From NCBI RefSeq assembly GCF_009749385.1, contig NZ_WBIN01000006.1, forward strand, positions 186,001-250,000: a stretch of DNA of 64,000 nt, written 5' to 3'. The notes below the pieces were generated by a model. It had not been told where the DNA came from. It did not search any database and was given only the letters and a program-made list of their open reading frames with translations. The position numbers and the translations under genes are program-made. This DNA comes from Agromyces allii (GTDB lineage Bacteria; Actinomycetota; Actinomycetes; Actinomycetales; Microbacteriaceae). This document shows, piece after piece, positions 1 through 64,000 of this stretch (its first letter is position 1; each line of letters opens with the position of its first letter).

Positions 1-191
1 TCGAGACGCGCGACTCCGGCGTGCCGGTCGTCGTGGTCTCGACCGAGCTCGACGAGGTCGCCGCACTCGCCGACCGCATCATGGTCATGTACCGGGGCCG
101 CATCGTCGGCATCGTGCCCGGCGACACCCCCCGCGAAGTCCTCGGCCTCATGATGGCCGGAGAAGTCCCCACCGAAGGAGCCGCCGCATGA
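1..191 (+). CDS. Nucleoside-type ABC importer, ATP-binding protein (3' end only)
   Basis: Only the last 62 codons are inside the window; the gene starts upstream. The visible tail contains the end of an ABC ATPase domain of the RbsA/XylG sugar-nucleoside type: after the Walker B region comes VSTELDEVAALADRIMVMY, then RGRIVG, the usual C-terminal signature of the second ATPase half in this family, where a Ser-Thr/Ser-Glu pair replaces the H-loop histidine. Its TGA overlaps the ATG of the next permease (ATGA), so the genes are translationally coupled. With the two permeases that follow, it most likely powers nucleoside uptake of the BmpA/PnrA kind; the lipoprotein binding subunit would lie upstream. 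Confidence 0.9.
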   Translation, partial: ETRDSGVPVVVVSTELDEVAALADRIMVMYRGRIVGIVPGDTPREVLGLMMAGEVPTEGAAA

Positions 192-1549
192 GCGACCCCC
201 GCGAACCCGCTTCCGGCGGAGCCGACTCCCGCGAACCCGACGCCGACGTCGCGATCGAGGAGCCCGGTTCCGTCGCGGCCACGAGCACCACCACGACGAC
301 GACCGCCGCCGCCCGGGCTGCAGCGCCCGAGGTCGAGCCGCCGTCGCGCTGGCACACGATGCTGCACCAGATCGCGACCGGCAACGCGATCATCTCGGTG
401 CTCGCCGTGATCCTCGCGCTCATCGTGGGTGCGATCATGATCGCCTTCACCGACGAGAACGTGCAGAAGGCGAGCGTGTACTTCTTCGCCCGCCCCGGCG
501 ACACCGTCGTCGCGGTCTGGCAGTCGGTCTCCGGCGCCTACACCGCGCTCTTCCAGGGCTCGGTCTACAACTTCAACCGCGACACGTTCGCGGCCGGCAT
601 CCGCCCGCTCACCGAGACGCTCACGTTCGCGACGCCGCTCATCGCGGGCGGCCTCGGCGTCGGCCTGGCGTTCCGCGTCGGCATGTTCAACATCGGCGGT
701 CGCGGGCAGATGCTCATCGCGGCGTCGGTCGCGGGCTGGATCGGCTTCGGCTTCGATCTGCCGTGGGGCCTGCACATGCTCGTCGCGCTCATCGGCGGAC
801 TCCTCGGCGGCGCGCTCTGGGCCGGCATCGCGGGCCTCCTGAAGGCCCGCACCGGGGCGCACGAGGTGATCGTCACGATCATGCTGAACTACGTCGCGTT
901 CTACCTCGTGTCATGGATGCTGCGCACCCCCGGCCTGCTGCAGGCCCCGGGTTCGAGCAACCCGAAGACGCCCGCCATGAAGGAGACCGCGATCTTCCCG
1001 GCCCTCCTCGGGCCGCAGTACAACCTGCACTTCGGCTTCATCCTCGTGGTCGGTGCGACCGTGCTCGTCTGGTGGATCCTCAGCCGCTCGAGCCTCGGCT
1101 TCAAGTTCCGCGCCGTCGGCGAGAACCCGAACGCGGCACGCGTGGCGGGCATCAACGTGAAGTCGATGTACGTCTACGCGATGCTCATCGCGGGTGCACT
1201 GCTCGGTCTCGCGGGCGTCAGCCAGGTGCTCGGCACCGTCACCACGGGCTTCACGGCCGGCATCGACGCGGGCATCGGCTTCGACGCGATCACCGTCGCG
1301 CTGCTCGGGCGCTCGACGCCGTGGGGCATCTTCGTGGCCGGCATCCTGTTCGGCGCGTTCAAGGCCGGCGGCTTCTCGATGCAGGCCGCAGAGGGCGTGC
1401 CCGTCGAGATCGTGCTCGTCGTCCAGTCGCTCATCGTGCTCTTCATCGCCGCGCCGCCGCTCGTGCGCACGATCTTCCGCCTGCCAGACCCGTCCCGAGC
1501 CGCGAAGCGACCTCGCCCGATCGTCACGAAGGAGGTGAAGGCGAAATGA
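188..1549 (+). CDS. Nucleoside ABC transporter permease 1
   Basis: Encodes a 453-residue inner-membrane permease of the branched-chain/ribose permease family (BPD_transp_2). The first 55 or so residues are hydrophilic and low in complexity (runs of Thr and Ala), followed by a TM helix near residues 65-85 and a core of about eight further helices. The cytoplasmic coupling loop GENPNAARVAGI is well conserved. Start ATG overlaps the ATPase stop; the stop overlaps the ATG of the second permease. A ribosome-binding site for the next gene (AAGGAGGTGA, 1529-1538) lies in its last codons. The adjacent cytidine deaminase, thymidine phosphorylase and adenosine deaminase argue for nucleosides rather than sugars as substrate; that is inference. 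Confidence 0.93.
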   Translation: MSDPREPASGGADSREPDADVAIEEPGSVAATSTTTTTTAAARAAAPEVEPPSRWHTMLHQIATGNAIISVLAVILALIVGAIMIAFTDENVQKASVYFFARPGDTVVAVWQSVSGAYTALFQGSVYNFNRDTFAAGIRPLTETLTFATPLIAGGLGVGLAFRVGMFNIGGRGQMLIAASVAGWIGFGFDLPWGLHMLVALIGGLLGGALWAGIAGLLKARTGAHEVIVTIMLNYVAFYLVSWMLRTPGLLQAPGSSNPKTPAMKETAIFPALLGPQYNLHFGFILVVGATVLVWWILSRSSLGFKFRAVGENPNAARVAGINVKSMYVYAMLIAGALLGLAGVSQVLGTVTTGFTAGIDAGIGFDAITVALLGRSTPWGIFVAGILFGAFKAGGFSMQAAEGVPVEIVLVVQSLIVLFIAAPPLVRTIFRLPDPSRAAKRPRPIVTKEVKAK

Positions 1550-2832
1550 GCACGACCGTGCAGCAGACGCCTGCATCCGACGTCCCCGCCCTCGCGACGA
1601 CCGTCGTCACGAGCTGGAAGGCGCCCATCGCCTTCGCAGCCTTCACGCTCATCGCCCTCCTGCTCGCGGTGTTCGCCCCGCGCGAGGGCGAGACCGGGTT
1701 CCGCCTCTCCGAGGCGAAGGACGTCATCCAGATCACGACGATCACCACGCCCGCGATGCCCACCCTCTGGGTCGTCATCGTGCTGCTCGCCCTCGCGACC
1801 GCGTACTCCGTGTTCATCGTCGCCTCGAAGCGTCGCGTGCCGCTCTGGCTCATCGTCGTCTTCGCGGTGCTGTTCATGGTCGGCTTCCTCACCTGGGCGG
1901 CCGCGGGTGCGACGATCCCCGTGGTCGGACTGCTCTTCGGCTCGCTGAGCCTCGCCGTGCCGCTCATCTTCGGATCGCTCTCTGGCGTGCTCTCCGAACG
2001 GGTCGGCGTCATCAACATCGCGATCGAGGGCCAGCTGCTCGCGGGTGCCTTCACGGCTGCGGTCGTGGCCAGCATCACGGGCCAGCCCATCGCCGGGCTC
2101 TTCGCCGCGATGGTCGCCGGCATGCTCGTCTCGTTCGTGCTGGCGGCGTTCTCCATCAAGTACTTCGTCGACCAGGTCATCGTCGGCGTCGTGCTCAACG
2201 TGCTGGTCCTCGGCCTCACGAGCTTCTTCTACTCGCAGGTGCTCGTGCCGAACGCCGCGCAGCTGAACACGCCGCCGCGCTTCGACCGGCTGCCGATCCC
2301 GGTGCTCAGCGAGATCCCGATCATCGGACCGGTGCTCTTCCGACAGACGCTCGTGGTCTACCTCATGTACGTGGCCGTCGCGCTCGTGTACATCGGCCTC
2401 TTCCACACCAAGTGGGGACTGCGCCTGCGAGCGGTCGGCGAGCACCCGCAGGCCGCCGACACCGTCGGCATCAAGGTCAACCGCACGCGGTTCTGGAACG
2501 TCGCCCTCGCGGGCGCGATCGCCGGCCTCGGCGGCACGTTCTTCACCATCGGGTCAGGCATCGCGTTCAACAAGGAGATGACGGCCGGAGCCGGCTTCAT
2601 CGCCCTCGCCGCGGTCATCTTCGGCCAGTGGGATCCGATCAAGGCGACCTTCGCGGCGCTGCTCTTCGGATTCGCGTCGAACCTGCAGAACACCCTTGCG
2701 GTCATCGGGTCGCCCGTGCCGAGCGAGTTCATGCTCATGCTCCCGTACGTCGTGACGATCTTCGCCGTCGCCGGGCTGGTGGGCAAGGTGCGCGGCCCGG
2801 CCGCGGCGGGCAAACCGTACATCAAGTCCTGA
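1546..2832 (+). CDS. Nucleoside ABC transporter permease 2
   Basis: Encodes a 428-residue second permease of the same family, forming a heterodimer with the upstream one. The ATG at 1546 is preceded by a near-perfect Shine-Dalgarno sequence (1529-1538) and overlaps the preceding stop, which decides the start although the frame stays open far upstream. N-terminal helices fall around residues 23-42, 75-95 and 100-120. The loop GEHPQAADTVGIKVNRTRFW matches the coupling loop of the partner (GENPNAARVAGINVKS), as expected for paralogous subunits. It ends 67 nt before cytidine deaminase on the same strand, so transport and salvage are probably co-transcribed. Confidence 0.93.
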   Translation: MSTTVQQTPASDVPALATTVVTSWKAPIAFAAFTLIALLLAVFAPREGETGFRLSEAKDVIQITTITTPAMPTLWVVIVLLALATAYSVFIVASKRRVPLWLIVVFAVLFMVGFLTWAAAGATIPVVGLLFGSLSLAVPLIFGSLSGVLSERVGVINIAIEGQLLAGAFTAAVVASITGQPIAGLFAAMVAGMLVSFVLAAFSIKYFVDQVIVGVVLNVLVLGLTSFFYSQVLVPNAAQLNTPPRFDRLPIPVLSEIPIIGPVLFRQTLVVYLMYVAVALVYIGLFHTKWGLRLRAVGEHPQAADTVGIKVNRTRFWNVALAGAIAGLGGTFFTIGSGIAFNKEMTAGAGFIALAAVIFGQWDPIKATFAALLFGFASNLQNTLAVIGSPVPSEFMLMLPYVVTIFAVAGLVGKVRGPAAAGKPYIKS

Positions 2833-2899
2833 CCTCGTGCGCGCCGGCGTCGGCGCGCACGAGCACGGCGGAACACCCATCCACGAACGGGGGAGCACC

Positions 2900-3349
2900 A
2901 TGACCGCAACGGATGCGATCGACTGGACCGATCTTCGCGAGCGCGCACGCGAAGCCATGGCCAAGGCCTACGTGCCGTACTCCGAGTTCCCGGTGGGGGC
3001 CGCGGCGATCGTCGACGACGGCCGCATCGTGAGCGGCTGCAACGTCGAGAACGCCTCGTACGGCGTGACGCTCTGCGCCGAGTGCTCGCTCGTGTCGGCG
3101 CTCATCATGTCGGGCGGCGGGCGCCTCGTGGCGTTCTCGTGCGTCGACGGGCACGGCAACGTGCTCATGCCGTGCGGGCGCTGCCGTCAGCTGCTCTACG
3201 AGCACTCGTCCGAGGGGATGCTGCTCGAGACCGTCTCGGGCATCAAGACCATCGACGAGGTGCTGCCCGACGCGTTCGGACCGAGGCAGCTCGCAGAATT
3301 CAAGGGCGTCGAGTACAAGGGCGCCGAAAGCAAGGGAGCTGGAGCATGA
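2900..3349 (+). CDS. cdd: Cytidine deaminase
   Basis: Encodes a 149-residue cytosolic zinc enzyme that converts cytidine and deoxycytidine to uridine and deoxyuridine. The zinc site and general base are visible: Cys59-Ala-Glu61 in CAEC and Pro-Cys92-Gly-Arg-Cys95 in PCGRCRQ. N-terminal VPYSEFPVGAAA and GCNVENASYG are family hallmarks of the small homotetrameric form. The C-terminus carries an unusual Lys-Gly-rich tail (FKGVEYKGAESKGAGA) beyond the usual domain end. A GGGGGA ribosome site precedes the ATG. Its stop overlaps the ATG of deoA. Product uridine/deoxyuridine can be split by the neighbouring phosphorylase. Confidence 0.95.
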   Translation: MTATDAIDWTDLRERAREAMAKAYVPYSEFPVGAAAIVDDGRIVSGCNVENASYGVTLCAECSLVSALIMSGGGRLVAFSCVDGHGNVLMPCGRCRQLLYEHSSEGMLLETVSGIKTIDEVLPDAFGPRQLAEFKGVEYKGAESKGAGA

Positions 3350-4647
3350 GCGGCATCGAGGCATTCGACGCGGTCGACCTGATCCGGGCGAAGCGCGACG
3401 GGCACGAACTCGAGACCCCTGAGATCGGGTGGCTCGTCGACGCCTACACGCGCGGGTACGTGGCCGACGAGCAGATGTCGGCCATGACCATGGCGATCTT
3501 CCTGAACGGCATGAGCCGCCGCGAGATCCGCGACCTCACCATGGCGATGATCGCCTCGGGTGAGCGCATGGACTTCGGCGGCCTGGGCAAGCCGACGTCC
3601 GACAAGCACTCCACGGGTGGCGTCGGCGACAAGATCACCCTGCCGCTCATGCCGCTGGTCGCGAGCTTCGGCGTCGCGGTGCCGCAGCTCTCCGGCCGGG
3701 GTCTCGGACACACCGGCGGCACGCTCGACAAGCTCGAGTCGATCCCGGGCTGGCGCGCCGACCTCACGAACGAGGAGATGTTCGCGCAGCTCCGCGAGGT
3801 GGGCGGCGTCATCTGCGCCGCCGGGTCCGGCCTCGCACCGGCCGACAAGAAGCTCTACGCGTTGCGCGACATCACGGGCACGGTCGAGGCGATCCCACTG
3901 ATCGCGAGCTCGATCATGTCGAAGAAGATCGCGGAGGGCACGGGTGCGCTCGTGCTCGACGTGAAGTTCGGCTCCGGCGCGTTCCTGCAGGACATCGACC
4001 GCTCGCGCGAGCTCGCCCGCACGATGGTCGCGCTCGGCGAAGACGCCGGCGTCGCGACATCCGCCCTCATCACCAACATGAACGTCCCCCTCGGGCTCAC
4101 GATCGGCAACGCGAACGAGGTTCGCGAGTCGGTCGAGGTGCTCGCCGGCGGCGGTCCGGCCGACGTGCGCGCGCTCACCGTCGCGCTCGCGAAGGAGATG
4201 CTCGAGCTCGCCGGGGTGCGCGACGCCGACGTCGAGGCGGCCCTCGACGACGGTCGCGCCATGGACAGCTGGCGCGCGTTCGTCGTGGCCCAGGGCGGCG
4301 ACCCCGACGCGGCCCTGCCAGTCGCTCGCGAGACCCACACGGTCGTCGCCGACCGCGACGGCGTGCTCGTCGAGCAGCAGGCGCTGCCCTTCGGCATCGC
4401 CGCCTGGCGCCTCGGCGCGGGTCGTGCGCGCAAGGAGGACCCGGTGCACCACGCGGCCGGCATCGACCTGCACGCGAAGCCCGGCGACACGGTGCGCAAG
4501 GGCGAGCCGCTCTTCACGCTCCTCGCCGACGAGCCCGCCCGGTTCGCCCGTGCACTCGCCGCGGTCGAGGGCGCGTACCGCATCGGCGATGCCGGAGAGC
4601 CGGTGCTCGACGGCGGCCCGCTCATCGCCGACCGCATCGGCGGCTGA
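3346..4647 (+). CDS. deoA: Thymidine/pyrimidine-nucleoside phosphorylase
   Basis: Encodes a 433-residue enzyme that phosphorolyses thymidine or deoxyuridine to the base and 2-deoxyribose-1-phosphate. Diagnostic phosphate-binding motif KHSTGGVGDK lies at residues 87-96, followed by SGRGLGHTGGTLDKLE; the helical N-domain, glycosyltransferase-like alpha/beta domain and C-terminal barrel-sandwich (HAAGIDLHAKPGDTVRKGEPL, given here only as location about 385-405) are all present. Length fits the family (about 430-440). The ATG overlaps the cdd stop, so the two are translationally coupled. The product sugar phosphate would be isomerised by a phosphopentomutase; the only mutase in the window is at 6790-8571. 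Confidence 0.95.
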   Translation: MSGIEAFDAVDLIRAKRDGHELETPEIGWLVDAYTRGYVADEQMSAMTMAIFLNGMSRREIRDLTMAMIASGERMDFGGLGKPTSDKHSTGGVGDKITLPLMPLVASFGVAVPQLSGRGLGHTGGTLDKLESIPGWRADLTNEEMFAQLREVGGVICAAGSGLAPADKKLYALRDITGTVEAIPLIASSIMSKKIAEGTGALVLDVKFGSGAFLQDIDRSRELARTMVALGEDAGVATSALITNMNVPLGLTIGNANEVRESVEVLAGGGPADVRALTVALAKEMLELAGVRDADVEAALDDGRAMDSWRAFVVAQGGDPDAALPVARETHTVVADRDGVLVEQQALPFGIAAWRLGAGRARKEDPVHHAAGIDLHAKPGDTVRKGEPLFTLLADEPARFARALAAVEGAYRIGDAGEPVLDGGPLIADRIGG

Positions 4648-4662
4648 CCTCCCGACGACGCC

Positions 4663-4691
4663 CTGCCGAGTGCCTCCCGCAGCCTCGGCAG
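4663..4691 (+). terminator. Hairpin after deoA
   Basis: Perfect 8-bp inverted repeat CTGCCGAG / CTCGGCAG with a 13-nt loop, starting 15 nt after the deoA stop. There is no T-tract, as is common in actinobacterial terminators. It separates the importer-cdd-deoA operon from add, which has its own promoter. Confidence 0.5.
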
Positions 4692-4734
4692 GCGTAGCTT
4701 CGAGATTGCCGAGACTTCGCGGCGGCCTCGCCGC

Positions 4735-4740
4735 TATCGT
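4735..4740 (+). promoter_or_regulatory. -10 element of add (leaderless)
   Basis: TATCGT fits TANNNT and sits exactly 6 nt before the GTG at 4747, so transcription would begin at the start codon. There is no Shine-Dalgarno sequence before this GTG. Confidence 0.55.
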
Positions 4741-4746
4741 GGACTC

Positions 4747-5868
4747 GTGAACACGATTCCGACGGAGTACCGGCTCGAGGGCGACGGCGCGAACATCCAG
4801 GCATTGCCGAAGGTGTCCCTGCACGACCACCTCGACGGCGGTCTGCGCCCGCAGACCATCATCGAGCTCGCCGACGCCGCAGGCGTCGACGTTCCCGTCC
4901 ACGACGCCGACGAGCTCGGTTCGTGGTTCGCCGAGAAGGCCGATTCGGGCTCGCTCGTCGAATACCTGAAGACCTTCGACCTGACGACCGCCGTCATGCA
5001 GACGCGCGAGGGGCTCACCAGGGTCGCTCGCGAGTTCGTGCAGGACCTCGCCGCCGACGGCGTCGTCTACGGCGAAGTCCGCTGGGCGCCCGAGCAGCAC
5101 CTCGCGCGGGGCCTCAGCCTCGACGAGGTCGTCGAGGCCGTGCAGACGGGCCTCGACGAGGGCATCGACGACGCCCGCAGCCAGGGCCACGCGATCCGCA
5201 CGGGCCAGCTCGTCACGGCCATGCGCCACGCCGATCGGGGTCTCGAGATCGCCGAGCTCGCCGTGCGCCACCGCGACCGGGGCGTCGTCGGCTTCGACAT
5301 CGCCGGAGCAGAGGCGGGGTTCCCGGCCAGCCGGCACCGCACGGCCTTCGACTTCCTGGCCGGCCAGTACCTGCCCGTCACGGTGCACGCTGGCGAGGCC
5401 GACGGCCTCGAGTCCATCCGCAGCGCGCTCTTCGACGGCCGCGCCCTTCGCCTCGGCCATGGTGTGCGCCTGGCCGAAGACCTCACGATCGAGCGCCAAG
5501 ACGACGAGAACACGTACGTCTCGCTCGGCCCGATCGCGCAGTGGGTGCGCGACCGCGAGATCGCGCTCGAGCTGAGCCCGTCGTCCAACCTGCAGACGGG
5601 GGCGATCGAGGCCTGGGGCGATGAGCTCATCGACCACCCCTTCGACCTGCTCTACCAGCTCGGCTTCCGGGTCACGGTCAACACCGACAACCGCCTGCAG
5701 TCGGCCACGAGCCTCACGCGCGAACTCGCCCTCCTCGCCGATGCCTTCGGGTACGACCTCGACGACTTCGAGACGTTCCAGCTGAACGCGGCTGCGGCGA
5801 CGTTCCTCCCGCTCGACGACCGCGAGGAGCTCGCCGAGGTCATCCGCGAGGGCTTCGACGAAGCCTGA
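4747..5868 (+). CDS. add: Adenosine deaminase
   Basis: Encodes a 373-residue zinc amidohydrolase converting adenosine and deoxyadenosine to inosine and deoxyinosine. Metal ligands His26 and His28 lie in HDHLDGGLRP; the catalytic base region VHAGEA places His214 and Glu217; RLGHGVRL follows. The late motif reads NTDNR, a variant of the NTDDP/SDDP motif that retains the catalytic Asp. The GTG start at 4747 is supported by the family N-terminus (LPKVSLHDHLDGG close to the start) and by a -10 element 6 nt upstream. Inosine produced here feeds the purine nucleoside phosphorylase at 8581-9408. Confidence 0.95.
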   Translation: MNTIPTEYRLEGDGANIQALPKVSLHDHLDGGLRPQTIIELADAAGVDVPVHDADELGSWFAEKADSGSLVEYLKTFDLTTAVMQTREGLTRVAREFVQDLAADGVVYGEVRWAPEQHLARGLSLDEVVEAVQTGLDEGIDDARSQGHAIRTGQLVTAMRHADRGLEIAELAVRHRDRGVVGFDIAGAEAGFPASRHRTAFDFLAGQYLPVTVHAGEADGLESIRSALFDGRALRLGHGVRLAEDLTIERQDDENTYVSLGPIAQWVRDREIALELSPSSNLQTGAIEAWGDELIDHPFDLLYQLGFRVTVNTDNRLQSATSLTRELALLADAFGYDLDDFETFQLNAAAATFLPLDDREELAEVIREGFDEA

Positions 5869-5876
5869 ACGGATGT

Positions 5877-5898
5877 CGCGGCGCATCCCGGCGCCGCG
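5877..5898 (+). terminator. Hairpin after add
   Basis: Perfect 8-bp GC-only stem CGCGGCGC / GCGCCGCG with a 6-nt loop, 9 nt after the add stop. Confidence 0.5.
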
Positions 5899-5961
5899 GT
5901 CACGAGCACACCCGATCCTCCAGCCATCGCGCGAACCCGTGCTGAAACGGAACGACCACAC

Positions 5962-6417
5962 ATGACCACGACACTGCCCGACACGGCGGTCGTCCTCGGT
6001 GCCGACGTCCCCGACTGGCGCACCGCGGTCCGCGAGTCCGGTCGCGCGCTCACGCGGGCAAAGGTGACCAGGCCCGAGTACACCGAGCGCATGATCGGGG
6101 TGATCGAGGAGTTCGGCGCCTACGTGGTCATCGCCCCCGGTCTCGCGCTCGCGCACGCGCGCCCGGGGCCCGACGTGCTCGGCGAGGGCCTCTCGGTCGT
6201 GACGCTCGCGACCCCGGTCGACTTCGGACACCCGCACAACGATCCCGTTCGCGTGGTGATCGGGCTGGCGGTCGCGAACGCTGAAGAGCACGTCGCCTCG
6301 GTGGCGAGGCTCGCGAACGTGTTCAACGACCTGGGCGTCATCGATCGCCTCGCGCAGGCGACCGACGCCGACGAGGTGCGCGTGCTCCTCGGCGTTCCGG
6401 CCGGCGGTGAGGCATGA
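5962..6417 (+). CDS. PTS EIIA component, mannitol/fructose/ascorbate type
   Basis: Encodes a 151-residue soluble EIIA (PTS_EIIA_2) that takes a phosphate from HPr and passes it to EIIB. The phosphorylatable histidine is His65 in LALAHARPG, and the surrounding YVVIAPGLALAHARPG and TPVDFGHPHNDPV segments are typical of SgaA/UlaC-type EIIA. The full domain is present with no fused EIIB or EIIC. The stop overlaps the ATG of the EIIB gene (ATGA). No membrane EIIC lies on either side: upstream is add, downstream a convergent mutase. The sugar or regulatory target cannot be named from the sequence; ascorbate/pentitol-type substrates are only suggested by family resemblance. Confidence 0.88.
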   Translation: MTTTLPDTAVVLGADVPDWRTAVRESGRALTRAKVTRPEYTERMIGVIEEFGAYVVIAPGLALAHARPGPDVLGEGLSVVTLATPVDFGHPHNDPVRVVIGLAVANAEEHVASVARLANVFNDLGVIDRLAQATDADEVRVLLGVPAGGEA

Positions 6418-6698
6418 GGATCATCGCGGTCTGCGGCGAGGGCATCGGCACCTCGGCCATCCTCAAGGTCAACGCCGAGCGCGCACTCGACCGGCTCGGA
6501 CTCAGCGCTTCGGTCGACGCGAGCGACCTCGCCTCGGTAGCGGATGCCGCGGCCGACGCCCAGGTCGTGCTCACGTCGACCGAGCTCGCCGCCGACGTTC
6601 GCGCGAAGCTCGGGCGCTCGTTCGCCGAGATCATCGAGATCGTGAACTACTTCGACGTCGAGGAGATCGGCTCGAAGCTCGAACGCTCGCTCGGCTGA
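6414..6698 (+). CDS. PTS EIIB component, ascorbate (SgaB) type
   Basis: Encodes a 94-residue EIIB with the P-loop CGEGIGTS; Cys7 is the phosphorylation site. The small Rossmann-like fold is complete. It is translationally coupled to the EIIA gene and ends before a strong bidirectional hairpin, so the operon contains only EIIA and EIIB. Without an EIIC it either partners a permease encoded elsewhere or works as a phosphate relay for regulation. Family membership is clear; partner and substrate are unknown. Confidence 0.87.
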   Translation: MRIIAVCGEGIGTSAILKVNAERALDRLGLSASVDASDLASVADAAADAQVVLTSTELAADVRAKLGRSFAEIIEIVNYFDVEEIGSKLERSLG

Positions 6699-6709
6699 AT
6701 CGCGTTCCG

Positions 6710-6742
6710 TTCGGGCCCGCCCTGTTCGCCGGGCGGCCCGAA
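6710..6742. terminator. Bidirectional terminator between EIIB and the mutase gene
   Basis: TTCGGGCCCGCCC pairs with GGGCGGCCCGAA with a single-base bulge and an 8-nt loop. It lies between convergent genes, 11 nt past the EIIB stop, and can serve both strands. Confidence 0.65.
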
Positions 6743-6789
6743 GCCGGCCCGGGCCGCCCGCATCGCGAGCCGCCCGAACCGGCGTCGGC

Positions 6790-8571
6790 TCAGGCGGTGA
6801 GCTCGCGCATGCCCGCTTCGAGGCGGGCGAGCGTGTCGGATGCCGCGGCGCGGCGCTCGGCGACCGTGCCCTCGTGGGCGACGACGTCGAGGTAGACCTT
6901 GAGCTTCGGCTCGGTGCCGCTCGGGCGCACCATGACGCGCGACCCGCCCTCGAGGAAGATGCGCAGCACGTCGCTGGGGGCGAGAGCCCCGAACCCGTCG
7001 GAGAGGTCTTCGATGCGCTCGACCGTGATGCCGCCGATCTCCGACGGCGGCTCGGCGCGCAGGCGCGCCATGATCGCGCCGATGCGGCTGAGGTCGGTGA
7101 CGCGCAGTGAGATCTGGCCGGAGTCGTGGCATCCGAATCGCTCGACGAACTCGTCGAGGTGGTCGGCGACGGTGCGACCGGTCGCGTGCAGGTCTGCGGC
7201 GAGCGACAGGAACGCGACGGCGGCCGAGATGCCGTCTTTGTCGCGCACGGTGCCGGGGTTCACGAGGTAGCCCAGCGCCTCCTCGAAGCCGAACAGCAGG
7301 TTCGGCGCGCGCGAGATCCACTTGAAGCCCGTGAGCGTCGCCTCGAAGTCGAGGTCGTACGCCTGGGCGATCGCCTCGAGCCCGGGGGAGGAGACGATCG
7401 AGCACGCGAGCGAGCCGTCGGAGGCGCCGTCGCCCGTCTCTTCGGCGGCCTTGCGCGCGGCGCGCCAGCCGAGCAGCAGCCCGACCTCGTTGCCGGTGAG
7501 GCGACGGTAGCCGTCGGCCGCCCCTGCATCGGGGATCGCGATCGCGAGCCGGTCGGCGTCGGGGTCGTTCGCGACGATGAGCTCGGCGCCGACCTCGCGG
7601 GCCCGCGCGAACGAGAGGTCCATCGCGCCGGGCTCTTCGGGGTTCGGGAACGACACGGTCGGGAAGGCGGCGTCGGGCTCGATCTGCGCCTCGACGAGCG
7701 CGGGGGCGTCGAACCCGGCGGCGGTGAGCACGCGCGAGGCGGTCTCCCACCCGACACCGTGCATGGCGGTGTAGACGACCTTGGGCTGGGCCGGCGGAGC
7801 GTACCCCGCCTCGTGCGCGGTCGCCTGCACGTAGGCGTCGACGAGGGATTCGTCGGCGGTCTCGAACTCGCCGCGGGGCAGGTCGGTCACGAGCAGCGTC
7901 GCGGCGACGCCGGAGATGTGCGCGGCGATCTCGGCGTCGGACGGCGAGACGATCTGCGAGCCGTGGTCGGGGCCGCCGAGGTAGACCTTGTAGCCGTTGT
8001 CGTTCGGCGGGTTGTGCGAGGCCGTGACCATGATGCCGGCCGAGACGTCGAGGTGACGCACGGCGAACGCGAGCACCGGGGTCGGCAGCAGTCGCGGCAG
8101 CAGGATCGCCCGGATGCCCGCGCCGGCGAGGACCTCGGCCGAGTCGCGCGCGAACACCGCAGAGTTGCGGCGCCCGTCGTAGCCGATGACGACCGACGGG
8201 GTCGTGCCGGGCGCGCGCTCGAGCAGGAACGCCCCGAGCCCGGCCGCGGCCTGCGACACGAGCACGCGGTTCATGCGGTTCGGGCCGGCCGCGATCTCGC
8301 CGCGGAGCCCCGCGGTGCCGAAGGCGAGGCGCTGGTCGAACCGGTCGGCCAGGTCGGCGGATGCATCGGCGTCGCCGCCCTGCACCCGGGCGACGAGGTC
8401 GTCGAGCTCGACGCGCGTCTCGGGGTCGGGGTCTTGGGCGACCCACGCCTGCGCGAGCGCGATGCGGCGCGCGTCGTCGGCGGACGGGACGGCGGGGACG
8501 GCGGGGACGGCGGGGGTCGACCCGTCGGCCGACGAGCCGTCGGCGGGCGAGGTGGCGTCTGTCTGCGACAT
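6790..8571 (-). CDS. Phospho-sugar mutase (phosphogluco/phosphomanno/phosphopentomutase family)
   Basis: Encodes a 593-residue alpha-D-phosphohexomutase. The phosphoserine is Ser185 in TASHNPP, the metal-binding loop is DPDADR, and the C-terminal phosphate-binding loop RPSGTEPKLK is present. Length (about 590) matches the PGM2/PmmB-like subgroup, some members of which act on ribose- and deoxyribose-phosphates. It follows the purine nucleoside phosphorylase gene by 9 nt on the same strand, so phosphopentomutase activity in nucleoside salvage is plausible; glucose or mannose phosphates for the glycan locus are an alternative. The N-terminus has a 30-residue acidic/Pro-Ala tail with PAV repeated three times, encoded by tandem 9-bp DNA repeats at 8488-8516. 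Confidence 0.9.
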   Translation of the reverse strand: MSQTDATSPADGSSADGSTPAVPAVPAVPSADDARRIALAQAWVAQDPDPETRVELDDLVARVQGGDADASADLADRFDQRLAFGTAGLRGEIAAGPNRMNRVLVSQAAAGLGAFLLERAPGTTPSVVIGYDGRRNSAVFARDSAEVLAGAGIRAILLPRLLPTPVLAFAVRHLDVSAGIMVTASHNPPNDNGYKVYLGGPDHGSQIVSPSDAEIAAHISGVAATLLVTDLPRGEFETADESLVDAYVQATAHEAGYAPPAQPKVVYTAMHGVGWETASRVLTAAGFDAPALVEAQIEPDAAFPTVSFPNPEEPGAMDLSFARAREVGAELIVANDPDADRLAIAIPDAGAADGYRRLTGNEVGLLLGWRAARKAAEETGDGASDGSLACSIVSSPGLEAIAQAYDLDFEATLTGFKWISRAPNLLFGFEEALGYLVNPGTVRDKDGISAAVAFLSLAADLHATGRTVADHLDEFVERFGCHDSGQISLRVTDLSRIGAIMARLRAEPPSEIGGITVERIEDLSDGFGALAPSDVLRIFLEGGSRVMVRPSGTEPKLKVYLDVVAHEGTVAERRAAASDTLARLEAGMRELTA

Positions 8572-8580
8572 CCGGCGCTC

Positions 8581-9408
8581 CTAGAGTTCTGCGACGATCT
8601 TCGCGAGCAGCGACGAGATGACGGGCTCGGCGGCCTGGCCGGCCTCGATGACCTCCTGGTGGCTCAGCGGGGTCTTCTGGATGCCGGCGGCGAGGTTCGT
8701 GATGAGCGACATGCCGAGCACCTCCATGCCGGCCTGACGCGCGGCGATGGCTTCGAGCGCGGTCGACATGCCGACGATGTGGCCGCCGATGATCTTCGCC
8801 ATCTGCACCTCGGCGGGCGTCTCGTAGTGCGGCCCGCGGAACTGGCAGTAGACGCCCTCGTCGAGCGTCGGGTCGATCGTGTGCGCGAGGTCGCGCAGGC
8901 GCTTGGAGTAGAGGTCGGTGAGGTCGATGAACGTCGCACCCTCGAGCGGCGAGTCGGCCGTGAGGTTGATGTGGTCGCTGATGAGCACGGGCGTGCCGGG
9001 CTTCCAGTGCTCCTTGATGCCGCCGGCGCCGTTGGTGAGGATCATCGTCTTCGCGCCCGTCGCGGCCGCGGTGCGCACCGAGTGCACGACCCGGCGCACG
9101 CCGTGGTCCTCGTAGTAGTGGGTGCGGGCGCCGATCACGAGCGCGCGCTTGCCGCTCGGCAGCAGCACGGAGCGCAGGGTGCCGACGTGGCCCTCGAGTG
9201 CGGGCTTCGAGAATCCGGGCACGTCGGTGGCGGCGAGCGTGTGCGTGGTCTCGCCGATGAGTTCGGCAGCGCGGCCCCAGCCGCTGCCGAGGGTGAGGGC
9301 GATGTCGTGGTGTTCGACCCCGGTGAGCTCCGCGATGCGGGCCGCGGCGTCGGCGGCGACGGCGAAGGGATCTGCGGAGGGGTCGTCGAGCACGTTTGCT
9401 TCGGTCAT
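8581..9408 (-). CDS. Purine nucleoside phosphorylase
   Basis: Encodes a 275-residue trimeric-type phosphorylase (PNP/MTAP family) that splits inosine and guanosine to base plus ribose-1-phosphate. Family motifs: LGSGWG near residue 42, GHVGTL phosphate loop, RTHYYEDHG, TNGAGGI, GPHYETPAEVQM, GMSTALEA, and SLITNLAAG, whose Asn marks 6-oxopurine specificity. ATG at 9408 lies 6 nt after a TAGAGT -10 element, suggesting a leaderless transcript. Downstream it is 9 nt from the mutase gene, forming a two-gene operon that would convert ribose-1-phosphate to ribose-5-phosphate. Confidence 0.94.
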   Translation of the reverse strand: MTEANVLDDPSADPFAVAADAAARIAELTGVEHHDIALTLGSGWGRAAELIGETTHTLAATDVPGFSKPALEGHVGTLRSVLLPSGKRALVIGARTHYYEDHGVRRVVHSVRTAAATGAKTMILTNGAGGIKEHWKPGTPVLISDHINLTADSPLEGATFIDLTDLYSKRLRDLAHTIDPTLDEGVYCQFRGPHYETPAEVQMAKIIGGHIVGMSTALEAIAARQAGMEVLGMSLITNLAAGIQKTPLSHQEVIEAGQAAEPVISSLLAKIVAEL

Positions 9409-9414
9409 CCCACC

Positions 9415-9420
9415 ACTCTA
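9415..9420 (-). promoter_or_regulatory. -10 element of the PNP-mutase operon (leaderless)
   Basis: On the minus strand TAGAGT lies exactly 6 nt before the ATG at 9408, matching the TANNNT-N6-start arrangement seen at several genes here. Confidence 0.6.
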
Positions 9421-9487
9421 ATCAGGGGGCGGATGCCGCGGCAGGGCGCTGCTCGTTTGTCGCCCGCGGTGCGCGAACTGGCAGAAT

Positions 9488-10924
9488 ATGAGCATGGTCT
9501 ACGAGTTCGAGCGCACGCAACGGATCGCCGTACTCGGAGGTGGCCCCGGCGGGTACGAGGCCGCACTCGCGGGCGCGCAGCTGGGGGCGGAGGTCACGCT
9601 CGTCGAACGGGCGGGCGTCGGCGGCTCGGCCGTGCTCACCGACGTCGTGCCCTCGAAGTCGCTCATCGCGACCGCCGAGGCCTCGAACGCCGTGAAGGAG
9701 GCCGCCGACCTCGGCGTGCAGTTCTACGCCAAGGGCGACGCCGACAAGGCCGTGAAGCCGAAGGTCGCGATCAACCTCGCCGCCGTGAACAAGCGGTTGC
9801 TGGGCCTCGCCGCCCAGCAGTCCGACGACATGCGCCGCAACCTGCTCGATGCCGGCGTGCACCTCGTGCACGGCGAGGGCCGTCTCGACGGGCCGAACGG
9901 CGTGATCGTGTCGACCGCGAAGGGCGGCACCGACTTCGACCGCATCGAGGCCGACACCATCGTGATCTCGGTGGGGGCGACGCCGCGCGTGCTGCCCTCC
10001 GCCGTGCCCGACGGCCAGCGCATCCTCACCTGGACCCAGCTCTACAACCTCCAGCAGGTGCCCGAGCACCTCATCGTCGTGGGCTCGGGCGTCACGGGCG
10101 CCGAGTTCGCGTCCGCGTATCGCGCGCTCGGCGCGAAGGTGACGCTCATCTCGAGCCGAGACCAGGTGCTGCCGGGCGAAGACGCCGACGCGGCATCCGT
10201 CATCGAGAAGGTCTTCACGCGCAACGGCATGAAGGTGCTCAACAAGTCCCGCGCCGAGTCCGTCGTTCGCGACGGCGACGAGGTCGTCGCGACCCTGTCC
10301 GACGGTCGCGAGGTGCGCGGCAGCCACTGCCTCATGGCGGTCGGCTCGGTGCCGAACACGGCCGACCTCGGCCTCGCCGAGGCCGGCGTGCAGCTCGCAG
10401 AGGGCGGGCACATCCGGGTGAACCGGGTCGCGCGCACGTCGATGCCGAACATCTACGCCGCCGGCGACTGCACGACGTTCCCGCCGCTCGCCTCGGTCGC
10501 CTCGATGCAGGGGCGCACGGCCGTGTTCCACGCCATGGGCGACATCGTGAACCCGCCCGAGCTGCGCAACATCACGTCGAACATCTTCACGCAGCCCGAG
10601 ATCGCGACCGTCGGCTGGACCCAGCGCGACATCGAGGAGGGCGTCGTGCCCGGCGTCGTCTACAAGCTGCCGCTCGCGTCGAACCCCCGCGCGAAGATGA
10701 TGGGCATCCGCGACGGGTTCGTGAAGCTCTTCGCGTCGAACGGGTCGGGGTCGATCATCGGCGGCGTCATCGTCGCTCCGAAGGCGTCGGAGCTCATCTT
10801 CCCGCTCGCGCTCGCGGTCGAGCACCGGCTCACGGTCGACCAGTTCGCCGAGGCGTTCCCGGTCTACCCGTCGCTCACAGGTTCGCTGACGGATGCCGCG
10901 CGGGCCATGCACGTCGTACGCTAG
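9488..10924 (+). CDS. lpdA: NAD(P)H-quinone dehydrogenase / flavoprotein disulfide reductase-like (LpdA)
   Basis: Encodes a 478-residue FAD/NAD(P) two-dinucleotide-binding protein: FAD Rossmann motif VLGGGPGGYEAA near residue 14, NAD motif VVGSGVTGAEFA near residue 200, FAD site IYAAGDC near residue 325, and the dimerisation domain at the C-terminus. The redox CxxxxC of lipoamide dehydrogenases is replaced (GGSAVLTDVVPSKSL), as in mycobacterial LpdA (Rv3303c), an NAD(P)H:quinone reductase, so lipoamide dehydrogenase activity is unlikely. Two in-frame starts exist; the ATG at 9494 (MVYEFERTQRI) lies 6 nt after CAGAAT (9482-9487) and could be the leaderless start. It diverges from the PNP gene. 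Confidence 0.9.
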   Translation: MSMVYEFERTQRIAVLGGGPGGYEAALAGAQLGAEVTLVERAGVGGSAVLTDVVPSKSLIATAEASNAVKEAADLGVQFYAKGDADKAVKPKVAINLAAVNKRLLGLAAQQSDDMRRNLLDAGVHLVHGEGRLDGPNGVIVSTAKGGTDFDRIEADTIVISVGATPRVLPSAVPDGQRILTWTQLYNLQQVPEHLIVVGSGVTGAEFASAYRALGAKVTLISSRDQVLPGEDADAASVIEKVFTRNGMKVLNKSRAESVVRDGDEVVATLSDGREVRGSHCLMAVGSVPNTADLGLAEAGVQLAEGGHIRVNRVARTSMPNIYAAGDCTTFPPLASVASMQGRTAVFHAMGDIVNPPELRNITSNIFTQPEIATVGWTQRDIEEGVVPGVVYKLPLASNPRAKMMGIRDGFVKLFASNGSGSIIGGVIVAPKASELIFPLALAVEHRLTVDQFAEAFPVYPSLTGSLTDAARAMHVVR

Positions 10925-10966
10925 GCCCACGAGCGTCGCGGGGGCGGCGCGGTTCGGGGGAACGAC

Positions 10967-12478
10967 ATGAACCTGCGGGTGAAGTCCGTCGAGGCGTCGC
11001 TGGCCGATGCCGATGACGTCGAGCGCAGCCTCAAGCGCTCGCTCGGCACGTGGGACCTCGCCCTCATGGGCATCGCGGTCGCCGTCGGCGCGGGCATCTT
11101 CTCGGTCGGCGCGCAGGCTGCCGCGAACTTCGCCGGCCCGAGCGTGATCGTCTCGTTCGTGCTCGCGGCCGTCACGTGCGGGCTCGCGATCATGTGCTAC
11201 GCCGAGTTCGCCTCGACCGTGCCCGTCGCGGGCAGCGCGTACACGTTCACCTACGCGACGATGGGCGAGCTGCTCGCCTGGATCATCGGGTGGGACCTCA
11301 TCCTCGAGATGTTCACCGCCGCCGCGGTCATCGCGAAGTACTGGGGCGTCTACCTCGGCGAGGCGCTGCTCGCGTTCGGGCTGCCGTTCCCGTCGACGTT
11401 CACGATCGGCAGCGTCGAGGTGAGTTGGCCGGCGTTCCTCGTCGTGGCGGTGTTCACGGCGCTGCTCGTGGCGGGTACCAAGCTCACGGCTCGCGTCGGC
11501 GCGGTCTTCACGATCATCAAGGTCGCGATCGTGCTGTTCGTGATCGTCGTCGGGTTCTTCTTCGTCAACGCGGCCAACTACGTGCCGTTCATCCCCGAGG
11601 CGGTCCCGACCGAGGGCGGCTCGTCGGATGTCTGGACGCAGTCGCTCGTCTCATGGGCGACGGGTGCGGCGCCGGCGCAGTACGGCATCTTCGGGCTGCT
11701 CGCCGCGGCATCCCTCGTCTTCTTCGCCTTCATCGGCTTCGACGTGGTGGCCACGAGCGCCGAGGAGGTGCGCGAGCCGCAGAAGCGCCTGCCGCGAGGC
11801 ATCTTCCTGGGCCTCGGCATCGTGACCGTGCTCTACGTGCTCGTCTCGATCGTGATGACGGGCATGGTCTCGTACACCGAACTCGCCGAGGAGGAGTCGC
11901 CGTCGCTCGCGACCGCGTTCCGGCTGGTCGGTCAGGACTGGGCGTCGGCCGTCATCTCGGTGGGCGCGCTCGCCGGACTCACGACCGTCATCATGGTGCT
12001 GCTGCTCGGCCTCTCGCGCATCGTGTTCGCGCTGAGCCGCGACGGGCTGCTGCCGCGCTGGCTGTCGAAGACGACGACGCACTCGAAGACGCCGGCGCGC
12101 ATCCAGATCATCGGCGGCGCGACGGTCGCCTTCGTCGCGGCGTTCACGGATGTCGGACTGCTCGAGGAGATGATCAACATCGGCACCCTCTCGGCGTTCG
12201 TGCTGGTCAGCCTCGGCATCGTCGTGCTCCGGCGCACCCGCCCCGACCTGCCGCGCGGGTTCCGCGTTCCGTTCTCGCCCGTGCTGCCGATCCTCTCGGC
12301 GGTGCTCTGCTTCTGGCTCATGCTGAACCTGACGACGCTCACGTGGGTGCGGTTCCTGGTCTGGCTCGCGATCGGCATCGTCGTCTACCTGCTCTACGGC
12401 CGACGCCACTCGCGCCTCGCCGGCGGCGGCGTCAGCGAGGTCGAGCTGCCCACCCCGCAGGGCGGCGTCGAGCGCTGA
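10967..12478 (+). CDS. APC-superfamily amino acid permease
   Basis: Encodes a 503-residue membrane protein with about 12-13 TM helices. Helix 1 contains GIAVAVGAGIFSVGA, the unwound glycine-rich substrate site of the amino acid/polyamine/cationic amino acid (CAT) family; IGFDVVATSAEEVREPQKRLPRGI is the conserved loop of cationic amino acid transporters (YhdG/CAT-type). Therefore a proton-coupled amino acid permease, possibly cationic. It follows lpdA by 42 nt and may be co-transcribed; a G-rich stretch (GGGGG) precedes the ATG. Its stop lies only 16 nt from the convergent carboxylase stop, with no room for a conventional terminator between them. Confidence 0.92.
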   Translation: MNLRVKSVEASLADADDVERSLKRSLGTWDLALMGIAVAVGAGIFSVGAQAAANFAGPSVIVSFVLAAVTCGLAIMCYAEFASTVPVAGSAYTFTYATMGELLAWIIGWDLILEMFTAAAVIAKYWGVYLGEALLAFGLPFPSTFTIGSVEVSWPAFLVVAVFTALLVAGTKLTARVGAVFTIIKVAIVLFVIVVGFFFVNAANYVPFIPEAVPTEGGSSDVWTQSLVSWATGAAPAQYGIFGLLAAASLVFFAFIGFDVVATSAEEVREPQKRLPRGIFLGLGIVTVLYVLVSIVMTGMVSYTELAEEESPSLATAFRLVGQDWASAVISVGALAGLTTVIMVLLLGLSRIVFALSRDGLLPRWLSKTTTHSKTPARIQIIGGATVAFVAAFTDVGLLEEMINIGTLSAFVLVSLGIVVLRRTRPDLPRGFRVPFSPVLPILSAVLCFWLMLNLTTLTWVRFLVWLAIGIVVYLLYGRRHSRLAGGGVSEVELPTPQGGVER

Positions 12479-12494
12479 TCGAGCGGGCGACCGC

Positions 12495-14264
12495 TCAGGC
12501 GTCGGCGATCGAGAGCAGCAGGTGGCCGCTCGAGACCGTCGCACCGGGCTCGGCGTTCACGAGGCCGACGATGCCGTCCTTGTGGGCGACGATCGGCTGC
12601 TCCATCTTCATGGCCTCGAGCACGAGCACGAGGTCGCCCTTGACGACCTTGTCGCCCTCGGCGACGGCGACCTTGACGACGGTCGCCTGCATGGGCGCCT
12701 TCACGGCGTCGCCGGTGGCGGTGTCGGTCACGTGCGAGGTCGTACGGCGGCGGGGGGCTGCACCGGCGGTGGGGGAGGCCGACGTGCCGCCGGCGAGCTT
12801 CGCGGGCAGGGTGACGCCGATCCGGCGTCCGCCGACCTCGACGACGAGGCTCGTGCGCGCGGTCGCGGCGGTCGGCGCGGCCAGCTCTCCGGACCACGGC
12901 TCGAGCTGGTTGTCGTACTCGGTCTCGATCCAGCGCGTGTACACCGAGAACGGCTCGTCGCCCGCGGGGGCGAAGGCCTCGTTGCGCACGATGTCGCGGT
13001 GGAACGGCAGCACGGTGGGCAGGCCGATGACCTCGAACTCGTCGAGGGCGCGGCGTGCCCGCTCGATCGCGTCCTTGCGGGTCGCGCCCGTGACGATGAG
13101 CTTCGCGAGGAGGGAGTCGAACGCGCCCGAGATCTCGTCGCCCGAGGTGACGCCCGAGTCGATGCGGATGCCGGGGCCGCCCGGGAAGCGCAGCTGGTGC
13201 ACGGGACCGGGGGCCGGGAGGAAGCCGCGACCGGGGTCTTCGCCGTTGATGCGGAACTCGATCGAGTGGCCGACCGCGACCGGGTCGGCGTAGTCGAGCA
13301 CGCCGCCCTCGGCGAGGCGGAACTGCTCGCGCACGAGGTCGATGCCCGTGACCTCCTCGGAGACGGGGTGCTCGACCTGGAGGCGCGTGTTCACCTCGAG
13401 GAAGGAGACCGTGCCGTCTTGGCCGATGAGGAACTCGCAGGTGCCGGCGCCGACGTAGCCGACCTCCTTCAGGATGGCCTTGGACGACTCGTAGAGGGCT
13501 GTGGTCTGCGCCTCGGTGAGGAAGGGTGCCGGCGCCTCCTCGACGAGCTTCTGGTGGCGGCGCTGGAGCGAGCAGTCGCGGGTCGAGACGACGACGACGT
13601 TGCCGTGCTCGTCGGCGAGGCACTGGGTCTCGACGTGGCGCGGCTGGTCGAGGTACTTCTCGACGAAGCACTCGCCGCGGCCGAAGGCGGCGACGGCTTC
13701 GCGCGTGGCGGACTCGAAGAGCTCGGGCACCTCTTCGCGGGTGCGGGCGACCTTGAGGCCGCGGCCGCCGCCGCCGAACGCGGCCTTGATGGCCACGGGC
13801 AGGCCGTGGACGTCGACGAACTCGAGCACCTCTGCGGCGTCTGCGACGGGGTTCAGGGTGCCCGGCGCGAGCGGGGCGCCGACCTTCTCGGCGACGTGGC
13901 GCGCGGAGACCTTGTCGCCGAGGCGCTCGATGGCCTCGGGCGACGGGCCGATCCAGGTGAGCCCCGCGGCGATGACGGCGCGGGCGAAGTCGGGGTTCTC
14001 GGCGAGGAAGCCGTAGCCGGGGTGCACGGCGTCGGCGCCCGAGCGGCGGGCGATCGAGAGGATCTTGTCGATGACGAGGTAGGTCCCGGCACTCGTGGTG
14101 CCCTCGAGCGCGTAGGCCTCGTCGGCGAGCTTGGCGTGCCTGGCGTCGCGGTCCTGGTCGGCGTAGATCGCGACGGAACCGAGTCCGGCGTCGCGGGCGG
14201 CGCGGATGATGCGGACGGCGATCTCGCCGCGGTTGGCGATGAGGACCTTCGTGATACGCGGCAT
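12495..14264 (-). CDS. Acyl-CoA carboxylase alpha chain (biotin carboxylase plus BCCP)
   Basis: Encodes a 589-residue AccA3-like fusion that carboxylates its own biotin using ATP and bicarbonate. Order: biotin-carboxylase N domain ([14 protein letters not shown] at the start), ATP-grasp with [11 protein letters not shown], catalytic [14 protein letters not shown] near residue 290, C domain, linker, and biotinyl domain with Lys553 in EAMKMEQP. It works with the beta and epsilon subunits at 19697-21554 to make malonyl- or methylmalonyl-CoA for fatty acids. ATG at 14264 is set by the family N-terminus; the open frame continues far upstream but has no homology. A TAGGCT -10 lies 7 nt before the ATG. 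It converges with the permease. Confidence 0.95.
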
Positions 14265-14271
14265 GCCTTTC

Positions 14272-14277
14272 AGCCTA
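14272..14277 (-). promoter_or_regulatory. -10 element of the carboxylase alpha gene
   Basis: TAGGCT on the minus strand, 7 nt before ATG 14264. The only Shine-Dalgarno-like tract (AAAGG) is one base from the ATG, too close to act, which favours leaderless initiation. Confidence 0.5.
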
Positions 14278-14370
14278 TTCAACTGCGTTGCATTGCCTTT
14301 GGGTTGATCCCACAAGAAAGCGGCTCGACCCTTTCGGGTGTCGACAAAGGCCGGGACGATCGGGCCGGGG

Positions 14371-15012
14371 TCAGGCGCGATTCCAGAGCCCGGTCCAGTC
14401 GGCCCCGAGCTCGCGCACGAGGTCGCGCAGGGTCGACAACGAGAGTCCGACGACGGTCGACGGGTCGCCCTCCACGCGGCGGATGAAGGGTCCGCCGAGG
14501 CTGTCGACCGTGAAGGCGCCGGCCACGAGCAGGGGCTCGCCCGTGGCGATGTAGGCATCGATCTCGGTCTCGTCGAGCGCGGCGAAGCGCACCGTCGCGA
14601 CATCCGCCCGCCCGACCGCGCCGTGCACGCGACCGCCGCGGTGGTCGATGAGCCAGTGCCCCGACCAGAGGTCGCCGTGCGCGCCGTTCTGCTCGAGCCA
14701 GCGCGCCTTCGCGACCTCGGGCCGGTGCGGCTTGCCGTGGATGCGCCCGCCGACGAGGAACGCCGAGTCGCCGCCGAGGACGAGCCCGTCGATCGGCTCG
14801 CCGTCGACGAGCGAGCCGACGACCGCCTCCGCCTTGGCCTGCGCGAGCAACTGCACCATCTCGGGCGCCGTGAGCTCCCGCCCGGCCGCCGCCTCGTGCG
14901 CCGCCACGAGCGCCTCCTCGTCGACGCCCGGCGAGATCGCGATCGGCTCGATGCCGGCTGCGCGGAGCGTCTGCAGGCGGGCGGGCGAGGTCGAGGCGAG
15001 GTAGAGGCGCAT
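14371..15012 (-). CDS. maf: Maf-like nucleoside-triphosphate pyrophosphatase
   Basis: Encodes a 213-residue Maf/Ham1-fold enzyme that hydrolyses non-canonical or excess NTPs (dTTP/UTP or m7GTP type) to NMP and pyrophosphate. Motifs: [17 protein letters not shown] at the start (SxSxxR P-loop-like substrate loop), [18 protein letters not shown] (K/A-rich helix), LGGDSAF with the catalytic Asp, and GKPHRP. Length is normal. In actinobacteria maf is commonly linked to acyl-CoA carboxylase genes, as here. CAGGAT lies 6 nt before the ATG. A 106-nt gap separates its stop from the carboxylase alpha start. Confidence 0.93.
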
Positions 15013-15057
15013 ACCCCCATCCTGCCGCTCACAGGCGGGCTGTGGAATGCTCGGTGC

Positions 15058-16428
15058 ATGCCTCGACCGCACCGCCCCGTCCGCAAGAACTCCGCCAGCC
15101 GCGGCGCCCGCCCGGCCGACACCGGCGGGCGCGCCACCCGCGGCCGGCGCCCGTCGACCCCGGTGAGCACCGACGGGCCCGTGCTCGAGCTCGACGTCGA
15201 GCGCATCGCGCACGGCGGCATCGCGGTCGCGCACCACGAGGGCAGGGTCGTGTTCGTCGCCGACGCGATCCCCGGCGAGCGGGTCAGCGCCAGGGTCACG
15301 GATGCCGCGCACACGCGCTTCTGGCGCGCCGACACGCTCGAGGTGCTCACCGCGTCGGCAGACCGGCAGGCGCACGTGTGGGCCGAGGCCTCCGTCGACC
15401 GCGCTCCGGAGCGCCGGGCGGGCGGCGCGGAGTTCGGCCACATCGCGCCCGAGCGCCAGCGCGCGCTGAAGGCCGAGGTGCTGACCGACGCGCTGCGCCG
15501 CATGGGCGGCGTCGAGCGCGAGGTCGAGGTGCGCGCGGTCGATCCCGAGCTCGCCCCGGGCGTCCGCGCCGACGGCACGGGCTGGCGCACGCGCGTGCGC
15601 CTGCAGGTCGCCGAGGACGGCGCCGTCGGCCCGTACGCCGCACGCAGCCACACCGTGGTGCCCGTGGCATCCCTGCCGCTCGCCGTCGACGAGCTGGCCG
15701 ATCTCGCGCCGCTCGCCGATCGCTTCCAGGGCGCACGCACGATCGACCTCGTCGCCCCGAGCGGTGCCGACCCGCAGGTGATCGTCACCGACGAGAGCGA
15801 GCGGATGCCGCGAGGCCAGCGCCCCGTGACGACCGAGGTCGTCGGCGACCGCCGCTTCGCCGTCGATCGCGACGGGTTCTGGCAGGTGCACCGGGGGGCT
15901 GCGGCGACGCTGTCGAGGGCCGTGCAGGAGCTCATCGACGCCGATCGCTTCGACCCCCGCGCCGCGAACCTCGACCTGTACGGCGGTGTCGGGCTGCTCG
16001 CCGCGGCCGTCGGCGACCGGTTCGGCGAGACCGTGCGCATCACGAGCGTCGAGTCCGACGAGCGGGCCACGATGCACGCCGGCGACAACCTCGCCGAGTG
16101 GGTCGGTGCGCGCGCCGTGACCGCCAGGGTCGACCGCTACCTCGCCTCGCTCGAGGCCGACGCCGGGCAGGGCGAGCGCGCCAGGCTCCGCGACGCGACC
16201 GTCGTGCTCGACCCGCCGCGCTCGGGCGCCGGGCGCGACGTCGTCGACCGCCTCGCCGCACTGCGGCCGCGCCAGCTCGTCTACGTCGCGTGCGACCCGG
16301 TGGCGCTCGCCAGGGACATCGGCCTGCTCCGCGCCCACGGGTACGAGCTCGAGGAGCTGCAGGCGTTCGATCTGTTCCCGAACACGCATCACGTCGAGGC
16401 GGTGGCCCGGCTGGCCGCTATCGTGTGA
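15058..16428 (+). CDS. Class I SAM-dependent uracil-C5 RNA methyltransferase (TrmA/RlmD family)
   Basis: Encodes a 456-residue protein with a basic, disordered first 40 residues, a TRAM beta-barrel ([19 protein letters not shown] to about residue 95) and a C-terminal class I methyltransferase. The SAM motif is [11 protein letters not shown], the catalytic motif [10 protein letters not shown], and the nucleophile Cys lies in YVACDP. The four cysteines that bind the Fe-S cluster in RlmD/RumA are absent: the equivalent segment reads [14 protein letters not shown]. It probably makes 5-methyluridine in rRNA or tRNA; which site is not resolvable. It diverges from maf with 45 nt between starts. Confidence 0.9.
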
Positions 16429-16429
16429 C

Positions 16430-16439
16430 TGACCGGTCA
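16430..16439. promoter_or_regulatory. Palindrome TGACCGGTCA upstream of the response regulator
   Basis: Perfect 10-bp palindrome immediately after the methyltransferase stop and 34 nt before the GTG of the NarL-type regulator. A possible operator for autoregulation; no second copy was noticed nearby. Confidence 0.3.
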
Positions 16440-16473
16440 CGAATGTGCGACCGACCGGGCTGAAGGGGGATCC

Positions 16474-17166
16474 GTGTCGGGTGCAGTGCTGGGGGAGCAG
16501 GCGACCGTCGCCATCGTCGACGATCACGAGGCGGTCCGCCTCGGACTCCGTGCGGCGTGCCGCGACGCGGGCTACGACGTCGTCGCCGAGACGGCCGACG
16601 TGCCGACCCTCCTCGCCGCGCTCGCCGCACGCGAGGGCGGTCGCTGCGACGTCGTCGTGCTCGACCTCTCGCTCGGCGACGGATCGAGCGTCACCGAGAA
16701 CGTGCGGAGCGTGCTCGCGACCGGCAGCGCCGTGCTCGTGCACAGCATCGCCGACCGGGTCGCGGCGGTCCGCGAGGCGCTCGCCGCCGGCGCGGCCGGC
16801 GTCATCCCGAAGGCCTCGCCGATGGCCTCCGTCATCGCCGCCATCGCGACCGTGGCGCGTGGGGAGGCCCTCACCAACGTCGAGTGGGCGAGCGCGATCG
16901 AGGCCGACCGCGACTTCGCCAAGGCCCAGCTCGGGCGGCGCGAGCACGACGTGCTGCACCTGTACGCGTCTGGGCTGCCGCTGAAGCTCGTCGCCACGCA
17001 GCTCGGCATCGCGCACTCGACGGCGCGCGAGTACCTCGACCGCATCCGCGCGAAGTACGTCGAGGTCGGGCGCCCCGCGCCCACCAAGGTCGACCTGCTT
17101 CGGCGGGCGGTCGAAGACGGCATCCTTCCGGGGCTCGACGGTGACGGCGGGGATGCCCGCCGCTGA
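16474..17166 (+). CDS. NarL/FixJ-family response regulator
   Basis: Encodes a 230-residue transcription factor. The receiver domain (about 10-125) starts VAIVDDHEAVR with the acidic pair, has phospho-acceptor Asp64 in VVLDLSLGDG, and Lys in VIPKAS. The LuxR-type helix-turn-helix (about 155-215) contains GRREHDVLHLYASGL and AHSTAREYLDRIRAKY. GTG 16474 has a good ribosome site (GAAGGGGGA) at normal spacing. The end overlaps the histidine kinase gene by 26 nt, so the two form a pair. Target genes are unknown; the palindrome at 16430-16439 may be one. Confidence 0.92.
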   Translation: MSGAVLGEQATVAIVDDHEAVRLGLRAACRDAGYDVVAETADVPTLLAALAAREGGRCDVVVLDLSLGDGSSVTENVRSVLATGSAVLVHSIADRVAAVREALAAGAAGVIPKASPMASVIAAIATVARGEALTNVEWASAIEADRDFAKAQLGRREHDVLHLYASGLPLKLVATQLGIAHSTAREYLDRIRAKYVEVGRPAPTKVDLLRRAVEDGILPGLDGDGGDARR

Positions 17167-18388
17167 GGAGCGCGCATCACGGGCAGTGGTGCGGCGCCGG
17201 ACGGCGGTGACCCGAGAGCAGGTCGAGACCGTCGCGAGCCGCGCGCTCGGCATCTTCGGCGTCGTGTTCGGACTCCAGGCGCTGCCGCTCGCGCTCACGC
17301 AGGCCGCGGGGCTCCTCCCCGGTGCCGGCGCGTCGATCATCGCGTTCCTCTACGGCGCGATCCTCGCGATCGCCCTCGCCGCGCTCACCCGCACGGCCGT
17401 GCGAAGCGCAGCACTCACGTTCGCGGTGCTCTACGCCGCGTCGATCGTGATCTGGCCGTTCGTCGTCGACGACGTCGGGATCGTCTCGTCGTCGCCGCCC
17501 TGGCTCTACTACCTCTGCACGGTCGCGACGACCGCCGCGGTCGTCGCGCTGCCGATGCCGTGGGCCGCCGCCTACACCGTGCTCGTGCCGGCCCTGTACT
17601 GCGTGGTGCGGCTGCTGCCGACCGGCGGGGCCGTGACGCCCCTCGTGGCGGTGCTCGACGCCATGTACGCGCTCATCCTCGGCGCAGTCGTGCTCATCAT
17701 CGTCACCATGCTCCGCAACGCGGCCAAGGCCGTCGACGTCGCGCAGGAGGGCGCACTGCAGCGCTACGAGCACGCCGTGCGCCTGCACGCCTCGGAGGTC
17801 GAGCGCGCGAAGGTCGACGCCCTCGTGCACGACAGCGTGCTGACCACGCTGCTCTCCGCCGCGGCGGCCGATGCGCCGGAGGAGCAGGCGCTCGCCGCAC
17901 GCATGGCGAGGGACGCGATGCACCGGCTCGACGAGGCCGGTGCGGCGCAGTCGCCCGCCGACGACCGCATGCGGCTCCCGGCGCTCGTGCGACGGCTCAG
18001 GGCGGCCCTGGCATCGTTCGCGGCCCCCTTCACGGTGCGCGTGGTGAACACGGGCGGGGTCGACCTGCCGGCCGATGCGGGCGAGGCGCTGTACGCGGCA
18101 TCCGTGCAGGCGATGGTCAACAGCATGCAGCACGCCGACGACCCGGGGCGCACGGTCCGGCGCGAGCTCAGGGTGCGCGGCATCCGCACGGGCGGGTGCG
18201 TGGTCGAGGTGTCCGACAACGGGGTCGGGTTCGACGTCTCGACCGTGCCGTCCGAGCGCCTCGGCGTCCGCGTCTCGGTGATCGAGCGCATGGCCAACGT
18301 CGGAGGGTCCGCCGTGATCGACTCCACTCCCGGGGTCGGCACCACGGTGTCCCTCGTCTGGCCGGCCGGAATGGAGGGGACCCGATGA
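17141..18388 (+). CDS. Sensor histidine kinase, DesK/LiaS-like
   Basis: Encodes a 415-residue kinase with about six TM helices between residues 35 and 190, a coiled dimerisation helix with His230 in ALVHDSVLTTLLSA (a variant of the LHDxxxQ box), and an HATPase_c domain with QAMVNSMQHAD (N box), SDNGVGFD (G1) and a final GTTVSL. There is no sizeable extracellular domain, so the signal may be sensed within the membrane, for example lipid state or envelope stress; that is inference. GTG 17141 lies inside the regulator gene; ATG 17153 is an alternative. The stop overlaps the following gene (ATGA). Confidence 0.9.
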   Translation: MTAGMPAAEERASRAVVRRRTAVTREQVETVASRALGIFGVVFGLQALPLALTQAAGLLPGAGASIIAFLYGAILAIALAALTRTAVRSAALTFAVLYAASIVIWPFVVDDVGIVSSSPPWLYYLCTVATTAAVVALPMPWAAAYTVLVPALYCVVRLLPTGGAVTPLVAVLDAMYALILGAVVLIIVTMLRNAAKAVDVAQEGALQRYEHAVRLHASEVERAKVDALVHDSVLTTLLSAAAADAPEEQALAARMARDAMHRLDEAGAAQSPADDRMRLPALVRRLRAALASFAAPFTVRVVNTGGVDLPADAGEALYAASVQAMVNSMQHADDPGRTVRRELRVRGIRTGGCVVEVSDNGVGFDVSTVPSERLGVRVSVIERMANVGGSAVIDSTPGVGTTVSLVWPAGMEGTR

Positions 18389-19401
18389 TCGCGATCCCGC
18401 GCTCACTCCTGCTCGTCCTGGCGGCGCTGTTCTCGGCCTACCACGTGGCGCTCGCGCTCTCGACCCTGAACGTGCCGGCATCGCCGTGGCCGACGGTCGT
18501 CGCGCTCGTCCTCTACATGGCCGCGACGATCGCGAGCCTCTCGGTCGGGTCGCGGGTGCGGATGCCCGACTGGCTCGCCGCGTTCGACCTCGCGGTCTGC
18601 ATCGTACTGCCGGTGCTCGTGACGAGCCAGCTCGACCCCGCGAACGCCAACGGCTACGCCACCTGGTACGTCGCCGCCGTCGGAACGCTCATGACCATCG
18701 CGGCCGCGCGCCGCCAGCTCGTGGCCGCCTGGCTCGGCGTCGTCGCGCTCGCCGTGCAGACGGTGATCTGGGCCGGGCCGCTGGCCCTCGGCACGCTCGG
18801 CGTCATCGGCAGCATCGCCTGGGTCGCCATCGCGCACATGCTGTCGGCCGCGCTCGGCACGGCAGCCAGGGAGACGAGGCGCTACGCCCATGCCGAGCGC
18901 GAGGCCGCCGAATGGCAGGCCGCCCAGGACGCGCACCTCTTCGTCGGCCAGACGCGCCTCGTGCAGACCAATCGCATCGCCGCGCCCATGCTCCGCCGCA
19001 TCGCCGATCGGGGCGGGGTGCTCACCGAGCCCCAGCGCCGCGAGTGCCGCATGCTCGAGGCGGCGATCAGGGACGAGATCAGGGGCCGGATGCTGCTGAC
19101 CGACGACGTGCGCGTGCAGGTGCAGCGGGCGCGCGAGCGCGGAGCCGTCGTCACCCTGCTCGACGAGGGCGGCATCGACGACCTCGGCGTCGAGCAGCGG
19201 GAGCGCGTGCTCGCGCAGCTGGCGGAGGCGATCGCCGGCTCGCAGGCCGACCGGATCGTGGTGCGCACCGCGGCGGACACGTCGGCCGCGGCGGTCACCG
19301 TGGTCGGGCTCGTCGAGCCGGTGCCCGGAACGCCGGCCGTCGACCCCGACGACCTCGACGTCGAGCTGTGGCTCGAGATCCCGCGGCGCATCGGCGGCTG
19401 A
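18385..19401 (+). CDS. Membrane protein of the two-component operon, unknown function
   Basis: Encodes a 338-residue protein translationally coupled to the kinase gene. About six TM helices occupy residues 1-155, followed by a charged coiled-coil-prone segment (ARETRRYAHAEREAAEWQAAQ) and a roughly 160-residue soluble domain ending in acidic residues. The layout echoes the adjacent kinase (six helices, then a helical stalk), but I see no phosphorylatable histidine box and no N/G ATP-binding boxes. It may be a degenerate kinase paralogue that modulates the kinase by heterodimerisation. No known family recognised; function is unassigned. Confidence 0.85.
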   Translation: MIAIPRSLLLVLAALFSAYHVALALSTLNVPASPWPTVVALVLYMAATIASLSVGSRVRMPDWLAAFDLAVCIVLPVLVTSQLDPANANGYATWYVAAVGTLMTIAAARRQLVAAWLGVVALAVQTVIWAGPLALGTLGVIGSIAWVAIAHMLSAALGTAARETRRYAHAEREAAEWQAAQDAHLFVGQTRLVQTNRIAAPMLRRIADRGGVLTEPQRRECRMLEAAIRDEIRGRMLLTDDVRVQVQRARERGAVVTLLDEGGIDDLGVEQRERVLAQLAEAIAGSQADRIVVRTAADTSAAAVTVVGLVEPVPGTPAVDPDDLDVELWLEIPRRIGG

Positions 19402-19494
19402 GGCCGGTCGTGCCGTGCCCGGCCGAGGGCCGCGTCGCATCGGCGTGCGCGCAGGCCGGGCCTTGGCCGGCAGTGAGGCCCCGGACATGAAGGT

Positions 19495-19521
19495 GGGGGG
19501 CCGACCGATGGTCGACCCCCC
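19495..19521. terminator. Hairpin in the 295-nt convergent gap
   Basis: GGGGGGCCGACC and GGTCGACCCCCC pair with one mismatch around a 3-nt loop. With the hairpin at 19605-19626 this likely ends transcription from both sides. Nothing else gene-like is visible in 19402-19696. Confidence 0.6.
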
Positions 19522-19604
19522 AACAAGCCCGAGTCACGGCGACAACCCGAATATCGCCCTGACTCGCCCCCAACCACTCGCCGGTTACCCGACCGACGAG
19601 GGCG

Positions 19605-19626
19605 GCAGCTCCCTGAGGGAGCCTGC
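19605..19626. terminator. Second hairpin in the convergent gap
   Basis: GCAGCTCCC and GGGAGCCTGC pair with a single bulge around a TGA loop, followed on the plus strand by AACAATATT, an unusually A/T-rich stretch for this DNA. Confidence 0.55.
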
Positions 19627-19696
19627 AGAACAATATTCACAAACCCGTGCAGTCCACGACAGTCGGCACTTCGGGGGACAGCCGAGGGGGACCGGG

Positions 19697-19942
19697 TCAG
19701 CCGATGCTGCGGCTCCACCGCGTGCCGCGCGGGTCGACGGACCGCAGCGACCCCGAGCTGCGCGCCCAGGCGCTGCGTCCGGCGTCGACGGCGTGCGTCT
19801 CGGTCTCGGCGTCGATGGCGGCCAGCAGGACCGCGGTCACGGCCGCCGCCTCCTCGTCGGTGACGCCGCGCGTGGTGAACCGGATCGCCGCAGCGCGCGC
19901 CGCGGCATCCGCCTCGATGGAGTCTTCGTCTGGTGTGCTCAT
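19697..19942 (-). CDS. Acyl-CoA carboxylase epsilon subunit-like protein
   Basis: Encodes 81 residues. The segment RFTTRGVTDEEAAAVTAVLLAA matches the conserved core of actinobacterial AccE subunits, followed by a variable stretch and a C-terminal segment ending GTRWSRSIG, as expected of AccE, which closes the alpha-beta complex. It begins 13 nt after the beta subunit stop on the same strand, the standard accD-accE order. An in-frame ATG 57 nt upstream exists but would overlap the beta gene and add non-homologous sequence, so ATG 19942 is preferred. Confidence 0.8.
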   Translation of the reverse strand: MSTPDEDSIEADAAARAAAIRFTTRGVTDEEAAAVTAVLLAAIDAETETHAVDAGRSAWARSSGSLRSVDPRGTRWSRSIG

Positions 19943-19955
19943 GTCGACCGGCCCC

Positions 19956-21554
19956 TTACAGCGGGATGTTGCCGTGCTTCTTGGGCGGCAGGCTCGCACG
20001 CTTGGTGCGGAGCGAGCGCAGGGCCTTCAGCACCGCGACGCGCGTGGCCGCGGGCTCGATGACGCCGTCGAGCTCACCGCGCTCGGCCGCGAGGAACGGC
20101 GAGGCGACGTTGTAGGTGTACTCGTTCGCGAGCTTGGTGCGCACGGCGGCGACGTCTTCGCCGGCCTCCTCGGCCCGCTTGATCTCGCCGCGGTAGAGGA
20201 TGTTGACCGCGCCCTGACCGCCCATGACGGCGATCTCGGCGGTCGGCCAGGCGAGGTTGATGTCGGCGCCGAGCTGCTTGGAGCCCATGACGATGTACGC
20301 GCCGCCGTAGGCCTTGCGCGTGATCACGGTCACCAGCGGCACGGTGGCCTCGGCGTACGCGTAGAGCAGCTTCGCGCCGCGGCGGATGACGCCGGTCCAC
20401 TCCTGGTCGGTGCCGGGCAGGTAGCCGGGCACGTCGACGAGCGTGAGGATCGGGATCGAGAACGCGTCGCAGAAGCGCACGAACCGGCTGGCCTTCTCGC
20501 CGGCCGCGATGTTCAGCGTGCCGGCCATCTGGCTGGGCTGGTTCGCGATGATGCCGACCGAGCGGCCCTCGATGCGGGCGAAGCCGATGAGGATGTTCGG
20601 CGCGAACAGGGGCTGCACCTCGAGGAAGTCGCCGTGGTCGACGATGCCCTCGATGACCGCGTGCATGTCGTACGGCTGGTTCGGCGAGTCGGGGATCACC
20701 GTGTTGAGACGCAGGTCTTCGTCGGTGGTCTCGAGCGCGGACTCGGTGTCGTACACCGGGGCGTCGGTCATGTTGTTGTCGGGCAGGAACGAGATGAGCG
20801 TGCGCGCGTAGTCGAGCGCGTCGGACTCGTCGCTCGCGAGGTAGTGCGCGACGCCCGAGACCGAGTTGTGCGTGAGCGCGCCGCCGAGCTCCTCCATGCC
20901 GACGTCCTCGCCGGTGACGGTCTTGATGACGTCGGGGCCGGTGACGAACATCTGGCTGGTCTTGTCGACCATGATGACGAAGTCGGTCAGCGCGGGGGAG
21001 TAGACCGCGCCGCCGGCCGCGGGGCCGCAGACGATCGAGATCTGGGGGATGACGCCGGAGGCCGCGGTGTTGCGGCGGAAGATCTCGCCGTACTTGCCGA
21101 GGGCGACGACGCCCTCCTGGATGCGGGCTCCGCCGGAGTCGAGGATGCCGATGATGGGCACGCCGGTCTTCAGCGCGAGCTCCATGACCTTGATGATCTT
21201 CTCGCCGGCGACCTCGCCGAGCGAACCGCCGAAGATCGTGAAGTCCTGCGAGTACACGGCCACCTGGCGGCCGTGGATCGTGCCGGTGCCCGTGACGACC
21301 GCGTCGCCGTAGGGGCGCTTGGCCTCCATGCCGAACGCGTGCGTGCGGTGGCGCACGAACTCGTCGAGCTCGACGAACGAGCCGGGGTCGAGCAGCTCGG
21401 CGATGCGCTCGCGGGCGGTCATCTTGCCCTTGGCGTGCTGCTTCTCGATGGCAGCCTCGCCGCTCGCGGTCACCGCCTCGTGGTAGCGGGCTCGCAGGTC
21501 GGCGAGCTTGCCCGCCGTGGTGAAGAGGTCGGGGCCGTCAGTCGCTTCGGTCAC
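19956..21554 (-). CDS. Acyl-CoA carboxylase beta chain (carboxyltransferase)
   Basis: Encodes a 532-residue AccD5/PccB-like carboxyltransferase that moves CO2 from carboxybiotin to acetyl- or propionyl-CoA. Motifs include the N-terminal acyl-CoA site ([46 protein letters not shown]) and the C-terminal crotonase half ([30 protein letters not shown]). Two upstream in-frame starts exist (GTG 21563, ATG 21578), but TAGAGT lies 7 nt before GTG 21554, which favours this leaderless start; the longer forms add only a short non-conserved tail. Divergent from birA, as in many actinobacteria. Confidence 0.93.
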
Positions 21555-21561
21555 GCGATTC

Positions 21562-21567
21562 ACTCTA
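21562..21567 (-). promoter_or_regulatory. -10 element of the carboxylase beta-epsilon operon
   Basis: TAGAGT on the minus strand 7 nt before GTG 21554; identical hexamer to the one before the PNP gene. Confidence 0.5.
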
Positions 21568-21650
21568 CCGTCGCCCATCCGGCGGCCTTCGTTGACGGAT
21601 TCCTACAAATCGAACGCCCGTGATGGTGTGATCCGCCCTGCCGCCTGCGG

Positions 21651-21656
21651 GAGACT
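21651..21656 (+). promoter_or_regulatory. -10-like element of birA
   Basis: GAGACT (A at position 2, T at position 6) lies exactly 6 nt before ATG 21663, and no Shine-Dalgarno sequence is evident. Confidence 0.4.
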
Positions 21657-21662
21657 GTCGGC

Positions 21663-22514
21663 ATGGACCTTCCGAAGTCTCGCGCCGTCGCCCCCCGCCT
21701 GGAGTTCCTCGAGACCGCCACGTCGACGAACGACGTGCTCCGCGAGGCGGTCGAGGGGGCGGATGCCGCGGCCTGGCCGCACGGCTCCGTGCTCCTCACC
21801 GACGACCAGACCCAGGGGCGCGGGCGCCTCGGGCGCACGTGGCTCGCACCGACCGGCAAGACGCTCGCGATCTCGGTGCTGCTGCGTCCGAGGGAGAGCG
21901 AGGGCGGCCCGCTGCCGGCCGACGCGTACGGCTGGATCCCGCTCATCGCCGGTGCGGCGATGACCGAGGCGGTCTCGCGCGCCGTCGGGGCGGCGGCCGC
22001 GGCATCCGCACCGCTCGACGACCCCGACGACCGGTCGGGTGGCCTCGAGGTCGCGCTGAAATGGCCGAACGACGTGCTCGTGTCGGGCTACAAGGTGTGC
22101 GGCATCCTCTCTGAGCTGCTGCCGGAGTCTGGAGCGGTGATCGTGGGCGCCGGACTGAACCTCACGCTCGACGAGCACGACCTGCCGACGCTCACGTCGA
22201 CCTCGCTGCTGCTCGCGACGGGGGCGGCGCCCGACGCCGACGCCGTGCTCGCCGACTACCTCGACGGATTCGCCCGCCTGTTCGACGCCTTCGTCGCGGC
22301 CGGCGGTGATGCGGTCGCGAGCGGGGTCGCCGAGGTGGTCTCCTCGCGCTGCGGCACGCTCGGCTCCGAGGTGCGCGTCGAACTTCCGGGCGACGAGGAG
22401 CTGCTCGGCACCGCAGAGCGCCTCGACGCCGACGGCCGTCTCATCGTGCGCGACCGTGAGAACGGCGAGGAGCAGGCTGTCGCCGCCGGGGATGTGACCC
22501 ACCTGCGGTATTAA
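21663..22514 (+). CDS. birA: Biotin-[acetyl-CoA-carboxylase] ligase
   Basis: Encodes a 283-residue class I biotin protein ligase, with no N-terminal DNA-binding domain. It activates biotin to biotinyl-AMP and attaches it to the BCCP lysine of the alpha chain encoded at 12495-14264. Motifs: GRGRLGRTWLAPTGKTL (biotinyl-AMP loop), KWPNDVLVSGYKVCGIL (catalytic Lys), GAGLNLT, and a small C-terminal SH3-like domain (GTAERLDADGRLIVRD). Divergent from the carboxyltransferase genes, a pairing that ties substrate and modifying enzyme. Its stop codon overlaps a promoter-like TATTAAT for the next gene. Confidence 0.94.
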   Translation: MDLPKSRAVAPRLEFLETATSTNDVLREAVEGADAAAWPHGSVLLTDDQTQGRGRLGRTWLAPTGKTLAISVLLRPRESEGGPLPADAYGWIPLIAGAAMTEAVSRAVGAAAAASAPLDDPDDRSGGLEVALKWPNDVLVSGYKVCGILSELLPESGAVIVGAGLNLTLDEHDLPTLTSTSLLLATGAAPDADAVLADYLDGFARLFDAFVAAGGDAVASGVAEVVSSRCGTLGSEVRVELPGDEELLGTAERLDADGRLIVRDRENGEEQAVAAGDVTHLRY

Positions 22515-22521
22515 TGGGCGT

Positions 22522-23253
22522 ATGGCGAGGGGGAGCGGTTCGCGTGCCGTGAAACGGGCGGCGCGATCGGGCGCGCGCTCCGACGGCGCGTCGACGACCG
22601 CCTCGGCGCCCTCGGCCGACGCGCGCACCGGCCAGGTGCCGTCGACGGGCGGCGGGTCGGCCGGAGCCTCCGGTGCGTGGACCGGGGCGACCGGGTCCAC
22701 CGGGTTCCCGCCGAGCGGCGTCTCGCCCTCGCTGCGACCGGAGCGCGTCGTCGCCAGGGTGCGATCGCACGCGCGCCGGCTGATCCCGTCGGCGCTGCTG
22801 CTCATCGCGGTGGCGGGCGGCACGACGTACGCGCTCGGCCTGCTGGCCGACCCGTGGGCGCAGCTCGGCATCCTCGCCGCGGCCGTGCTCGTCGTGCTCG
22901 TCGGCTGCCTGCTGCCGCTCATCGCCTGGCTCACGAGGCGCACGACCATCACCACCCGACGCGTGATCCTCCGCCGAGGCGTGTTCTCGCGCGTGCGGCA
23001 GGAGATCCTGAACAGCCGGGCCACGGATGTCGACGTGCGGGCCGGGTGGTTCGCGTCGATGTTCGGCTCGGGCGACGTCGTCATCAACACCGCCCACGAC
23101 CGCACCTACGTGCTGAAGGACGTGCCGCGCCCCGAACTCGTGCAGGCCGCGCTCCAGGAGCTCATGGATCCGTCGAGCCCCGCGGCGCTCGAGCACCGGC
23201 GTGCGATGCGGGCGGGCGCCGACGGCGACACCGTGGCCTGGCACCGGCGCTGA
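22522..23253 (+). CDS. Membrane protein with bacterial PH (bPH2/YdbT-like) domain
   Basis: Encodes 243 residues. The first 75 are disordered (Gly, Ser, Ala, Thr-rich). Two adjacent TM helices (about 85-105 and 110-135) form a hairpin, followed by a bPH2 domain: TRRTTITTRRVILRRGVFSR and ILNSRATDVDVRAGWFASMFGSGDVVI are diagnostic of YdbT/YdbS proteins. The biochemical role of these proteins is unknown. It starts 7 nt after birA; TATTAAT across the birA stop (22510-22516) places a -10 about 6-7 nt before ATG 22522, so it may have its own leaderless promoter. Confidence 0.85.
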   Translation: MARGSGSRAVKRAARSGARSDGASTTASAPSADARTGQVPSTGGGSAGASGAWTGATGSTGFPPSGVSPSLRPERVVARVRSHARRLIPSALLLIAVAGGTTYALGLLADPWAQLGILAAAVLVVLVGCLLPLIAWLTRRTTITTRRVILRRGVFSRVRQEILNSRATDVDVRAGWFASMFGSGDVVINTAHDRTYVLKDVPRPELVQAALQELMDPSSPAALEHRRAMRAGADGDTVAWHRR

Positions 23254-23303
23254 GCCCCGCCGAGCCCCCGCCGAGCGGGCCGATGGGTGCCGCCGACGAC
23301 CTC

Positions 23304-23324
23304 GACGGGCCCGTCTCGAGACGG
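23304..23324. repeat. Two overlapping perfect palindromes upstream of the DarT-like gene
   Basis: GACGGGCCCGTC (23304-23315, 12 bp) and CCGTCTCGAGACGG (23311-23324, 14 bp) share the five bases CCGTC, so two alternative hairpins or two operator sites overlap. They lie after the bPH2 gene and about 30 nt upstream of the putative -10 at 23353. Confidence 0.45.
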
Positions 23325-23352
23325 CTCGCACGCGGCATCCGGTTTCAAGGCT

Positions 23353-23358
23353 TACCCT
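23353..23358 (+). promoter_or_regulatory. -10 element of the DarT-like gene
   Basis: TACCCT fits TANNNT. It would give a leader of about 45 nt that includes the strong ribosome site GGAGGT at 23401-23406. Confidence 0.4.
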
Positions 23359-23411
23359 AGAAGGTCGGACTCGTGCGCCCCCGAGCGCGAGCCGCCCTAT
23401 GGAGGTCACCC

Positions 23412-24263
23412 GTGGACGAATGCAGGCACGGATTCGAAGCAGGCATGTGCGCCACGTGCTTCCCGCCGCCCGAACCGACGCCGCGCCCCGTGGTCGCACC
23501 GGTTCGCGCACCCCGGACGACGACGTCGCTGCGCGGCACGACGACCCGCGCGTCCACCCGGCCGCCCGCACGCGTGCCCGGCACGCGCGCCGCGGCGACG
23601 TTCACGCCCATCGACCCGAAGACCGTGCGCATCTACCACGTGACGCACGTCGAGAACCTCGCGTCGATCTTCGGCGCCGGCGCGATCCTCGCCGACACCA
23701 CGGGGGCGAAGCCCGAGGTCGACCTCTCCGCGCCCGCCGCGCGCGAGTTCCGTCGCTCCGCGCCCGTCGAGGGCACCGACAACGTCGTGGCCGACTACGT
23801 GCCGTTCCTGCTCTCGACCGACGCCCACGTCTGGGAGTCGCTTCGCACGGGGTCGCCCGATCCCCGCCTGGCCGACAACGCGACCTCGCGTCCGGCAGCC
23901 GACCACGTGCTCTTCGTCACCTCCATCGAGAAGGCCGTCGGCGCACGCACCGAGCAGGTCGGCGCGGTCGCGGTCACCGGCACGGATGTCGCAGCCACCG
24001 GTTCGGTCGTCGACTCGGCCTGGCCCGACGTCCTGCGTGCGCTGCAGCGCATCCACCGCGACGACGAGGGCGCCCAGCTCGCATCGGGGGAGTTCCTCGT
24101 GCACGACGCCCTGCCGCTCGAGCGCGTGCTGCTCATCGCGGTCGGCAACGACCGTGTGCGCGACCGCGTGCGAGCCGTGCTCGACACCTTCGACCTGCGC
24201 ACGCGGGTCGCCGTGCACCCGCCCTACTTCCAGCCCGGCGGCGGCGCGGTCAGCGAGGGCTGA
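23412..24263 (+). CDS. DarT-like (DUF4433) ADP-ribosyltransferase homologue with N-terminal Cys/His knuckle
   Basis: Encodes 283 residues. The GTG start is fixed by GGAGGT 5 nt upstream. Residues 1-20 carry C4, H6, C13 and C16 (DECRHGFEAGMCATCFPPP), a likely zinc knuckle. A Pro/Thr/Arg-rich linker to about residue 65 follows. The rest matches the DarT fold: RIYHVTHVENLASIFGAGAI (His76, His79), then ADYVPFLLS, LFVTSIEKAV, and GEFLVHDALPLERV whose Glu227 aligns with the catalytic Glu of DarT. DarT enzymes ADP-ribosylate thymidine in single-stranded DNA. No DarG macrodomain antitoxin is adjacent: upstream is a bPH2 protein and downstream the convergent gtrA, overlapping by 14 nt. DarT membership is good; activity and target are inferred. 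Confidence 0.8.
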   Translation: MDECRHGFEAGMCATCFPPPEPTPRPVVAPVRAPRTTTSLRGTTTRASTRPPARVPGTRAAATFTPIDPKTVRIYHVTHVENLASIFGAGAILADTTGAKPEVDLSAPAAREFRRSAPVEGTDNVVADYVPFLLSTDAHVWESLRTGSPDPRLADNATSRPAADHVLFVTSIEKAVGARTEQVGAVAVTGTDVAATGSVVDSAWPDVLRALQRIHRDDEGAQLASGEFLVHDALPLERVLLIAVGNDRVRDRVRAVLDTFDLRTRVAVHPPYFQPGGGAVSEG

Positions 24264-24915
24264 GCGCGGCGGGGCCGGGGCCGCCTGCGGCGTCGGGGCC
24301 GCCCCCGCCGCGGCCGCCCGCGGCATCCGTTCCGGCACCGGTCGGGGGCTCCTCGAAGAGCGTGCGCTGCGCCTCCTCGACCCGGTCGCGGTTCGAGAGC
24401 CCGTCGGCGCGGTGGTGCCCGAACACCCAGTAGCGGTAGAGCACGAAGCGGAACGCCGTGCCGAGCGCGAGCCCGACGACGTTCGTCGCGATGTTGTCGG
24501 CCACGAGGCTCGTGTACCCGAGCCAGTGGTGGCTGATCCAGAGGCAGCCGAGCGCGATCGCCATGCCGCCGAGCGAGACCACGACGTACTCGCCGAACTC
24601 GCGCAGGTAGTTCTTGCGGCGGTGGTTGCGGAACGTCCAGTACCGGTTGCCGAGCCAGTTGAACACGATCGCCACACTGGTCGAGATGGTCTTCGCGCCG
24701 ATCGCCGACTGCGCCCAGTGGTCGTCGCCGAACACGCCGATGCGCAGCAGGTTGAAGAGGGCGACGTCGATCACGAGGCCGATCAGGCCGACGACGCCGA
24801 ACTTCACGAGGTAGGCGAGCAGGCCGTCCCACGCGCGGGCGAGGGCGCTCCGCAGACCTGCGGGCGCGGGGAAGTTCGCGTGGCTGGGCTCGGGGTCGGG
24901 CTCGTGGTCGGGCAC
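24250..24915 (-). CDS. GtrA-family membrane protein
   Basis: Encodes a 221-residue protein with four TM helices (starting YLVKFGVVGLIGLVIDVALF) of the GtrA/DPMS family, small proteins proposed to flip or anchor polyprenyl-phosphate-linked sugars. The conserved FNWLGNRYWTF and RFVLYRYWVFG loops are present. The C-terminal 45 residues are Gly/Ala/Pro-rich and extend past the family. A GTG at 24921 would add two residues, but TAGGAT (24922-24927) lies exactly 6 nt before GTG 24915, favouring the shorter leaderless form. It overlaps the end of the DarT-like gene on the opposite strand and diverges from purK. A role in the nearby glycan pathway is plausible. Confidence 0.88.
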   Translation of the reverse strand: MPDHEPDPEPSHANFPAPAGLRSALARAWDGLLAYLVKFGVVGLIGLVIDVALFNLLRIGVFGDDHWAQSAIGAKTISTSVAIVFNWLGNRYWTFRNHRRKNYLREFGEYVVVSLGGMAIALGCLWISHHWLGYTSLVADNIATNVVGLALGTAFRFVLYRYWVFGHHRADGLSNRDRVEEAQRTLFEEPPTGAGTDAAGGRGGGGPDAAGGPGPAALSPR

Positions 24916-24921
24916 CGGCAC

Positions 24922-24927
24922 ATCCTA
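24922..24927 (-). promoter_or_regulatory. -10 element of the gtrA-like gene
   Basis: TAGGAT on the minus strand, 6 nt before GTG 24915, and directly abutting the alternative GTG 24921. Confidence 0.5.
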
Positions 24928-24945
24928 TGCCGACGGCATGCCGCC

Positions 24946-24951
24946 TAGACT
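24946..24951 (+). promoter_or_regulatory. -10 element of the purK transcript
   Basis: TAGACT, 6 nt before the GTG (24958) of a small open frame and about 95 nt before purK. The same hexamer and spacing occur at rfbC. Confidence 0.5.
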
Positions 24952-24957
24952 GGACGG

Positions 24958-25008
24958 GTGCCGCGCAGACGGCTCCGACGGGGTGTCCGCGACACGCGAA
25001 CCCCGTGA
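24958..25008 (+). CDS. Possible leaderless Arg-rich leader peptide upstream of purK
   Basis: GTG at 24958 begins exactly 6 nt after TAGACT and opens a 16-codon frame (MPRRRLRRGVRDTRTP) ending TGA at 25006, 31 nt before purK. Seven of the 16 residues are Arg. If the transcript is leaderless this frame would be translated first and could affect purK initiation. There is no conservation evidence, so it may be incidental. Confidence 0.3.
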   Translation: MPRRRLRRGVRDTRTP

Positions 25009-25039
25009 GCAGAACCCCCTGAACCGAAGGAGCGACCGC

Positions 25040-26170
25040 GTGCGAGTCGGAGTGATCGGCGGCGGACAGCTCGCCCGGATGATGATCCCCGCGGCCATCG
25101 AGCTCGGCGTCGACATCCGCGTGCTCGCCGAGGCCGACGGCATGTCGGCGGCGATCGCGGCCGACCGGGTCGGCGACTACACCGACCTCGAGACGGTGCT
25201 CGCGTTCGCGCGCGAGGTCGACGTGGTCACGTTCGACCACGAGCACGTGCCGCAGGATGTGCTGCGCGCGCTCGTCGACGCCGGGGTCGCCGTGCGCCCC
25301 GGGCCCGACCCGCTGCGCTTCGCCCAAGACAAGCTGCTCATGCGCGAGCGACTCTCGGAGCTGGGCCTTCCCGTGCCCGACTGGGCCCGCATCGAGACGC
25401 CCGCCGAGCTCGACGAGTTCATCGCGGCCCACGGCGGCGCGGCCGTCGTGAAGACCCCCCGCGGTGGCTACGACGGCAAGGGCGTCCGGGTCGTGCGCAC
25501 CGCGGCCGAGGTCGCCGAGTGGTTCACCGCGGCATCCGAAGACGGTCGTGACGGCGCGCTGCTCGTCGAGGAACTCGTCGACTTCCGTCGCGAGCTCGCC
25601 CAGCTGGTCGCCCGCCGCCCGTCGGGCGAGATCGCCGCCTGGCCGCTCGTCGAGACCGTGCAGGTCGGGGGCGTCTGCAGCGAGGTCATCGCGCCCGCCC
25701 CGCACTCGGCCGGCAAGATGTCCGACGTCGCCGCCGAGATCGCGTTCGCCGTCGCCGAGGGCCTCGAGGTCACCGGCGTCATGGCCGTCGAGCTCTTCGA
25801 GACCACCGACGAGCGCATCCTGGTCAACGAGCTGGCCATGCGCCCGCACAACAGCGGCCACTGGTCGATGGACGGCTCCACCACCGGCCAGTTCGAGCAG
25901 CACCTGCGCGCGGTGCTCGACCTGCCGCTCGGCGGCACCGGCACCCACGCCGACTGGTCGGTCATGGTCAACGTGCTCGGCGGGCCCGTCGAGGGCTCGC
26001 TCGCCGACCGCTACGTCGCCGCGCTTCAGCAGCACCCCACCGTCAAGCTGCACAACTACGGCAAGGCGCCGCGCCCCGGCCGCAAGGTGGGCCACGTCAC
26101 GGCGATCGGCGACGACCTCGACGCCGTCGTCTACGAGGCGCGCGCGGCAGCGGCGGCCTTCCAGGACTGA
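25040..26170 (+). CDS. purK: 5-(carboxyamino)imidazole ribonucleotide synthase
   Basis: Encodes a 376-residue ATP-grasp enzyme of purine synthesis: AIR + ATP + bicarbonate gives N5-CAIR. Start GTG 25040 follows GAAGGAG (spacing about 8) and gives the family N-terminus VRVGVIGGGQLARMM. The ATP-grasp region has VVKTPRGGYDGKGV, EELVDFRRELAQLVAR, and the metal-binding NELAMRPHNSGHWSMDG with the substrate motif QFEQHLRAVLDLPLG. Length is normal. Its product is isomerised by PurE encoded 125 nt downstream. Confidence 0.95.
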   Translation: MRVGVIGGGQLARMMIPAAIELGVDIRVLAEADGMSAAIAADRVGDYTDLETVLAFAREVDVVTFDHEHVPQDVLRALVDAGVAVRPGPDPLRFAQDKLLMRERLSELGLPVPDWARIETPAELDEFIAAHGGAAVVKTPRGGYDGKGVRVVRTAAEVAEWFTAASEDGRDGALLVEELVDFRRELAQLVARRPSGEIAAWPLVETVQVGGVCSEVIAPAPHSAGKMSDVAAEIAFAVAEGLEVTGVMAVELFETTDERILVNELAMRPHNSGHWSMDGSTTGQFEQHLRAVLDLPLGGTGTHADWSVMVNVLGGPVEGSLADRYVAALQQHPTVKLHNYGKAPRPGRKVGHVTAIGDDLDAVVYEARAAAAAFQD

Positions 26171-26283
26171 GCGGATGCCGGTGGCCGGCCGGTGAGCGTC
26201 GCGTGCGCGTCGTGCGTCTCCCGCCCGTGCGTCGCCTGGCGCCTCGCGTGCGCGCCCTGCGGCGATCTGCCAGCCGGGCACCC

Positions 26284-26289
26284 TAAGAT
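26284..26289 (+). promoter_or_regulatory. -10 element of purE (leaderless)
   Basis: TAAGAT lies exactly 6 nt before GTG 26296; no Shine-Dalgarno sequence precedes the GTG. Confidence 0.55.
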
Positions 26290-26295
26290 CGTCGG

Positions 26296-26799
26296 GTGAC
26301 TGCAGCAAACTGCCCGCTCGTGGGCGTCGTGATGGGATCCGACTCCGACTGGAACGTGATGCACGAGGCATCCGCCCTGCTCACCGAGTTCGGCATCGCC
26401 CACGAGGTCGAGGTGCTCTCGGCCCACCGCACCCCCGAGAAGATGATCGCGTACGGCAAGAGCGCGGCCTCGCGCGGCCTCAAGGTCATCATCGCGGGCG
26501 CCGGCGGTGCAGCCCACCTGCCCGGCATGCTCGCCTCCGTCACCACGCTGCCCGTCGTCGGCGTGCCCGTGCCGCTGTCGCGCCTCGACGGCCTCGACTC
26601 GCTGCTCTCGATCGTGCAGATGCCCGCCGGCGTGCCCGTCGCCACCGTCTCGATCGGCGGCGCGAAGAACGCCGGCCTGATCGCCGCCAAGATCCTCGCG
26701 ACCTCCGATGCCGCGCTCACCGAAGCGCTGGCCGCGTACGCCGAGTCGCTCGCCGCGCTCGTCGAGGAGAAGAACGAACGGCTGAAGTCGACGCTATGA
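26296..26799 (+). CDS. purE: N5-carboxyaminoimidazole ribonucleotide mutase
   Basis: Encodes a 167-residue class I PurE converting N5-CAIR to CAIR. The motif [14 protein letters not shown] at the start (catalytic Ser), [10 protein letters not shown] (catalytic His), [13 protein letters not shown] and [22 protein letters not shown] are all intact. The GTG start is supported by the family N-terminus and by the -10 element 6 nt upstream. The stop overlaps the ATG of the LCP-family gene, coupling purine synthesis and cell-wall glycan attachment in one transcript, an arrangement I recall from other Microbacteriaceae. Confidence 0.95.
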
Positions 26800-28169
26800 C
26801 GCTCGCCGCAAGTCCGATCCGGTTTCCCGACGCGGCATCCAGACCGGTCATGACGCGTCGCGCGTGGTGGCTCGTCGTGCTGAACTTCCTGGTGCCCGGC
26901 TCGGCGCAGGTGCTCGCGGGCGACCGCCGCCTCGGCCGATTCGGCCTCGGGTCGACGCTGACGCTCTGGGCGCTCGCGCTCGTCGCGTTCGTCGTCTGGC
27001 TGTTCTGGCCGACCGTGCTCTACACCGTGCTCTCCACGAGCATCACCCTCTGGATCCTCGCCGCGGCCGCGCTGTTCTACGCCGTGCTCTGGGTCGTGCT
27101 CACCCTCGACACGCTCCGGCTCGTGCGACTGGTGAAGACGGCGCCCTCCGCCAGGCCCTGGGTCGCGCTCCTCTCGATCGCCGCGCTGGTCGCCGTCTCC
27201 GGCACCGCCGCGTACGGCGCGTACTTCGCGACGACGACGAGCGGGTTCATCTCCTCGGTGTTCGTCGCCGGTCCGACCGAGCCCCCGATCGACGGCCGGT
27301 ACAACATCCTCCTGCTGGGCGGCGACTCCGGGCCCGACCGCGAGGGCATGCGCCCCGACAGCATGAGCCTGGTCAGCATCGACGCCGAGACCGGGCAGGC
27401 CGTGACGATCGGGCTTCCGCGCGACTTCGTCGACTTCCCGTTCGACGAGGACTCGCCGCTGTACCAGGTGTACCCCGAGGGGTACGGCTCGATCGACGGC
27501 TGCGAGGTCGACGTCTGCCAGCTCAACTCGGTCTACACCGAGGTCGAGCTGAAGTCGCCCGACATGTACCCGAACGCCGTGGCCGAGGGGAGCGAGCCCG
27601 GCATCGAGGGCATGCGCGACGCGGTCGAGGGCATCACTGGCCTGACGATCCAGTACTACGTGCTCATCGACATGCAGGGCTTCGAACAGCTCATCGACGC
27701 CCTCGGCGGCATCGACATCAACGTCGAGACGCGCATCCCGATCGGCGGCGACGAGGACAACAACGGCGTCGACGGCTGGATCGAGCCCGGGCAGCAGCAC
27801 CTCAACGGCTACCACGCGCTCTGGTACGGCCGTGCGCGCTACGGCGTCGCCGGCGGCGACTACGAGCGCATGCAGCGCCAGCACAACCTCCAGACGGCGA
27901 TCCTGCAGCAGTTCACGCCCGCGAACGTGCTCACGCAGTTCCAGGCGATCGCCTCCGCCGGCGCCGACACCGTCAAGACCGACATCCCGCAGTCGATGCT
28001 CGGCTACTTCGTGAACCTCGGCATGAAGACCAAGGAGCTGCCGATCATCTCGGTGGCGCTGACGCCCGAGAACGGCGTCGACTCGGCCGAGGATCCCGAC
28101 TACGAGTACGTGCGCCAGCTCATCGCGCAGGCGCTGATCCCGCCGACCGAGGAGCCCGCCGAAGGGTAG
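26796..28169 (+). CDS. LytR-CpsA-Psr (LCP) family cell-wall glycopolymer ligase
   Basis: Encodes 457 residues. Four hydrophobic segments lie within residues 20-145 (more than the single anchor of classic LCP proteins), and an extracytoplasmic LCP domain covers about 165-400. Visible motifs: [21 protein letters not shown] (Arg/Asp phosphate site), [34 protein letters not shown] and the [16 protein letters not shown] segment with its Arg residues. LCP enzymes transfer lipid-linked polymers to peptidoglycan; in mycobacteria the paralogue Lcp1 attaches arabinogalactan. Here it opens a region rich in glycan genes, so it is the best candidate for anchoring that polymer. ATG overlaps the purE stop. 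Confidence 0.9.
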
Positions 28170-28175
28170 GCGACG

Positions 28176-28229
28176 GGAGCCGCATCGGCATCGGTGGGCT
28201 CCGCCGCTCGCGCTGCGCAGCGTGCGGCG
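28176..28229. terminator. Tandem hairpins between LCP and the GT4 gene
   Basis: GGAGCC/GGCTCC (28176-28202) and CGCCGC...GCGGCG enclosing CGCTGCGCAGCG (28202-28229) lie between convergent genes. No T-tract. Confidence 0.45.
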
Positions 28230-28254
28230 CTTCGGCCGCGCGAACCGGCTCGAC

Positions 28255-29394
28255 TCAGAGGTCGGCGTGCAGCTGCCAGATGCGTTCGGCCGAATCGCGC
28301 CAGCTGAACGCCCGGGAGCGATCGCCGGAGGTCACGGCGAGGCGGTCGGCGAGAGACGGGTGTTCGACGACCGACGTCACGGCAGCGGCCAGCCGATCGG
28401 CGTACCCGCCCGAACCGACGGTCACCGAGAGGCCGGCCTCGGCCGCCACCTCGAGATGCGTCGACGTGTCGGAGTGGATCACGGGGATGCCCATGGCGAA
28501 CGCCTCGATGAGGTCGGTCGCCGCGCCGTCCTCGTGGCTCGGGGCGACCACCGCGGTCGCGCCGGAGAGCACGGCGGCCAGGTCGACCGCATCGTCGACC
28601 TGCAGCGCCTGCACGCGCCGGGGATCGACGCCGGACTCCTCGGCGACGCTCGCCAGGTGCACCTCGCCCCACGAGTCGGGGCCGAGGACGACGAGCGGGA
28701 TCTGCGGAACGCCGGGGCGCCCGAGCGCATCGAGCAGGTCGACGAGTCCGGTGCGAGGCTCGAGCGTGCCGGCGGCGACCAGGTACTCGGAGGGCAGCCC
28801 CAGGCGCGTACGGCGCAGCGCGGCTTCGGTCGCCTCGACGGAGAGCCCGGTCCGGGGCGCGGTGCCGATCACGCGCACGCGTTCGCCGAAGTCGGCGATG
28901 CCCGCCAGCCGCTCGGCGAGCGCATGGGTCGGAACGACCACGGCGTCGGCGTGCTTGAGCGCGCGCTTCAGCATGGCGCGGTGCCACGCGACGGAGGCCG
29001 AGGTCAGCGAGTCGGGATGCGTCCACGCGGCGAGGTCCTGGACCGTGACGACGACCTGGTCGCCCGAGACCGATCGGTCGTGCCGCCGCAACGGGGCGAA
29101 CAGGCTCGGGGCGTGGATCATGCCTCCGCCGGGGGAGGTGGTCAGCCCGAGCTGCCACGCCGCGGTGAGCTCCCGGCGTGCGAGGGAGGTCTTGTAGAGA
29201 CGCGCGATGCCGGGGAACGCGGCCTCGACGAACTCGTACTCCGTCGGCGGTGACGATGAGACGATGCCCTCGACCTCGCATCCGCTCGGCGCGCTCGTGA
29301 TCAGGGCCGAGGTGAGAGCCTGCGTGTACCTGCCGAGTGGCCCGGGTACCGGGGCCACGACCTGATCGACGATCATCCGGAGCGTGATGGGCAT
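28255..29394 (-). CDS. Glycosyltransferase family 4 (GT-B fold)
   Basis: Encodes a 379-residue GT-B enzyme. The N-terminal acceptor domain has GPLGRYTQALTSAL and a HAPSLFAPLRR segment; the C-terminal domain starts YLVAAGTLEPRTGLVDLLDAL and carries VVAPSHEDGAATDLIEAFAMGIPVIHSD, the EX7E nucleotide-sugar-binding motif of family GT4. AGGAGATGC precedes ATG 29394. Donor and acceptor are unknown; a mannosyl, glucosyl or rhamnosyl transfer is possible given adjacent dTDP-rhamnose genes. It diverges from the GT2 gene at 29542, with about 150 nt for promoters between. Confidence 0.87.
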   Translation of the reverse strand: MPITLRMIVDQVVAPVPGPLGRYTQALTSALITSAPSGCEVEGIVSSSPPTEYEFVEAAFPGIARLYKTSLARRELTAAWQLGLTTSPGGGMIHAPSLFAPLRRHDRSVSGDQVVVTVQDLAAWTHPDSLTSASVAWHRAMLKRALKHADAVVVPTHALAERLAGIADFGERVRVIGTAPRTGLSVEATEAALRRTRLGLPSEYLVAAGTLEPRTGLVDLLDALGRPGVPQIPLVVLGPDSWGEVHLASVAEESGVDPRRVQALQVDDAVDLAAVLSGATAVVAPSHEDGAATDLIEAFAMGIPVIHSDTSTHLEVAAEAGLSVTVGSGGYADRLAAAVTSVVEHPSLADRLAVTSGDRSRAFSWRDSAERIWQLHADL

Positions 29395-29541
29395 GCATCT
29401 CCTGTCGGTCGGTGCGCGGCAACCCGTTCAATCTACCCGCACCGGCGCTGCGAATCCGACGGGAACCCCTCCCCATGGTCGGCCGCGCACCCCGAGTCAG
29501 GGCAAGATGGAATGTCACCCGCACCCCGTCATGAGAGTCAG

Positions 29542-30489
29542 ATGAACGAGTCCCCGCTGCACCCGCGTGTCGTCGCGGTCGTGGTCGCCTACAACCGCCG
29601 CGACCTGCTCGTCGAGGTGCTCGACGGCCTCGCCGCACAGCGCACGCCGGTGGCGAAGGTCGTGGTCGTCGACAACGCCTCCACCGACGACACGATCGCG
29701 GTCGCGCGTGCTGCCGGCGATCTGGTCGACCTCACGACCCTGCACCGGAACACCGGAGGGGCCGGCGGGTTCGCTGCGGGCATGGCCCTCGCGCTCGAGC
29801 GGCACGAACCCGACTGGCTCTGGCTCATGGACGACGACACCGTTCCCACCGAGGGCGCCCTCGCGGCGCTCCTCGCCGCCGTCGACGGCACCGAGATCGT
29901 CGCCGCGGGTTCGCGGGTCGTCTGGACCGACGGCACCGAGCATCCCATGAACACCCCGCGCCAGAAGCCGTTCGTCGGCAAGGCCGAGCGTGTCGCCGCA
30001 GCCCACTCCGGCGGCATCGCGGTGCGCAGCACCTCCTTCGTCTCCATGCTGGTCCGCGCCGACGTCGTCCGCGAGGTCGGGCTCCCGATCGCCGACTACT
30101 TCATCTGGAACGACGACTTCGAGTACTCGACGCGCGTGCTGCGCGGGCGCCGGGGGCTGCACGTCCCGGCATCCGTCGTCGTGCACAAGACGAAGGTGCT
30201 CGGTTCCACCGACGCCGACCCCGGGCCGCGCTTCTACTACGAGGTGCGCAACAAGCTGTGGATGTTCCGGCGCTCGCAGAGCCTCTCGCCGTTCGAGAAG
30301 GCCGTCTACGGCGCGTCGAGCATCCGCCGCTGGATCCGGACCTTCCTGCGCTCCGACGACCGTGCGGTGCTCCGCGACGGGTGGCGGCGCGGCTACCGCG
30401 ACGGCACCCGCACCAGGCCGCGGCCGAACGCGATGGCGCTCGCCGGGCTCGGCGACGCGAGCGAGGCCGTTCGCGCGGTGGAGGGCTGA
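29542..30489 (+). CDS. Family 2 glycosyltransferase, GlfT1-like
   Basis: Encodes about 315 residues with a GT-A fold: RVVAVVVAYNRRDLLVEVL at the start, VVVDNASTDDT, then HRNTGGAGGFAAGM and LWLMDDDTVPTEGAL, the same ordered motifs as mycobacterial GlfT1 (NLGGAGGFALGM and WLADDD), which adds the first galactofuranose units to the linker. The later FIWNDDFEYSTR supplies a catalytic acid. An in-frame ATG at 29512 would add ten residues; neither start has a clear ribosome site, so 29542 is a choice by homology. It is coupled to the next GT gene (TGATG). Confidence 0.82.
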   Translation: MNESPLHPRVVAVVVAYNRRDLLVEVLDGLAAQRTPVAKVVVVDNASTDDTIAVARAAGDLVDLTTLHRNTGGAGGFAAGMALALERHEPDWLWLMDDDTVPTEGALAALLAAVDGTEIVAAGSRVVWTDGTEHPMNTPRQKPFVGKAERVAAAHSGGIAVRSTSFVSMLVRADVVREVGLPIADYFIWNDDFEYSTRVLRGRRGLHVPASVVVHKTKVLGSTDADPGPRFYYEVRNKLWMFRRSQSLSPFEKAVYGASSIRRWIRTFLRSDDRAVLRDGWRRGYRDGTRTRPRPNAMALAGLGDASEAVRAVEG

Positions 30490-31328
30490 TGGCCGAGCCG
30501 TTCTCGCTGCTCATGCCCGTCTACCGCGGCGACCACGCAGCGCACTTCGCCAAGGCGTTCGCCTCGAGCGTCGCCCAGCAGACCCTCAAGCCCGCGCAGG
30601 TCGTGCTGGTCCAGGACGGCCCTGTGGGCGACGAGCTCGCCGCGGCGATCGAGGCGGCGGTCGCGGCGTCCGACGTCGCCGTGGTGCACCACCGCATCCC
30701 CGAGAACGTGGGCCTCTCGCGCGCGCTCACCGAGGGTCTCGCGCTCAGCGAGCACGACATCGTCGCGCGCATGGACGCCGACGACATCTCGCTGCCCGAG
30801 CGATTCGCCAAGCAGCTGCCGCTCGTCGAAGACGGACTCGATCTCGTCGGCACGGGCATGTACGAGTTCCTCGACGACGACGGCACCATCGTCGGCAAGC
30901 GCGTGCCCCGCTCAGACGCCGACGACATCGCCGCGTACTCGCGCTTCCACGACCCGTTCAGCCACCCGACGGTCGTCTACCGCCGGTCGGCCGTCGACCG
31001 CGTCGGCGGCTACCAGCCCATGGGCCTCATGGAGGACTACTGGCTCTTCGCGCGCATGATCGCCGACGGCGCCGCGGTCGGCAACGTGCCCGAACCGCTC
31101 GTCATGTACCGCGTGGGCGCGGGCGCCTACGCCAGGCGCGGCGGTCGTGCGCAGTGGCGCAGCGAGCTCGCACTGCAGCGCGCCCTGCGCGACATCCGCT
31201 TCACGACCCGCGGCCAGTACCTCCGCAACGTGAGTGTGCGCGGTGTCTACCGGTTCGTGCCCGAGCGCGTGCGCCGCGTCGCCTACCGTCGGTTCATCGC
31301 CAACGGCGGTGCGATCGCCGAGCACTGA
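30489..31328 (+). CDS. Family 2 glycosyltransferase
   Basis: Encodes a 279-residue GT-A enzyme: PFSLLMPVYRGD, QVVLVQDGPVGDEL, NVGLSRALTEGL, and the metal-binding MDADDISLPERF, followed by GMYEFLDDDG, RFHDPFSHPTVVYRRSAV and MEDYWLFARMI (ED motif, likely catalytic base). This set matches transferases of capsule and exopolysaccharide clusters (amylovoran/GalNAc or rhamnosyl type). No membrane segment. ATG overlaps the previous stop, so both GTs are made together. It converges with rfbD. Confidence 0.87.
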   Translation: MAEPFSLLMPVYRGDHAAHFAKAFASSVAQQTLKPAQVVLVQDGPVGDELAAAIEAAVAASDVAVVHHRIPENVGLSRALTEGLALSEHDIVARMDADDISLPERFAKQLPLVEDGLDLVGTGMYEFLDDDGTIVGKRVPRSDADDIAAYSRFHDPFSHPTVVYRRSAVDRVGGYQPMGLMEDYWLFARMIADGAAVGNVPEPLVMYRVGAGAYARRGGRAQWRSELALQRALRDIRFTTRGQYLRNVSVRGVYRFVPERVRRVAYRRFIANGGAIAEH

Positions 31329-31407
31329 CGTTCGACACCCGCCCCTCCGTCGAGCGTCGGGTGCGGAGACGTCGCCGAACGTCGAGTGCCGTCGAGTCCC
31401 TCGAGGT

Positions 31408-32256
31408 TCAGGATGCCGCGGGCGCGGCGATTCCCGAGGCGGTCAGTGCTGCGCGCCAGTCGCGCATCGGCTCGAGGCCGGCAGCACGCCAGGCGTCGTG
31501 GCCGAGCACGCTGAACGCGGGTCGCGGCGCGGGGCGCACGAACTCGGCGCTCGTGGTGGGCTGGATGCGCTCGGGGTCGAGCCCGGCCTCCTCGAGCACC
31601 GCGCGCGCGAAGCCGAACCAGCTCGTGCGCCCGGAGTTCGTGCCGTGGTAGATGCCGGCGGGGGCGTCGGCGTCGAGCATCTCGCGGATGCGGGTCGCGA
31701 GGTCGAGCGTCCAGGTCGGCTGGCCCACCTGGTCGTCGACGACGGTCCACGTCTCGCGCTGCGCGGCGATGCGGAGCATGGTCGAGGCGAAGTTCGGTCC
31801 GTGCTCGCCGTAGAGCCATGCAGTGCGCACGACGTAGGTGCCATCGGGGTGGGCTGCGAGCGCGAGCTGCTCGCCGGCCGCCTTGGTCCGACCGTAGGCG
31901 TTGATCGGATCGAGCGGACGGTCCTCGGCATAGGGCTCGGTCGCGAATCCGTCGAAGACGTAGTCCGTGGAGACGGTGACGAGCTTCGCACCGTGTTCGC
32001 GTGCAGCCGCCGCGAGGTTCGCGGGGCCCGTCGCGTTGATCGCGTAGGCCTCGTCCTCGTGCGTCTCGGCGTCGTCGACCTTCGTGTACGCCGCGGCGTT
32101 GACCACGATGTCGTGGCCGGCCACCGCATCGAGCACCGCCGCGGCATCCGTCACATCGAGATCGGAGCGGCCGAGGGCCGTGACGTCGCGACCCTCGAAG
32201 GCGAGCTGGAGGTCGCGACCGAGCATGCCGGCGGCGCCGGTGATGAGGATGCCCAC
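31408..32256 (-). CDS. rfbD: dTDP-4-dehydrorhamnose reductase
   Basis: Encodes a 282-residue NAD(P)H-dependent SDR making dTDP-L-rhamnose in the last step. Motifs: ILITGAAGMLGRDL (nucleotide site), VNAAAYTKVDDAE, STDYVFDG and the catalytic YGRTK. GTG at 32256 is preferred because it lies 2 nt after the rfbB stop and gives the canonical N-terminus. The order rfbB-rfbD on this strand and rfbC-rfbA on the other gives a complete dTDP-rhamnose pathway. Confidence 0.94.
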   Translation of the reverse strand: MGILITGAAGMLGRDLQLAFEGRDVTALGRSDLDVTDAAAVLDAVAGHDIVVNAAAYTKVDDAETHEDEAYAINATGPANLAAAAREHGAKLVTVSTDYVFDGFATEPYAEDRPLDPINAYGRTKAAGEQLALAAHPDGTYVVRTAWLYGEHGPNFASTMLRIAAQRETWTVVDDQVGQPTWTLDLATRIREMLDADAPAGIYHGTNSGRTSWFGFARAVLEEAGLDPERIQPTTSAEFVRPAPRPAFSVLGHDAWRAAGLEPMRDWRAALTASGIAAPAAS

Positions 32257-32258
32257 GG

Positions 32259-36215
<3,957 letters not shown>

Positions 36216-36267
36216 GCTGCCGAGCGCCCGAGCACTCGCACGCCGCATCCCGACCTCGAAGGAAACC

Positions 36268-38250
36268 ATGAGCATCGATCCCCTCGTCCTGCAACGAGTG
36301 ATCTTTCCGGAGCACGGCGACCCGCAGGCGCTCCCGCTCTACCTCGACGCCGAGACGTGGTCGTGGTCCTACTCGGGCGACAACGACGACGACCTGCTCG
36401 CCAAGGCGCGCGGCCTCTTCATCGAAGGACACGACCGGCGCCCGTCGCGGGTCACGAGCCGCAACGGACTGAGCTGGCTGAGCGGGCGACGCGGGCTGCG
36501 GCTCCCGGCATCCGAGACGGTGTCGTTCGCGGCGTACTTCAACGCGTTCCCCGCGAGCTACTGGAACGCGTGGACCTCGCTGACCGGCACCCGCCTCCGC
36601 GTGCAGACCGAGGGCCCCGGCCGCGTCGTCGTGTTCCGCTCGAACGCCCGCGGCGTGATCCAGCGCGTCGACGGCATCGAGGTCGCGGGCACCACCACGA
36701 GCGAGTTCGTGCTCCCGTTCAACTCCTTCCTCGACGGAGGCTGGCTCTGGTTCGACCTCATCGCGGGCGACGAGCAGCTCTCGCTCGTGCAGGCCGACTG
36801 GCTCGCGCTCGACGGCGAGGGTCCGGTCACCGACGGGTCGGCGACGGTCTCGATCACGACGCTGAACCGCGGTGCGTACTGCACGAAGCTCATCGCCGAG
36901 ATCGGCGGCGACGATGACGCGATGCGCTACATCGACCGCGTGCTCGTGGTCGACCAGGGCAGCGAGAGGATCGTCGAGAACGAGGGCTTCGCCCTCGCCT
37001 CCGAGCGGCTCGGCGACCGCCTGACGGTCATCGAGCAGGCCAACGTCGGCGGTTCGGGCGGGTTCTCGAGGGGCATGCTCGAGACCAGCGAGGCCGGCGA
37101 GTCCGACTACATCATCCTGCTCGACGACGACGTCGAGATCGAGCCCGAGAGCCTGCGTCGGGCCGTGCTGTTCGCGAACCACTGCACGAAGCCCACCATC
37201 GTGGGCGGGCACATGTTCGACATGTACGACAAGTCGAAGCTGCACGCGTTCGCCGAGGGCATCCACTGGGGTCCGTTCATGTGGGGGCCGTTCACGCCCT
37301 CCCGTCATGACCTGGCGGAGTCGAACCTGCGGCAGACCAACTGGCTGCATCGTCGATTCGACGTCGACTACAACGGCTGGTGGATGTCGTTGATCCCGAT
37401 CTCGATCGTCGAGGAGATCGGTCTTTCGCTGCCCGTGTTCATCAAGTGGGACGACGCCGAGTACGCCCTGCGCGCCCGGGCCAACGGCCACTCGACGGTG
37501 AGCCTGCCTGGCGCCGCAGTCTGGCACGTCTCGTGGGTCGACAAGGACGACTCCCACGACTGGCAGGCGTTCTTCCACGCCCGCAACCGGCTCGTCGCCG
37601 CCCTGCTGCACTCGCCGATGGCGAAGGGCGGCAAGCTCTGGCGTGCGAACCTCGCGATCGACATCAAGAACCTCTTCACGATGGACTACTACACGGTCGC
37701 GATGCGGCACGCGGCGATCCGCAACGTGTTCGAGGGGCCGGCGCAGCTGCACGCCGACATGCTCGATCGGTTGCCGAGGGTGCGGGCGCTGGGCGCCGGG
37801 TTCCCCGAGTCCAAACTCCTGCGCGACACGGCCGAGATGCCGAAGTTCGCGGCGCGCGACGTGCCCGAGATCGCGACCGGCCGACCGAACCCGGGGCCTC
37901 GCGGCATCCGCTTCGTGTCGTGGTTGGCGAAGACCGTCTGGCGTCACACGACGCGCCGCCCTCGACCCGACGCCGCGCTCCACCCCGAAGCCCACCTGCC
38001 GTATCAGGACGCCCGCTGGTTCGAGGTCAGCAAGTACGACAGCGTGCTCATCAGCAACGCCGAGGGGTCCGGTGCGACCTGGCACATCCGCAACCCCCGC
38101 CACTTCCGCAAGATGGCGCTCGACGCGGTGCGGCTGAACCTGCGCACGCGTCGCGAGTGGGACGCCCTGTCCAAGCAGTACCGCGAGCAGCTGCCGGCGA
38201 TCACGTCGGCCGAGACCTGGTCGCGCTCGCTCCGCGGTGACGTCGGCTGA
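36268..38250 (+). CDS. glfT2: Galactofuranosyltransferase, GlfT2-like galactan polymerase
   Basis: Encodes 660 residues, near the mycobacterial GlfT2 length (about 637). Order: N-terminal beta-sandwich domain (to about 190), GT-A catalytic domain (195-430) and helical C-terminal domain. Catalytic motifs: NVGGSGGFSRGM, metal site Asp286-Asp287-Asp288 in LLDDDVEIEPES, catalytic FIKWDDAEYALRA (Asp395-Asp396), and WHVSWVDKDD with the metal-binding His. GlfT2 adds alternating beta-1,5 and beta-1,6 galactofuranose units; linkage here is not provable from sequence. Start ATG follows GAAGGAAACC. The large stem-loop at 38275 ends the glf-glfT2 unit. Confidence 0.93.
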   Translation: MSIDPLVLQRVIFPEHGDPQALPLYLDAETWSWSYSGDNDDDLLAKARGLFIEGHDRRPSRVTSRNGLSWLSGRRGLRLPASETVSFAAYFNAFPASYWNAWTSLTGTRLRVQTEGPGRVVVFRSNARGVIQRVDGIEVAGTTTSEFVLPFNSFLDGGWLWFDLIAGDEQLSLVQADWLALDGEGPVTDGSATVSITTLNRGAYCTKLIAEIGGDDDAMRYIDRVLVVDQGSERIVENEGFALASERLGDRLTVIEQANVGGSGGFSRGMLETSEAGESDYIILLDDDVEIEPESLRRAVLFANHCTKPTIVGGHMFDMYDKSKLHAFAEGIHWGPFMWGPFTPSRHDLAESNLRQTNWLHRRFDVDYNGWWMSLIPISIVEEIGLSLPVFIKWDDAEYALRARANGHSTVSLPGAAVWHVSWVDKDDSHDWQAFFHARNRLVAALLHSPMAKGGKLWRANLAIDIKNLFTMDYYTVAMRHAAIRNVFEGPAQLHADMLDRLPRVRALGAGFPESKLLRDTAEMPKFAARDVPEIATGRPNPGPRGIRFVSWLAKTVWRHTTRRPRPDAALHPEAHLPYQDARWFEVSKYDSVLISNAEGSGATWHIRNPRHFRKMALDAVRLNLRTRREWDALSKQYREQLPAITSAETWSRSLRGDVG

Positions 38251-38274
38251 CCCGACCGACCTCGATCACGGCCC

Positions 38275-38307
38275 GGGCCGGTCGTCCTTCTGAAGGGCGA
38301 CCGGCCC
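38275..38307. terminator. Strong bidirectional terminator after glfT2
   Basis: GGGCCGGTCGTCCTT pairs with AAGGGCGACCGGCCC: a 15-bp stem (one wobble) with a 3-nt loop, between convergent genes. Confidence 0.75.
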
Positions 38308-38366
38308 GATCCGGTTCCGGATGCCGCGGGCGGCCGTTCGCGGATCGACCAGAGCCCGGTGCCCGG

Positions 38367-39263
38367 TCAGTCGGCCTTCGTGCCGCCGAACGCGTGGCGG
38401 GCGAGCGAGCGAAACCCCTTGGCGTCCTTTGCGAGCACGGCCTTCGGGAGGTCGGCCGCGGCGTGGAGGCGAGAGGTGAGGTGCAGGCGCGCAGCACGTG
38501 CGGCGTGATTCCAGCCGAGCGCCGAGAGATCGCGCGCGGCCTCGCCGAACACCACGCGCTCCTGTGCGAACTTGGATCCGTCGGGCGCGGTCACGGCCGA
38601 GACGCTCTCGGAGTGACGGCGGTACTGGAACACCACGTCGTCATCGACGACGAGCGATCCGCCGTCCTTCGCGAGTTCGAGGAGCATCGCGAGGTCCTGC
38701 ACGACGTCGAGGTCGGTGCGGAACTCGTGCTTGCGGAGGCGCTCGACGTTCCAGGCGAGCGAAGGGAAGTAGGTCCAGTTGCCACGCAGTAGGCTCTTGG
38801 CCATCGTCTCGCCCTCGATGACCCGGATGCCGGAGCCTCGCGGCTCGTACATCGCCTTGACGCGGTCGGCGAGGGGGCGGTGCAGCGCACCGTCGGAGTC
38901 GATGACCTCGACCCCGGGCTGGATCACGGCCGCACTCGGGAACCGGGCGGCGAGCGAGTTCACACGGGCGACGTAGCCGGGCAGCATGATGTCGTCGCAG
39001 CCCATGATCACCGCAAACGGGTTCTGCATGAGCCCGACGCACTTGCGGTAGTTGCGGCTCGGGCGCAGGTTCACCTCGTTGCGGAGGTAGGTGACGCGCG
39101 GGTCGTCGATCGCGGAGGCCCATTCGCCGGCGCTGAGGTCGGGGTAGACGTCGTCGACGATGACGAGTCGCCAGTCGGGATCGGTCTGCGCCAGCACGCT
39201 CTGGACCGCGAGCTTGAAGTGGTCGATGCGACCGTAGAACGGCATCATGATGTCGAGAGTCAC
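38367..39263 (-). CDS. Family 2 glycosyltransferase
   Basis: Encodes a 298-residue GT-A enzyme beginning TLDIMMPFYGRIDHFKLAV, with RLVIVDDVYPDLSAGEW, NLRPSRNYRKCVGL and the metal site MGCDDIMLPGYV; later DVVQDLAMLLELA supplies an acidic residue for base catalysis. GTG 39263 is the first in-frame start after a stop-free region; GACGAT lies 6 nt before it. Related to capsule/rhamnan transferases; donor unknown. It diverges from the operon at 39431. Confidence 0.86.
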   Translation of the reverse strand: MTLDIMMPFYGRIDHFKLAVQSVLAQTDPDWRLVIVDDVYPDLSAGEWASAIDDPRVTYLRNEVNLRPSRNYRKCVGLMQNPFAVIMGCDDIMLPGYVARVNSLAARFPSAAVIQPGVEVIDSDGALHRPLADRVKAMYEPRGSGIRVIEGETMAKSLLRGNWTYFPSLAWNVERLRKHEFRTDLDVVQDLAMLLELAKDGGSLVVDDDVVFQYRRHSESVSAVTAPDGSKFAQERVVFGEAARDLSALGWNHAARAARLHLTSRLHAAADLPKAVLAKDAKGFRSLARHAFGGTKAD

Positions 39264-39372
39264 CCGTCAATCGTCCCATGGCCCGGCAGGCGTCCCGACC
39301 GCGCACCGAGGCCTGCGCAGCGGCATCCGGACGTCGACGGTCGCGTGGAGGCGAGGCTCACGGGGCTGACGG

Positions 39373-39378
39373 TATCCT
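39373..39378 (+). promoter_or_regulatory. -10 element of the 39431-43627 operon
   Basis: TATCCT fits TANNNT and gives a leader of about 45 nt that carries GAAGGGA (39413-39419) before ATG 39431. Confidence 0.4.
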
Positions 39379-39430
39379 TGAACACCGACGCCGCCGATCT
39401 CCGGAAGCGTGTGAAGGGATGCGACCTGAG

Positions 39431-41425
39431 ATGACGTGGCTCGATCTTGCGTGGGCGTCGACCGTCGCTGCGGCGATCGTGGTGCTCCCCGGATTGCTCC
39501 TCGCCCGAGCGGTCGGGCTCCGCGGCGTGTGGATGTGGGGGCTCTCCGCACCGTTCTCGGTGACGGCTATCGCCTTGGCCGCACTCGTCGCGCCGTTCAT
39601 CGGGCTCACCTGGTCGTGGATCCCCGCCGTGCTGTTCACGGTGGTGCTCGCCGCGGCGCTCTGGGGTGCGCGGTGGCTGACGGTGACCCGCCGAGCCCGT
39701 GCGGTCGACGCCTCCGCCGATGCCGCGGCATCCGGATCGGTGACCGCAGGCGCGCGCACCGCCGGCTCGTGGGCCTTCGCCGTCGGCGTGCTGCTCGCTG
39801 CCGCCATGATCGCGGTCAGGTCGGTGCAGATCATCGGCGAACCCGGAGGCATCTCCCAGACCTTCGACAACATCTACCACCTGAACGCGGTGCGCTTTAT
39901 CCTCGACACCGGCAGCGGTTCGCCGCTCGATGTCGGTGCGATGACCTCGGCGGGGCTCTGGTTCTATCCCGTCGGCTGGCACGATGTCGCGACCCTCGTG
40001 GTGCAGTTGACCGGGGTCACGATCCCGGTCGCGGTGAACACCACGTGGATCGTCTTCTCGGCGGTCGCCTGGCCGCTCGGCATCGTCCTGCTCGCGCGGG
40101 TGCTCGGCGGTTCGAAGCCGGCCGTCGCCATCAGCGCGGGTCTCGCCGCCGCTTCGATCCCGGCGTTCCCGTACCTCCTCGTCGACTACGGCGTGCTCTA
40201 CCCCTACCAGGCGGGAGTCGCGCTCGTGCCGGCGGCGGTCGCCGCGACGGTCGCCCTCTTCCGGCTCGGGCGCGACTCGACCGGCCTCGATCCCGTGTGG
40301 TCGGCGGTCGCGCTCGCCGGTGCGCTCCCCGCTCTCGCGCTCACGCACCCCGGCGCGTTCATGGCCTGGCTGGCGTTCTCGCTGCCGATCGCCGTGATCG
40401 CGCTGATCCGCCTGCTCAGGTCGGGCGCCGCCGCGCGCAGCAGGATCATCGCCGTCGCCGGCTTCGCCGCCTATCTGCTGATCGGGTTCGTCGCGATCCG
40501 AGTGCTGCGGCCCCCGCTCGAGGCGACCCTCTGGCCGGCGATCGGACTCGCCGGGCAGGCCCTCGGCGAGGTCATCACGGTCTCGATGTACCACACGCCG
40601 ATCGCCGAGGTCGTCGCGATCGCGATGATCACGGGCGTCGTGTTCGCCGCGATCCGCCGACGCTCGGCCGACTGGATCGCGATGTCGCTGCTCGCGGTCG
40701 CCGGCACGCTGTACATCATCGTCGCCGGCGTCTCGAGCGCCACGATCCGCAACCTCATCACGGCGTCCTGGTACAACAACACGCCCCGCCTCGCGGCGCT
40801 GGTCGTCATCGCCGTGGTTCCGCTCGCGGCGATCGGCGTCGCGGGCCTCTGGCAGAAGCTCACCGAGTCCCGCGTCTACGACCGCCTCGTCGCGAGCCGC
40901 GGCCGGGTGCTGCGCGTCGTCGTCGCCGCGCTGGCGATCGTGCTGCTCGGTCTCTCGATGCAGGGCCGCAGCATTGCGGGTGCCGTCGACGGTGCGAGCA
41001 AGTCCTACCGCATCACGCCGAAGTCGGCGCTCATCAGCTCCGACGAGCTCAGGCTGCTCGAAGAGCTGCCCGCCCTCGTACCGGAGGATGTCGCGATCGC
41101 CGGAAGCCCGTGGACGGGCGCCGGACTCGCGTACGCCATCAGCGACCGGCGCGTGCTCATGCCGCACACGCTCATGGACATCTCCGACGACATCGAGATC
41201 ATCAACGACGAACTCGACGAGGCCGATGCCGGCGCAGCCCTCTGCGCAGCGCTCGACGCCGAGAACGTCGGGTTCGTGCTCGACTTCGGCTCGCGCGAGG
41301 TACACGGCGGCGAGCACGTCTTCACGGGCTTCGACGACCTCGCGACCTCCGACTCGGTGCGACTCGTGCGAGAGATCGGCGATGCCCGCCTGTACGAGAT
41401 CACGGCGTGCGGAGGACTCGAATGA
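39431..41425 (+). CDS. DUF6541-like polytopic membrane protein (possible GT-C enzyme)
   Basis: Encodes 664 residues with about 13-14 TM helices and a roughly 120-residue C-terminal extracytoplasmic part. The first loop contains the acidic pair in QTFDNIYHLNAVRFIL, the kind of Asp-containing loop that serves catalysis in GT-C enzymes using polyprenyl-phosphate sugars. The C-terminal domain (from ITPKSALISSDELRLLEEL) resembles that seen after the membrane part in DUF6541 proteins. ATG 39431 is preferred to ATG 39419 because GAAGGGA abuts the latter. It is coupled (ATGA) to a polyprenyl-phosphate GT gene, supporting a flipped lipid-linked sugar route; substrate unknown. Confidence 0.8.
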   Translation: MTWLDLAWASTVAAAIVVLPGLLLARAVGLRGVWMWGLSAPFSVTAIALAALVAPFIGLTWSWIPAVLFTVVLAAALWGARWLTVTRRARAVDASADAAASGSVTAGARTAGSWAFAVGVLLAAAMIAVRSVQIIGEPGGISQTFDNIYHLNAVRFILDTGSGSPLDVGAMTSAGLWFYPVGWHDVATLVVQLTGVTIPVAVNTTWIVFSAVAWPLGIVLLARVLGGSKPAVAISAGLAAASIPAFPYLLVDYGVLYPYQAGVALVPAAVAATVALFRLGRDSTGLDPVWSAVALAGALPALALTHPGAFMAWLAFSLPIAVIALIRLLRSGAAARSRIIAVAGFAAYLLIGFVAIRVLRPPLEATLWPAIGLAGQALGEVITVSMYHTPIAEVVAIAMITGVVFAAIRRRSADWIAMSLLAVAGTLYIIVAGVSSATIRNLITASWYNNTPRLAALVVIAVVPLAAIGVAGLWQKLTESRVYDRLVASRGRVLRVVVAALAIVLLGLSMQGRSIAGAVDGASKSYRITPKSALISSDELRLLEELPALVPEDVAIAGSPWTGAGLAYAISDRRVLMPHTLMDISDDIEIINDELDEADAGAALCAALDAENVGFVLDFGSREVHGGEHVFTGFDDLATSDSVRLVREIGDARLYEITACGGLE

Positions 41426-42207
41426 CCGGCAGTGCACAGGATGAGCCGGGCGCCGTTGATATGCTCGACCCCATCATGATTGACTCGCTCGGGCGTGTAC
41501 TGGTCATCGTCCCGGCGTGGAACGAGCAGGCCAACGTCGGCAACACCGTGCGCGAGATCCTCGACCGCACCACCGGCCTCGACGTCGTCGTCATCGACGA
41601 CGGATCGACTGATCGCACCGCCGCAGTTGCACGCGAGGCCGGCGCGACCGTGATCGCGCTGCCGTTCAACCTCGGTGTCGGCGGTGCCATGCGCGCCGGC
41701 TTCACCTACGCGCAGCGGCACGACTACGACGCGGCGATCCAGGTCGACGCCGACGGGCAGCACGATCCCGCCGAGATCGGCCGCGTGCTCGACGGACTCC
41801 GCGAGTCGGACATCTCGATCGGCGCCAGGTTCGCCGACAAGGGCGACTACTCGGTCAAGGGCCCGCGGCGCTGGGCGATGCTCTTCCTCGCCGGCGTGAT
41901 GTCGAGGGTCGCGGGCACGCGACTCACCGACGTGACCTCGGGATTCCGAGCGGCCAACCGTCGAGCCATCGATCAGTACGTGCGCTACTACCCGGCCGAG
42001 TACCTCGGCGACACGCTCGACTCGCTCGTCGCCGCGGTGCACTCCGGGCTCTCGGTCACCCAGGTCCCGGTCGCGATGCGCCAGCGCATGCACGGCAACC
42101 CGAGCCAGAACCCCATCGGGGCGAGCATCTACCTGTTCCGGTCGATCTTCGCGCTGGGCCTCGCGCTGATGCGACCCGGCAAGACCACGGGAGGTCAGAC
42201 CGCGTGA
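41422..42207 (+). CDS. Dolichol-phosphate-mannose-synthase-like GT2
   Basis: Encodes a 261-residue enzyme. The GT2 core begins RVLVIVPAWNEQANVGNTV, with DVVVIDDGSTDRT, NLGVGGAMRAGFTYA and the metal motif QVDADGQHDPAEI, the DPMS/polyprenyl-phosphate glycosyltransferase pattern (GtrB-type without C-terminal helices); LTDVTSGFRAANRRAI and the RQRMHGNPSQN basic motif match this group. It likely loads a sugar onto undecaprenyl phosphate for the membrane protein encoded before it. Start and stop both overlap neighbours, and the next gene (DUF2304) is a known companion of this GT2 type. Confidence 0.88.
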   Translation: MTGSAQDEPGAVDMLDPIMIDSLGRVLVIVPAWNEQANVGNTVREILDRTTGLDVVVIDDGSTDRTAAVAREAGATVIALPFNLGVGGAMRAGFTYAQRHDYDAAIQVDADGQHDPAEIGRVLDGLRESDISIGARFADKGDYSVKGPRRWAMLFLAGVMSRVAGTRLTDVTSGFRAANRRAIDQYVRYYPAEYLGDTLDSLVAAVHSGLSVTQVPVAMRQRMHGNPSQNPIGASIYLFRSIFALGLALMRPGKTTGGQTA

Positions 42208-42647
42208 TCGTCTTCTTGGGCATCGCCCTCGCGCTCGTCCTCGTGAGCATCGTCGTGTACATGCTCCTCACCCGCAAGCTGCGCGAGAAGTACGCGTTCT
42301 TCTGGATCGTGATCGGCCTCGTCGTGCTCGTGCTCGGCATCTTCCCGCAGCTGCTCGAGGGCCTCACCCTCGCGCTCGGGGTCCAGGTGCCGTCGAACCT
42401 GCTCTTCTCCCTGGCGATCGTGCTGCTGCTCGGCGTGAGCCTGCACCTGTCGTGGGAGATCTCGCAGGCCGAAGACGAGATCCGGCGCGTCGCCGAAGAG
42501 ACGGCGCTGCTGAACACCGAGGTCGAGCGGCTCTCGGCCCGCCTCGATGCCCTCGAGGGCGCCGGGCGCGCAGAACGCGTCGAGCTTCCGTCGTCCGACG
42601 AGGTTGCGGAGGGCTCGCGAGGGCGTGACGAGGACCGATCCCGGTGA
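42204..42647 (+). CDS. DUF2304 small membrane protein
   Basis: Encodes 147 residues: three TM helices (about 2-21, 32-50 and 64-83) followed by a coiled-coil tail (EISQAEDEIRRVAEETALLNTE) and an acidic end. DUF2304 proteins of this size typically accompany polyprenyl-phosphate GT2 genes and may form the missing membrane part. GTG start overlaps the GT2 stop (GTGA), and the stop overlaps the next GTG, so expression is stoichiometric with its neighbours. No catalytic residues are apparent. Confidence 0.85.
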   Translation: MIVFLGIALALVLVSIVVYMLLTRKLREKYAFFWIVIGLVVLVLGIFPQLLEGLTLALGVQVPSNLLFSLAIVLLLGVSLHLSWEISQAEDEIRRVAEETALLNTEVERLSARLDALEGAGRAERVELPSSDEVAEGSRGRDEDRSR

Positions 42648-43627
42648 TCGGCTCGCCGCGCGACGCCGGCATCCACGTGGTGATCTCGGCGTTCCGGCCC
42701 GAACCAGACCTGCTCGCCGGCATCGCGGAGCTGCACGGGAACGTCGACTCGGTGATCGTCGTCGACGACGGCAGCGGCAGTTCGGCCGATGACGTGCTCG
42801 CCACGATCGAAGCGGCCGGTGCGACCGTGCTGCGGTTGCCCGAGAACTCCGGAATCGCCGCGGCCCTGAACGCGGGCATCGAGCACGCCCGCTCGCTCGG
42901 CGCCGGCCACGTGCTCACGCTCGATCAGGATTCGCGCCTGCCCGCGGCATCCGTCGCCGAACTGCTCGCGGCCCTCGAACAGGCGACCGAACGCGGCCAC
43001 GCCGCGGCGTTCGCGGTGCCCGAGATGTTCGCCTCGGTGAGCCAGGTCGCCTCCCGGGCCGAGGACGGCACCCTGCTCACGCGCCACTCGATCCAGTCGG
43101 GCATGCTCGTGCCCGTGACGACCTTCGAGGCCGTCGGAACCCTGCGCGCAGACCTGTTCATCGACCTCGTCGACACCGAGTTCGAACTGCGCTGCACGTC
43201 GGCCGGCCTCGTCGGCGTCGCCGCACCCGGCGTTCGGCTGCCGCACTCGCTCGGCGCCGCCTACGAGCGGCCCACCTGGTTGCGGCTCGTCACCTTCGGG
43301 CTCGGGCCGAAGGACGTCACGCTCAGCACGCCGTTCCGGTACTACTACCGCGTGCGCAACCGCATCGTCGTGAACCGCGAGTTCCGCCGCACGCAGCGGG
43401 CCTGGATCGCGCGGGACACGCTCGTCGAGGTGCTGCACTTCGTCGTCGCGGCGACCCTCGCGCGCCCGCGACGCGCGCTCTGGCGGCTCTACCGCGCGGC
43501 CATCTCCGACGCGCGCGCCGGACGCATGGGCCGCGCCTCGGAGGCCTCGATGCAGGATGCCGCGGGCATCCGCTGGGCGACGCCCCGGGTGCAGCGGCTC
43601 GACGACGCCCCGCTCGTCGAGGGCTGA
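42644..43627 (+). CDS. Rhamnosyltransferase-like GT2
   Basis: Encodes 327 residues with GT2 motifs IHVVISAFRPEPDLL, VIVVDDGSGSS, LPENSGIAAALNAGIEHA and LTLDQDSRLPAAS, the DQDS metal motif typical of rhamnosyltransferases, with FIDLVDTEFELRC as catalytic acid region. dTDP-rhamnose from rfbA-D would be the obvious donor, but this is inference. GTG start overlaps the DUF2304 stop. The gene ends 29 nt before the convergent flippase gene, with a short hairpin (CCGACC/GGTCGG, 43636-43653). Confidence 0.85.
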   Translation: MIGSPRDAGIHVVISAFRPEPDLLAGIAELHGNVDSVIVVDDGSGSSADDVLATIEAAGATVLRLPENSGIAAALNAGIEHARSLGAGHVLTLDQDSRLPAASVAELLAALEQATERGHAAAFAVPEMFASVSQVASRAEDGTLLTRHSIQSGMLVPVTTFEAVGTLRADLFIDLVDTEFELRCTSAGLVGVAAPGVRLPHSLGAAYERPTWLRLVTFGLGPKDVTLSTPFRYYYRVRNRIVVNREFRRTQRAWIARDTLVEVLHFVVAATLARPRRALWRLYRAAISDARAGRMGRASEASMQDAAGIRWATPRVQRLDDAPLVEG

Positions 43628-43635
43628 CCGCCGCA

Positions 43636-43653
43636 CCGACCACGACCGGTCGG
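43636..43653. terminator. Short hairpin between convergent genes
   Basis: CCGACC/GGTCGG with a 6-nt loop, 9 nt after the GT2 stop and 3 nt before the flippase stop. Confidence 0.4.
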
Positions 43654-43655
43654 GG

Positions 43656-44924
43656 TCACCAGCTGCTCGGCGAGCCCTCGACCTCGGCCGTCTGCACCGT
43701 CACCGGATGCGGTGCGGGCGTGCCGATCAGGCGCAGACCCGGCACGACCAGGATCAGCAGCGAGGTCAGCTCGGCGGCGGCCACACCGGCCGCGACGACG
43801 GCCTCGTAGCCGTTGACCGAACCGATCGTCATGATCGTCACGCCGACGACCGACGCGGTGAGGGTCGTGGCGAGCACGAACCGGTAGCGGCCGTGGGGGA
43901 TCAGGATGTTCCGGATGAACGGGGTCGCGCTCGAGATGGCGAAGAACGCGACGCCGAAGAGCACGCAGGTCAGCCCGTTCGCGGCCACGTCGGCGCCGAA
44001 GATGAAGCCGGAGGCCCACGGGCCGAGCACGGCGAGCCCGACCGCGCCGAACACGCCGAGGCCGAGATGGGCGAAGATCGCGGCCCGATGACGTCGCACG
44101 GGGCTCGTCGCGTCGGGCTCGAGCACCCACGCCTGGAACGCGTTGCCGAGCGCGATGACGGCCAGCACGCCCACCCGGTAGAGCCGGTCGGCCGAGGCGA
44201 ACGAGCTCGCCTGCGCGGGCGGCAGGCCCGCCGTCGCGATCGGCACGGGCGTGGTGCCGTACGCGTTGCCTGCGGCGTCGATCGCCGCGGTCGGGAGGAG
44301 TTCGCGGAGCACGCGGAAGCCGCGGCCGAGGCCCACGCGCGGCCCGGACGCCCCGCGGAGGTTGCGGACCGCGTGCGCGGCGGCCGCGGCGACCGTGACC
44401 ACCGCGAGCACGATCGGGTAGAAGATCACCGGTCCGCCGAGGAGCAGCACCGGCATCGCGGCGAGGGCGGCCAACAGCTTCGGGCCCGCGTCGTAGAGCA
44501 TGAGGTCGATCGGGCGGGCCGCCCCGATGCAGAACCACGAGGGGGAGAGGCCGGCGAGGGTCATCGCGACGGCCATCGCGATCGACTCGAGCTTGAAGTC
44601 GCCACCGGTCACGAGCGCGGTCGCGACGATGACGAGCGGGATCGCGACGACGGTCGTGATGGCCCGCGAGACGAGGCTCTCGCGGAGGATCTGCGCGCGC
44701 CCGGCGGAATCGGTGGTGCGCGCGATGCGGACCGGACCCACCACGCCCCAGCCGAAGAAGACGACGACCATGCCGAGGATGCCGATGGACTGCCCGGCCG
44801 AGAAGTCGGCCCAGCCGCCGGGGCCGGTGACGCGGGAGATGATCGGCAGGAGCAGGAACGGGGCGAGCGCCGACAGGATCGGCGCTCCCGTGAATCCGGC
44901 TAACCTCAAGAGGACAGATCTCAT
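43656..44924 (-). CDS. Wzx-like polysaccharide flippase (MATE/MOP superfamily)
   Basis: Encodes a 422-residue protein with about 12 TM helices and no soluble domain beyond short loops. Starts RSVLLRLAGFTGAPILSALAPFLLLPIISRVTG, where the first two helices form the usual Wzx/RfbX entrance; a final AAELTSLLILVVPGLRLIG helix precedes a hydrophilic tail. Presumed to flip undecaprenyl-pyrophosphate-linked oligosaccharides. Start ATG 44924 is taken because TAGACT (minus strand, 44933-44938) lies just upstream; the open frame continues to 45026 without homology. An ABC exporter (51140-52749) is also present, so two export routes coexist. Confidence 0.87.
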   Translation of the reverse strand: MRSVLLRLAGFTGAPILSALAPFLLLPIISRVTGPGGWADFSAGQSIGILGMVVVFFGWGVVGPVRIARTTDSAGRAQILRESLVSRAITTVVAIPLVIVATALVTGGDFKLESIAMAVAMTLAGLSPSWFCIGAARPIDLMLYDAGPKLLAALAAMPVLLLGGPVIFYPIVLAVVTVAAAAAHAVRNLRGASGPRVGLGRGFRVLRELLPTAAIDAAGNAYGTTPVPIATAGLPPAQASSFASADRLYRVGVLAVIALGNAFQAWVLEPDATSPVRRHRAAIFAHLGLGVFGAVGLAVLGPWASGFIFGADVAANGLTCVLFGVAFFAISSATPFIRNILIPHGRYRFVLATTLTASVVGVTIMTIGSVNGYEAVVAAGVAAAELTSLLILVVPGLRLIGTPAPHPVTVQTAEVEGSPSSW

Positions 44925-44937
44925 CGACCGACAGTCT

Positions 44938-45735
44938 ATGTCGCTCGATCCGACACGATTCACCGGGAGCAGGTTCGACGTGGAGCATCCGAGACCACGG
45001 GTGAGCGTGTGCATGGCGACGTACAACGGCGCAGCCTACGTGCGCGAGCAGCTCGACTCGATCCTCGCCCAGCTGGCAGCGACCGACGAGGTCGTGATCG
45101 TCGACGACGCGAGCACTGACGACACGGCGGCGGTCGTCGAGGCCGTCGGCGACCCGCGCATCCGCCTCACCCGGGCGGCAGCGAACCGCGGGTACGTCCG
45201 CACCTTCGAGGCCGCGCTCGGCGCGGCCACCGGCGACGTGCTGCTGCTCGCCGACCAGGACGACCTCTGGACGCCCGGCCGGCTCGACGCGATGCTCGAC
45301 GCGCTCGACCGCTCGGGCGCGCTCGTCGTCGCCTCCAACCTCGTGGTGCTCGGCACCGAAGAGCCCCTGCCGTCGCCCGTCACCGGGCGCCCGTGGCGGC
45401 TCACGGCCGAGCAGTCCGCCGAGCACCGCCGCAACGTGCTGCGGATCATGCTCGGCGACGCCCCCTACTTCGGCTGCACCATGGGGTTGCGCCGCGACGC
45501 GCTCGCGCTCGTCACGCCGTTCCCCGAGATCCTCACCGAGTCGCACGACCTCTGGATCGCGCTGGCCGCGAACGAGGCCCGCTCGATCGTGCACGTCGAG
45601 GCGCCGACCCTGTTGCGCCGGGTGCACGAGTCGAACGCGTCGACGCCCAAGCCCCGCGGCATCCGCGCGGCCCTCGGTTCGCGCTGGCTGCTCGTGCGGC
45701 TTCGCGCCGAAGCCAGGCGGAGGCGGCGGGCCTGA
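44938..45735 (+). CDS. Family 2 glycosyltransferase
   Basis: Encodes 265 residues (ATG 44938) or 251 (GTG 44980, which follows GGGAGCAGG and keeps the whole domain). The core starts RVSVCMATYNGAAYVREQLDSIL, has VVIVDDASTDDT, NRGYVRTFEAALGAA, and the metal motif LADQDDLWTPGRLDAM, with ESHDLWIAL as the acid region; this DQDD form is typical of rhamnan and galactosyl transferases in Gram-positive wall polysaccharide clusters. The tail is Arg-rich. Divergent from the flippase with only 13 nt between ATG starts; the flippase -10 overlaps the ATG at 44938, which may argue for GTG 44980. Confidence 0.85.
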   Translation: MSLDPTRFTGSRFDVEHPRPRVSVCMATYNGAAYVREQLDSILAQLAATDEVVIVDDASTDDTAAVVEAVGDPRIRLTRAAANRGYVRTFEAALGAATGDVLLLADQDDLWTPGRLDAMLDALDRSGALVVASNLVVLGTEEPLPSPVTGRPWRLTAEQSAEHRRNVLRIMLGDAPYFGCTMGLRRDALALVTPFPEILTESHDLWIALAANEARSIVHVEAPTLLRRVHESNASTPKPRGIRAALGSRWLLVRLRAEARRRRRA

Positions 45736-45823
45736 ACGGTTTCGGCGCCCGATGCTCAGGGGCGGCCGACGCCGCACGCCAGGCGGGGGGCAGAGCGCCG
45801 ACGACGACGCCCCGACGCCTCCG

Positions 45824-46912
45824 TCAGGCCGCGACGCCGACCGGGGCGGGCTTCACAGGCCGACGCCCGCGGGCGATGCGCATGACCGGCCGCTCGACGA
45901 GGAACCAGCTCGCGGCCGCGAAGATCGCCGTGAGCACCACGGTGGCGCCGATGTAGACCGCCATGCCGTACTGGGCGAGCGCCGGCAGCATGAGGAGCTG
46001 CTGCATCGGCCACGCGTAGATGTAGAAGCCGTAGGAGATGTCGTTCTTCGCGATGAACTTCGGCTGCGGGATCACCGTCGAGAGGTACAGCAGGCCGTAG
46101 GCCATGAACGGCGCCGAGAGCTGGCCGCCCCACCGCGGGATCAGGGCGATGAGCACGACCATGATCACGAGCGAGGCGATGCCGACGGTCGCGCTCACGC
46201 CGAAGCGGCGGATCACGTAGTAGACGATCGAGCCGCCCATGAAGAACGGCAGCAGGCGCATCAGCAGCGCGAAGTCCTCGTTGAGGCCGAGGCGTCGGGC
46301 CAGGTCGATGTTCGCGTACGCGACGACGCTGAGCGCGAAGACCGCGGTGACGATGACGGGGGAGCGCCGCACCACGGCGAGCGAGCCCAGGAGCCAGATC
46401 GTCAGGTAGCAGAGGAACTCGTAGTACAGGGTCCAGAGCGAACCGTTCCACGCGTTCGGGTAGGGCACCGTCGAGAGCGTGCCGGCGATGTCGTAGTGCA
46501 CCATCTTCAGTCCGGAGTTGGCCCAGATGAAGTTCAGGGGCGTCGTCGGCGTGCTGAAGAACCCCGCGAGGGTCCCGCGTTCGACCAGTGCCGCGATCGG
46601 CGCGAACACGAGCGCCATCACGATCAGGCAGACGATGAACGCCGGGAAGATGCGCGCGATGCGGTGCACCAGGAAGTCGCCGGCCGTGTTCGTGAACCGG
46701 CTCGTCGTGATGAGGAACCCGCTGACCACGAAGAAGCCCGCGACCGCCCACCCGCCCAGGCTCTCGCCCTGGATGCTCGGCCCGCCGCCCTCGCCCGCCG
46801 TGAACCACGCATGGGCGAAGAGCACGAGGACGGCCAGGATCAGCCGGAACATGTTCAGGCTGTTGGCCCTCGCGGGGAACGGGCCGCCCGTGAGCAGTCG
46901 TGGAGCGCTCAC
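45824..46912 (-). CDS. Membrane acyltransferase (acyltransferase family 3)
   Basis: Encodes 362 residues with about ten TM helices. FRLILAVLVLFAHAWFT carries the conserved His of this family in helix 1, SLWTLYYEFLCYLTIW the second signature (WTLxxE), and ISYGFYIYAWPMQQLLML the late LYLxHxP-like motif. Such proteins O-acetylate or succinylate sugars from the cytosolic side. GTG 46912 overlaps the epimerase stop (GTGA), coupling the two genes; in-frame sequence upstream belongs to the epimerase region and is not part of this protein. Unlike the acyltransferase at 60432-62507, it has no SGNH domain. Confidence 0.88.
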   Translation of the reverse strand: MSAPRLLTGGPFPARANSLNMFRLILAVLVLFAHAWFTAGEGGGPSIQGESLGGWAVAGFFVVSGFLITTSRFTNTAGDFLVHRIARIFPAFIVCLIVMALVFAPIAALVERGTLAGFFSTPTTPLNFIWANSGLKMVHYDIAGTLSTVPYPNAWNGSLWTLYYEFLCYLTIWLLGSLAVVRRSPVIVTAVFALSVVAYANIDLARRLGLNEDFALLMRLLPFFMGGSIVYYVIRRFGVSATVGIASLVIMVVLIALIPRWGGQLSAPFMAYGLLYLSTVIPQPKFIAKNDISYGFYIYAWPMQQLLMLPALAQYGMAVYIGATVVLTAIFAAASWFLVERPVMRIARGRRPVKPAPVGVAA

Positions 46913-48048
46913 TTCAGGAGGTTCCTGGCGGCCATCTCGTCGAGCGAACGCTGGTAGTTGTCGCCCTCGACGGGTTCGGTGAGCACCCACTCGACGAACT
47001 GACGCACGCCGTCGCGGAAGTCGACCGTCGACTCGATGCCCAGCACCTCGGCGAGCAGGGTCGTGTCGGCGTAGTTGTGGCGGATGTCTCCGAGGCGGTA
47101 GTTGCCCGAGATCGTGGTCGGCACCTCGGTGCCGAACGCGTCGAAGAGCGCCGCGACGACCTCGGAGACGGTGGTCGCGACCCCGCTGCCGACGTTGATG
47201 ACGCGCGCCGCGGCATCCGGAACCGTCGAGGCCAGGTAGGTGGCGTTCACGATGTCGTCGATGAACACGAAGTCGCGGCTCTCCTCGCCGTCTTCGAAGA
47301 TGTTGATCGACTTTCCCTGGCGGATCAGGGTCGAGAAGATCGAGAGGATGCCCGTGTACGGGTTCTTGAGCGACTGCCCGGGCCCGTAGACGTTCTGGTA
47401 GCGCAGCGCGACCGGCTCGATGTCGATCGTCGGGGCCACCGTCATGATGAGCGACTCCTGGACGTGCTTGGTGATGCCGTACACCGACGACGGGTGGATC
47501 GTCGCGGCCTCGGTCGTGGCGACGAGCTCGAGCGGGCCGTCGACGCCGGGCTGGTGCACGTCGAAGTCGCCGGCGGCCATCGCGGCGTCGTCGCGGTGCG
47601 ACGGGTAGACGAGCTCGCCCGCGGGGGTGCGGTAGGCGCCCTCTCCGTAGATCGAACGCGACGAGGCGATCACGATGCGTCGCACGTGGTGCGGGCCGTT
47701 CGCCAGCGCGTCGAGGATCTTCGCGGTGCCGCCCACGTTCGCCTCGACGTACCGGTCGATCTCGTACATCGACTGGCCCGTGCCGGTCTCGGCGGCCAGG
47801 TGCACGATGATGTCCTGGTCGGCGATCGCGCGCGCCACGTCGTCGGCGTTCGTCACGGTGCCGCGGATCACGGTCGCGATGTCGCGGATCGACGCGAGCA
47901 GCGGCGACGTCGTGTCGGGGTCGTCGCCGTGGACCTGCGGGATGAGGCTGTCGAGCACGGTCACCCGGTAGCCCTCGTCGACGAAGCGCCGCGCGAGGCG
48001 GCTTCCGATGAAGCCGGCGCCGCCGGTGATCAGGACGTTGCCTTGCAT
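46909..48048 (-). CDS. NAD-dependent sugar epimerase/dehydratase
   Basis: Encodes a 379-residue extended [50 protein letters not shown], and catalytic SSVYGITKHVQE (Tyr-x3-Lys), with RYQNVYGPGQSLKNPYTGILSIF in the substrate domain. An insertion after SIYGEG with PSHRDDAAMAAGDFDVH is longer than in GalE. It resembles UDP-sugar or dTDP-sugar 4-epimerases of polysaccharide clusters (dTDP-L-rhamnose 4-epimerase or UDP-glucuronate type), but the substrate is not resolvable. It is coupled to the acyltransferase gene and divergent from the secreted protein gene. Confidence 0.88.
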   Translation of the reverse strand: MQGNVLITGGAGFIGSRLARRFVDEGYRVTVLDSLIPQVHGDDPDTTSPLLASIRDIATVIRGTVTNADDVARAIADQDIIVHLAAETGTGQSMYEIDRYVEANVGGTAKILDALANGPHHVRRIVIASSRSIYGEGAYRTPAGELVYPSHRDDAAMAAGDFDVHQPGVDGPLELVATTEAATIHPSSVYGITKHVQESLIMTVAPTIDIEPVALRYQNVYGPGQSLKNPYTGILSIFSTLIRQGKSINIFEDGEESRDFVFIDDIVNATYLASTVPDAAARVINVGSGVATTVSEVVAALFDAFGTEVPTTISGNYRLGDIRHNYADTTLLAEVLGIESTVDFRDGVRQFVEWVLTEPVEGDNYQRSLDEMAARNLLK

Positions 48049-48145
48049 GATGTCGGTGCTCCGGAATCGGTCTGGGGCGGGGGATCGGGGCCTGCATGCG
48101 CGCCGGCGACCTCGTGAACGCCGTCGGTCCGCATGGGCCCCGCAC

Positions 48146-48151
48146 AGTCTA
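48146..48151 (-). promoter_or_regulatory. -10 element of the epimerase-acyltransferase operon
   Basis: TAGACT on the minus strand, about 97 nt before ATG 48048; leader about 90 nt. Confidence 0.4.
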
Positions 48152-48200
48152 TCCGTGGCGCGCTGCGGGGGTCATTCCTCGCTCTGAGCGGCATCCGGCC

Positions 48201-48206
48201 GTAGCA
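48201..48206 (+). promoter_or_regulatory. -10 element of the secreted repeat protein gene
   Basis: TAGCAT fits TANNNT and gives a leader of about 50 nt before ATG 48262. With the minus-strand -10 at 48146, the 213-nt divergent region holds two back-to-back promoters. Confidence 0.4.
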
Positions 48207-48261
48207 TGTCAGGTACTGCCGCCTGATCGGGGGGTGCGGCAGCGACAACGGGGGTTGTGAC

Positions 48262-51048
48262 ATGGGGTGGCGTCGTCTCGCGAGCATCATCGCTTCGGTG
48301 GGCCTGATCGCGGGCCTGCTGACGGCCATGCCGAGCCTGACCGGCACCGGCACGCAACCGGCCGACGCGGCCGTCGCCTCGGGGTTCGACCCGGGCAACA
48401 TCATGAGCGACGGCGTCTTCTACGACAGCAGCACGATGACGGTCGCCGCCGTGCAGTCGTTCCTCAACGCCAGGGTTCCGACGTGTCGGGCCGGGTACAC
48501 CTGCCTGAAGAGCTACCGCCAGAGCACCGCCGCGCAGCCCGCCCGATCCGAGGGCTGCTCCGCAACCGCCGCAACCACGAACGAGACCGCCGCGTCGATC
48601 ATCGTGCGCGTCGGCAAGGCGTGCGGCATCAACCCCCGCGTGCTGATCGTGCTGCTCGAGAAGGAGCAGGGCCTCGTGAGCGACACCTGGCCCACCGCGC
48701 GCCAGTACCGTTCGGCGACGGGCTACGGATGTCCCGACACGGCCGACTGCGACGCCAACTACTACGGGTTCTTCAACCAGGTGTACAACGCCTCCTGGCA
48801 GTTCAAGAAGTACCAGGCGCGGCCCGACCGTGCCTACGCCGCCGGGCGCTGGAACACCATCTACTGGCATCCGAACGCCGGATGCGGGACCTCGAGCGTG
48901 TACATCCAGAACCAGGCGACCGCGGGGCTCTACCTCTACACGCCCTACCGCCCGAATTCCGCGGCGCTCGCCAACCTCTACGGCACGGGCGACGGATGCT
49001 CGTCGTACGGCAACCGGAACTTCTGGCGCATCTTCACCGACTGGTTCGGAAGCACGCAGAAGCTCGACGACATGATCGCCAGAGCCGACGGCGGATCGAT
49101 GGTCTACCTGATCTCGGGCGGGACGAAGCACTACATCACGACTCCGGCGGACCTGAGCGAGTTCGCGACGGGGCTCGGCGGGATCCGGATCCTCAGCCAG
49201 TCCTTCCTCGACAGCATCCCGAAGGGGCGCAACGCGACGGTCTTCCTCCGCAACGCCCAGTCGGGGCGGATCGCGCTGCTCCAAGGAGGCGCGACGCACT
49301 GGTTCCAGACCTGCGAACTCGTGGCCGCGTGGGGATCGGTCTGCAGCGCGTCCGGATATCTCGACGTCTCCGGCGCGCTCTTCGCCCGGTTCAAGGCCGG
49401 CGCAGCGATGACGAAGTTCGGCACCGGCCCCGACGGCATCTCGCGCATGCTCGAGCGGCCGACGGCGTCGAAGCTGATCGGCGCGGCACCGACCGCCTTC
49501 AACGGCGGGACGGCGCCGTACATGGCGCGGATCTCGCCTGCGCTGCTCGCCGGCTACAAGCAGGGGCGCACCCTCGCCCCGCCCCACTCGTTCATCACCT
49601 CGAAGACCACCGGCCGGGTCTACTACGTCGACGGCCGCGATCGCCTCCAACGCCTTCGCGACTGGACGTACGCGCCGGAGTACGGCCTCGCGAAGACCGC
49701 CGTGGCGGTCGACGACGTCGTCATCGGCGGATACACGAGGGTCGCCGACGTCGGCCTCGCCGTCTCCTGCGGCTCGACCGTGTATGCGGCCTCGAGCGGA
49801 TCCTTCGTCCGGCTCAACGGCGGCGCGGGCGGACTGCCTGTCTCCCCGCTGTCGAACGAGAACTGCCGGTTGCTGAAGAAATCGGCGTCGACGGTGTCGG
49901 GCCAGCTCTTCATGCAGGCGACCGGCGGGTCGGAGGTGAGCGTCGTGCGGAACGGGAAGCTCCGCCACGTCGTCTCCCCGGATCAGCTCACCGCGCAGAA
50001 CGGCGGTGCCTGGCCGACGATCGTCACGGTCTCACCCGGCACGCTCGGCAAGATCGCGAAGGGCGACCCGGCGCTCGCGATCGGGGCGTTCGTCTCCTTC
50101 GCCGGGACGAGTCGTGTCTACCTCGTCAACGGCTGGGACCTCGTGTACGTTCCGCGGTGGTCGCTCGCCGATGAGTACGGCCTGCCGCGGGTTGCGACCG
50201 AACTGCCGGTCGCGCGTCGCGACGGATACGTCGACGCGGCCGTCCCGCTCGGCACGTTCGCGAAGTGCGGGCCGACGAACGTGTACGCCGTCACTGGCGG
50301 ACAGCGCCAGTGGGTCGGCACGGTCGCGCTCGCGGGCAACCGGTTCACGTCGATGAACGGCTCGATCTGCGACCGGATCCCGGTGAGAGCTGGGAACCGT
50401 CTCGACGGACCGCTCTTCCTCAAGTCGGGCTCCGCGATCCAGGTCTCCGTGGCGGGCGGGTTCGCGCCCATCTCGGCAGTCGCGATGACCGAGGCGAACG
50501 GCGGCGTCGCCGCGTCCCCTCTGGGGATCGCAGCCGATTCGATGTCCAGGCTCCCCGTGCGCGGGCCTGCGCCCGCCTCGGGAAGTCTGATCCAGGGCTC
50601 GAACGCGCCGAAGGCCGTCTTCGTCGACGGTGCGGCGAAGCACACCCTGCCGAACTGGGGCGTCGCCGTCGACCTCGGTCTCACGGCGCGCTACGCGGTC
50701 GTCCACCCCGCCGAACCGGCACTCATCGCAGCCGACCCGACGCCGCTCGAGGTCTTCCTGCGAGGAGGCGGCCAGACCTACGTGGCGTCGGCAGGCGTGC
50801 TGAACCCGGTCGCGCCGGGACTCGTCACCGGCTTCACCGTGACCGAGCTCACCGACGCCTCGCTCAAGACGCTGAAGATCGGCGGCGGCCTGATCCGAAG
50901 GGATCTCGTGCTGAAGGACGCCAAGACCGGCGCCCTGTACCTGCCGAAGGCCGGCGAACTCACCGCGATCCCGGCCTCTGCGGTGCCCGTCGGGGCGACC
51001 GTCCTCCCGATGGACACGCGCACGATTTCGCGGCTGCTGGCCGGGTAG
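48262..51048 (+). CDS. Secreted protein with lysozyme-like N-terminal domain and beta-rich repeats
   Basis: Encodes 928 residues. The signal peptide (basic MGWRRL, hydrophobic 7-24) has a likely cleavage site near residue 37 (TQPADAA-VASG). The domain at 40-270 has FDPGNIMSDGVFYDSSTMT, six or more Cys, VLIVLLEKEQGLVSDTWP (Glu133 or Glu135 may be catalytic, as in transglycosylase folds) and FFNQVYNASWQFKKY; it ends YGNRNFWRIFTDWFGS. From about 275 to the end, imperfect repeats of 60-80 residues recur, with units such as VYLISGGTKHYI, VYYVDGRDRLQRL, VYLVNGWDLVYVP and VYAVTGGQRQWVG. It probably binds or remodels the cell wall. A homologous N-domain is known to me from other Micrococcales but has no settled function. 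Confidence 0.85.
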   Translation: MGWRRLASIIASVGLIAGLLTAMPSLTGTGTQPADAAVASGFDPGNIMSDGVFYDSSTMTVAAVQSFLNARVPTCRAGYTCLKSYRQSTAAQPARSEGCSATAATTNETAASIIVRVGKACGINPRVLIVLLEKEQGLVSDTWPTARQYRSATGYGCPDTADCDANYYGFFNQVYNASWQFKKYQARPDRAYAAGRWNTIYWHPNAGCGTSSVYIQNQATAGLYLYTPYRPNSAALANLYGTGDGCSSYGNRNFWRIFTDWFGSTQKLDDMIARADGGSMVYLISGGTKHYITTPADLSEFATGLGGIRILSQSFLDSIPKGRNATVFLRNAQSGRIALLQGGATHWFQTCELVAAWGSVCSASGYLDVSGALFARFKAGAAMTKFGTGPDGISRMLERPTASKLIGAAPTAFNGGTAPYMARISPALLAGYKQGRTLAPPHSFITSKTTGRVYYVDGRDRLQRLRDWTYAPEYGLAKTAVAVDDVVIGGYTRVADVGLAVSCGSTVYAASSGSFVRLNGGAGGLPVSPLSNENCRLLKKSASTVSGQLFMQATGGSEVSVVRNGKLRHVVSPDQLTAQNGGAWPTIVTVSPGTLGKIAKGDPALAIGAFVSFAGTSRVYLVNGWDLVYVPRWSLADEYGLPRVATELPVARRDGYVDAAVPLGTFAKCGPTNVYAVTGGQRQWVGTVALAGNRFTSMNGSICDRIPVRAGNRLDGPLFLKSGSAIQVSVAGGFAPISAVAMTEANGGVAASPLGIAADSMSRLPVRGPAPASGSLIQGSNAPKAVFVDGAAKHTLPNWGVAVDLGLTARYAVVHPAEPALIAADPTPLEVFLRGGGQTYVASAGVLNPVAPGLVTGFTVTELTDASLKTLKIGGGLIRRDLVLKDAKTGALYLPKAGELTAIPASAVPVGATVLPMDTRTISRLLAG

Positions 51049-51078
51049 CTGACGCCGAACGCGCTAAGCTTTCTCGGC

Positions 51079-51084
51079 TAGTAT
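51079..51084 (+). promoter_or_regulatory. -10 element of the wzm-wzt operon
   Basis: TAGTAT, about 55 nt before ATG 51140. The ATG at 51083 overlaps this hexamer, which argues against it as start. Confidence 0.45.
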
Positions 51085-51113
51085 GCCGAGGGGCTTCGGA
51101 CGATCCGGGGCCC

Positions 51114-51126
51114 TTCGATATTCGAA
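51114..51126. promoter_or_regulatory. Palindrome TTCGATATTCGAA in the wzm leader
   Basis: Perfect 5-bp arms around TAT, in the untranslated leader 13 nt before the wzm ATG. Could be an operator or a small hairpin affecting initiation. Confidence 0.3.
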
Positions 51127-51139
51127 AGATCGCGAGTTC

Positions 51140-52003
51140 ATGACATCTGTCGACCTGACAGGGTTCCAGACGCCCGGGCGCGGGCGCGGCATTCTGGACG
51201 TGTTCAATCACGGCTACCTGCTTCGGCTCCTGATCCGCAAGGGCACCGCGACGCGCTACCGCAACTCCGTGCTGGGGTGGACCTGGTCGTACGTCAAGCC
51301 GGCCGCGCAGTTCCTCATCTACTACTTCGTCATGGGCGTGGTGCTCCAGTTCCACCGAGACGTCGAGAACTTCGCGATCTACCTCTTCGCAGGTGTCGTC
51401 GCGATCAACCTCTTCAACGAGGCGTTCGGCAACGCGACCAGCTCGATCGTCGACAATCGCGCGCTCGTCCGCAAGATCTACCTGCCGCGTGAGCTGTTCC
51501 CGATCTCGACGATCATCATCGCCCTGATCCACTTCCTTCCGCAGGTCGCGATCCTCCTCCTCGCGTGCATCCTCGTGGGATGGGCCCCGACGTTCCTCTC
51601 GCTCGCGGCGTTCGCCATCGGGCTGGTCATCGTGCTCATGATGAGCCTCGGACTCGGGCTGCTCTTCGGCGCGCTCAACGTCCGGTATCGCGACGCGCAG
51701 AACTTCGTCGAGATCATCCGCATGCTCTCGACCTGGGCGTCGCCCGTGCTCTACACGATCGCCATGGTCGAGCAGGCGCTGAAGGGGTGGGCGTTCACCG
51801 TCTACATGCTGAACCCCCTCACGACGGCCGTCGAACTCTTCCACTACGCGTTCTGGCTGCCGACCACGAGCGGGGCGGCTGAGACGCTCTCCCCGGGAAT
51901 CGTCGGGAACATCTTCGTCTCGCTCGGCATCTGCGCGGTGCTGGTCGTGATCGGGCAGATCGTCTTCCGCCGGTTCGAACGGAGCTTCGCACAAGACCTA
52001 TGA
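51140..52003 (+). CDS. wzm: ABC polysaccharide exporter permease
   Basis: Encodes 287 residues with six TM helices of the ABC-2 type. NHGYLLRLLIRKGTATRYRNSVLGWTWSYVKPAAQF is the cytosolic interface helix and first membrane entry (start to about residue 60). It matches Wzm/RfbD and the mycobacterial galactan exporter Rv3783. Start ATG 51140 is preferred because the upstream ATG 51083 lies inside the -10. It is coupled (ATGA) to the ATPase gene, giving a complete transporter for a lipid-linked glycan, most likely the galactofuranose polymer made by the glf-glfT2 unit. Confidence 0.9.
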   Translation: MTSVDLTGFQTPGRGRGILDVFNHGYLLRLLIRKGTATRYRNSVLGWTWSYVKPAAQFLIYYFVMGVVLQFHRDVENFAIYLFAGVVAINLFNEAFGNATSSIVDNRALVRKIYLPRELFPISTIIIALIHFLPQVAILLLACILVGWAPTFLSLAAFAIGLVIVLMMSLGLGLLFGALNVRYRDAQNFVEIIRMLSTWASPVLYTIAMVEQALKGWAFTVYMLNPLTTAVELFHYAFWLPTTSGAAETLSPGIVGNIFVSLGICAVLVVIGQIVFRRFERSFAQDL

Positions 52004-52749
52004 GCGAGATCACCACCACCCAGAAGCGTCCGAGCATCATCGTCGAGAACGTTCGCAAGACGTTCCAGATCCGGCATACGCACTCCATGAAGGAGGCGTT
52101 CATCTCGCGCCTCAAGCGCAAGCAGGTCGGTTCGACGCCCTACAACGCCCTCGACGGCGTGGCCTTCACCGTCGGCGAAGGAGAGAGCGTCGCGCTGCTC
52201 GGGTTCAACGGATCCGGCAAGTCGACCCTGCTCAAGCTCGTCTCCGGCGTGCTCGAGCCCGACGCCGGTCGGGTGCTCACCCGCGGCCGGGTGGCCGGCC
52301 TGATCGAGGTCGGAGCGGGATTCCACCCCGACCTCTCGGGGCGCGAGAACGTCTACCTGAATGCCGCGATCCTCGGCATGAACAAGGCGGAGATCGATGA
52401 GCGATTCGATCGGATCGTCGAGTTCTCCGAGATCGGCGAATTCATCGACCAGGAGGTCAAGCACTACTCGTCGGGCATGTTCCTGCGCCTGGCGTTCTCG
52501 GTCGCGATCCACGTCGAACTCGACGTGCTGCTCGTCGATGAGATCCTCTCCGTCGGCGACGCCCCGTTCCGCAAGAAGTGCACGGAGAAGATCCACGAGC
52601 TCGCGCAGGCCGGCAAGACGATGCTCATCGTCAGCCACAACATGGCCATGGTGCAGGAGCTCTGCGAGCGCGGCATCGTGATCAACAAGGGCAAGAAGAT
52701 CTTCGACGGCCCGATCGCCGAAGCCGTCGACGCGATGAACGCCAAGTAG
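52000..52749 (+). CDS. wzt: ABC polysaccharide exporter ATPase
   Basis: Encodes 249 residues: Walker A GFNGSGKST at 68-76, Q-loop region LIEVGAGFHPDLSGRENVYLNAAI, signature HYSSGMFLRL, Walker B DVLLVDEILSVGD and the H-loop IVSHN. The ATPase domain matches Wzt/RfbE/TagH and Rv3781. There is no C-terminal carbohydrate-binding extension, which in E. coli O9a-type Wzt recognises capped chain ends, so this exporter probably does not sense a terminal cap. It ends before the long hairpin at 52762. Confidence 0.92.
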   Translation: MSEITTTQKRPSIIVENVRKTFQIRHTHSMKEAFISRLKRKQVGSTPYNALDGVAFTVGEGESVALLGFNGSGKSTLLKLVSGVLEPDAGRVLTRGRVAGLIEVGAGFHPDLSGRENVYLNAAILGMNKAEIDERFDRIVEFSEIGEFIDQEVKHYSSGMFLRLAFSVAIHVELDVLLVDEILSVGDAPFRKKCTEKIHELAQAGKTMLIVSHNMAMVQELCERGIVINKGKKIFDGPIAEAVDAMNAK

Positions 52750-52761
52750 CAACCCGTTTCA

Positions 52762-52799
52762 GGGCGGCGGGGGTTCGCCGATCGGCGGACCCGCCGCCC
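52762..52799. terminator. Strong bidirectional terminator after wzt
   Basis: GGGCGGCGGG pairs with CCCGCCGCCC, and the inner GTTCGCCGA/TCGGCGGAC extends the stem with one wobble, about 19 bp in all; it lies between convergent genes. Confidence 0.75.
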
Positions 52800-52858
52800 C
52801 TTCGAGCGGGCTGCATCGCCGGAGGCGTTCCTCTGGCGGGGCCGGCGCGCGTGATCGT

Positions 52859-54139
52859 TCAGCTCACCCGTGAGCTCGCCAGCGCGTCGCGCCAACTCAT
52901 GTCCCGTGCGGCCTTGACCGCGCAGACGACGAGCAGCATCCATCCGCCCTCGGTGATCGCGAAACTCTCGGCGAACGAGGTCACGGCGATCGTCACGAGC
53001 ATGAGCGCGGGCCACAGGTACACGACGCTGCGGCGGCCGGTGGCGAGCAGCCAGGCGCGCACGAGGGCGACGCCGATGAGGGCGGCGAAGAGCAGCACGC
53101 CGATGACGCCGACCTGGAAGTAGACGTCGACGTAGGCACTGAGCGCCGACGTGTGCTGACGGCCGGTGGCGGCCTCGATCCAGAGGTACGGAGACGAGTC
53201 GGGCCAGGCGCCGACCCAGCCCCAGCCCTGGAGCGGATTCAGGGCGAGGTAGCGGGATGCCTCGCGCCAGACATCGAGCCGCACGTCGAACTCCGCGCGC
53301 GCGTCGAGGAGCTCGATGATGCGGATCCGCAGGAGCCACGCGGTGATGATCACGGCGATCACGGCGACGAGCAGTGCGATCTGCCAGCGCCATCTCGTTG
53401 CGGGGGCGGCTCGTCGGAGACCGTAGATCGCCGCGAGCGCGACGAGTGCGACCGCGAGTGCGATCCATGCGGTCGGCGACCCGGAGAACACGATGCACAC
53501 CGAGGCGAGTGCGATCGACGCGATCGCGCCGGCGCGGGAGAGGAGGTGCGTGCGCCACTCGACGATGAACGTCAGCAGGCCCACGACGGCGATGAAGCCG
53601 AGCAGGTTCCTCGACCCAAAGATGCCCTGGATGGGGCCGAGGGCCGTGATATCGCCGCGGATGCCGAGGAACGCGATCGGCAGGTCGAGCAGGATGCCCG
53701 AGAACACCTCGAGCGCGAGCGAGACCCCGAGGAGCGCCCTCGTGACCTCGCCGAAGGCGCGGACGATCTGGATCGTGTCGCGCATGAGCGCCACGTAGAC
53801 GCCGATGAAGGCGAAGCCGACGAGGTAGGTCACCCGCAGGGCGCTCGCGGTCGGCGTCGTGCTCCAGAGCACCGAGGCCGCGCACCATCCGACGAACACG
53901 AGGATGGTCAGCGGAAGGATGCCGTACCACTCGACCGCCCGCCACCTGGCGACGAGCGAGACGGCGCAGAGTGCCAGGATGCCGGCGATCATCGCGACGA
54001 GCCCGGGCCAGCCGATGAGGCTGCGGATCAGGTGGGTGGACAGGCCGACGCCGATGGCCGCGAGCGAGAGAGCCTGGGCGAAGCGGGCCGAGCCGGCGAA
54101 CTCGCGCAGCGCCTTCGGGAACGTGGGCGCCGCGGTCAT
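52859..54139 (-). CDS. O-antigen ligase/polymerase-like membrane protein 1
   Basis: Encodes 426 residues with about 11-12 TM helices. The Wzy/WaaL domain is marked by LGPIQGIFGSRNLLGFI and DVWREASRYLALNPLQGWGWVGAWPDSSPY before a large periplasmic loop with TSALSAYVDVYFQVGVIGV (His-containing loop nearby in RQHTSAL). Members either polymerise repeat units or ligate polymer to an acceptor. ATG 54139 overlaps the stop of the paralogue upstream (ATGA). The two share a layout but only modest sequence similarity, suggesting distinct substrates. Confidence 0.88.
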   Translation of the reverse strand: MTAAPTFPKALREFAGSARFAQALSLAAIGVGLSTHLIRSLIGWPGLVAMIAGILALCAVSLVARWRAVEWYGILPLTILVFVGWCAASVLWSTTPTASALRVTYLVGFAFIGVYVALMRDTIQIVRAFGEVTRALLGVSLALEVFSGILLDLPIAFLGIRGDITALGPIQGIFGSRNLLGFIAVVGLLTFIVEWRTHLLSRAGAIASIALASVCIVFSGSPTAWIALAVALVALAAIYGLRRAAPATRWRWQIALLVAVIAVIITAWLLRIRIIELLDARAEFDVRLDVWREASRYLALNPLQGWGWVGAWPDSSPYLWIEAATGRQHTSALSAYVDVYFQVGVIGVLLFAALIGVALVRAWLLATGRRSVVYLWPALMLVTIAVTSFAESFAITEGGWMLLVVCAVKAARDMSWRDALASSRVS

Positions 54140-55560
54140 GCGGGCGACGCCGAGGGGCCGGGCGGTGCGGGCGCGGGCGGTGCCGAGGGCGGTGCGGGTG
54201 CGGGCGGCTCGGCCAACGCCACGGCGTGCGAGCGTGCGGGCCGTGGCTCGGCGGGAAGCGGGTCGTTCGTCCACTGGCGGCGCTTCGTGGCCCACGCGAT
54301 CGCGATGAGCAGGAGCCATCCGATCTCGATGAGCAGGCGGCTCTCGGCGAGGCTCTGCCCCAGCAGTGCGAAGAGCACGAGGAGCGGCAGCAGCGACGCC
54401 GCGGAGTAGGGGAGCGGGCGGCCCGCGGCATCCCGAGGCTGATCGACCGCGAGGAACCACGAGCGCCACAGCGCGCCGATGACGATCGCGACGAACGCGA
54501 TGAGGCCGAGGACGCCGAGCTGCATCCAGATGTCGAGCCAGGCGTTGTGTGCCTGCAGGTAGGTTACGCCCTTGCGCACCGCGAGTTCCTTGAACGGCTC
54601 GACCCACGGCACCCAGTAGCCGACGTATCCCCAGCCGGCGATCGGTCGCTGCTGGGCCAGGTCGATGACGCTCGCCCAGATGTCGGTACGGCCCGTCAGG
54701 TCTTCGCCCTTGCCGAAGAGCTGCAGCAGCAGGTTCCACGACACGAGCAGCAGGGCGACGGATGCCGCGACGACGCCGGCTGCGGTCCAGTAGACCTTTC
54801 GGCGGTGCCCGGCTCCGACCCGGCGCGTCCACATCGCGAACACGAGCACGACCGCGACGAGCGCGGCGACGAGGATGATCGTCGACGATCGCGTGAGCGC
54901 GAACACGAGGCCCGACACGACGAGCCACGAGATGCCGGGCGCCCGTCGCATGCTGCCGGCCGCGAGCAGGCAGCCGAACACGATGAGCCCGAGCAGCGAG
55001 ACCATGCCGAGCAGGTTGCGACTCGCGACGATGCCCTCGATGGGGCCGCCGTGCAGCAGCAGGCCGCGCGACCAGTAGAACGCCATGGGCAGCTTCTCGC
55101 CCGTGACCTCGAAGTCGGGGAAGTTCGGCAGCAGGGGTTCGCGCACGAACACGGCGACCCACAGCTCGAACGTGATCGAGAGCGCGAGGATCCACTTGAT
55201 CGCCGACGCGAGCGACGCGATGATGCGCGACCACGGCAGGCAGAGCACGAGCGCGACCGCGGCGAACGTCGTGACGAACAGGATCGCGAGCCCGAGCGCC
55301 GTGGCGCCCGGATAGAACGACCACGCCAGCGACAGCACGGCCAGCAGCAGGAACGCGAGCGTCGACTTCGGAGTGCGGCGCCAGATCCACCGGGGGCGCA
55401 CGTGCGCGATGAGCAGGATGCCGCCGACGACGACGATCGCGACGGCGGCGCCGAACCCCCACCAGCCGAGCAGGTTGCGCCAGAACTGCCCCGCGAAGGC
55501 GGTGAACAGCACGAACGTCGCGTACGCGCCGGCGAGGGCTGGGCGGCGGGCGAGGCTCAT
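54136..55560 (-). CDS. O-antigen ligase/polymerase-like membrane protein 2
   Basis: Encodes 474 residues with about 11-12 TM helices. Domain landmarks: EGIVASRNLLGMVSLLGL, DLTGRTDIWASVIDLAQQRPIAGWGYVGYW and the periplasmic AHNAWLDIWMQLGVLGL (His-Asn in the loop of the Wzy/WaaL family). The last 45 residues are a Pro/Ala tail (PAPAPPSAPPAPAPPGPSAS). ATG 55560 is chosen because TAGCCT (minus strand, 55568-55573) lies 7 nt upstream. It is coupled to the paralogue. Probably polymerises or ligates part of the wall polymer; which one is not resolvable. Confidence 0.87.
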   Translation of the reverse strand: MSLARRPALAGAYATFVLFTAFAGQFWRNLLGWWGFGAAVAIVVVGGILLIAHVRPRWIWRRTPKSTLAFLLLAVLSLAWSFYPGATALGLAILFVTTFAAVALVLCLPWSRIIASLASAIKWILALSITFELWVAVFVREPLLPNFPDFEVTGEKLPMAFYWSRGLLLHGGPIEGIVASRNLLGMVSLLGLIVFGCLLAAGSMRRAPGISWLVVSGLVFALTRSSTIILVAALVAVVLVFAMWTRRVGAGHRRKVYWTAAGVVAASVALLLVSWNLLLQLFGKGEDLTGRTDIWASVIDLAQQRPIAGWGYVGYWVPWVEPFKELAVRKGVTYLQAHNAWLDIWMQLGVLGLIAFVAIVIGALWRSWFLAVDQPRDAAGRPLPYSAASLLPLLVLFALLGQSLAESRLLIEIGWLLLIAIAWATKRRQWTNDPLPAEPRPARSHAVALAEPPAPAPPSAPPAPAPPGPSASPA

Positions 55561-55567
55561 GGGGTCA

Positions 55568-55573
55568 AGGCTA
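55568..55573 (-). promoter_or_regulatory. -10 element of the two ligase-like genes
   Basis: TAGCCT on the minus strand, 7 nt before ATG 55560; no Shine-Dalgarno sequence, so leaderless. Confidence 0.5.
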
Positions 55574-55604
55574 TCGCGTGGGAGATCGTCGATTCGAGGT
55601 CGTC

Positions 55605-56996
55605 TCAGCCGGCGGAGACATACGGCCCGGTGACCCGGACGTCGACGATCTGGCCCGTCATGTCGGCGACGAGCACACCCAGGGACGTGCGAGCGACGGC
55701 AGCGGGGTCGAGGAGCGATTCGGCGGGTTCGTCGCCGAACGCCGCGCTGCGCATCGGGGTCTTCGTGCGCTGCGGGTTCAGGCAGTTCACCCGGACCCCG
55801 AGCTCGGCCCATTCGTCGGCGAGCGCCTGGGTGAGGTTCACGACGCCCGCCTTGGTCGCCGAGTAGACGCTGTAGCCCGCCCGCCCGCGCGTGTAGGAGC
55901 TCGACGTGAAGAGCAGGAGCTGCCCGCGCGTCGGCTCGAGGTAGGCCAGCGCCTCCTGAGCAACCGTCGCGGGAGCGATGAGGTTCGTCTCGATGGTGTC
56001 CCGCAGCAGGACTTCGGATGTGTCGGCGAGCGGGGCGATCGTCAGCACGCCGGCGGTCAGCACGACGTAGTCGATCGGACCGTTGGCGGCAGCAGCGGCG
56101 AGTGCCGCGGCGACCTGCTCACGGGAGGTCACGTCGGTTCCGGTCGTGCTGCGACTGTACGAGTGCACCACGGCGCCGGCGGCGCGGGCCTGCTCGACGA
56201 TCGCGGCGCCGATGCCGTACGAACCGCCGAGCACCACGACGGATCGGCCGTGCAGGTCTACCCCGTCGAGCTGCCCGGTGTTCAACGCCGCCGACTGCAG
56301 CTGGAAGAGCTTGTCGGCGATGTGGATGTCGAGGGGTTCGGTGACCTTCATGTTCTCGGGCGTGCCGAGCACGACCTTGATGGGCACCTCGGGCAGATAC
56401 GTGAAGACCACGCCGCAGTCATCGGTCGCGGCGAAGGCGGGGTCGCCGGCCGCGAGCTCGTACGCGCGGCGGATCGTCGAGAGGCGGAACCCCTGCGGAG
56501 TCTGTCCGCGACGCAGCGTCGATCGGGCGGGGATACCGGTGATGACCTGGTTCGCGTCGATCTCGATGATCGTGTCGGCCGAGGGGATCGCCGTGTCGAC
56601 GGCCTCGAACTCGTCGAGCGCCTCGATGCACTCGCGGATGATGCGCTCGTCGACGAAGGGCCGCACCGCGTCGTGGAACAGCACCTTGACGTCGGTGGTG
56701 CCGAGCGCCGCAATCGCGAGCTGCGTGCTCTCGTTGCGGGTCTCGCCGCCGGGGAGGATCGCGCGCAGCTTCGGGAACCGCTCGGGATCGTCGAGGTAGT
56801 CGAGCTCGCGGACCGTCGCCGCGTTCATCATGACCAGGATCTCATCGATGCCGGGGTGCTCGTGGAGCGCCTCGAGCGTGTGCTCGACGATCGCCTTGCC
56901 GGCGATCCGGATGAGCTGCTTCGGCATGCCGAGGCCGACGCGCGTGCCGACGCCGCCCGCGAGGACCACCGCGACCGTTCGCATCTCAGAACTCAT
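55605..56996 (-). CDS. Bifunctional cytidylyltransferase/SDR (CDP-ribitol type)
   Basis: Encodes 463 residues. Residues 1-235 are an IspD/TarI-like cytidylyltransferase: VVLAGGVGTRVGLGMPKQL (CTP site), HDAVRPFVDERI, RGQTPQGFRL and ATDDCGVV. Residues 250-463 are a SDR with SVVVLGGSYGIGAAI and catalytic YSVYSATK, ending in TGQIVDVRVTGPY. Fused enzymes of this type (such as Bcs1) reduce ribulose-5-phosphate and make CDP-ribitol. GAAGGAG 5 nt before ATG 56996 fixes the start. It is divergent from the LicD-type gene, which would use the product; CDP-alditol identity is inference. Confidence 0.88.
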   Translation of the reverse strand: MSSEMRTVAVVLAGGVGTRVGLGMPKQLIRIAGKAIVEHTLEALHEHPGIDEILVMMNAATVRELDYLDDPERFPKLRAILPGGETRNESTQLAIAALGTTDVKVLFHDAVRPFVDERIIRECIEALDEFEAVDTAIPSADTIIEIDANQVITGIPARSTLRRGQTPQGFRLSTIRRAYELAAGDPAFAATDDCGVVFTYLPEVPIKVVLGTPENMKVTEPLDIHIADKLFQLQSAALNTGQLDGVDLHGRSVVVLGGSYGIGAAIVEQARAAGAVVHSYSRSTTGTDVTSREQVAAALAAAAANGPIDYVVLTAGVLTIAPLADTSEVLLRDTIETNLIAPATVAQEALAYLEPTRGQLLLFTSSSYTRGRAGYSVYSATKAGVVNLTQALADEWAELGVRVNCLNPQRTKTPMRSAAFGDEPAESLLDPAAVARTSLGVLVADMTGQIVDVRVTGPYVSAG

Positions 56997-57135
56997 GTCG
57001 TCTCCTTCGCAAGCGCAACCGAACGATTCTACGTCGACCGGGGCCGTGGACGACTCCGCGGAGGTTCGGGCGACCGAGCCGGCATGGTCCGGACGGATGC
57101 CGGGGGCTCCCACGCGGCATCCGGGCGGTCGTGGA

Positions 57136-57141
57136 TACAAT
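57136..57141 (+). promoter_or_regulatory. -10 element of the LicD-methyltransferase gene
   Basis: TACAAT, about 43 nt before GTG 57184, with CAGGATGG as ribosome site in the leader. Confidence 0.5.
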
Positions 57142-57183
57142 GTCGGATACCCCCTCAGGAATGTCGAGCATCAGGATGGCCGC

Positions 57184-58953
57184 GTGACCCCCTCCGACGC
57201 GGCGCAGTTGCGCGTGACGCGAAGCGAACTCTCGTGGTCGCCGACCATCGTCGAGGGCTCTGCGACTCGGTCCGGACCCGAGCCGGTCGCGATCGACATC
57301 GAGATCGACGGCCGGCGACTCTGGTCGTCCTATCTGCCGCCGATCGAATCGGGCCGGCATCGGCTCGAATGGCCGTCGGCGGTGCGCCCGCACCTCGGGG
57401 GCACGGGTGAGCTGACCATCCGGAGCGCGACCGATCGGGTACGGCTCGTCGAGGGCCCCTACCGGCTCGGGCGGGCGTCGTCCGGACGCACGATCGCCGA
57501 CCTCGTGGCCGCCGGCACCGTCGTCGACAAATGGGGCACGCTCGTCGCCGGATCCAGTCGAGCGCTGCACGAGCTCCTCCTCGATGCGACCGAACTCGTG
57601 ATCTCGCAGCTCGACGGCCTCGGCTACAACGTGAGCATCACCGGAGGCACGCTGCTCGGTGCCGTGCGCTCCGGCGCGATTCTCGAACGCGACGACGACG
57701 TCGACCTCCTCGTCTATCTCGGCGAGGCGTCCCCGACCGAAGTCTCGCTCGCGTCGTACCGACTCGAGCGGGAGATGGCGGCCGCCGGGCACCATGTCGT
57801 GCGGCACAGCGATGCGCACCTCCAGCTCGAGATCGGCGGTGCGACGAACGAGCAGCCGCCGCACGTCGACCTCTTCCTCGGCTTCTTCCACGGCGGCGCG
57901 TACAACCAGCCGATCCACGTGCGGGCGCCGCTCGCCGTCGACCAGTTGCAACCGCTCGCGGACCTGGAGATCGGGGGGCGGATGCTTCCGGCGGTCGCCG
58001 ACCCCGAGGCGTGGCTCGCCGCATGCTACGGACCGACCTGGGCCACGCCCGACCCCGCGTTCCGGTTCGAGACGCCTCCGCCGACGCGGCGCAGGTTCGA
58101 GAACTGGTTCGGCGTCCTCGACTTCACGCGCCTGTTCTGGGAGCAGCGGTACGCCGGGAGCGGCGGGCGGTCCGCTCGCGCCGGTCGGGAGGCCGGCCGG
58201 ATGATCGCGGCCTCCGCGCCCGGCGACCGGATCCTCGATCTCGGCTGCGGGTCGGGTGCGGCGGCCGCGAAGCTCGCTCGCGCCGGCAGGAGCGTGCTCG
58301 CGGTCGACTTCGCTCGCACGGCCCTGCGAGCCGCATCCGCCCGCTCGGCGGGCGCCTTCGAGGTGCGGCGCGTCAACCTCGCCGATTCCCATGCGGTGCT
58401 CGAGCTCATCGAGCAGGAGGCCGGCGCGGAGCGGCCGGTGCACGTCCTTCTCGGCGACGTCCTCGCCTACCTGCCGCGAGACGCTCGCGCGAACACGTTC
58501 CGACTGCTGCGTGCCGTGCTCGGTCGAGACGGCGTCGCCGTCGTCTCGTTCCCCGACACGCTCTCGCCGCGCTACGAGCACGAACGGCCCGACACGTGGC
58601 ACCTGCCGCTCGACTGGTTCGTCGAGGAGATCCGACCCTTCGGCCTCGAGTTCGAAGTCGAACGGAAGGCACTGCGCCGCACCTCCGCCGGACTCCGCCG
58701 GTCGGTGCACCTCATCATTCGCAACGGCGCCCCGAGCGCCCGACAGGAGGAGCCGGCCATGTCCGATCCCACGAACGAGAACGAATCGGTCGAGAGCAAC
58801 GCCGACGCCGGCGCCGGCAGGGTCGCCGAGCTCGAGGCGGAGGTCGCGGCGCTTCGCGGCGAGATCGACGAGCTCCGCCGGGACTCCCGGCGGATCGCGG
58901 AACTCTACGACCTCGTCGTGGATCGCCTCGGTCGATCGGGCCGATCGGAGTAG
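57184..58953 (+). CDS. LicD-like phosphotransferase fused to a methyltransferase and coiled coil
   Basis: Encodes 589 residues in four parts. Residues 1-105 are a beta-rich domain of unknown type. Residues 110-310 are LicD/FKTN-like: ITGGTLLGAVRSGAILERDDDVDLL has the GG-x-LLG and D-x-D signature of enzymes moving phosphocholine, ribitol-phosphate or glycerol-phosphate to sugars. Residues about 335-520 are a class I methyltransferase (ILDLGCGSGAAAAKLA, VLAVDF). The end (SDPTNENESVE, then AELEAEVAALRGEIDELRRD) is a linker and coiled coil. GTG 57184 follows CAGGATGG. The divergent cytidylyltransferase gene suggests CDP-ribitol as donor; the methyl acceptor is unknown. Confidence 0.82.
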   Translation: MTPSDAAQLRVTRSELSWSPTIVEGSATRSGPEPVAIDIEIDGRRLWSSYLPPIESGRHRLEWPSAVRPHLGGTGELTIRSATDRVRLVEGPYRLGRASSGRTIADLVAAGTVVDKWGTLVAGSSRALHELLLDATELVISQLDGLGYNVSITGGTLLGAVRSGAILERDDDVDLLVYLGEASPTEVSLASYRLEREMAAAGHHVVRHSDAHLQLEIGGATNEQPPHVDLFLGFFHGGAYNQPIHVRAPLAVDQLQPLADLEIGGRMLPAVADPEAWLAACYGPTWATPDPAFRFETPPPTRRRFENWFGVLDFTRLFWEQRYAGSGGRSARAGREAGRMIAASAPGDRILDLGCGSGAAAAKLARAGRSVLAVDFARTALRAASARSAGAFEVRRVNLADSHAVLELIEQEAGAERPVHVLLGDVLAYLPRDARANTFRLLRAVLGRDGVAVVSFPDTLSPRYEHERPDTWHLPLDWFVEEIRPFGLEFEVERKALRRTSAGLRRSVHLIIRNGAPSARQEEPAMSDPTNENESVESNADAGAGRVAELEAEVAALRGEIDELRRDSRRIAELYDLVVDRLGRSGRSE

Positions 58954-59072
58954 AGACGATCCACGGCCTCGCGTCGACCTCGGCGGCGGCGTCCGCCAGC
59001 GCCGCGGAGGTCCCTCGGGCTGCGCCGCGTGGGTGAGAATGGACGGGGCCGATCGTCGGCAGAAGGAGTCAT

Positions 59073-60374
59073 GTGAAGGTTTCAGTCATCGGATGCGGGT
59101 ACCTCGGCGCCGTGCATGCCGCCGCGATGGTCAAACTCGGCCATGAGGTCATCGGCATCGATGTCGACCCGGCGAAGATCGCGAAGCTCGCGGCGGGCAT
59201 CACGCCGTTCTTCGAGCCCGGTCTTCCCGAACTGCTCGTCGACGGCGTCGAGTCCGGCAGGCTCCGCTTCTCCACCGACATCACGGATGCCGCCGGCGCC
59301 ACCGTCCACTTCATCGCCGTCGGCACGCCGCAGCAGCACGACTCGGGCTCCGCCGACCTGCGATTCGTCGACGCGGCCGTCGACGGGCTGATCCCGGTCC
59401 TCGCCGCCGGCGACCTCGTCGTCGGCAAGAGCACGGTGCCCGTCGGAACCGCAGCGGCCATCGCCGCGCGCATCGACGAGTCCGGCAGCGGTGCACTTCT
59501 CGCCTGGAACCCCGAGTTCCTCCGCGAGGGCTTCGCCGTGGCCGACACGCTGACGCCAGATCGCATCGTGTACGGTGTCGACGACGAGCGCGCGACCGGC
59601 GTGCTCGACGAGGTGTACGCCGCGGCGCTCGAGTCCGGAACCCCGAGGATCGTGACCGATTTCGCCACCGCCGAGCTCGTGAAGACCGCGGCCAACGCGT
59701 TCCTCGCCACGAAGATCAGCTTCATCAACGCCATGGCCGAGATCGCCGAGGTGACTGGCGCCGACGTCACGACCCTGGCCGACGCCATCGGGCACGACGC
59801 CCGCATCGGGCGGAAGTTCCTGAACGCCGGCATCGGCTTCGGCGGAGGATGCCTGCCGAAGGACATCCGTGCCTTCAGCGCCCGCGCCGAAGAGCTCGGG
59901 CGCGCCGAGTCCGTCGCGTTCCTGCGCGAGATCGACGCGATCAATCTCCGCAGGCGCGAACGGGTCGTCGACCTCGCCGTCGAACTGCTCGGCGGATCCG
60001 TGTTCGAGAAGCGCATCGCGGTGCTCGGACTCACGTTCAAGCCGGATTCCGACGACGTCCGCGACTCTCCGGCACTCGATGTCGCCGCGCGCTTGCACGG
60101 GCTCGGGGCGGACGTGGTCGCCACCGACCCGCAGGGCATCGAGAACTCTCGTCTGCGGCATCCGCAGCTCGCCTACGAGCCCGACCTCGACGAGGCCCTT
60201 CGCGGCGCCGATCTCGTGGTCCTCGTGACGGAGTGGGCCGAGTACCGGGCGCTCGCACCCGAACGCGTCGGGCAGCTCGTGGCTTCGCCGCGCGTGATCG
60301 ACGGGCGGAACGTGCTGGATCCCGACGCGTGGAAGTCCGTCGGCTTCGACTACCGGGGCCTCGGCCGCCGCTGA
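59073..60374 (+). CDS. UDP-glucose 6-dehydrogenase
   Basis: Encodes 433 residues that oxidise UDP-glucose to UDP-glucuronate. N-terminal KVSVIGCGYLGAVHAAAM (Rossmann), HFIAVGTPQQHDSGSADL, VVGKSTVPVGTA, NPEFLREGFA, the catalytic Cys260 in GGGCLPKDI, and GLTFKPDSDDVRDSP in the C-terminal domain are all intact. GTG 59073 follows AAGGAG at spacing 4; an overlapping ATG at 59071 is out of frame. The similar UDP-ManNAc dehydrogenase cannot be fully excluded. It would supply glucuronate (or its derivatives) for the wall polymers. Confidence 0.92.
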   Translation: MKVSVIGCGYLGAVHAAAMVKLGHEVIGIDVDPAKIAKLAAGITPFFEPGLPELLVDGVESGRLRFSTDITDAAGATVHFIAVGTPQQHDSGSADLRFVDAAVDGLIPVLAAGDLVVGKSTVPVGTAAAIAARIDESGSGALLAWNPEFLREGFAVADTLTPDRIVYGVDDERATGVLDEVYAAALESGTPRIVTDFATAELVKTAANAFLATKISFINAMAEIAEVTGADVTTLADAIGHDARIGRKFLNAGIGFGGGCLPKDIRAFSARAEELGRAESVAFLREIDAINLRRRERVVDLAVELLGGSVFEKRIAVLGLTFKPDSDDVRDSPALDVAARLHGLGADVVATDPQGIENSRLRHPQLAYEPDLDEALRGADLVVLVTEWAEYRALAPERVGQLVASPRVIDGRNVLDPDAWKSVGFDYRGLGRR

Positions 60375-60392
60375 GGCGCCGACGCACGAACC

Positions 60393-60431
60393 CGCTCTCG
60401 CCGAGGTCGGAACCCCGTCTCGGCGAGGGCG
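60393..60431. terminator. Bidirectional terminator after UDP-glucose dehydrogenase
   Basis: CGCTCTCGCCGAG pairs with CTCGGCGAGGGCG, a 13-bp stem (one wobble) with a 13-nt loop; it abuts the convergent acyltransferase stop. Confidence 0.7.
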
Positions 60432-62507
60432 TCAGCCGACCGCGGCCTCGATGCGGTCGGCGAGATACGGTGCCATCGACTTCATGTACGTTCCGGAGAT
60501 GTGGCCCGCTGCATCGCGGTAGACGATGACGCTGCCGATCACGGCGGGGCACTCCGTCTCATCGCAGTAGAAGTCGGTCATGTCGACGACGGCCGCGCCG
60601 GATGCACTCGCTGCGGCGAGCTGGGCGTCGACCGGCGAGGTCGCCTCGTCGACATCGGTCACGCATCCGTTGAGGTCGACGCCGACGCGCGAGATGCACG
60701 CGAAGGTCGCCTCGGGCACGGTCGGCACGGCCTCCACGACGACGACCTTGGTTCCCGTCGCGATCACCGGTGACCATTGCGACGTGAACTGCTCTGTCGA
60801 CGCGTCAACGTTCGCCCATCGAGCGCCGGTGGTCACGACCACGTCGTACCCGCCGTCGAGCAGACGCTGCTGGGTCTGCTGTTCGACCGCGTCGCAGTCG
60901 CTGCCCGGCTCCTGGGTGCGCCACTGGCATCCGAAGCCGACGAAGGTATCGACCGACCAGTTGTGCGCCTCGGCTTGGTCGAGGAACGCCGGAAGCAGTG
61001 CGGCTGCATGGCTGTCTCCGACGAGGGCGACGCGTACGGCGTTCGGCGCCGTCGAACCGTAGGTGCAGGTCTTCAGCTCGCCGCCCTTGGGGCGCCAGCA
61101 GGCGTACCCGCCGGCGGTGTCGGACTGGAGATCGTCGAGCGTCGGCACGACCTGGTCGATCGTCAGCGGGTCGGGCCGATCGCAGTCGAGTGCTGCTCCG
61201 GGCGCCGCCGTGGCGCCGAAGCACGCGACATCGGCGGCCGGAGGCGTCGGCGTCGGCTCGGGGGTCGCCAGACGGGCTGCGCCGAGGCCCGCGCATACGA
61301 GCAGGACGGCGACCGCGGACGCGGCCACGACCGCCGGTCCTCGTCGGGATCCGCCCGAGACGCTGCTCTTCGACTTCGGCAGGAGCCACCGCGAACGGCG
61401 CACCGGCTCCTCGACGAGGTGGTACGACAGGACCGAGGTGATCGCCGTGATGACGAGGGCGAAGACGAAGTACCGGGTGGAGTCGACCGGCACGAGCGAC
61501 GCGAGCAGCACGATGACCGGGAAGTGCCAGAGGTAGAGCGAATAGGAGATGCCGCCGAGATACGTGCTGACCCGGTTGGTGAGCGGCCAGAGCGCCCGGT
61601 CGTAGGACCGCGCCGACGACGAGCCCATCCCGGCGGCGATCACGGCAGCGGTCGAGAGCACCGGAAGCGCTGCAGTGGGCGCAGGGAACACCGAGCTGGA
61701 GTCGATCCAGAAGATGCTCGTCAGCAGGCCGACGATGCCGAGCCACGCCAGCGCGACGCGGAACGCGAACGGAAGCCGCCAGGGCCGAAGGGTGATCGCC
61801 GCGAGCAGGGATCCGACTCCGAGCTCCCACGCGCGGGAGAACGTCGAGAAGTACGCGGCCGTGGGATTCGACGACGTCTCGACCACCGCCCAGACGAAGG
61901 AGGCGACGACCAGCAGGGTGAAGACCACCGTGATGGCCACGCGCGCGGCCGTGGTCGTGCGCCACCGACGCATCGCGCCCATGAAGACGATCATCGCGAG
62001 GAGCGGCCAGACGAAGTAGAACTGCTCCTCGACCGAGAGCGACCAGTAGTGCTGGAGGGGCGAGGGCAGTTGGCCGAGTTGGAAGTAGTCGGTGCCCACC
62101 ATCATCGAACGCCAGTTCGCACCGAAGAAGAAGGCCCAGACGCCGTCGATCGCGACGCTCACTGCGCGCCCGCGCGGCAGGAGGAATGCCGATGCCGTCA
62201 CGGTCACGACGATGACGAGCGTCGCCGCAGGCGCGATGCGCCGAATCCGTCGGCGGTAGAAGCCCGAGAGCGAGAGCCGGCCGGTGCGCTCGAGCTCCTT
62301 CAGGATGTGCGACGTGATGAGGAAGCCCGAGATCACGAAGAACACGTCGACGCCGACGAATCCGCCGCTCGGCCAATGGAAGAGATGGTCGAGGATCACG
62401 ACGACCACGGCGAACGCCCGGAGACCCTGGATGTCCGCGCGGAACGAGGGCTTGCGCTGGTCGGGCGCGGCCGTCGGCGCGGCGAGGGTGGACACTGGGA
62501 GGCTCAT
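60432..62507 (-). CDS. OafA-type acyltransferase with SGNH domain
   Basis: Encodes 691 residues. An N-terminal acyltransferase-3 domain (about 20-380, ten or eleven TM helices) contains ADIQGLRAFAVVVVILDHLFHWPSGGFVGVDVFFVISGFL (positions 24-63 approximately), FYRRRIRRIAPA and HYWSLSVEEQFYFVWPLL. The C-terminal extracytoplasmic SGNH domain has ALVGDSHAAALLPAFLD (nucleophile Ser in GDSH), CQWRTQEPGSDCDA and FYCDETECPAVI with cysteine pairs. Such proteins O-acetylate cell-surface glycans (OatA/OafA). It follows the methyltransferase gene by 121 nt on the same strand. Confidence 0.92.
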   Translation of the reverse strand: MSLPVSTLAAPTAAPDQRKPSFRADIQGLRAFAVVVVILDHLFHWPSGGFVGVDVFFVISGFLITSHILKELERTGRLSLSGFYRRRIRRIAPAATLVIVVTVTASAFLLPRGRAVSVAIDGVWAFFFGANWRSMMVGTDYFQLGQLPSPLQHYWSLSVEEQFYFVWPLLAMIVFMGAMRRWRTTTAARVAITVVFTLLVVASFVWAVVETSSNPTAAYFSTFSRAWELGVGSLLAAITLRPWRLPFAFRVALAWLGIVGLLTSIFWIDSSSVFPAPTAALPVLSTAAVIAAGMGSSSARSYDRALWPLTNRVSTYLGGISYSLYLWHFPVIVLLASLVPVDSTRYFVFALVITAITSVLSYHLVEEPVRRSRWLLPKSKSSVSGGSRRGPAVVAASAVAVLLVCAGLGAARLATPEPTPTPPAADVACFGATAAPGAALDCDRPDPLTIDQVVPTLDDLQSDTAGGYACWRPKGGELKTCTYGSTAPNAVRVALVGDSHAAALLPAFLDQAEAHNWSVDTFVGFGCQWRTQEPGSDCDAVEQQTQQRLLDGGYDVVVTTGARWANVDASTEQFTSQWSPVIATGTKVVVVEAVPTVPEATFACISRVGVDLNGCVTDVDEATSPVDAQLAAASASGAAVVDMTDFYCDETECPAVIGSVIVYRDAAGHISGTYMKSMAPYLADRIEAAVG

Positions 62508-62628
62508 GCAGTCGTCTTCATGTGGGGGCGGATCGATGGCGCAACGCGGTGGCGCCCATCAGTGAAGTATCGCCTACGGCCATCGACGCGTGAAATCGGG
62601 CCGCCCGATCGCGGCGGGTTCGAACCGA

Positions 62629-63684
62629 CTACGCCGGGTCCGAGCCTCGGACCCGTTCGAGCACGACGGCGCCCTTCTCGGCCGGCGGCCTCCGTGCGGA
62701 GAACCCGTCGAACTCCTCGAGCCAGCGCTCGACCGTCGATCGTTCGTCGGGACGGTCGGCGTCGTCGAGGATCACGACGAGGTCCTGCGACCCCGCGTCG
62801 AGGAACGCCGGCAACGCCGGATACCTCGCGTCGGGTGCCGTGGCCGCCGGAGGGCCGTCGACGAAGAGGAGGCCGACCTCGCGCAGGTCGTCCGTCATGC
62901 GGAGGTCGTACCACGGCTGGGGTTCCGACTGCGGCGTGCGGCGGTACTCCACGAGCGGTGCGTGGCGCACTTCGACCGTGTCGTCGAGACCGTACGACGC
63001 GACGAGCTCCCGGGAACGTGCCGCGAACTCGGCGTCGTGCTCGAGGGAGACGAGTCGCCCCCCGACCTTCCGGACCGCAAGCCCCAGCCAGACGCTGGAG
63101 GTGCCGCTGCCGCACTCGACGACGAGGGCGGGTCGGTCTCGGAGGAGCCGATTCACGACGATGCGAAGGATGTCGGGGGAGGCCGCCCAGCCGCGGAGCG
63201 GTGGCATCGGCTGCGTGACGCCGAGCACCTCCCGCAGCTCGGTCCACGCCATGACCTGCTCGGAATCGTTGATCCCGGCATTGGTGATGTGCCGACGGAG
63301 CGCCGGGAGCTGGACGTCCTGGAACCGCTTCACGCTCGCGTGGACGTCGGCCACGGCATCGTAGATGCGTCCGTCCTGCCGCTGTCCGGCGATCTCGAGC
63401 TGCTGCAGCACGGACTCCAGCCGCGACGCGTCGGCCGACACCCGACCGGCGAGATCGGCGATCTCGTCGTGCAGGCCGTCGGCCCGCGCCGCGCGCCGGG
63501 CGTACCGGAGGATGGCGAGGCCGAGACATCCGAGCGCCCACATGCCGATCAGGACCAGCAGCGCACCGACATCGATGGAGCCGATGGCGAAGAGCGCCAC
63601 TGCTGTTCCGAGCCAGATCACGGATGCGGTGGCGGTCGCCAGGGGAACGGCGATGTTCCGGTTGCTCACTTCGATGGCCTCCAT
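62629..63684 (-). CDS. Membrane-anchored coiled-coil SAM-dependent methyltransferase-like protein
   Basis: Encodes 351 residues. Two TM helices (about 14-34 and 38-58) are followed by a helical, coiled-coil-prone stretch (about 60-140, ending VKRFQDVQLPALRRHI) and a class I methyltransferase-like domain from about 175: ALVVECGSGTSSVWLGLAVRKVGGRLVSLEHD resembles motif I and beta-2, LLFVDGPPAATAPDARYPALP resembles motif II. The layout resembles LPS/capsule O-methyltransferases and class I proteins with FkbM-like folds. The target is unknown. TAGTCT (63700-63705) gives a short leader before ATG 63684. It faces divergently away from the partial gene at the right edge. Confidence 0.83.
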   Translation of the reverse strand: MEAIEVSNRNIAVPLATATASVIWLGTAVALFAIGSIDVGALLVLIGMWALGCLGLAILRYARRAARADGLHDEIADLAGRVSADASRLESVLQQLEIAGQRQDGRIYDAVADVHASVKRFQDVQLPALRRHITNAGINDSEQVMAWTELREVLGVTQPMPPLRGWAASPDILRIVVNRLLRDRPALVVECGSGTSSVWLGLAVRKVGGRLVSLEHDAEFAARSRELVASYGLDDTVEVRHAPLVEYRRTPQSEPQPWYDLRMTDDLREVGLLFVDGPPAATAPDARYPALPAFLDAGSQDLVVILDDADRPDERSTVERWLEEFDGFSARRPPAEKGAVVLERVRGSDPA

Positions 63685-63699
63685 CGGGTCATGGCCATC

Positions 63700-63705
63700 A
63701 GACTA
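63700..63705 (-). promoter_or_regulatory. -10 element of the membrane-anchored methyltransferase gene
   Basis: TAGTCT on the minus strand about 15 nt before ATG 63684; fits TANNNT. Confidence 0.4.
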
Positions 63706-63810
63706 CGGTGTCGAGGCGGAGCGCGCCGACCCGACCGCGCCTCGGACCGACCGCCGAGGGCGACATGCCGACCCGGGCCGAGGCCGCGGAAGATGTGAGA
63801 TCGTGGAGCC

Positions 63811-64000
63811 GTGCAAGCCGTTACTCCGTCGTCGCGGGTGCAGGTCGCCGACGACCGCGCCGTGGAACCGTCGACTCCTCGACGGCGCGCCCTCCGGGTC
63901 GACCGTGCCGCAGCACGCGCTCGCCTGGCCGCGTTCCGGAGCGTGGTCGGCCGACTGGCCGCGACGTCGCGGAGCCTGCTCCGGGGCCGCGGGAACGGAC
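63811..64000 (+). CDS. Possible 5' end of a gene cut by the window edge
   Basis: From GTG 63811 the frame stays open for 63 codons to the edge, starting MQAVTPSSRVQVADD and then very rich in Arg and Ala. A GGAG motif 4-8 nt upstream could be a ribosome site. The codon-position pattern (G/C at third positions) fits coding DNA of this genome, but there is no recognisable domain. No function assigned. Confidence 0.4.
   Translation, partial: MQAVTPSSRVQVADDRAVEPSTPRRRALRVDRAAARARLAAFRSVVGRLAATSRSLLRGRGNG

Follow-up and report, generated by a model that had tools for sequence, protein, structure and literature searches.

Introduction

DarT enzymes are toxins paired with dedicated erasers. The closest described systems are DarT2, represented by Thermus DarT (PDB 7omv-7on0) and M. 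tuberculosis DarT (7yk3), and DarT1, represented by the guanine-specific E. coli C7 DarT1 (8baq), whose antitoxin is of the NADAR type. According to excerpts of PMC9967889, H13, T15 and N19 of Thermus DarT bind NAD and R51 and E160 serve catalysis, with H119 locking the thymine, Y71 assigned to the nicotinamide and M78 to the intermediate; the DarT1 counterparts of H119 and M78 are given as N104 and M71 in a section of PMC11543638. An unpaired half of the DNA ADP-ribosylation cycle is also on record in the SCO6735 macrodomain of Streptomyces coelicolor (excerpt of PMC9411070), an eraser without a DarT. The gene described here, found in a 64,000-nucleotide window (the whole stretch of Agromyces allii DNA that was analysed), would be the converse, a writer without an eraser, both being unpaired and both actinobacterial. 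In the open-licence literature on DarT and DUF4433, taken by title and abstract, we found no account of this Microbacteriaceae branch.

Gene, fold and active site

The DarT-like gene (23412..24263, on the plus strand, as are all window features given with coordinates below) starts with GTG and encodes 283 residues. Residues 75-273 matched the Pfam DarT profile (PF14487) at 50.8 bits against a curated cut-off of 22.5, and the protein scored 66.5 bits with the PADLOC DarT profile and 57.4 bits with the NCBIfam DarT equivalog NF048013, well under the cut-off of 150, which leaves it outside that equivalog. On the other 48 aligned members of the family the best NF048013 E-value was 2.2e-27, and all 49 aligned members individually matched Pfam DarT (E ≤ 0.01). 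A genome-wide search returned the window protein as the sole DarT match in its own genome. Four named relatives, at 53-73% identity, were Agromyces, and a fifth, at 42%, was an actinobacterial metagenome bin; family members outside Agromyces shared 30-43% identity with the window protein.

Structure prediction and the Pfam match delimited a DarT-fold ART domain at residues 66-275 (23607..24236). The PDB folds closest to the predicted structure (VIA-align) were, by a wide margin, DNA-modifying DarTs, with a far weaker structural match to the RNA 2'-phosphotransferase Tpt1/KptA, whose chemistry differs; among viral structures, 18 matches reached E ≤ 0.001, but their TM-scores by query length did not exceed 0.43. 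An ART fold of about 190 residues is common to the Agromyces protein and DarT2, as are the NAD-binding H-x-T and N and the catalytic Arg and Glu, and the sequence match to DarT1 was weak (E 0.26). In the profile alignment, H76, T78, N82, R114 and E227 corresponded to Thermus DarT H13, T15, N19, R51 and E160 (chain numbers in the alignment equal the published numbers plus one, as deduced from the place of E160A) and were conserved in 48, 47, 47, 48 and 49 of the 49 members, respectively. The predicted DarT fold, together with the catalytic residues Arg114 (23751..23753) and Glu227 (24090..24092), places the protein in the DarT superfamily. Invariant across the alignment of 49 were E3, C4, H6, G7, C13, C16, P18, R73, H79, E227 and Trp141 (23832..23834), the last of which adjoins the position of DarT Met78.

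The base side of the site differed from both described types. Asp192 (23985..23987), at the base-locking position held by His119 in DarT2 and Asn104 in DarT1, was Asp in 47/49 members, so that the family departs from the combination of base-holding His119/Asn104 with Met78/Met71 that marks DarT2 and DarT1. The SPM methionine of DarT2 was missing, the M78 position being occupied by Val (18), Leu (9), Arg (8) and others; the Y71 position held Phe (18), Ser (9), Leu (8), Tyr (8) and others, and in most cases the loop preceding the Glu fell 6-8 residues short of its Thermus DarT counterpart. The model block bearing Asp192 had a pLDDT of 83, below the remainder of the ART domain, and one member (L071) had lost R114 and carried Pro at position 192. 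Because the NAD-binding and catalytic residues are conserved and the H119, M78 and Y71 positions are changed, the alignment indicates a site whose NAD half has been preserved and whose base half has been remodelled. In the profile alignment, the His119 position of M. tuberculosis DarT is taken by Asn, and the activity of this enzyme is reported, in an excerpt of PMC5179494, to be conserved with the thymidine-modifying DarT; the residue alone therefore does not decide the base.

The original prediction had called this gene DarT-like, which is confirmed by the predicted fold and by the score above the cut-off in the DUF4433-type profile search it had proposed, and its view of a divergent branch was borne out by the low NF048013 score and the replaced base-side residues. 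Glu227, whose variation among orthologues had been named beforehand as grounds for rejection, proved invariant, and the modelled fold contains an NAD pocket and superposes on Thermus DarT. Asp at the His119 position lends support to the proposed altered substrate, which remains conjectural. Family and fold, divergence, Glu227 and the lack of DarG at the locus (see below) thus stood, but the suggestion of a "tamed" branch gained no support, both the catalytic Arg and Glu being retained.

N-terminal knuckle and linker

Compared with DarT2, the Agromyces protein adds an N-terminal knuckle and a basic linker. The knuckle (residues 1-20, 23412..23471; E-C-x-H-G-x5-C-x2-C-x-P) kept E3, C4, H6, G7, C13, C16 and P18 unchanged in 49/49 members, including the four spaced metal ligands of a zinc knuckle (C4, H6, C13 and C16), which had been singled out in advance as an added element; its blocks were modelled with pLDDT 85 and 91, and the conservation points to a putative zinc site. 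C-x-H-G was present near the start in 74/74 extracted homologue loci, which represent 64 distinct genomes or records, 10 genomes having been taken twice. The Arg/Pro/Ala-rich linker (residues 21-65, 23472..23606) is predicted to be disordered, with block pLDDT values of 51-77 over residues 21-60, and its net charge was positive in 48/48 members measured (1/49 could not be parsed), which would fit contact with nucleic acid.

Searching for the knuckle in 40 genomes (20 with a homologue, hereafter carriers, and 20 non-carriers) gave 20 strong matches (E ≤ 7.5e-8), all of them, among the matches listed, the carriers' DarT-like genes. Weaker listed matches (E 0.002-0.02) came from G021, G091 and G077, and no knuckle motif was seen on inspection of locus L131 of G077. 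One non-carrier (G020) encoded a 130-residue protein (L130, minus strand, 1501-1893 in reverse-complement numbering) that matched at E 1.7e-4, starts with C-x-H-G-x5-C-x2-C and has no Pfam match. As a similar knuckle opens this protein, it may represent an independent module.

Distribution, descent and selection

A protein search (E 1e-8) found a homologue in 147/299 Microbacteriaceae genomes, covering 43/85 genera, with a single match per genome in all but four of the 147 carriers. In the wider order, 7/198 genomes matched, every one of them Microbacteriaceae, and in the phylum 4/296, comprising three Agromyces and one weak match (27 bits, internal stops); both of these searches used one member as query, so that distant relatives outside Microbacteriaceae may be missed. 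Phage, plasmid and viral-contig collections gave no match, which leaves spread on phages or plasmids unsupported. Gene-tree distances correlated with those of rpoB (Mantel 0.495, 30 genera, 0/2000 permutations), and the two trees had 3/27 splits in common (at most 2 in 500 shuffles). Vertical descent is thus only partly supported, and the low number of agreeing splits makes transfer within Microbacteriaceae possible. The dN/dS to the nearest homologue was 0.14 over the whole gene, with 0.10 for the ART domain, and higher, about 0.4-0.5, for more distant Agromyces pairs (window versus L004 or L011). In the Microbacteriaceae search, three genomes (G080, G143 and G241) were matched in two pieces, and at least 11 matches were counted with an internal stop; since the three of these that were extracted (L013, L067 and L075) all read full length, the counted stop is probably the natural gene end.

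Erasers and gene neighbourhood

In contrast to the DarT2 of DarTG, with its adjacent antitoxin gene, the DarT-like gene was adjoined by no DarG or NADAR gene within the window; the lack of DarG beside it, as first described, was borne out, its neighbours carrying no macrodomain. Erasers were surveyed in 80 genomes, namely 40 carriers (a single genome from each of 40 genera, out of the 43 with a homologue) and 40 non-carriers, defined as genomes without a listed match in the Microbacteriaceae search; four of the 80 were less than 90% complete or more than 5% contaminated. Macrodomain matches (E 1e-4) occurred in 14/40 carriers versus 8/40 non-carriers (Fisher p 0.21), leaving 26/40 carriers with none genome-wide at this threshold, and NADAR, the partner type of DarT1, was matched in 0/80 genomes, including none of the 40 carriers, and in 3/14 control genomes. 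Most sampled carriers therefore lack both known eraser types of DarT products, macrodomain and NADAR. As macrodomains were commoner in carriers, at the p value given, a partner in some hosts is possible. A DarG encoded elsewhere, which the original prediction had named as a refuting result, thus has no matching candidate in most sampled hosts, but the window genome does have one macrodomain locus, on another contig and unlinked to the DarT-like gene. That locus (L002, G000:C12:421837-422164) was matched in two overlapping frames, so that the gene may be disrupted or the assembly may contain a mistake there.

The gene is preceded in the window by a bacterial PH-domain gene and followed by a convergent GtrA-family gene, with genes farther out that we take to be biotin ligase, purK and purE. 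It was retained between bPH2 and purK in 9/9 Agromyces loci besides the window, two of which (L006 and L014) had no GtrA match. A partner survey of 45 loci with our own gene caller, which recovered the DarT-like gene in 43, showed that the immediate neighbours vary outside Agromyces: the commonest families adjoin the gene in 3/39 loci, and a fixed neighbour, for which the original prediction had proposed a survey of orthologues, was not found there. A fixed operon partner outside Agromyces was accordingly rejected. His phosphatase, GNAT, glutathione peroxidase, SNF2 helicase and RecB-like helicase families recurred near the gene in 4 to 9 loci and may go back to a single ancestral location, these being raw counts of families that are common.

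Promoter-like element

Upstream of the gene lies a promoter-like element, GCTTACCCTAGA (23350..23361), a weaker copy (score 11.4 versus 13.2) of the 12-base family consensus GCGTAACGTWGA. With hand-set weights, 45/50 upstream regions (9 from Agromyces) scored at least 8, and a score of at least 10 was reached by 39/50 of these regions versus 6/246 regions upstream of other genes. As the weights had been derived from the same regions, we repeated the analysis without them: from random starts on half the regions, GTAACGT was recovered in 20/20 splits, and 16-23 of 25 held-out regions beat the top 5% of controls, the halves sharing related genera and so not being fully independent. The best site started 15-17 bases 5' of the start codon in ten loci, seven of which scored at least 8, and because of this spacing the element would fit the -10 box of a leaderless message, a kind of message common in actinobacteria. 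With the start assigned to the closest possible codon 5' of the knuckle, the start codons among the 49 members were GTG (24), TTG (17) and ATG (8). No LexA-type box (GAAC-N4-GTTC) was found in 43 upstream regions, and no regulon could be named from 0.8 Mb (a third) of the carrier genome G190, in which 25 sites scored at least 10.9 (4 within genes, 6 listed close to gene starts, 15 others), the best of these six scoring 11.5 versus 13.2 at the DarT-like gene of that genome. Glutathione peroxidase, a family seen near the DarT-like gene in 6/45 loci, had a similar element directly before the start of its own gene in one locus (L049, minus strand, about position 3428 in reverse-complement numbering).

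Discussion

We lean towards reading this gene as a chromosomally encoded offshoot of the DarT superfamily that forms no linked toxin-antitoxin pair and encodes an active but restrained nucleic-acid ADP-ribosyltransferase, whose role may lie in defence or in housekeeping. The enzyme would move ADP-ribose from NAD+ onto nucleic acid; its knuckle and its basic linker would keep it on DNA or RNA and limit the timing of its action, and Asp192 in place of His or Asn, together with the lost Met78 and the shorter loop, would direct it to a base other than thymine; an Asp, where DarT1 has Asn104, would suit a base that offers amino or imino donors, for example guanine. Since the known erasers are missing in most hosts, the activity would be low, or conditional (for example on single strands from damage or phage replication), or repaired by general DNA repair. 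The more specific version, in which the enzyme ADP-ribosylates nucleic acid as part of normal physiology, outside toxin-antitoxin systems, has a novel base preference (Asp192 choosing guanine or another amino-bearing base) and is held back by its zinc module instead of an eraser, is a possibility that we put forward tentatively and on balance doubt. If the proposal is true, nucleic-acid ADP-ribosylation can be built-in and tolerated, in many genera and mostly without both known eraser types; nature would supply a DarT that differs in a base-side residue and already carries a targeting head; and the base specificity and restraint of DarT activity would become directly testable.

The gene could instead be a stand-alone antiphage abortive-infection ADP-ribosyltransferase, one that stays inactive unless its knuckle or linker detects nucleic acid or protein of a phage. 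DarTG guards against phages, as a section of PMC11543638 reports. Occurrence in 43/85 genera with 30-43% identity outside Agromyces would suit such a role, as would two of the ten annotated neighbour families, the SNF2 and RecB-like helicases, which are also known from defence loci; yet the other annotated families are mostly metabolic, acetyltransferase or transporter, the phage, plasmid and viral-contig collections yielded zero matches, and the tree distances partly track rpoB (Mantel 0.495, 0/2000 permutations), so that we consider this role somewhat unlikely. A DarT toxin with an unlinked or unrecognised antitoxin, that is, a toxin-antitoxin pair whose two genes lie apart, would account for the macrodomain locus elsewhere in the window genome and the macrodomain matches in 14/40 carriers, and the Thermus toxin halts growth unless the antitoxin is co-expressed (excerpt of PMC5179494). 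Against it stand the 26/40 carriers without a macrodomain, the 40/40 without NADAR, the want of any neighbour family adjoining the gene in more than 3/39 non-Agromyces loci and the unclear macrodomain difference between carriers and non-carriers (Fisher p 0.21), which make a split pair unlikely.

That the DarT fold has been reused for a protein or small-molecule target is quite unlikely, given that DNA-modifying DarTs are by far the nearest folds and that the basic linker (48/48 net positive) suits nucleic acid better, even though other residues stand in for the base and intermediate holders H119 and M78, and only 8/49 members have Tyr at the Y71 position. Hardly credible is a decaying or inactive remnant, for which one might cite L071, lacking two catalytic-site positions, the three genomes matched in two pieces (G080, G143 and G241) and the at least 11 matches with a counted stop, probably a natural end: Glu227, Trp141 and His79 do not vary across the 49 members, nor do the knuckle's four Cys and His residues, dN/dS to the nearest homologue is about 0.14, and the promoter element is common to the family.

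For contrast with the restrained branch that we favour, we assembled 13 DarT-family loci of other Actinomycetes, of which 7 were parsed by motif and aligned. Six of these seven (L091 and L093-L097) had SPM and Asn at the H119 position, as in ordinary DarT, and the seventh (L106) had Asn there without SPM. Beside L093-L096 and L103 lie genes that we take to be DarG-like by their NTVNT motif. At L106 (genome G967, 1438-3488) the DarT-family match is followed by an ORF that resembles an ADP-ribosylglycohydrolase, possibly another kind of writer-eraser pair.
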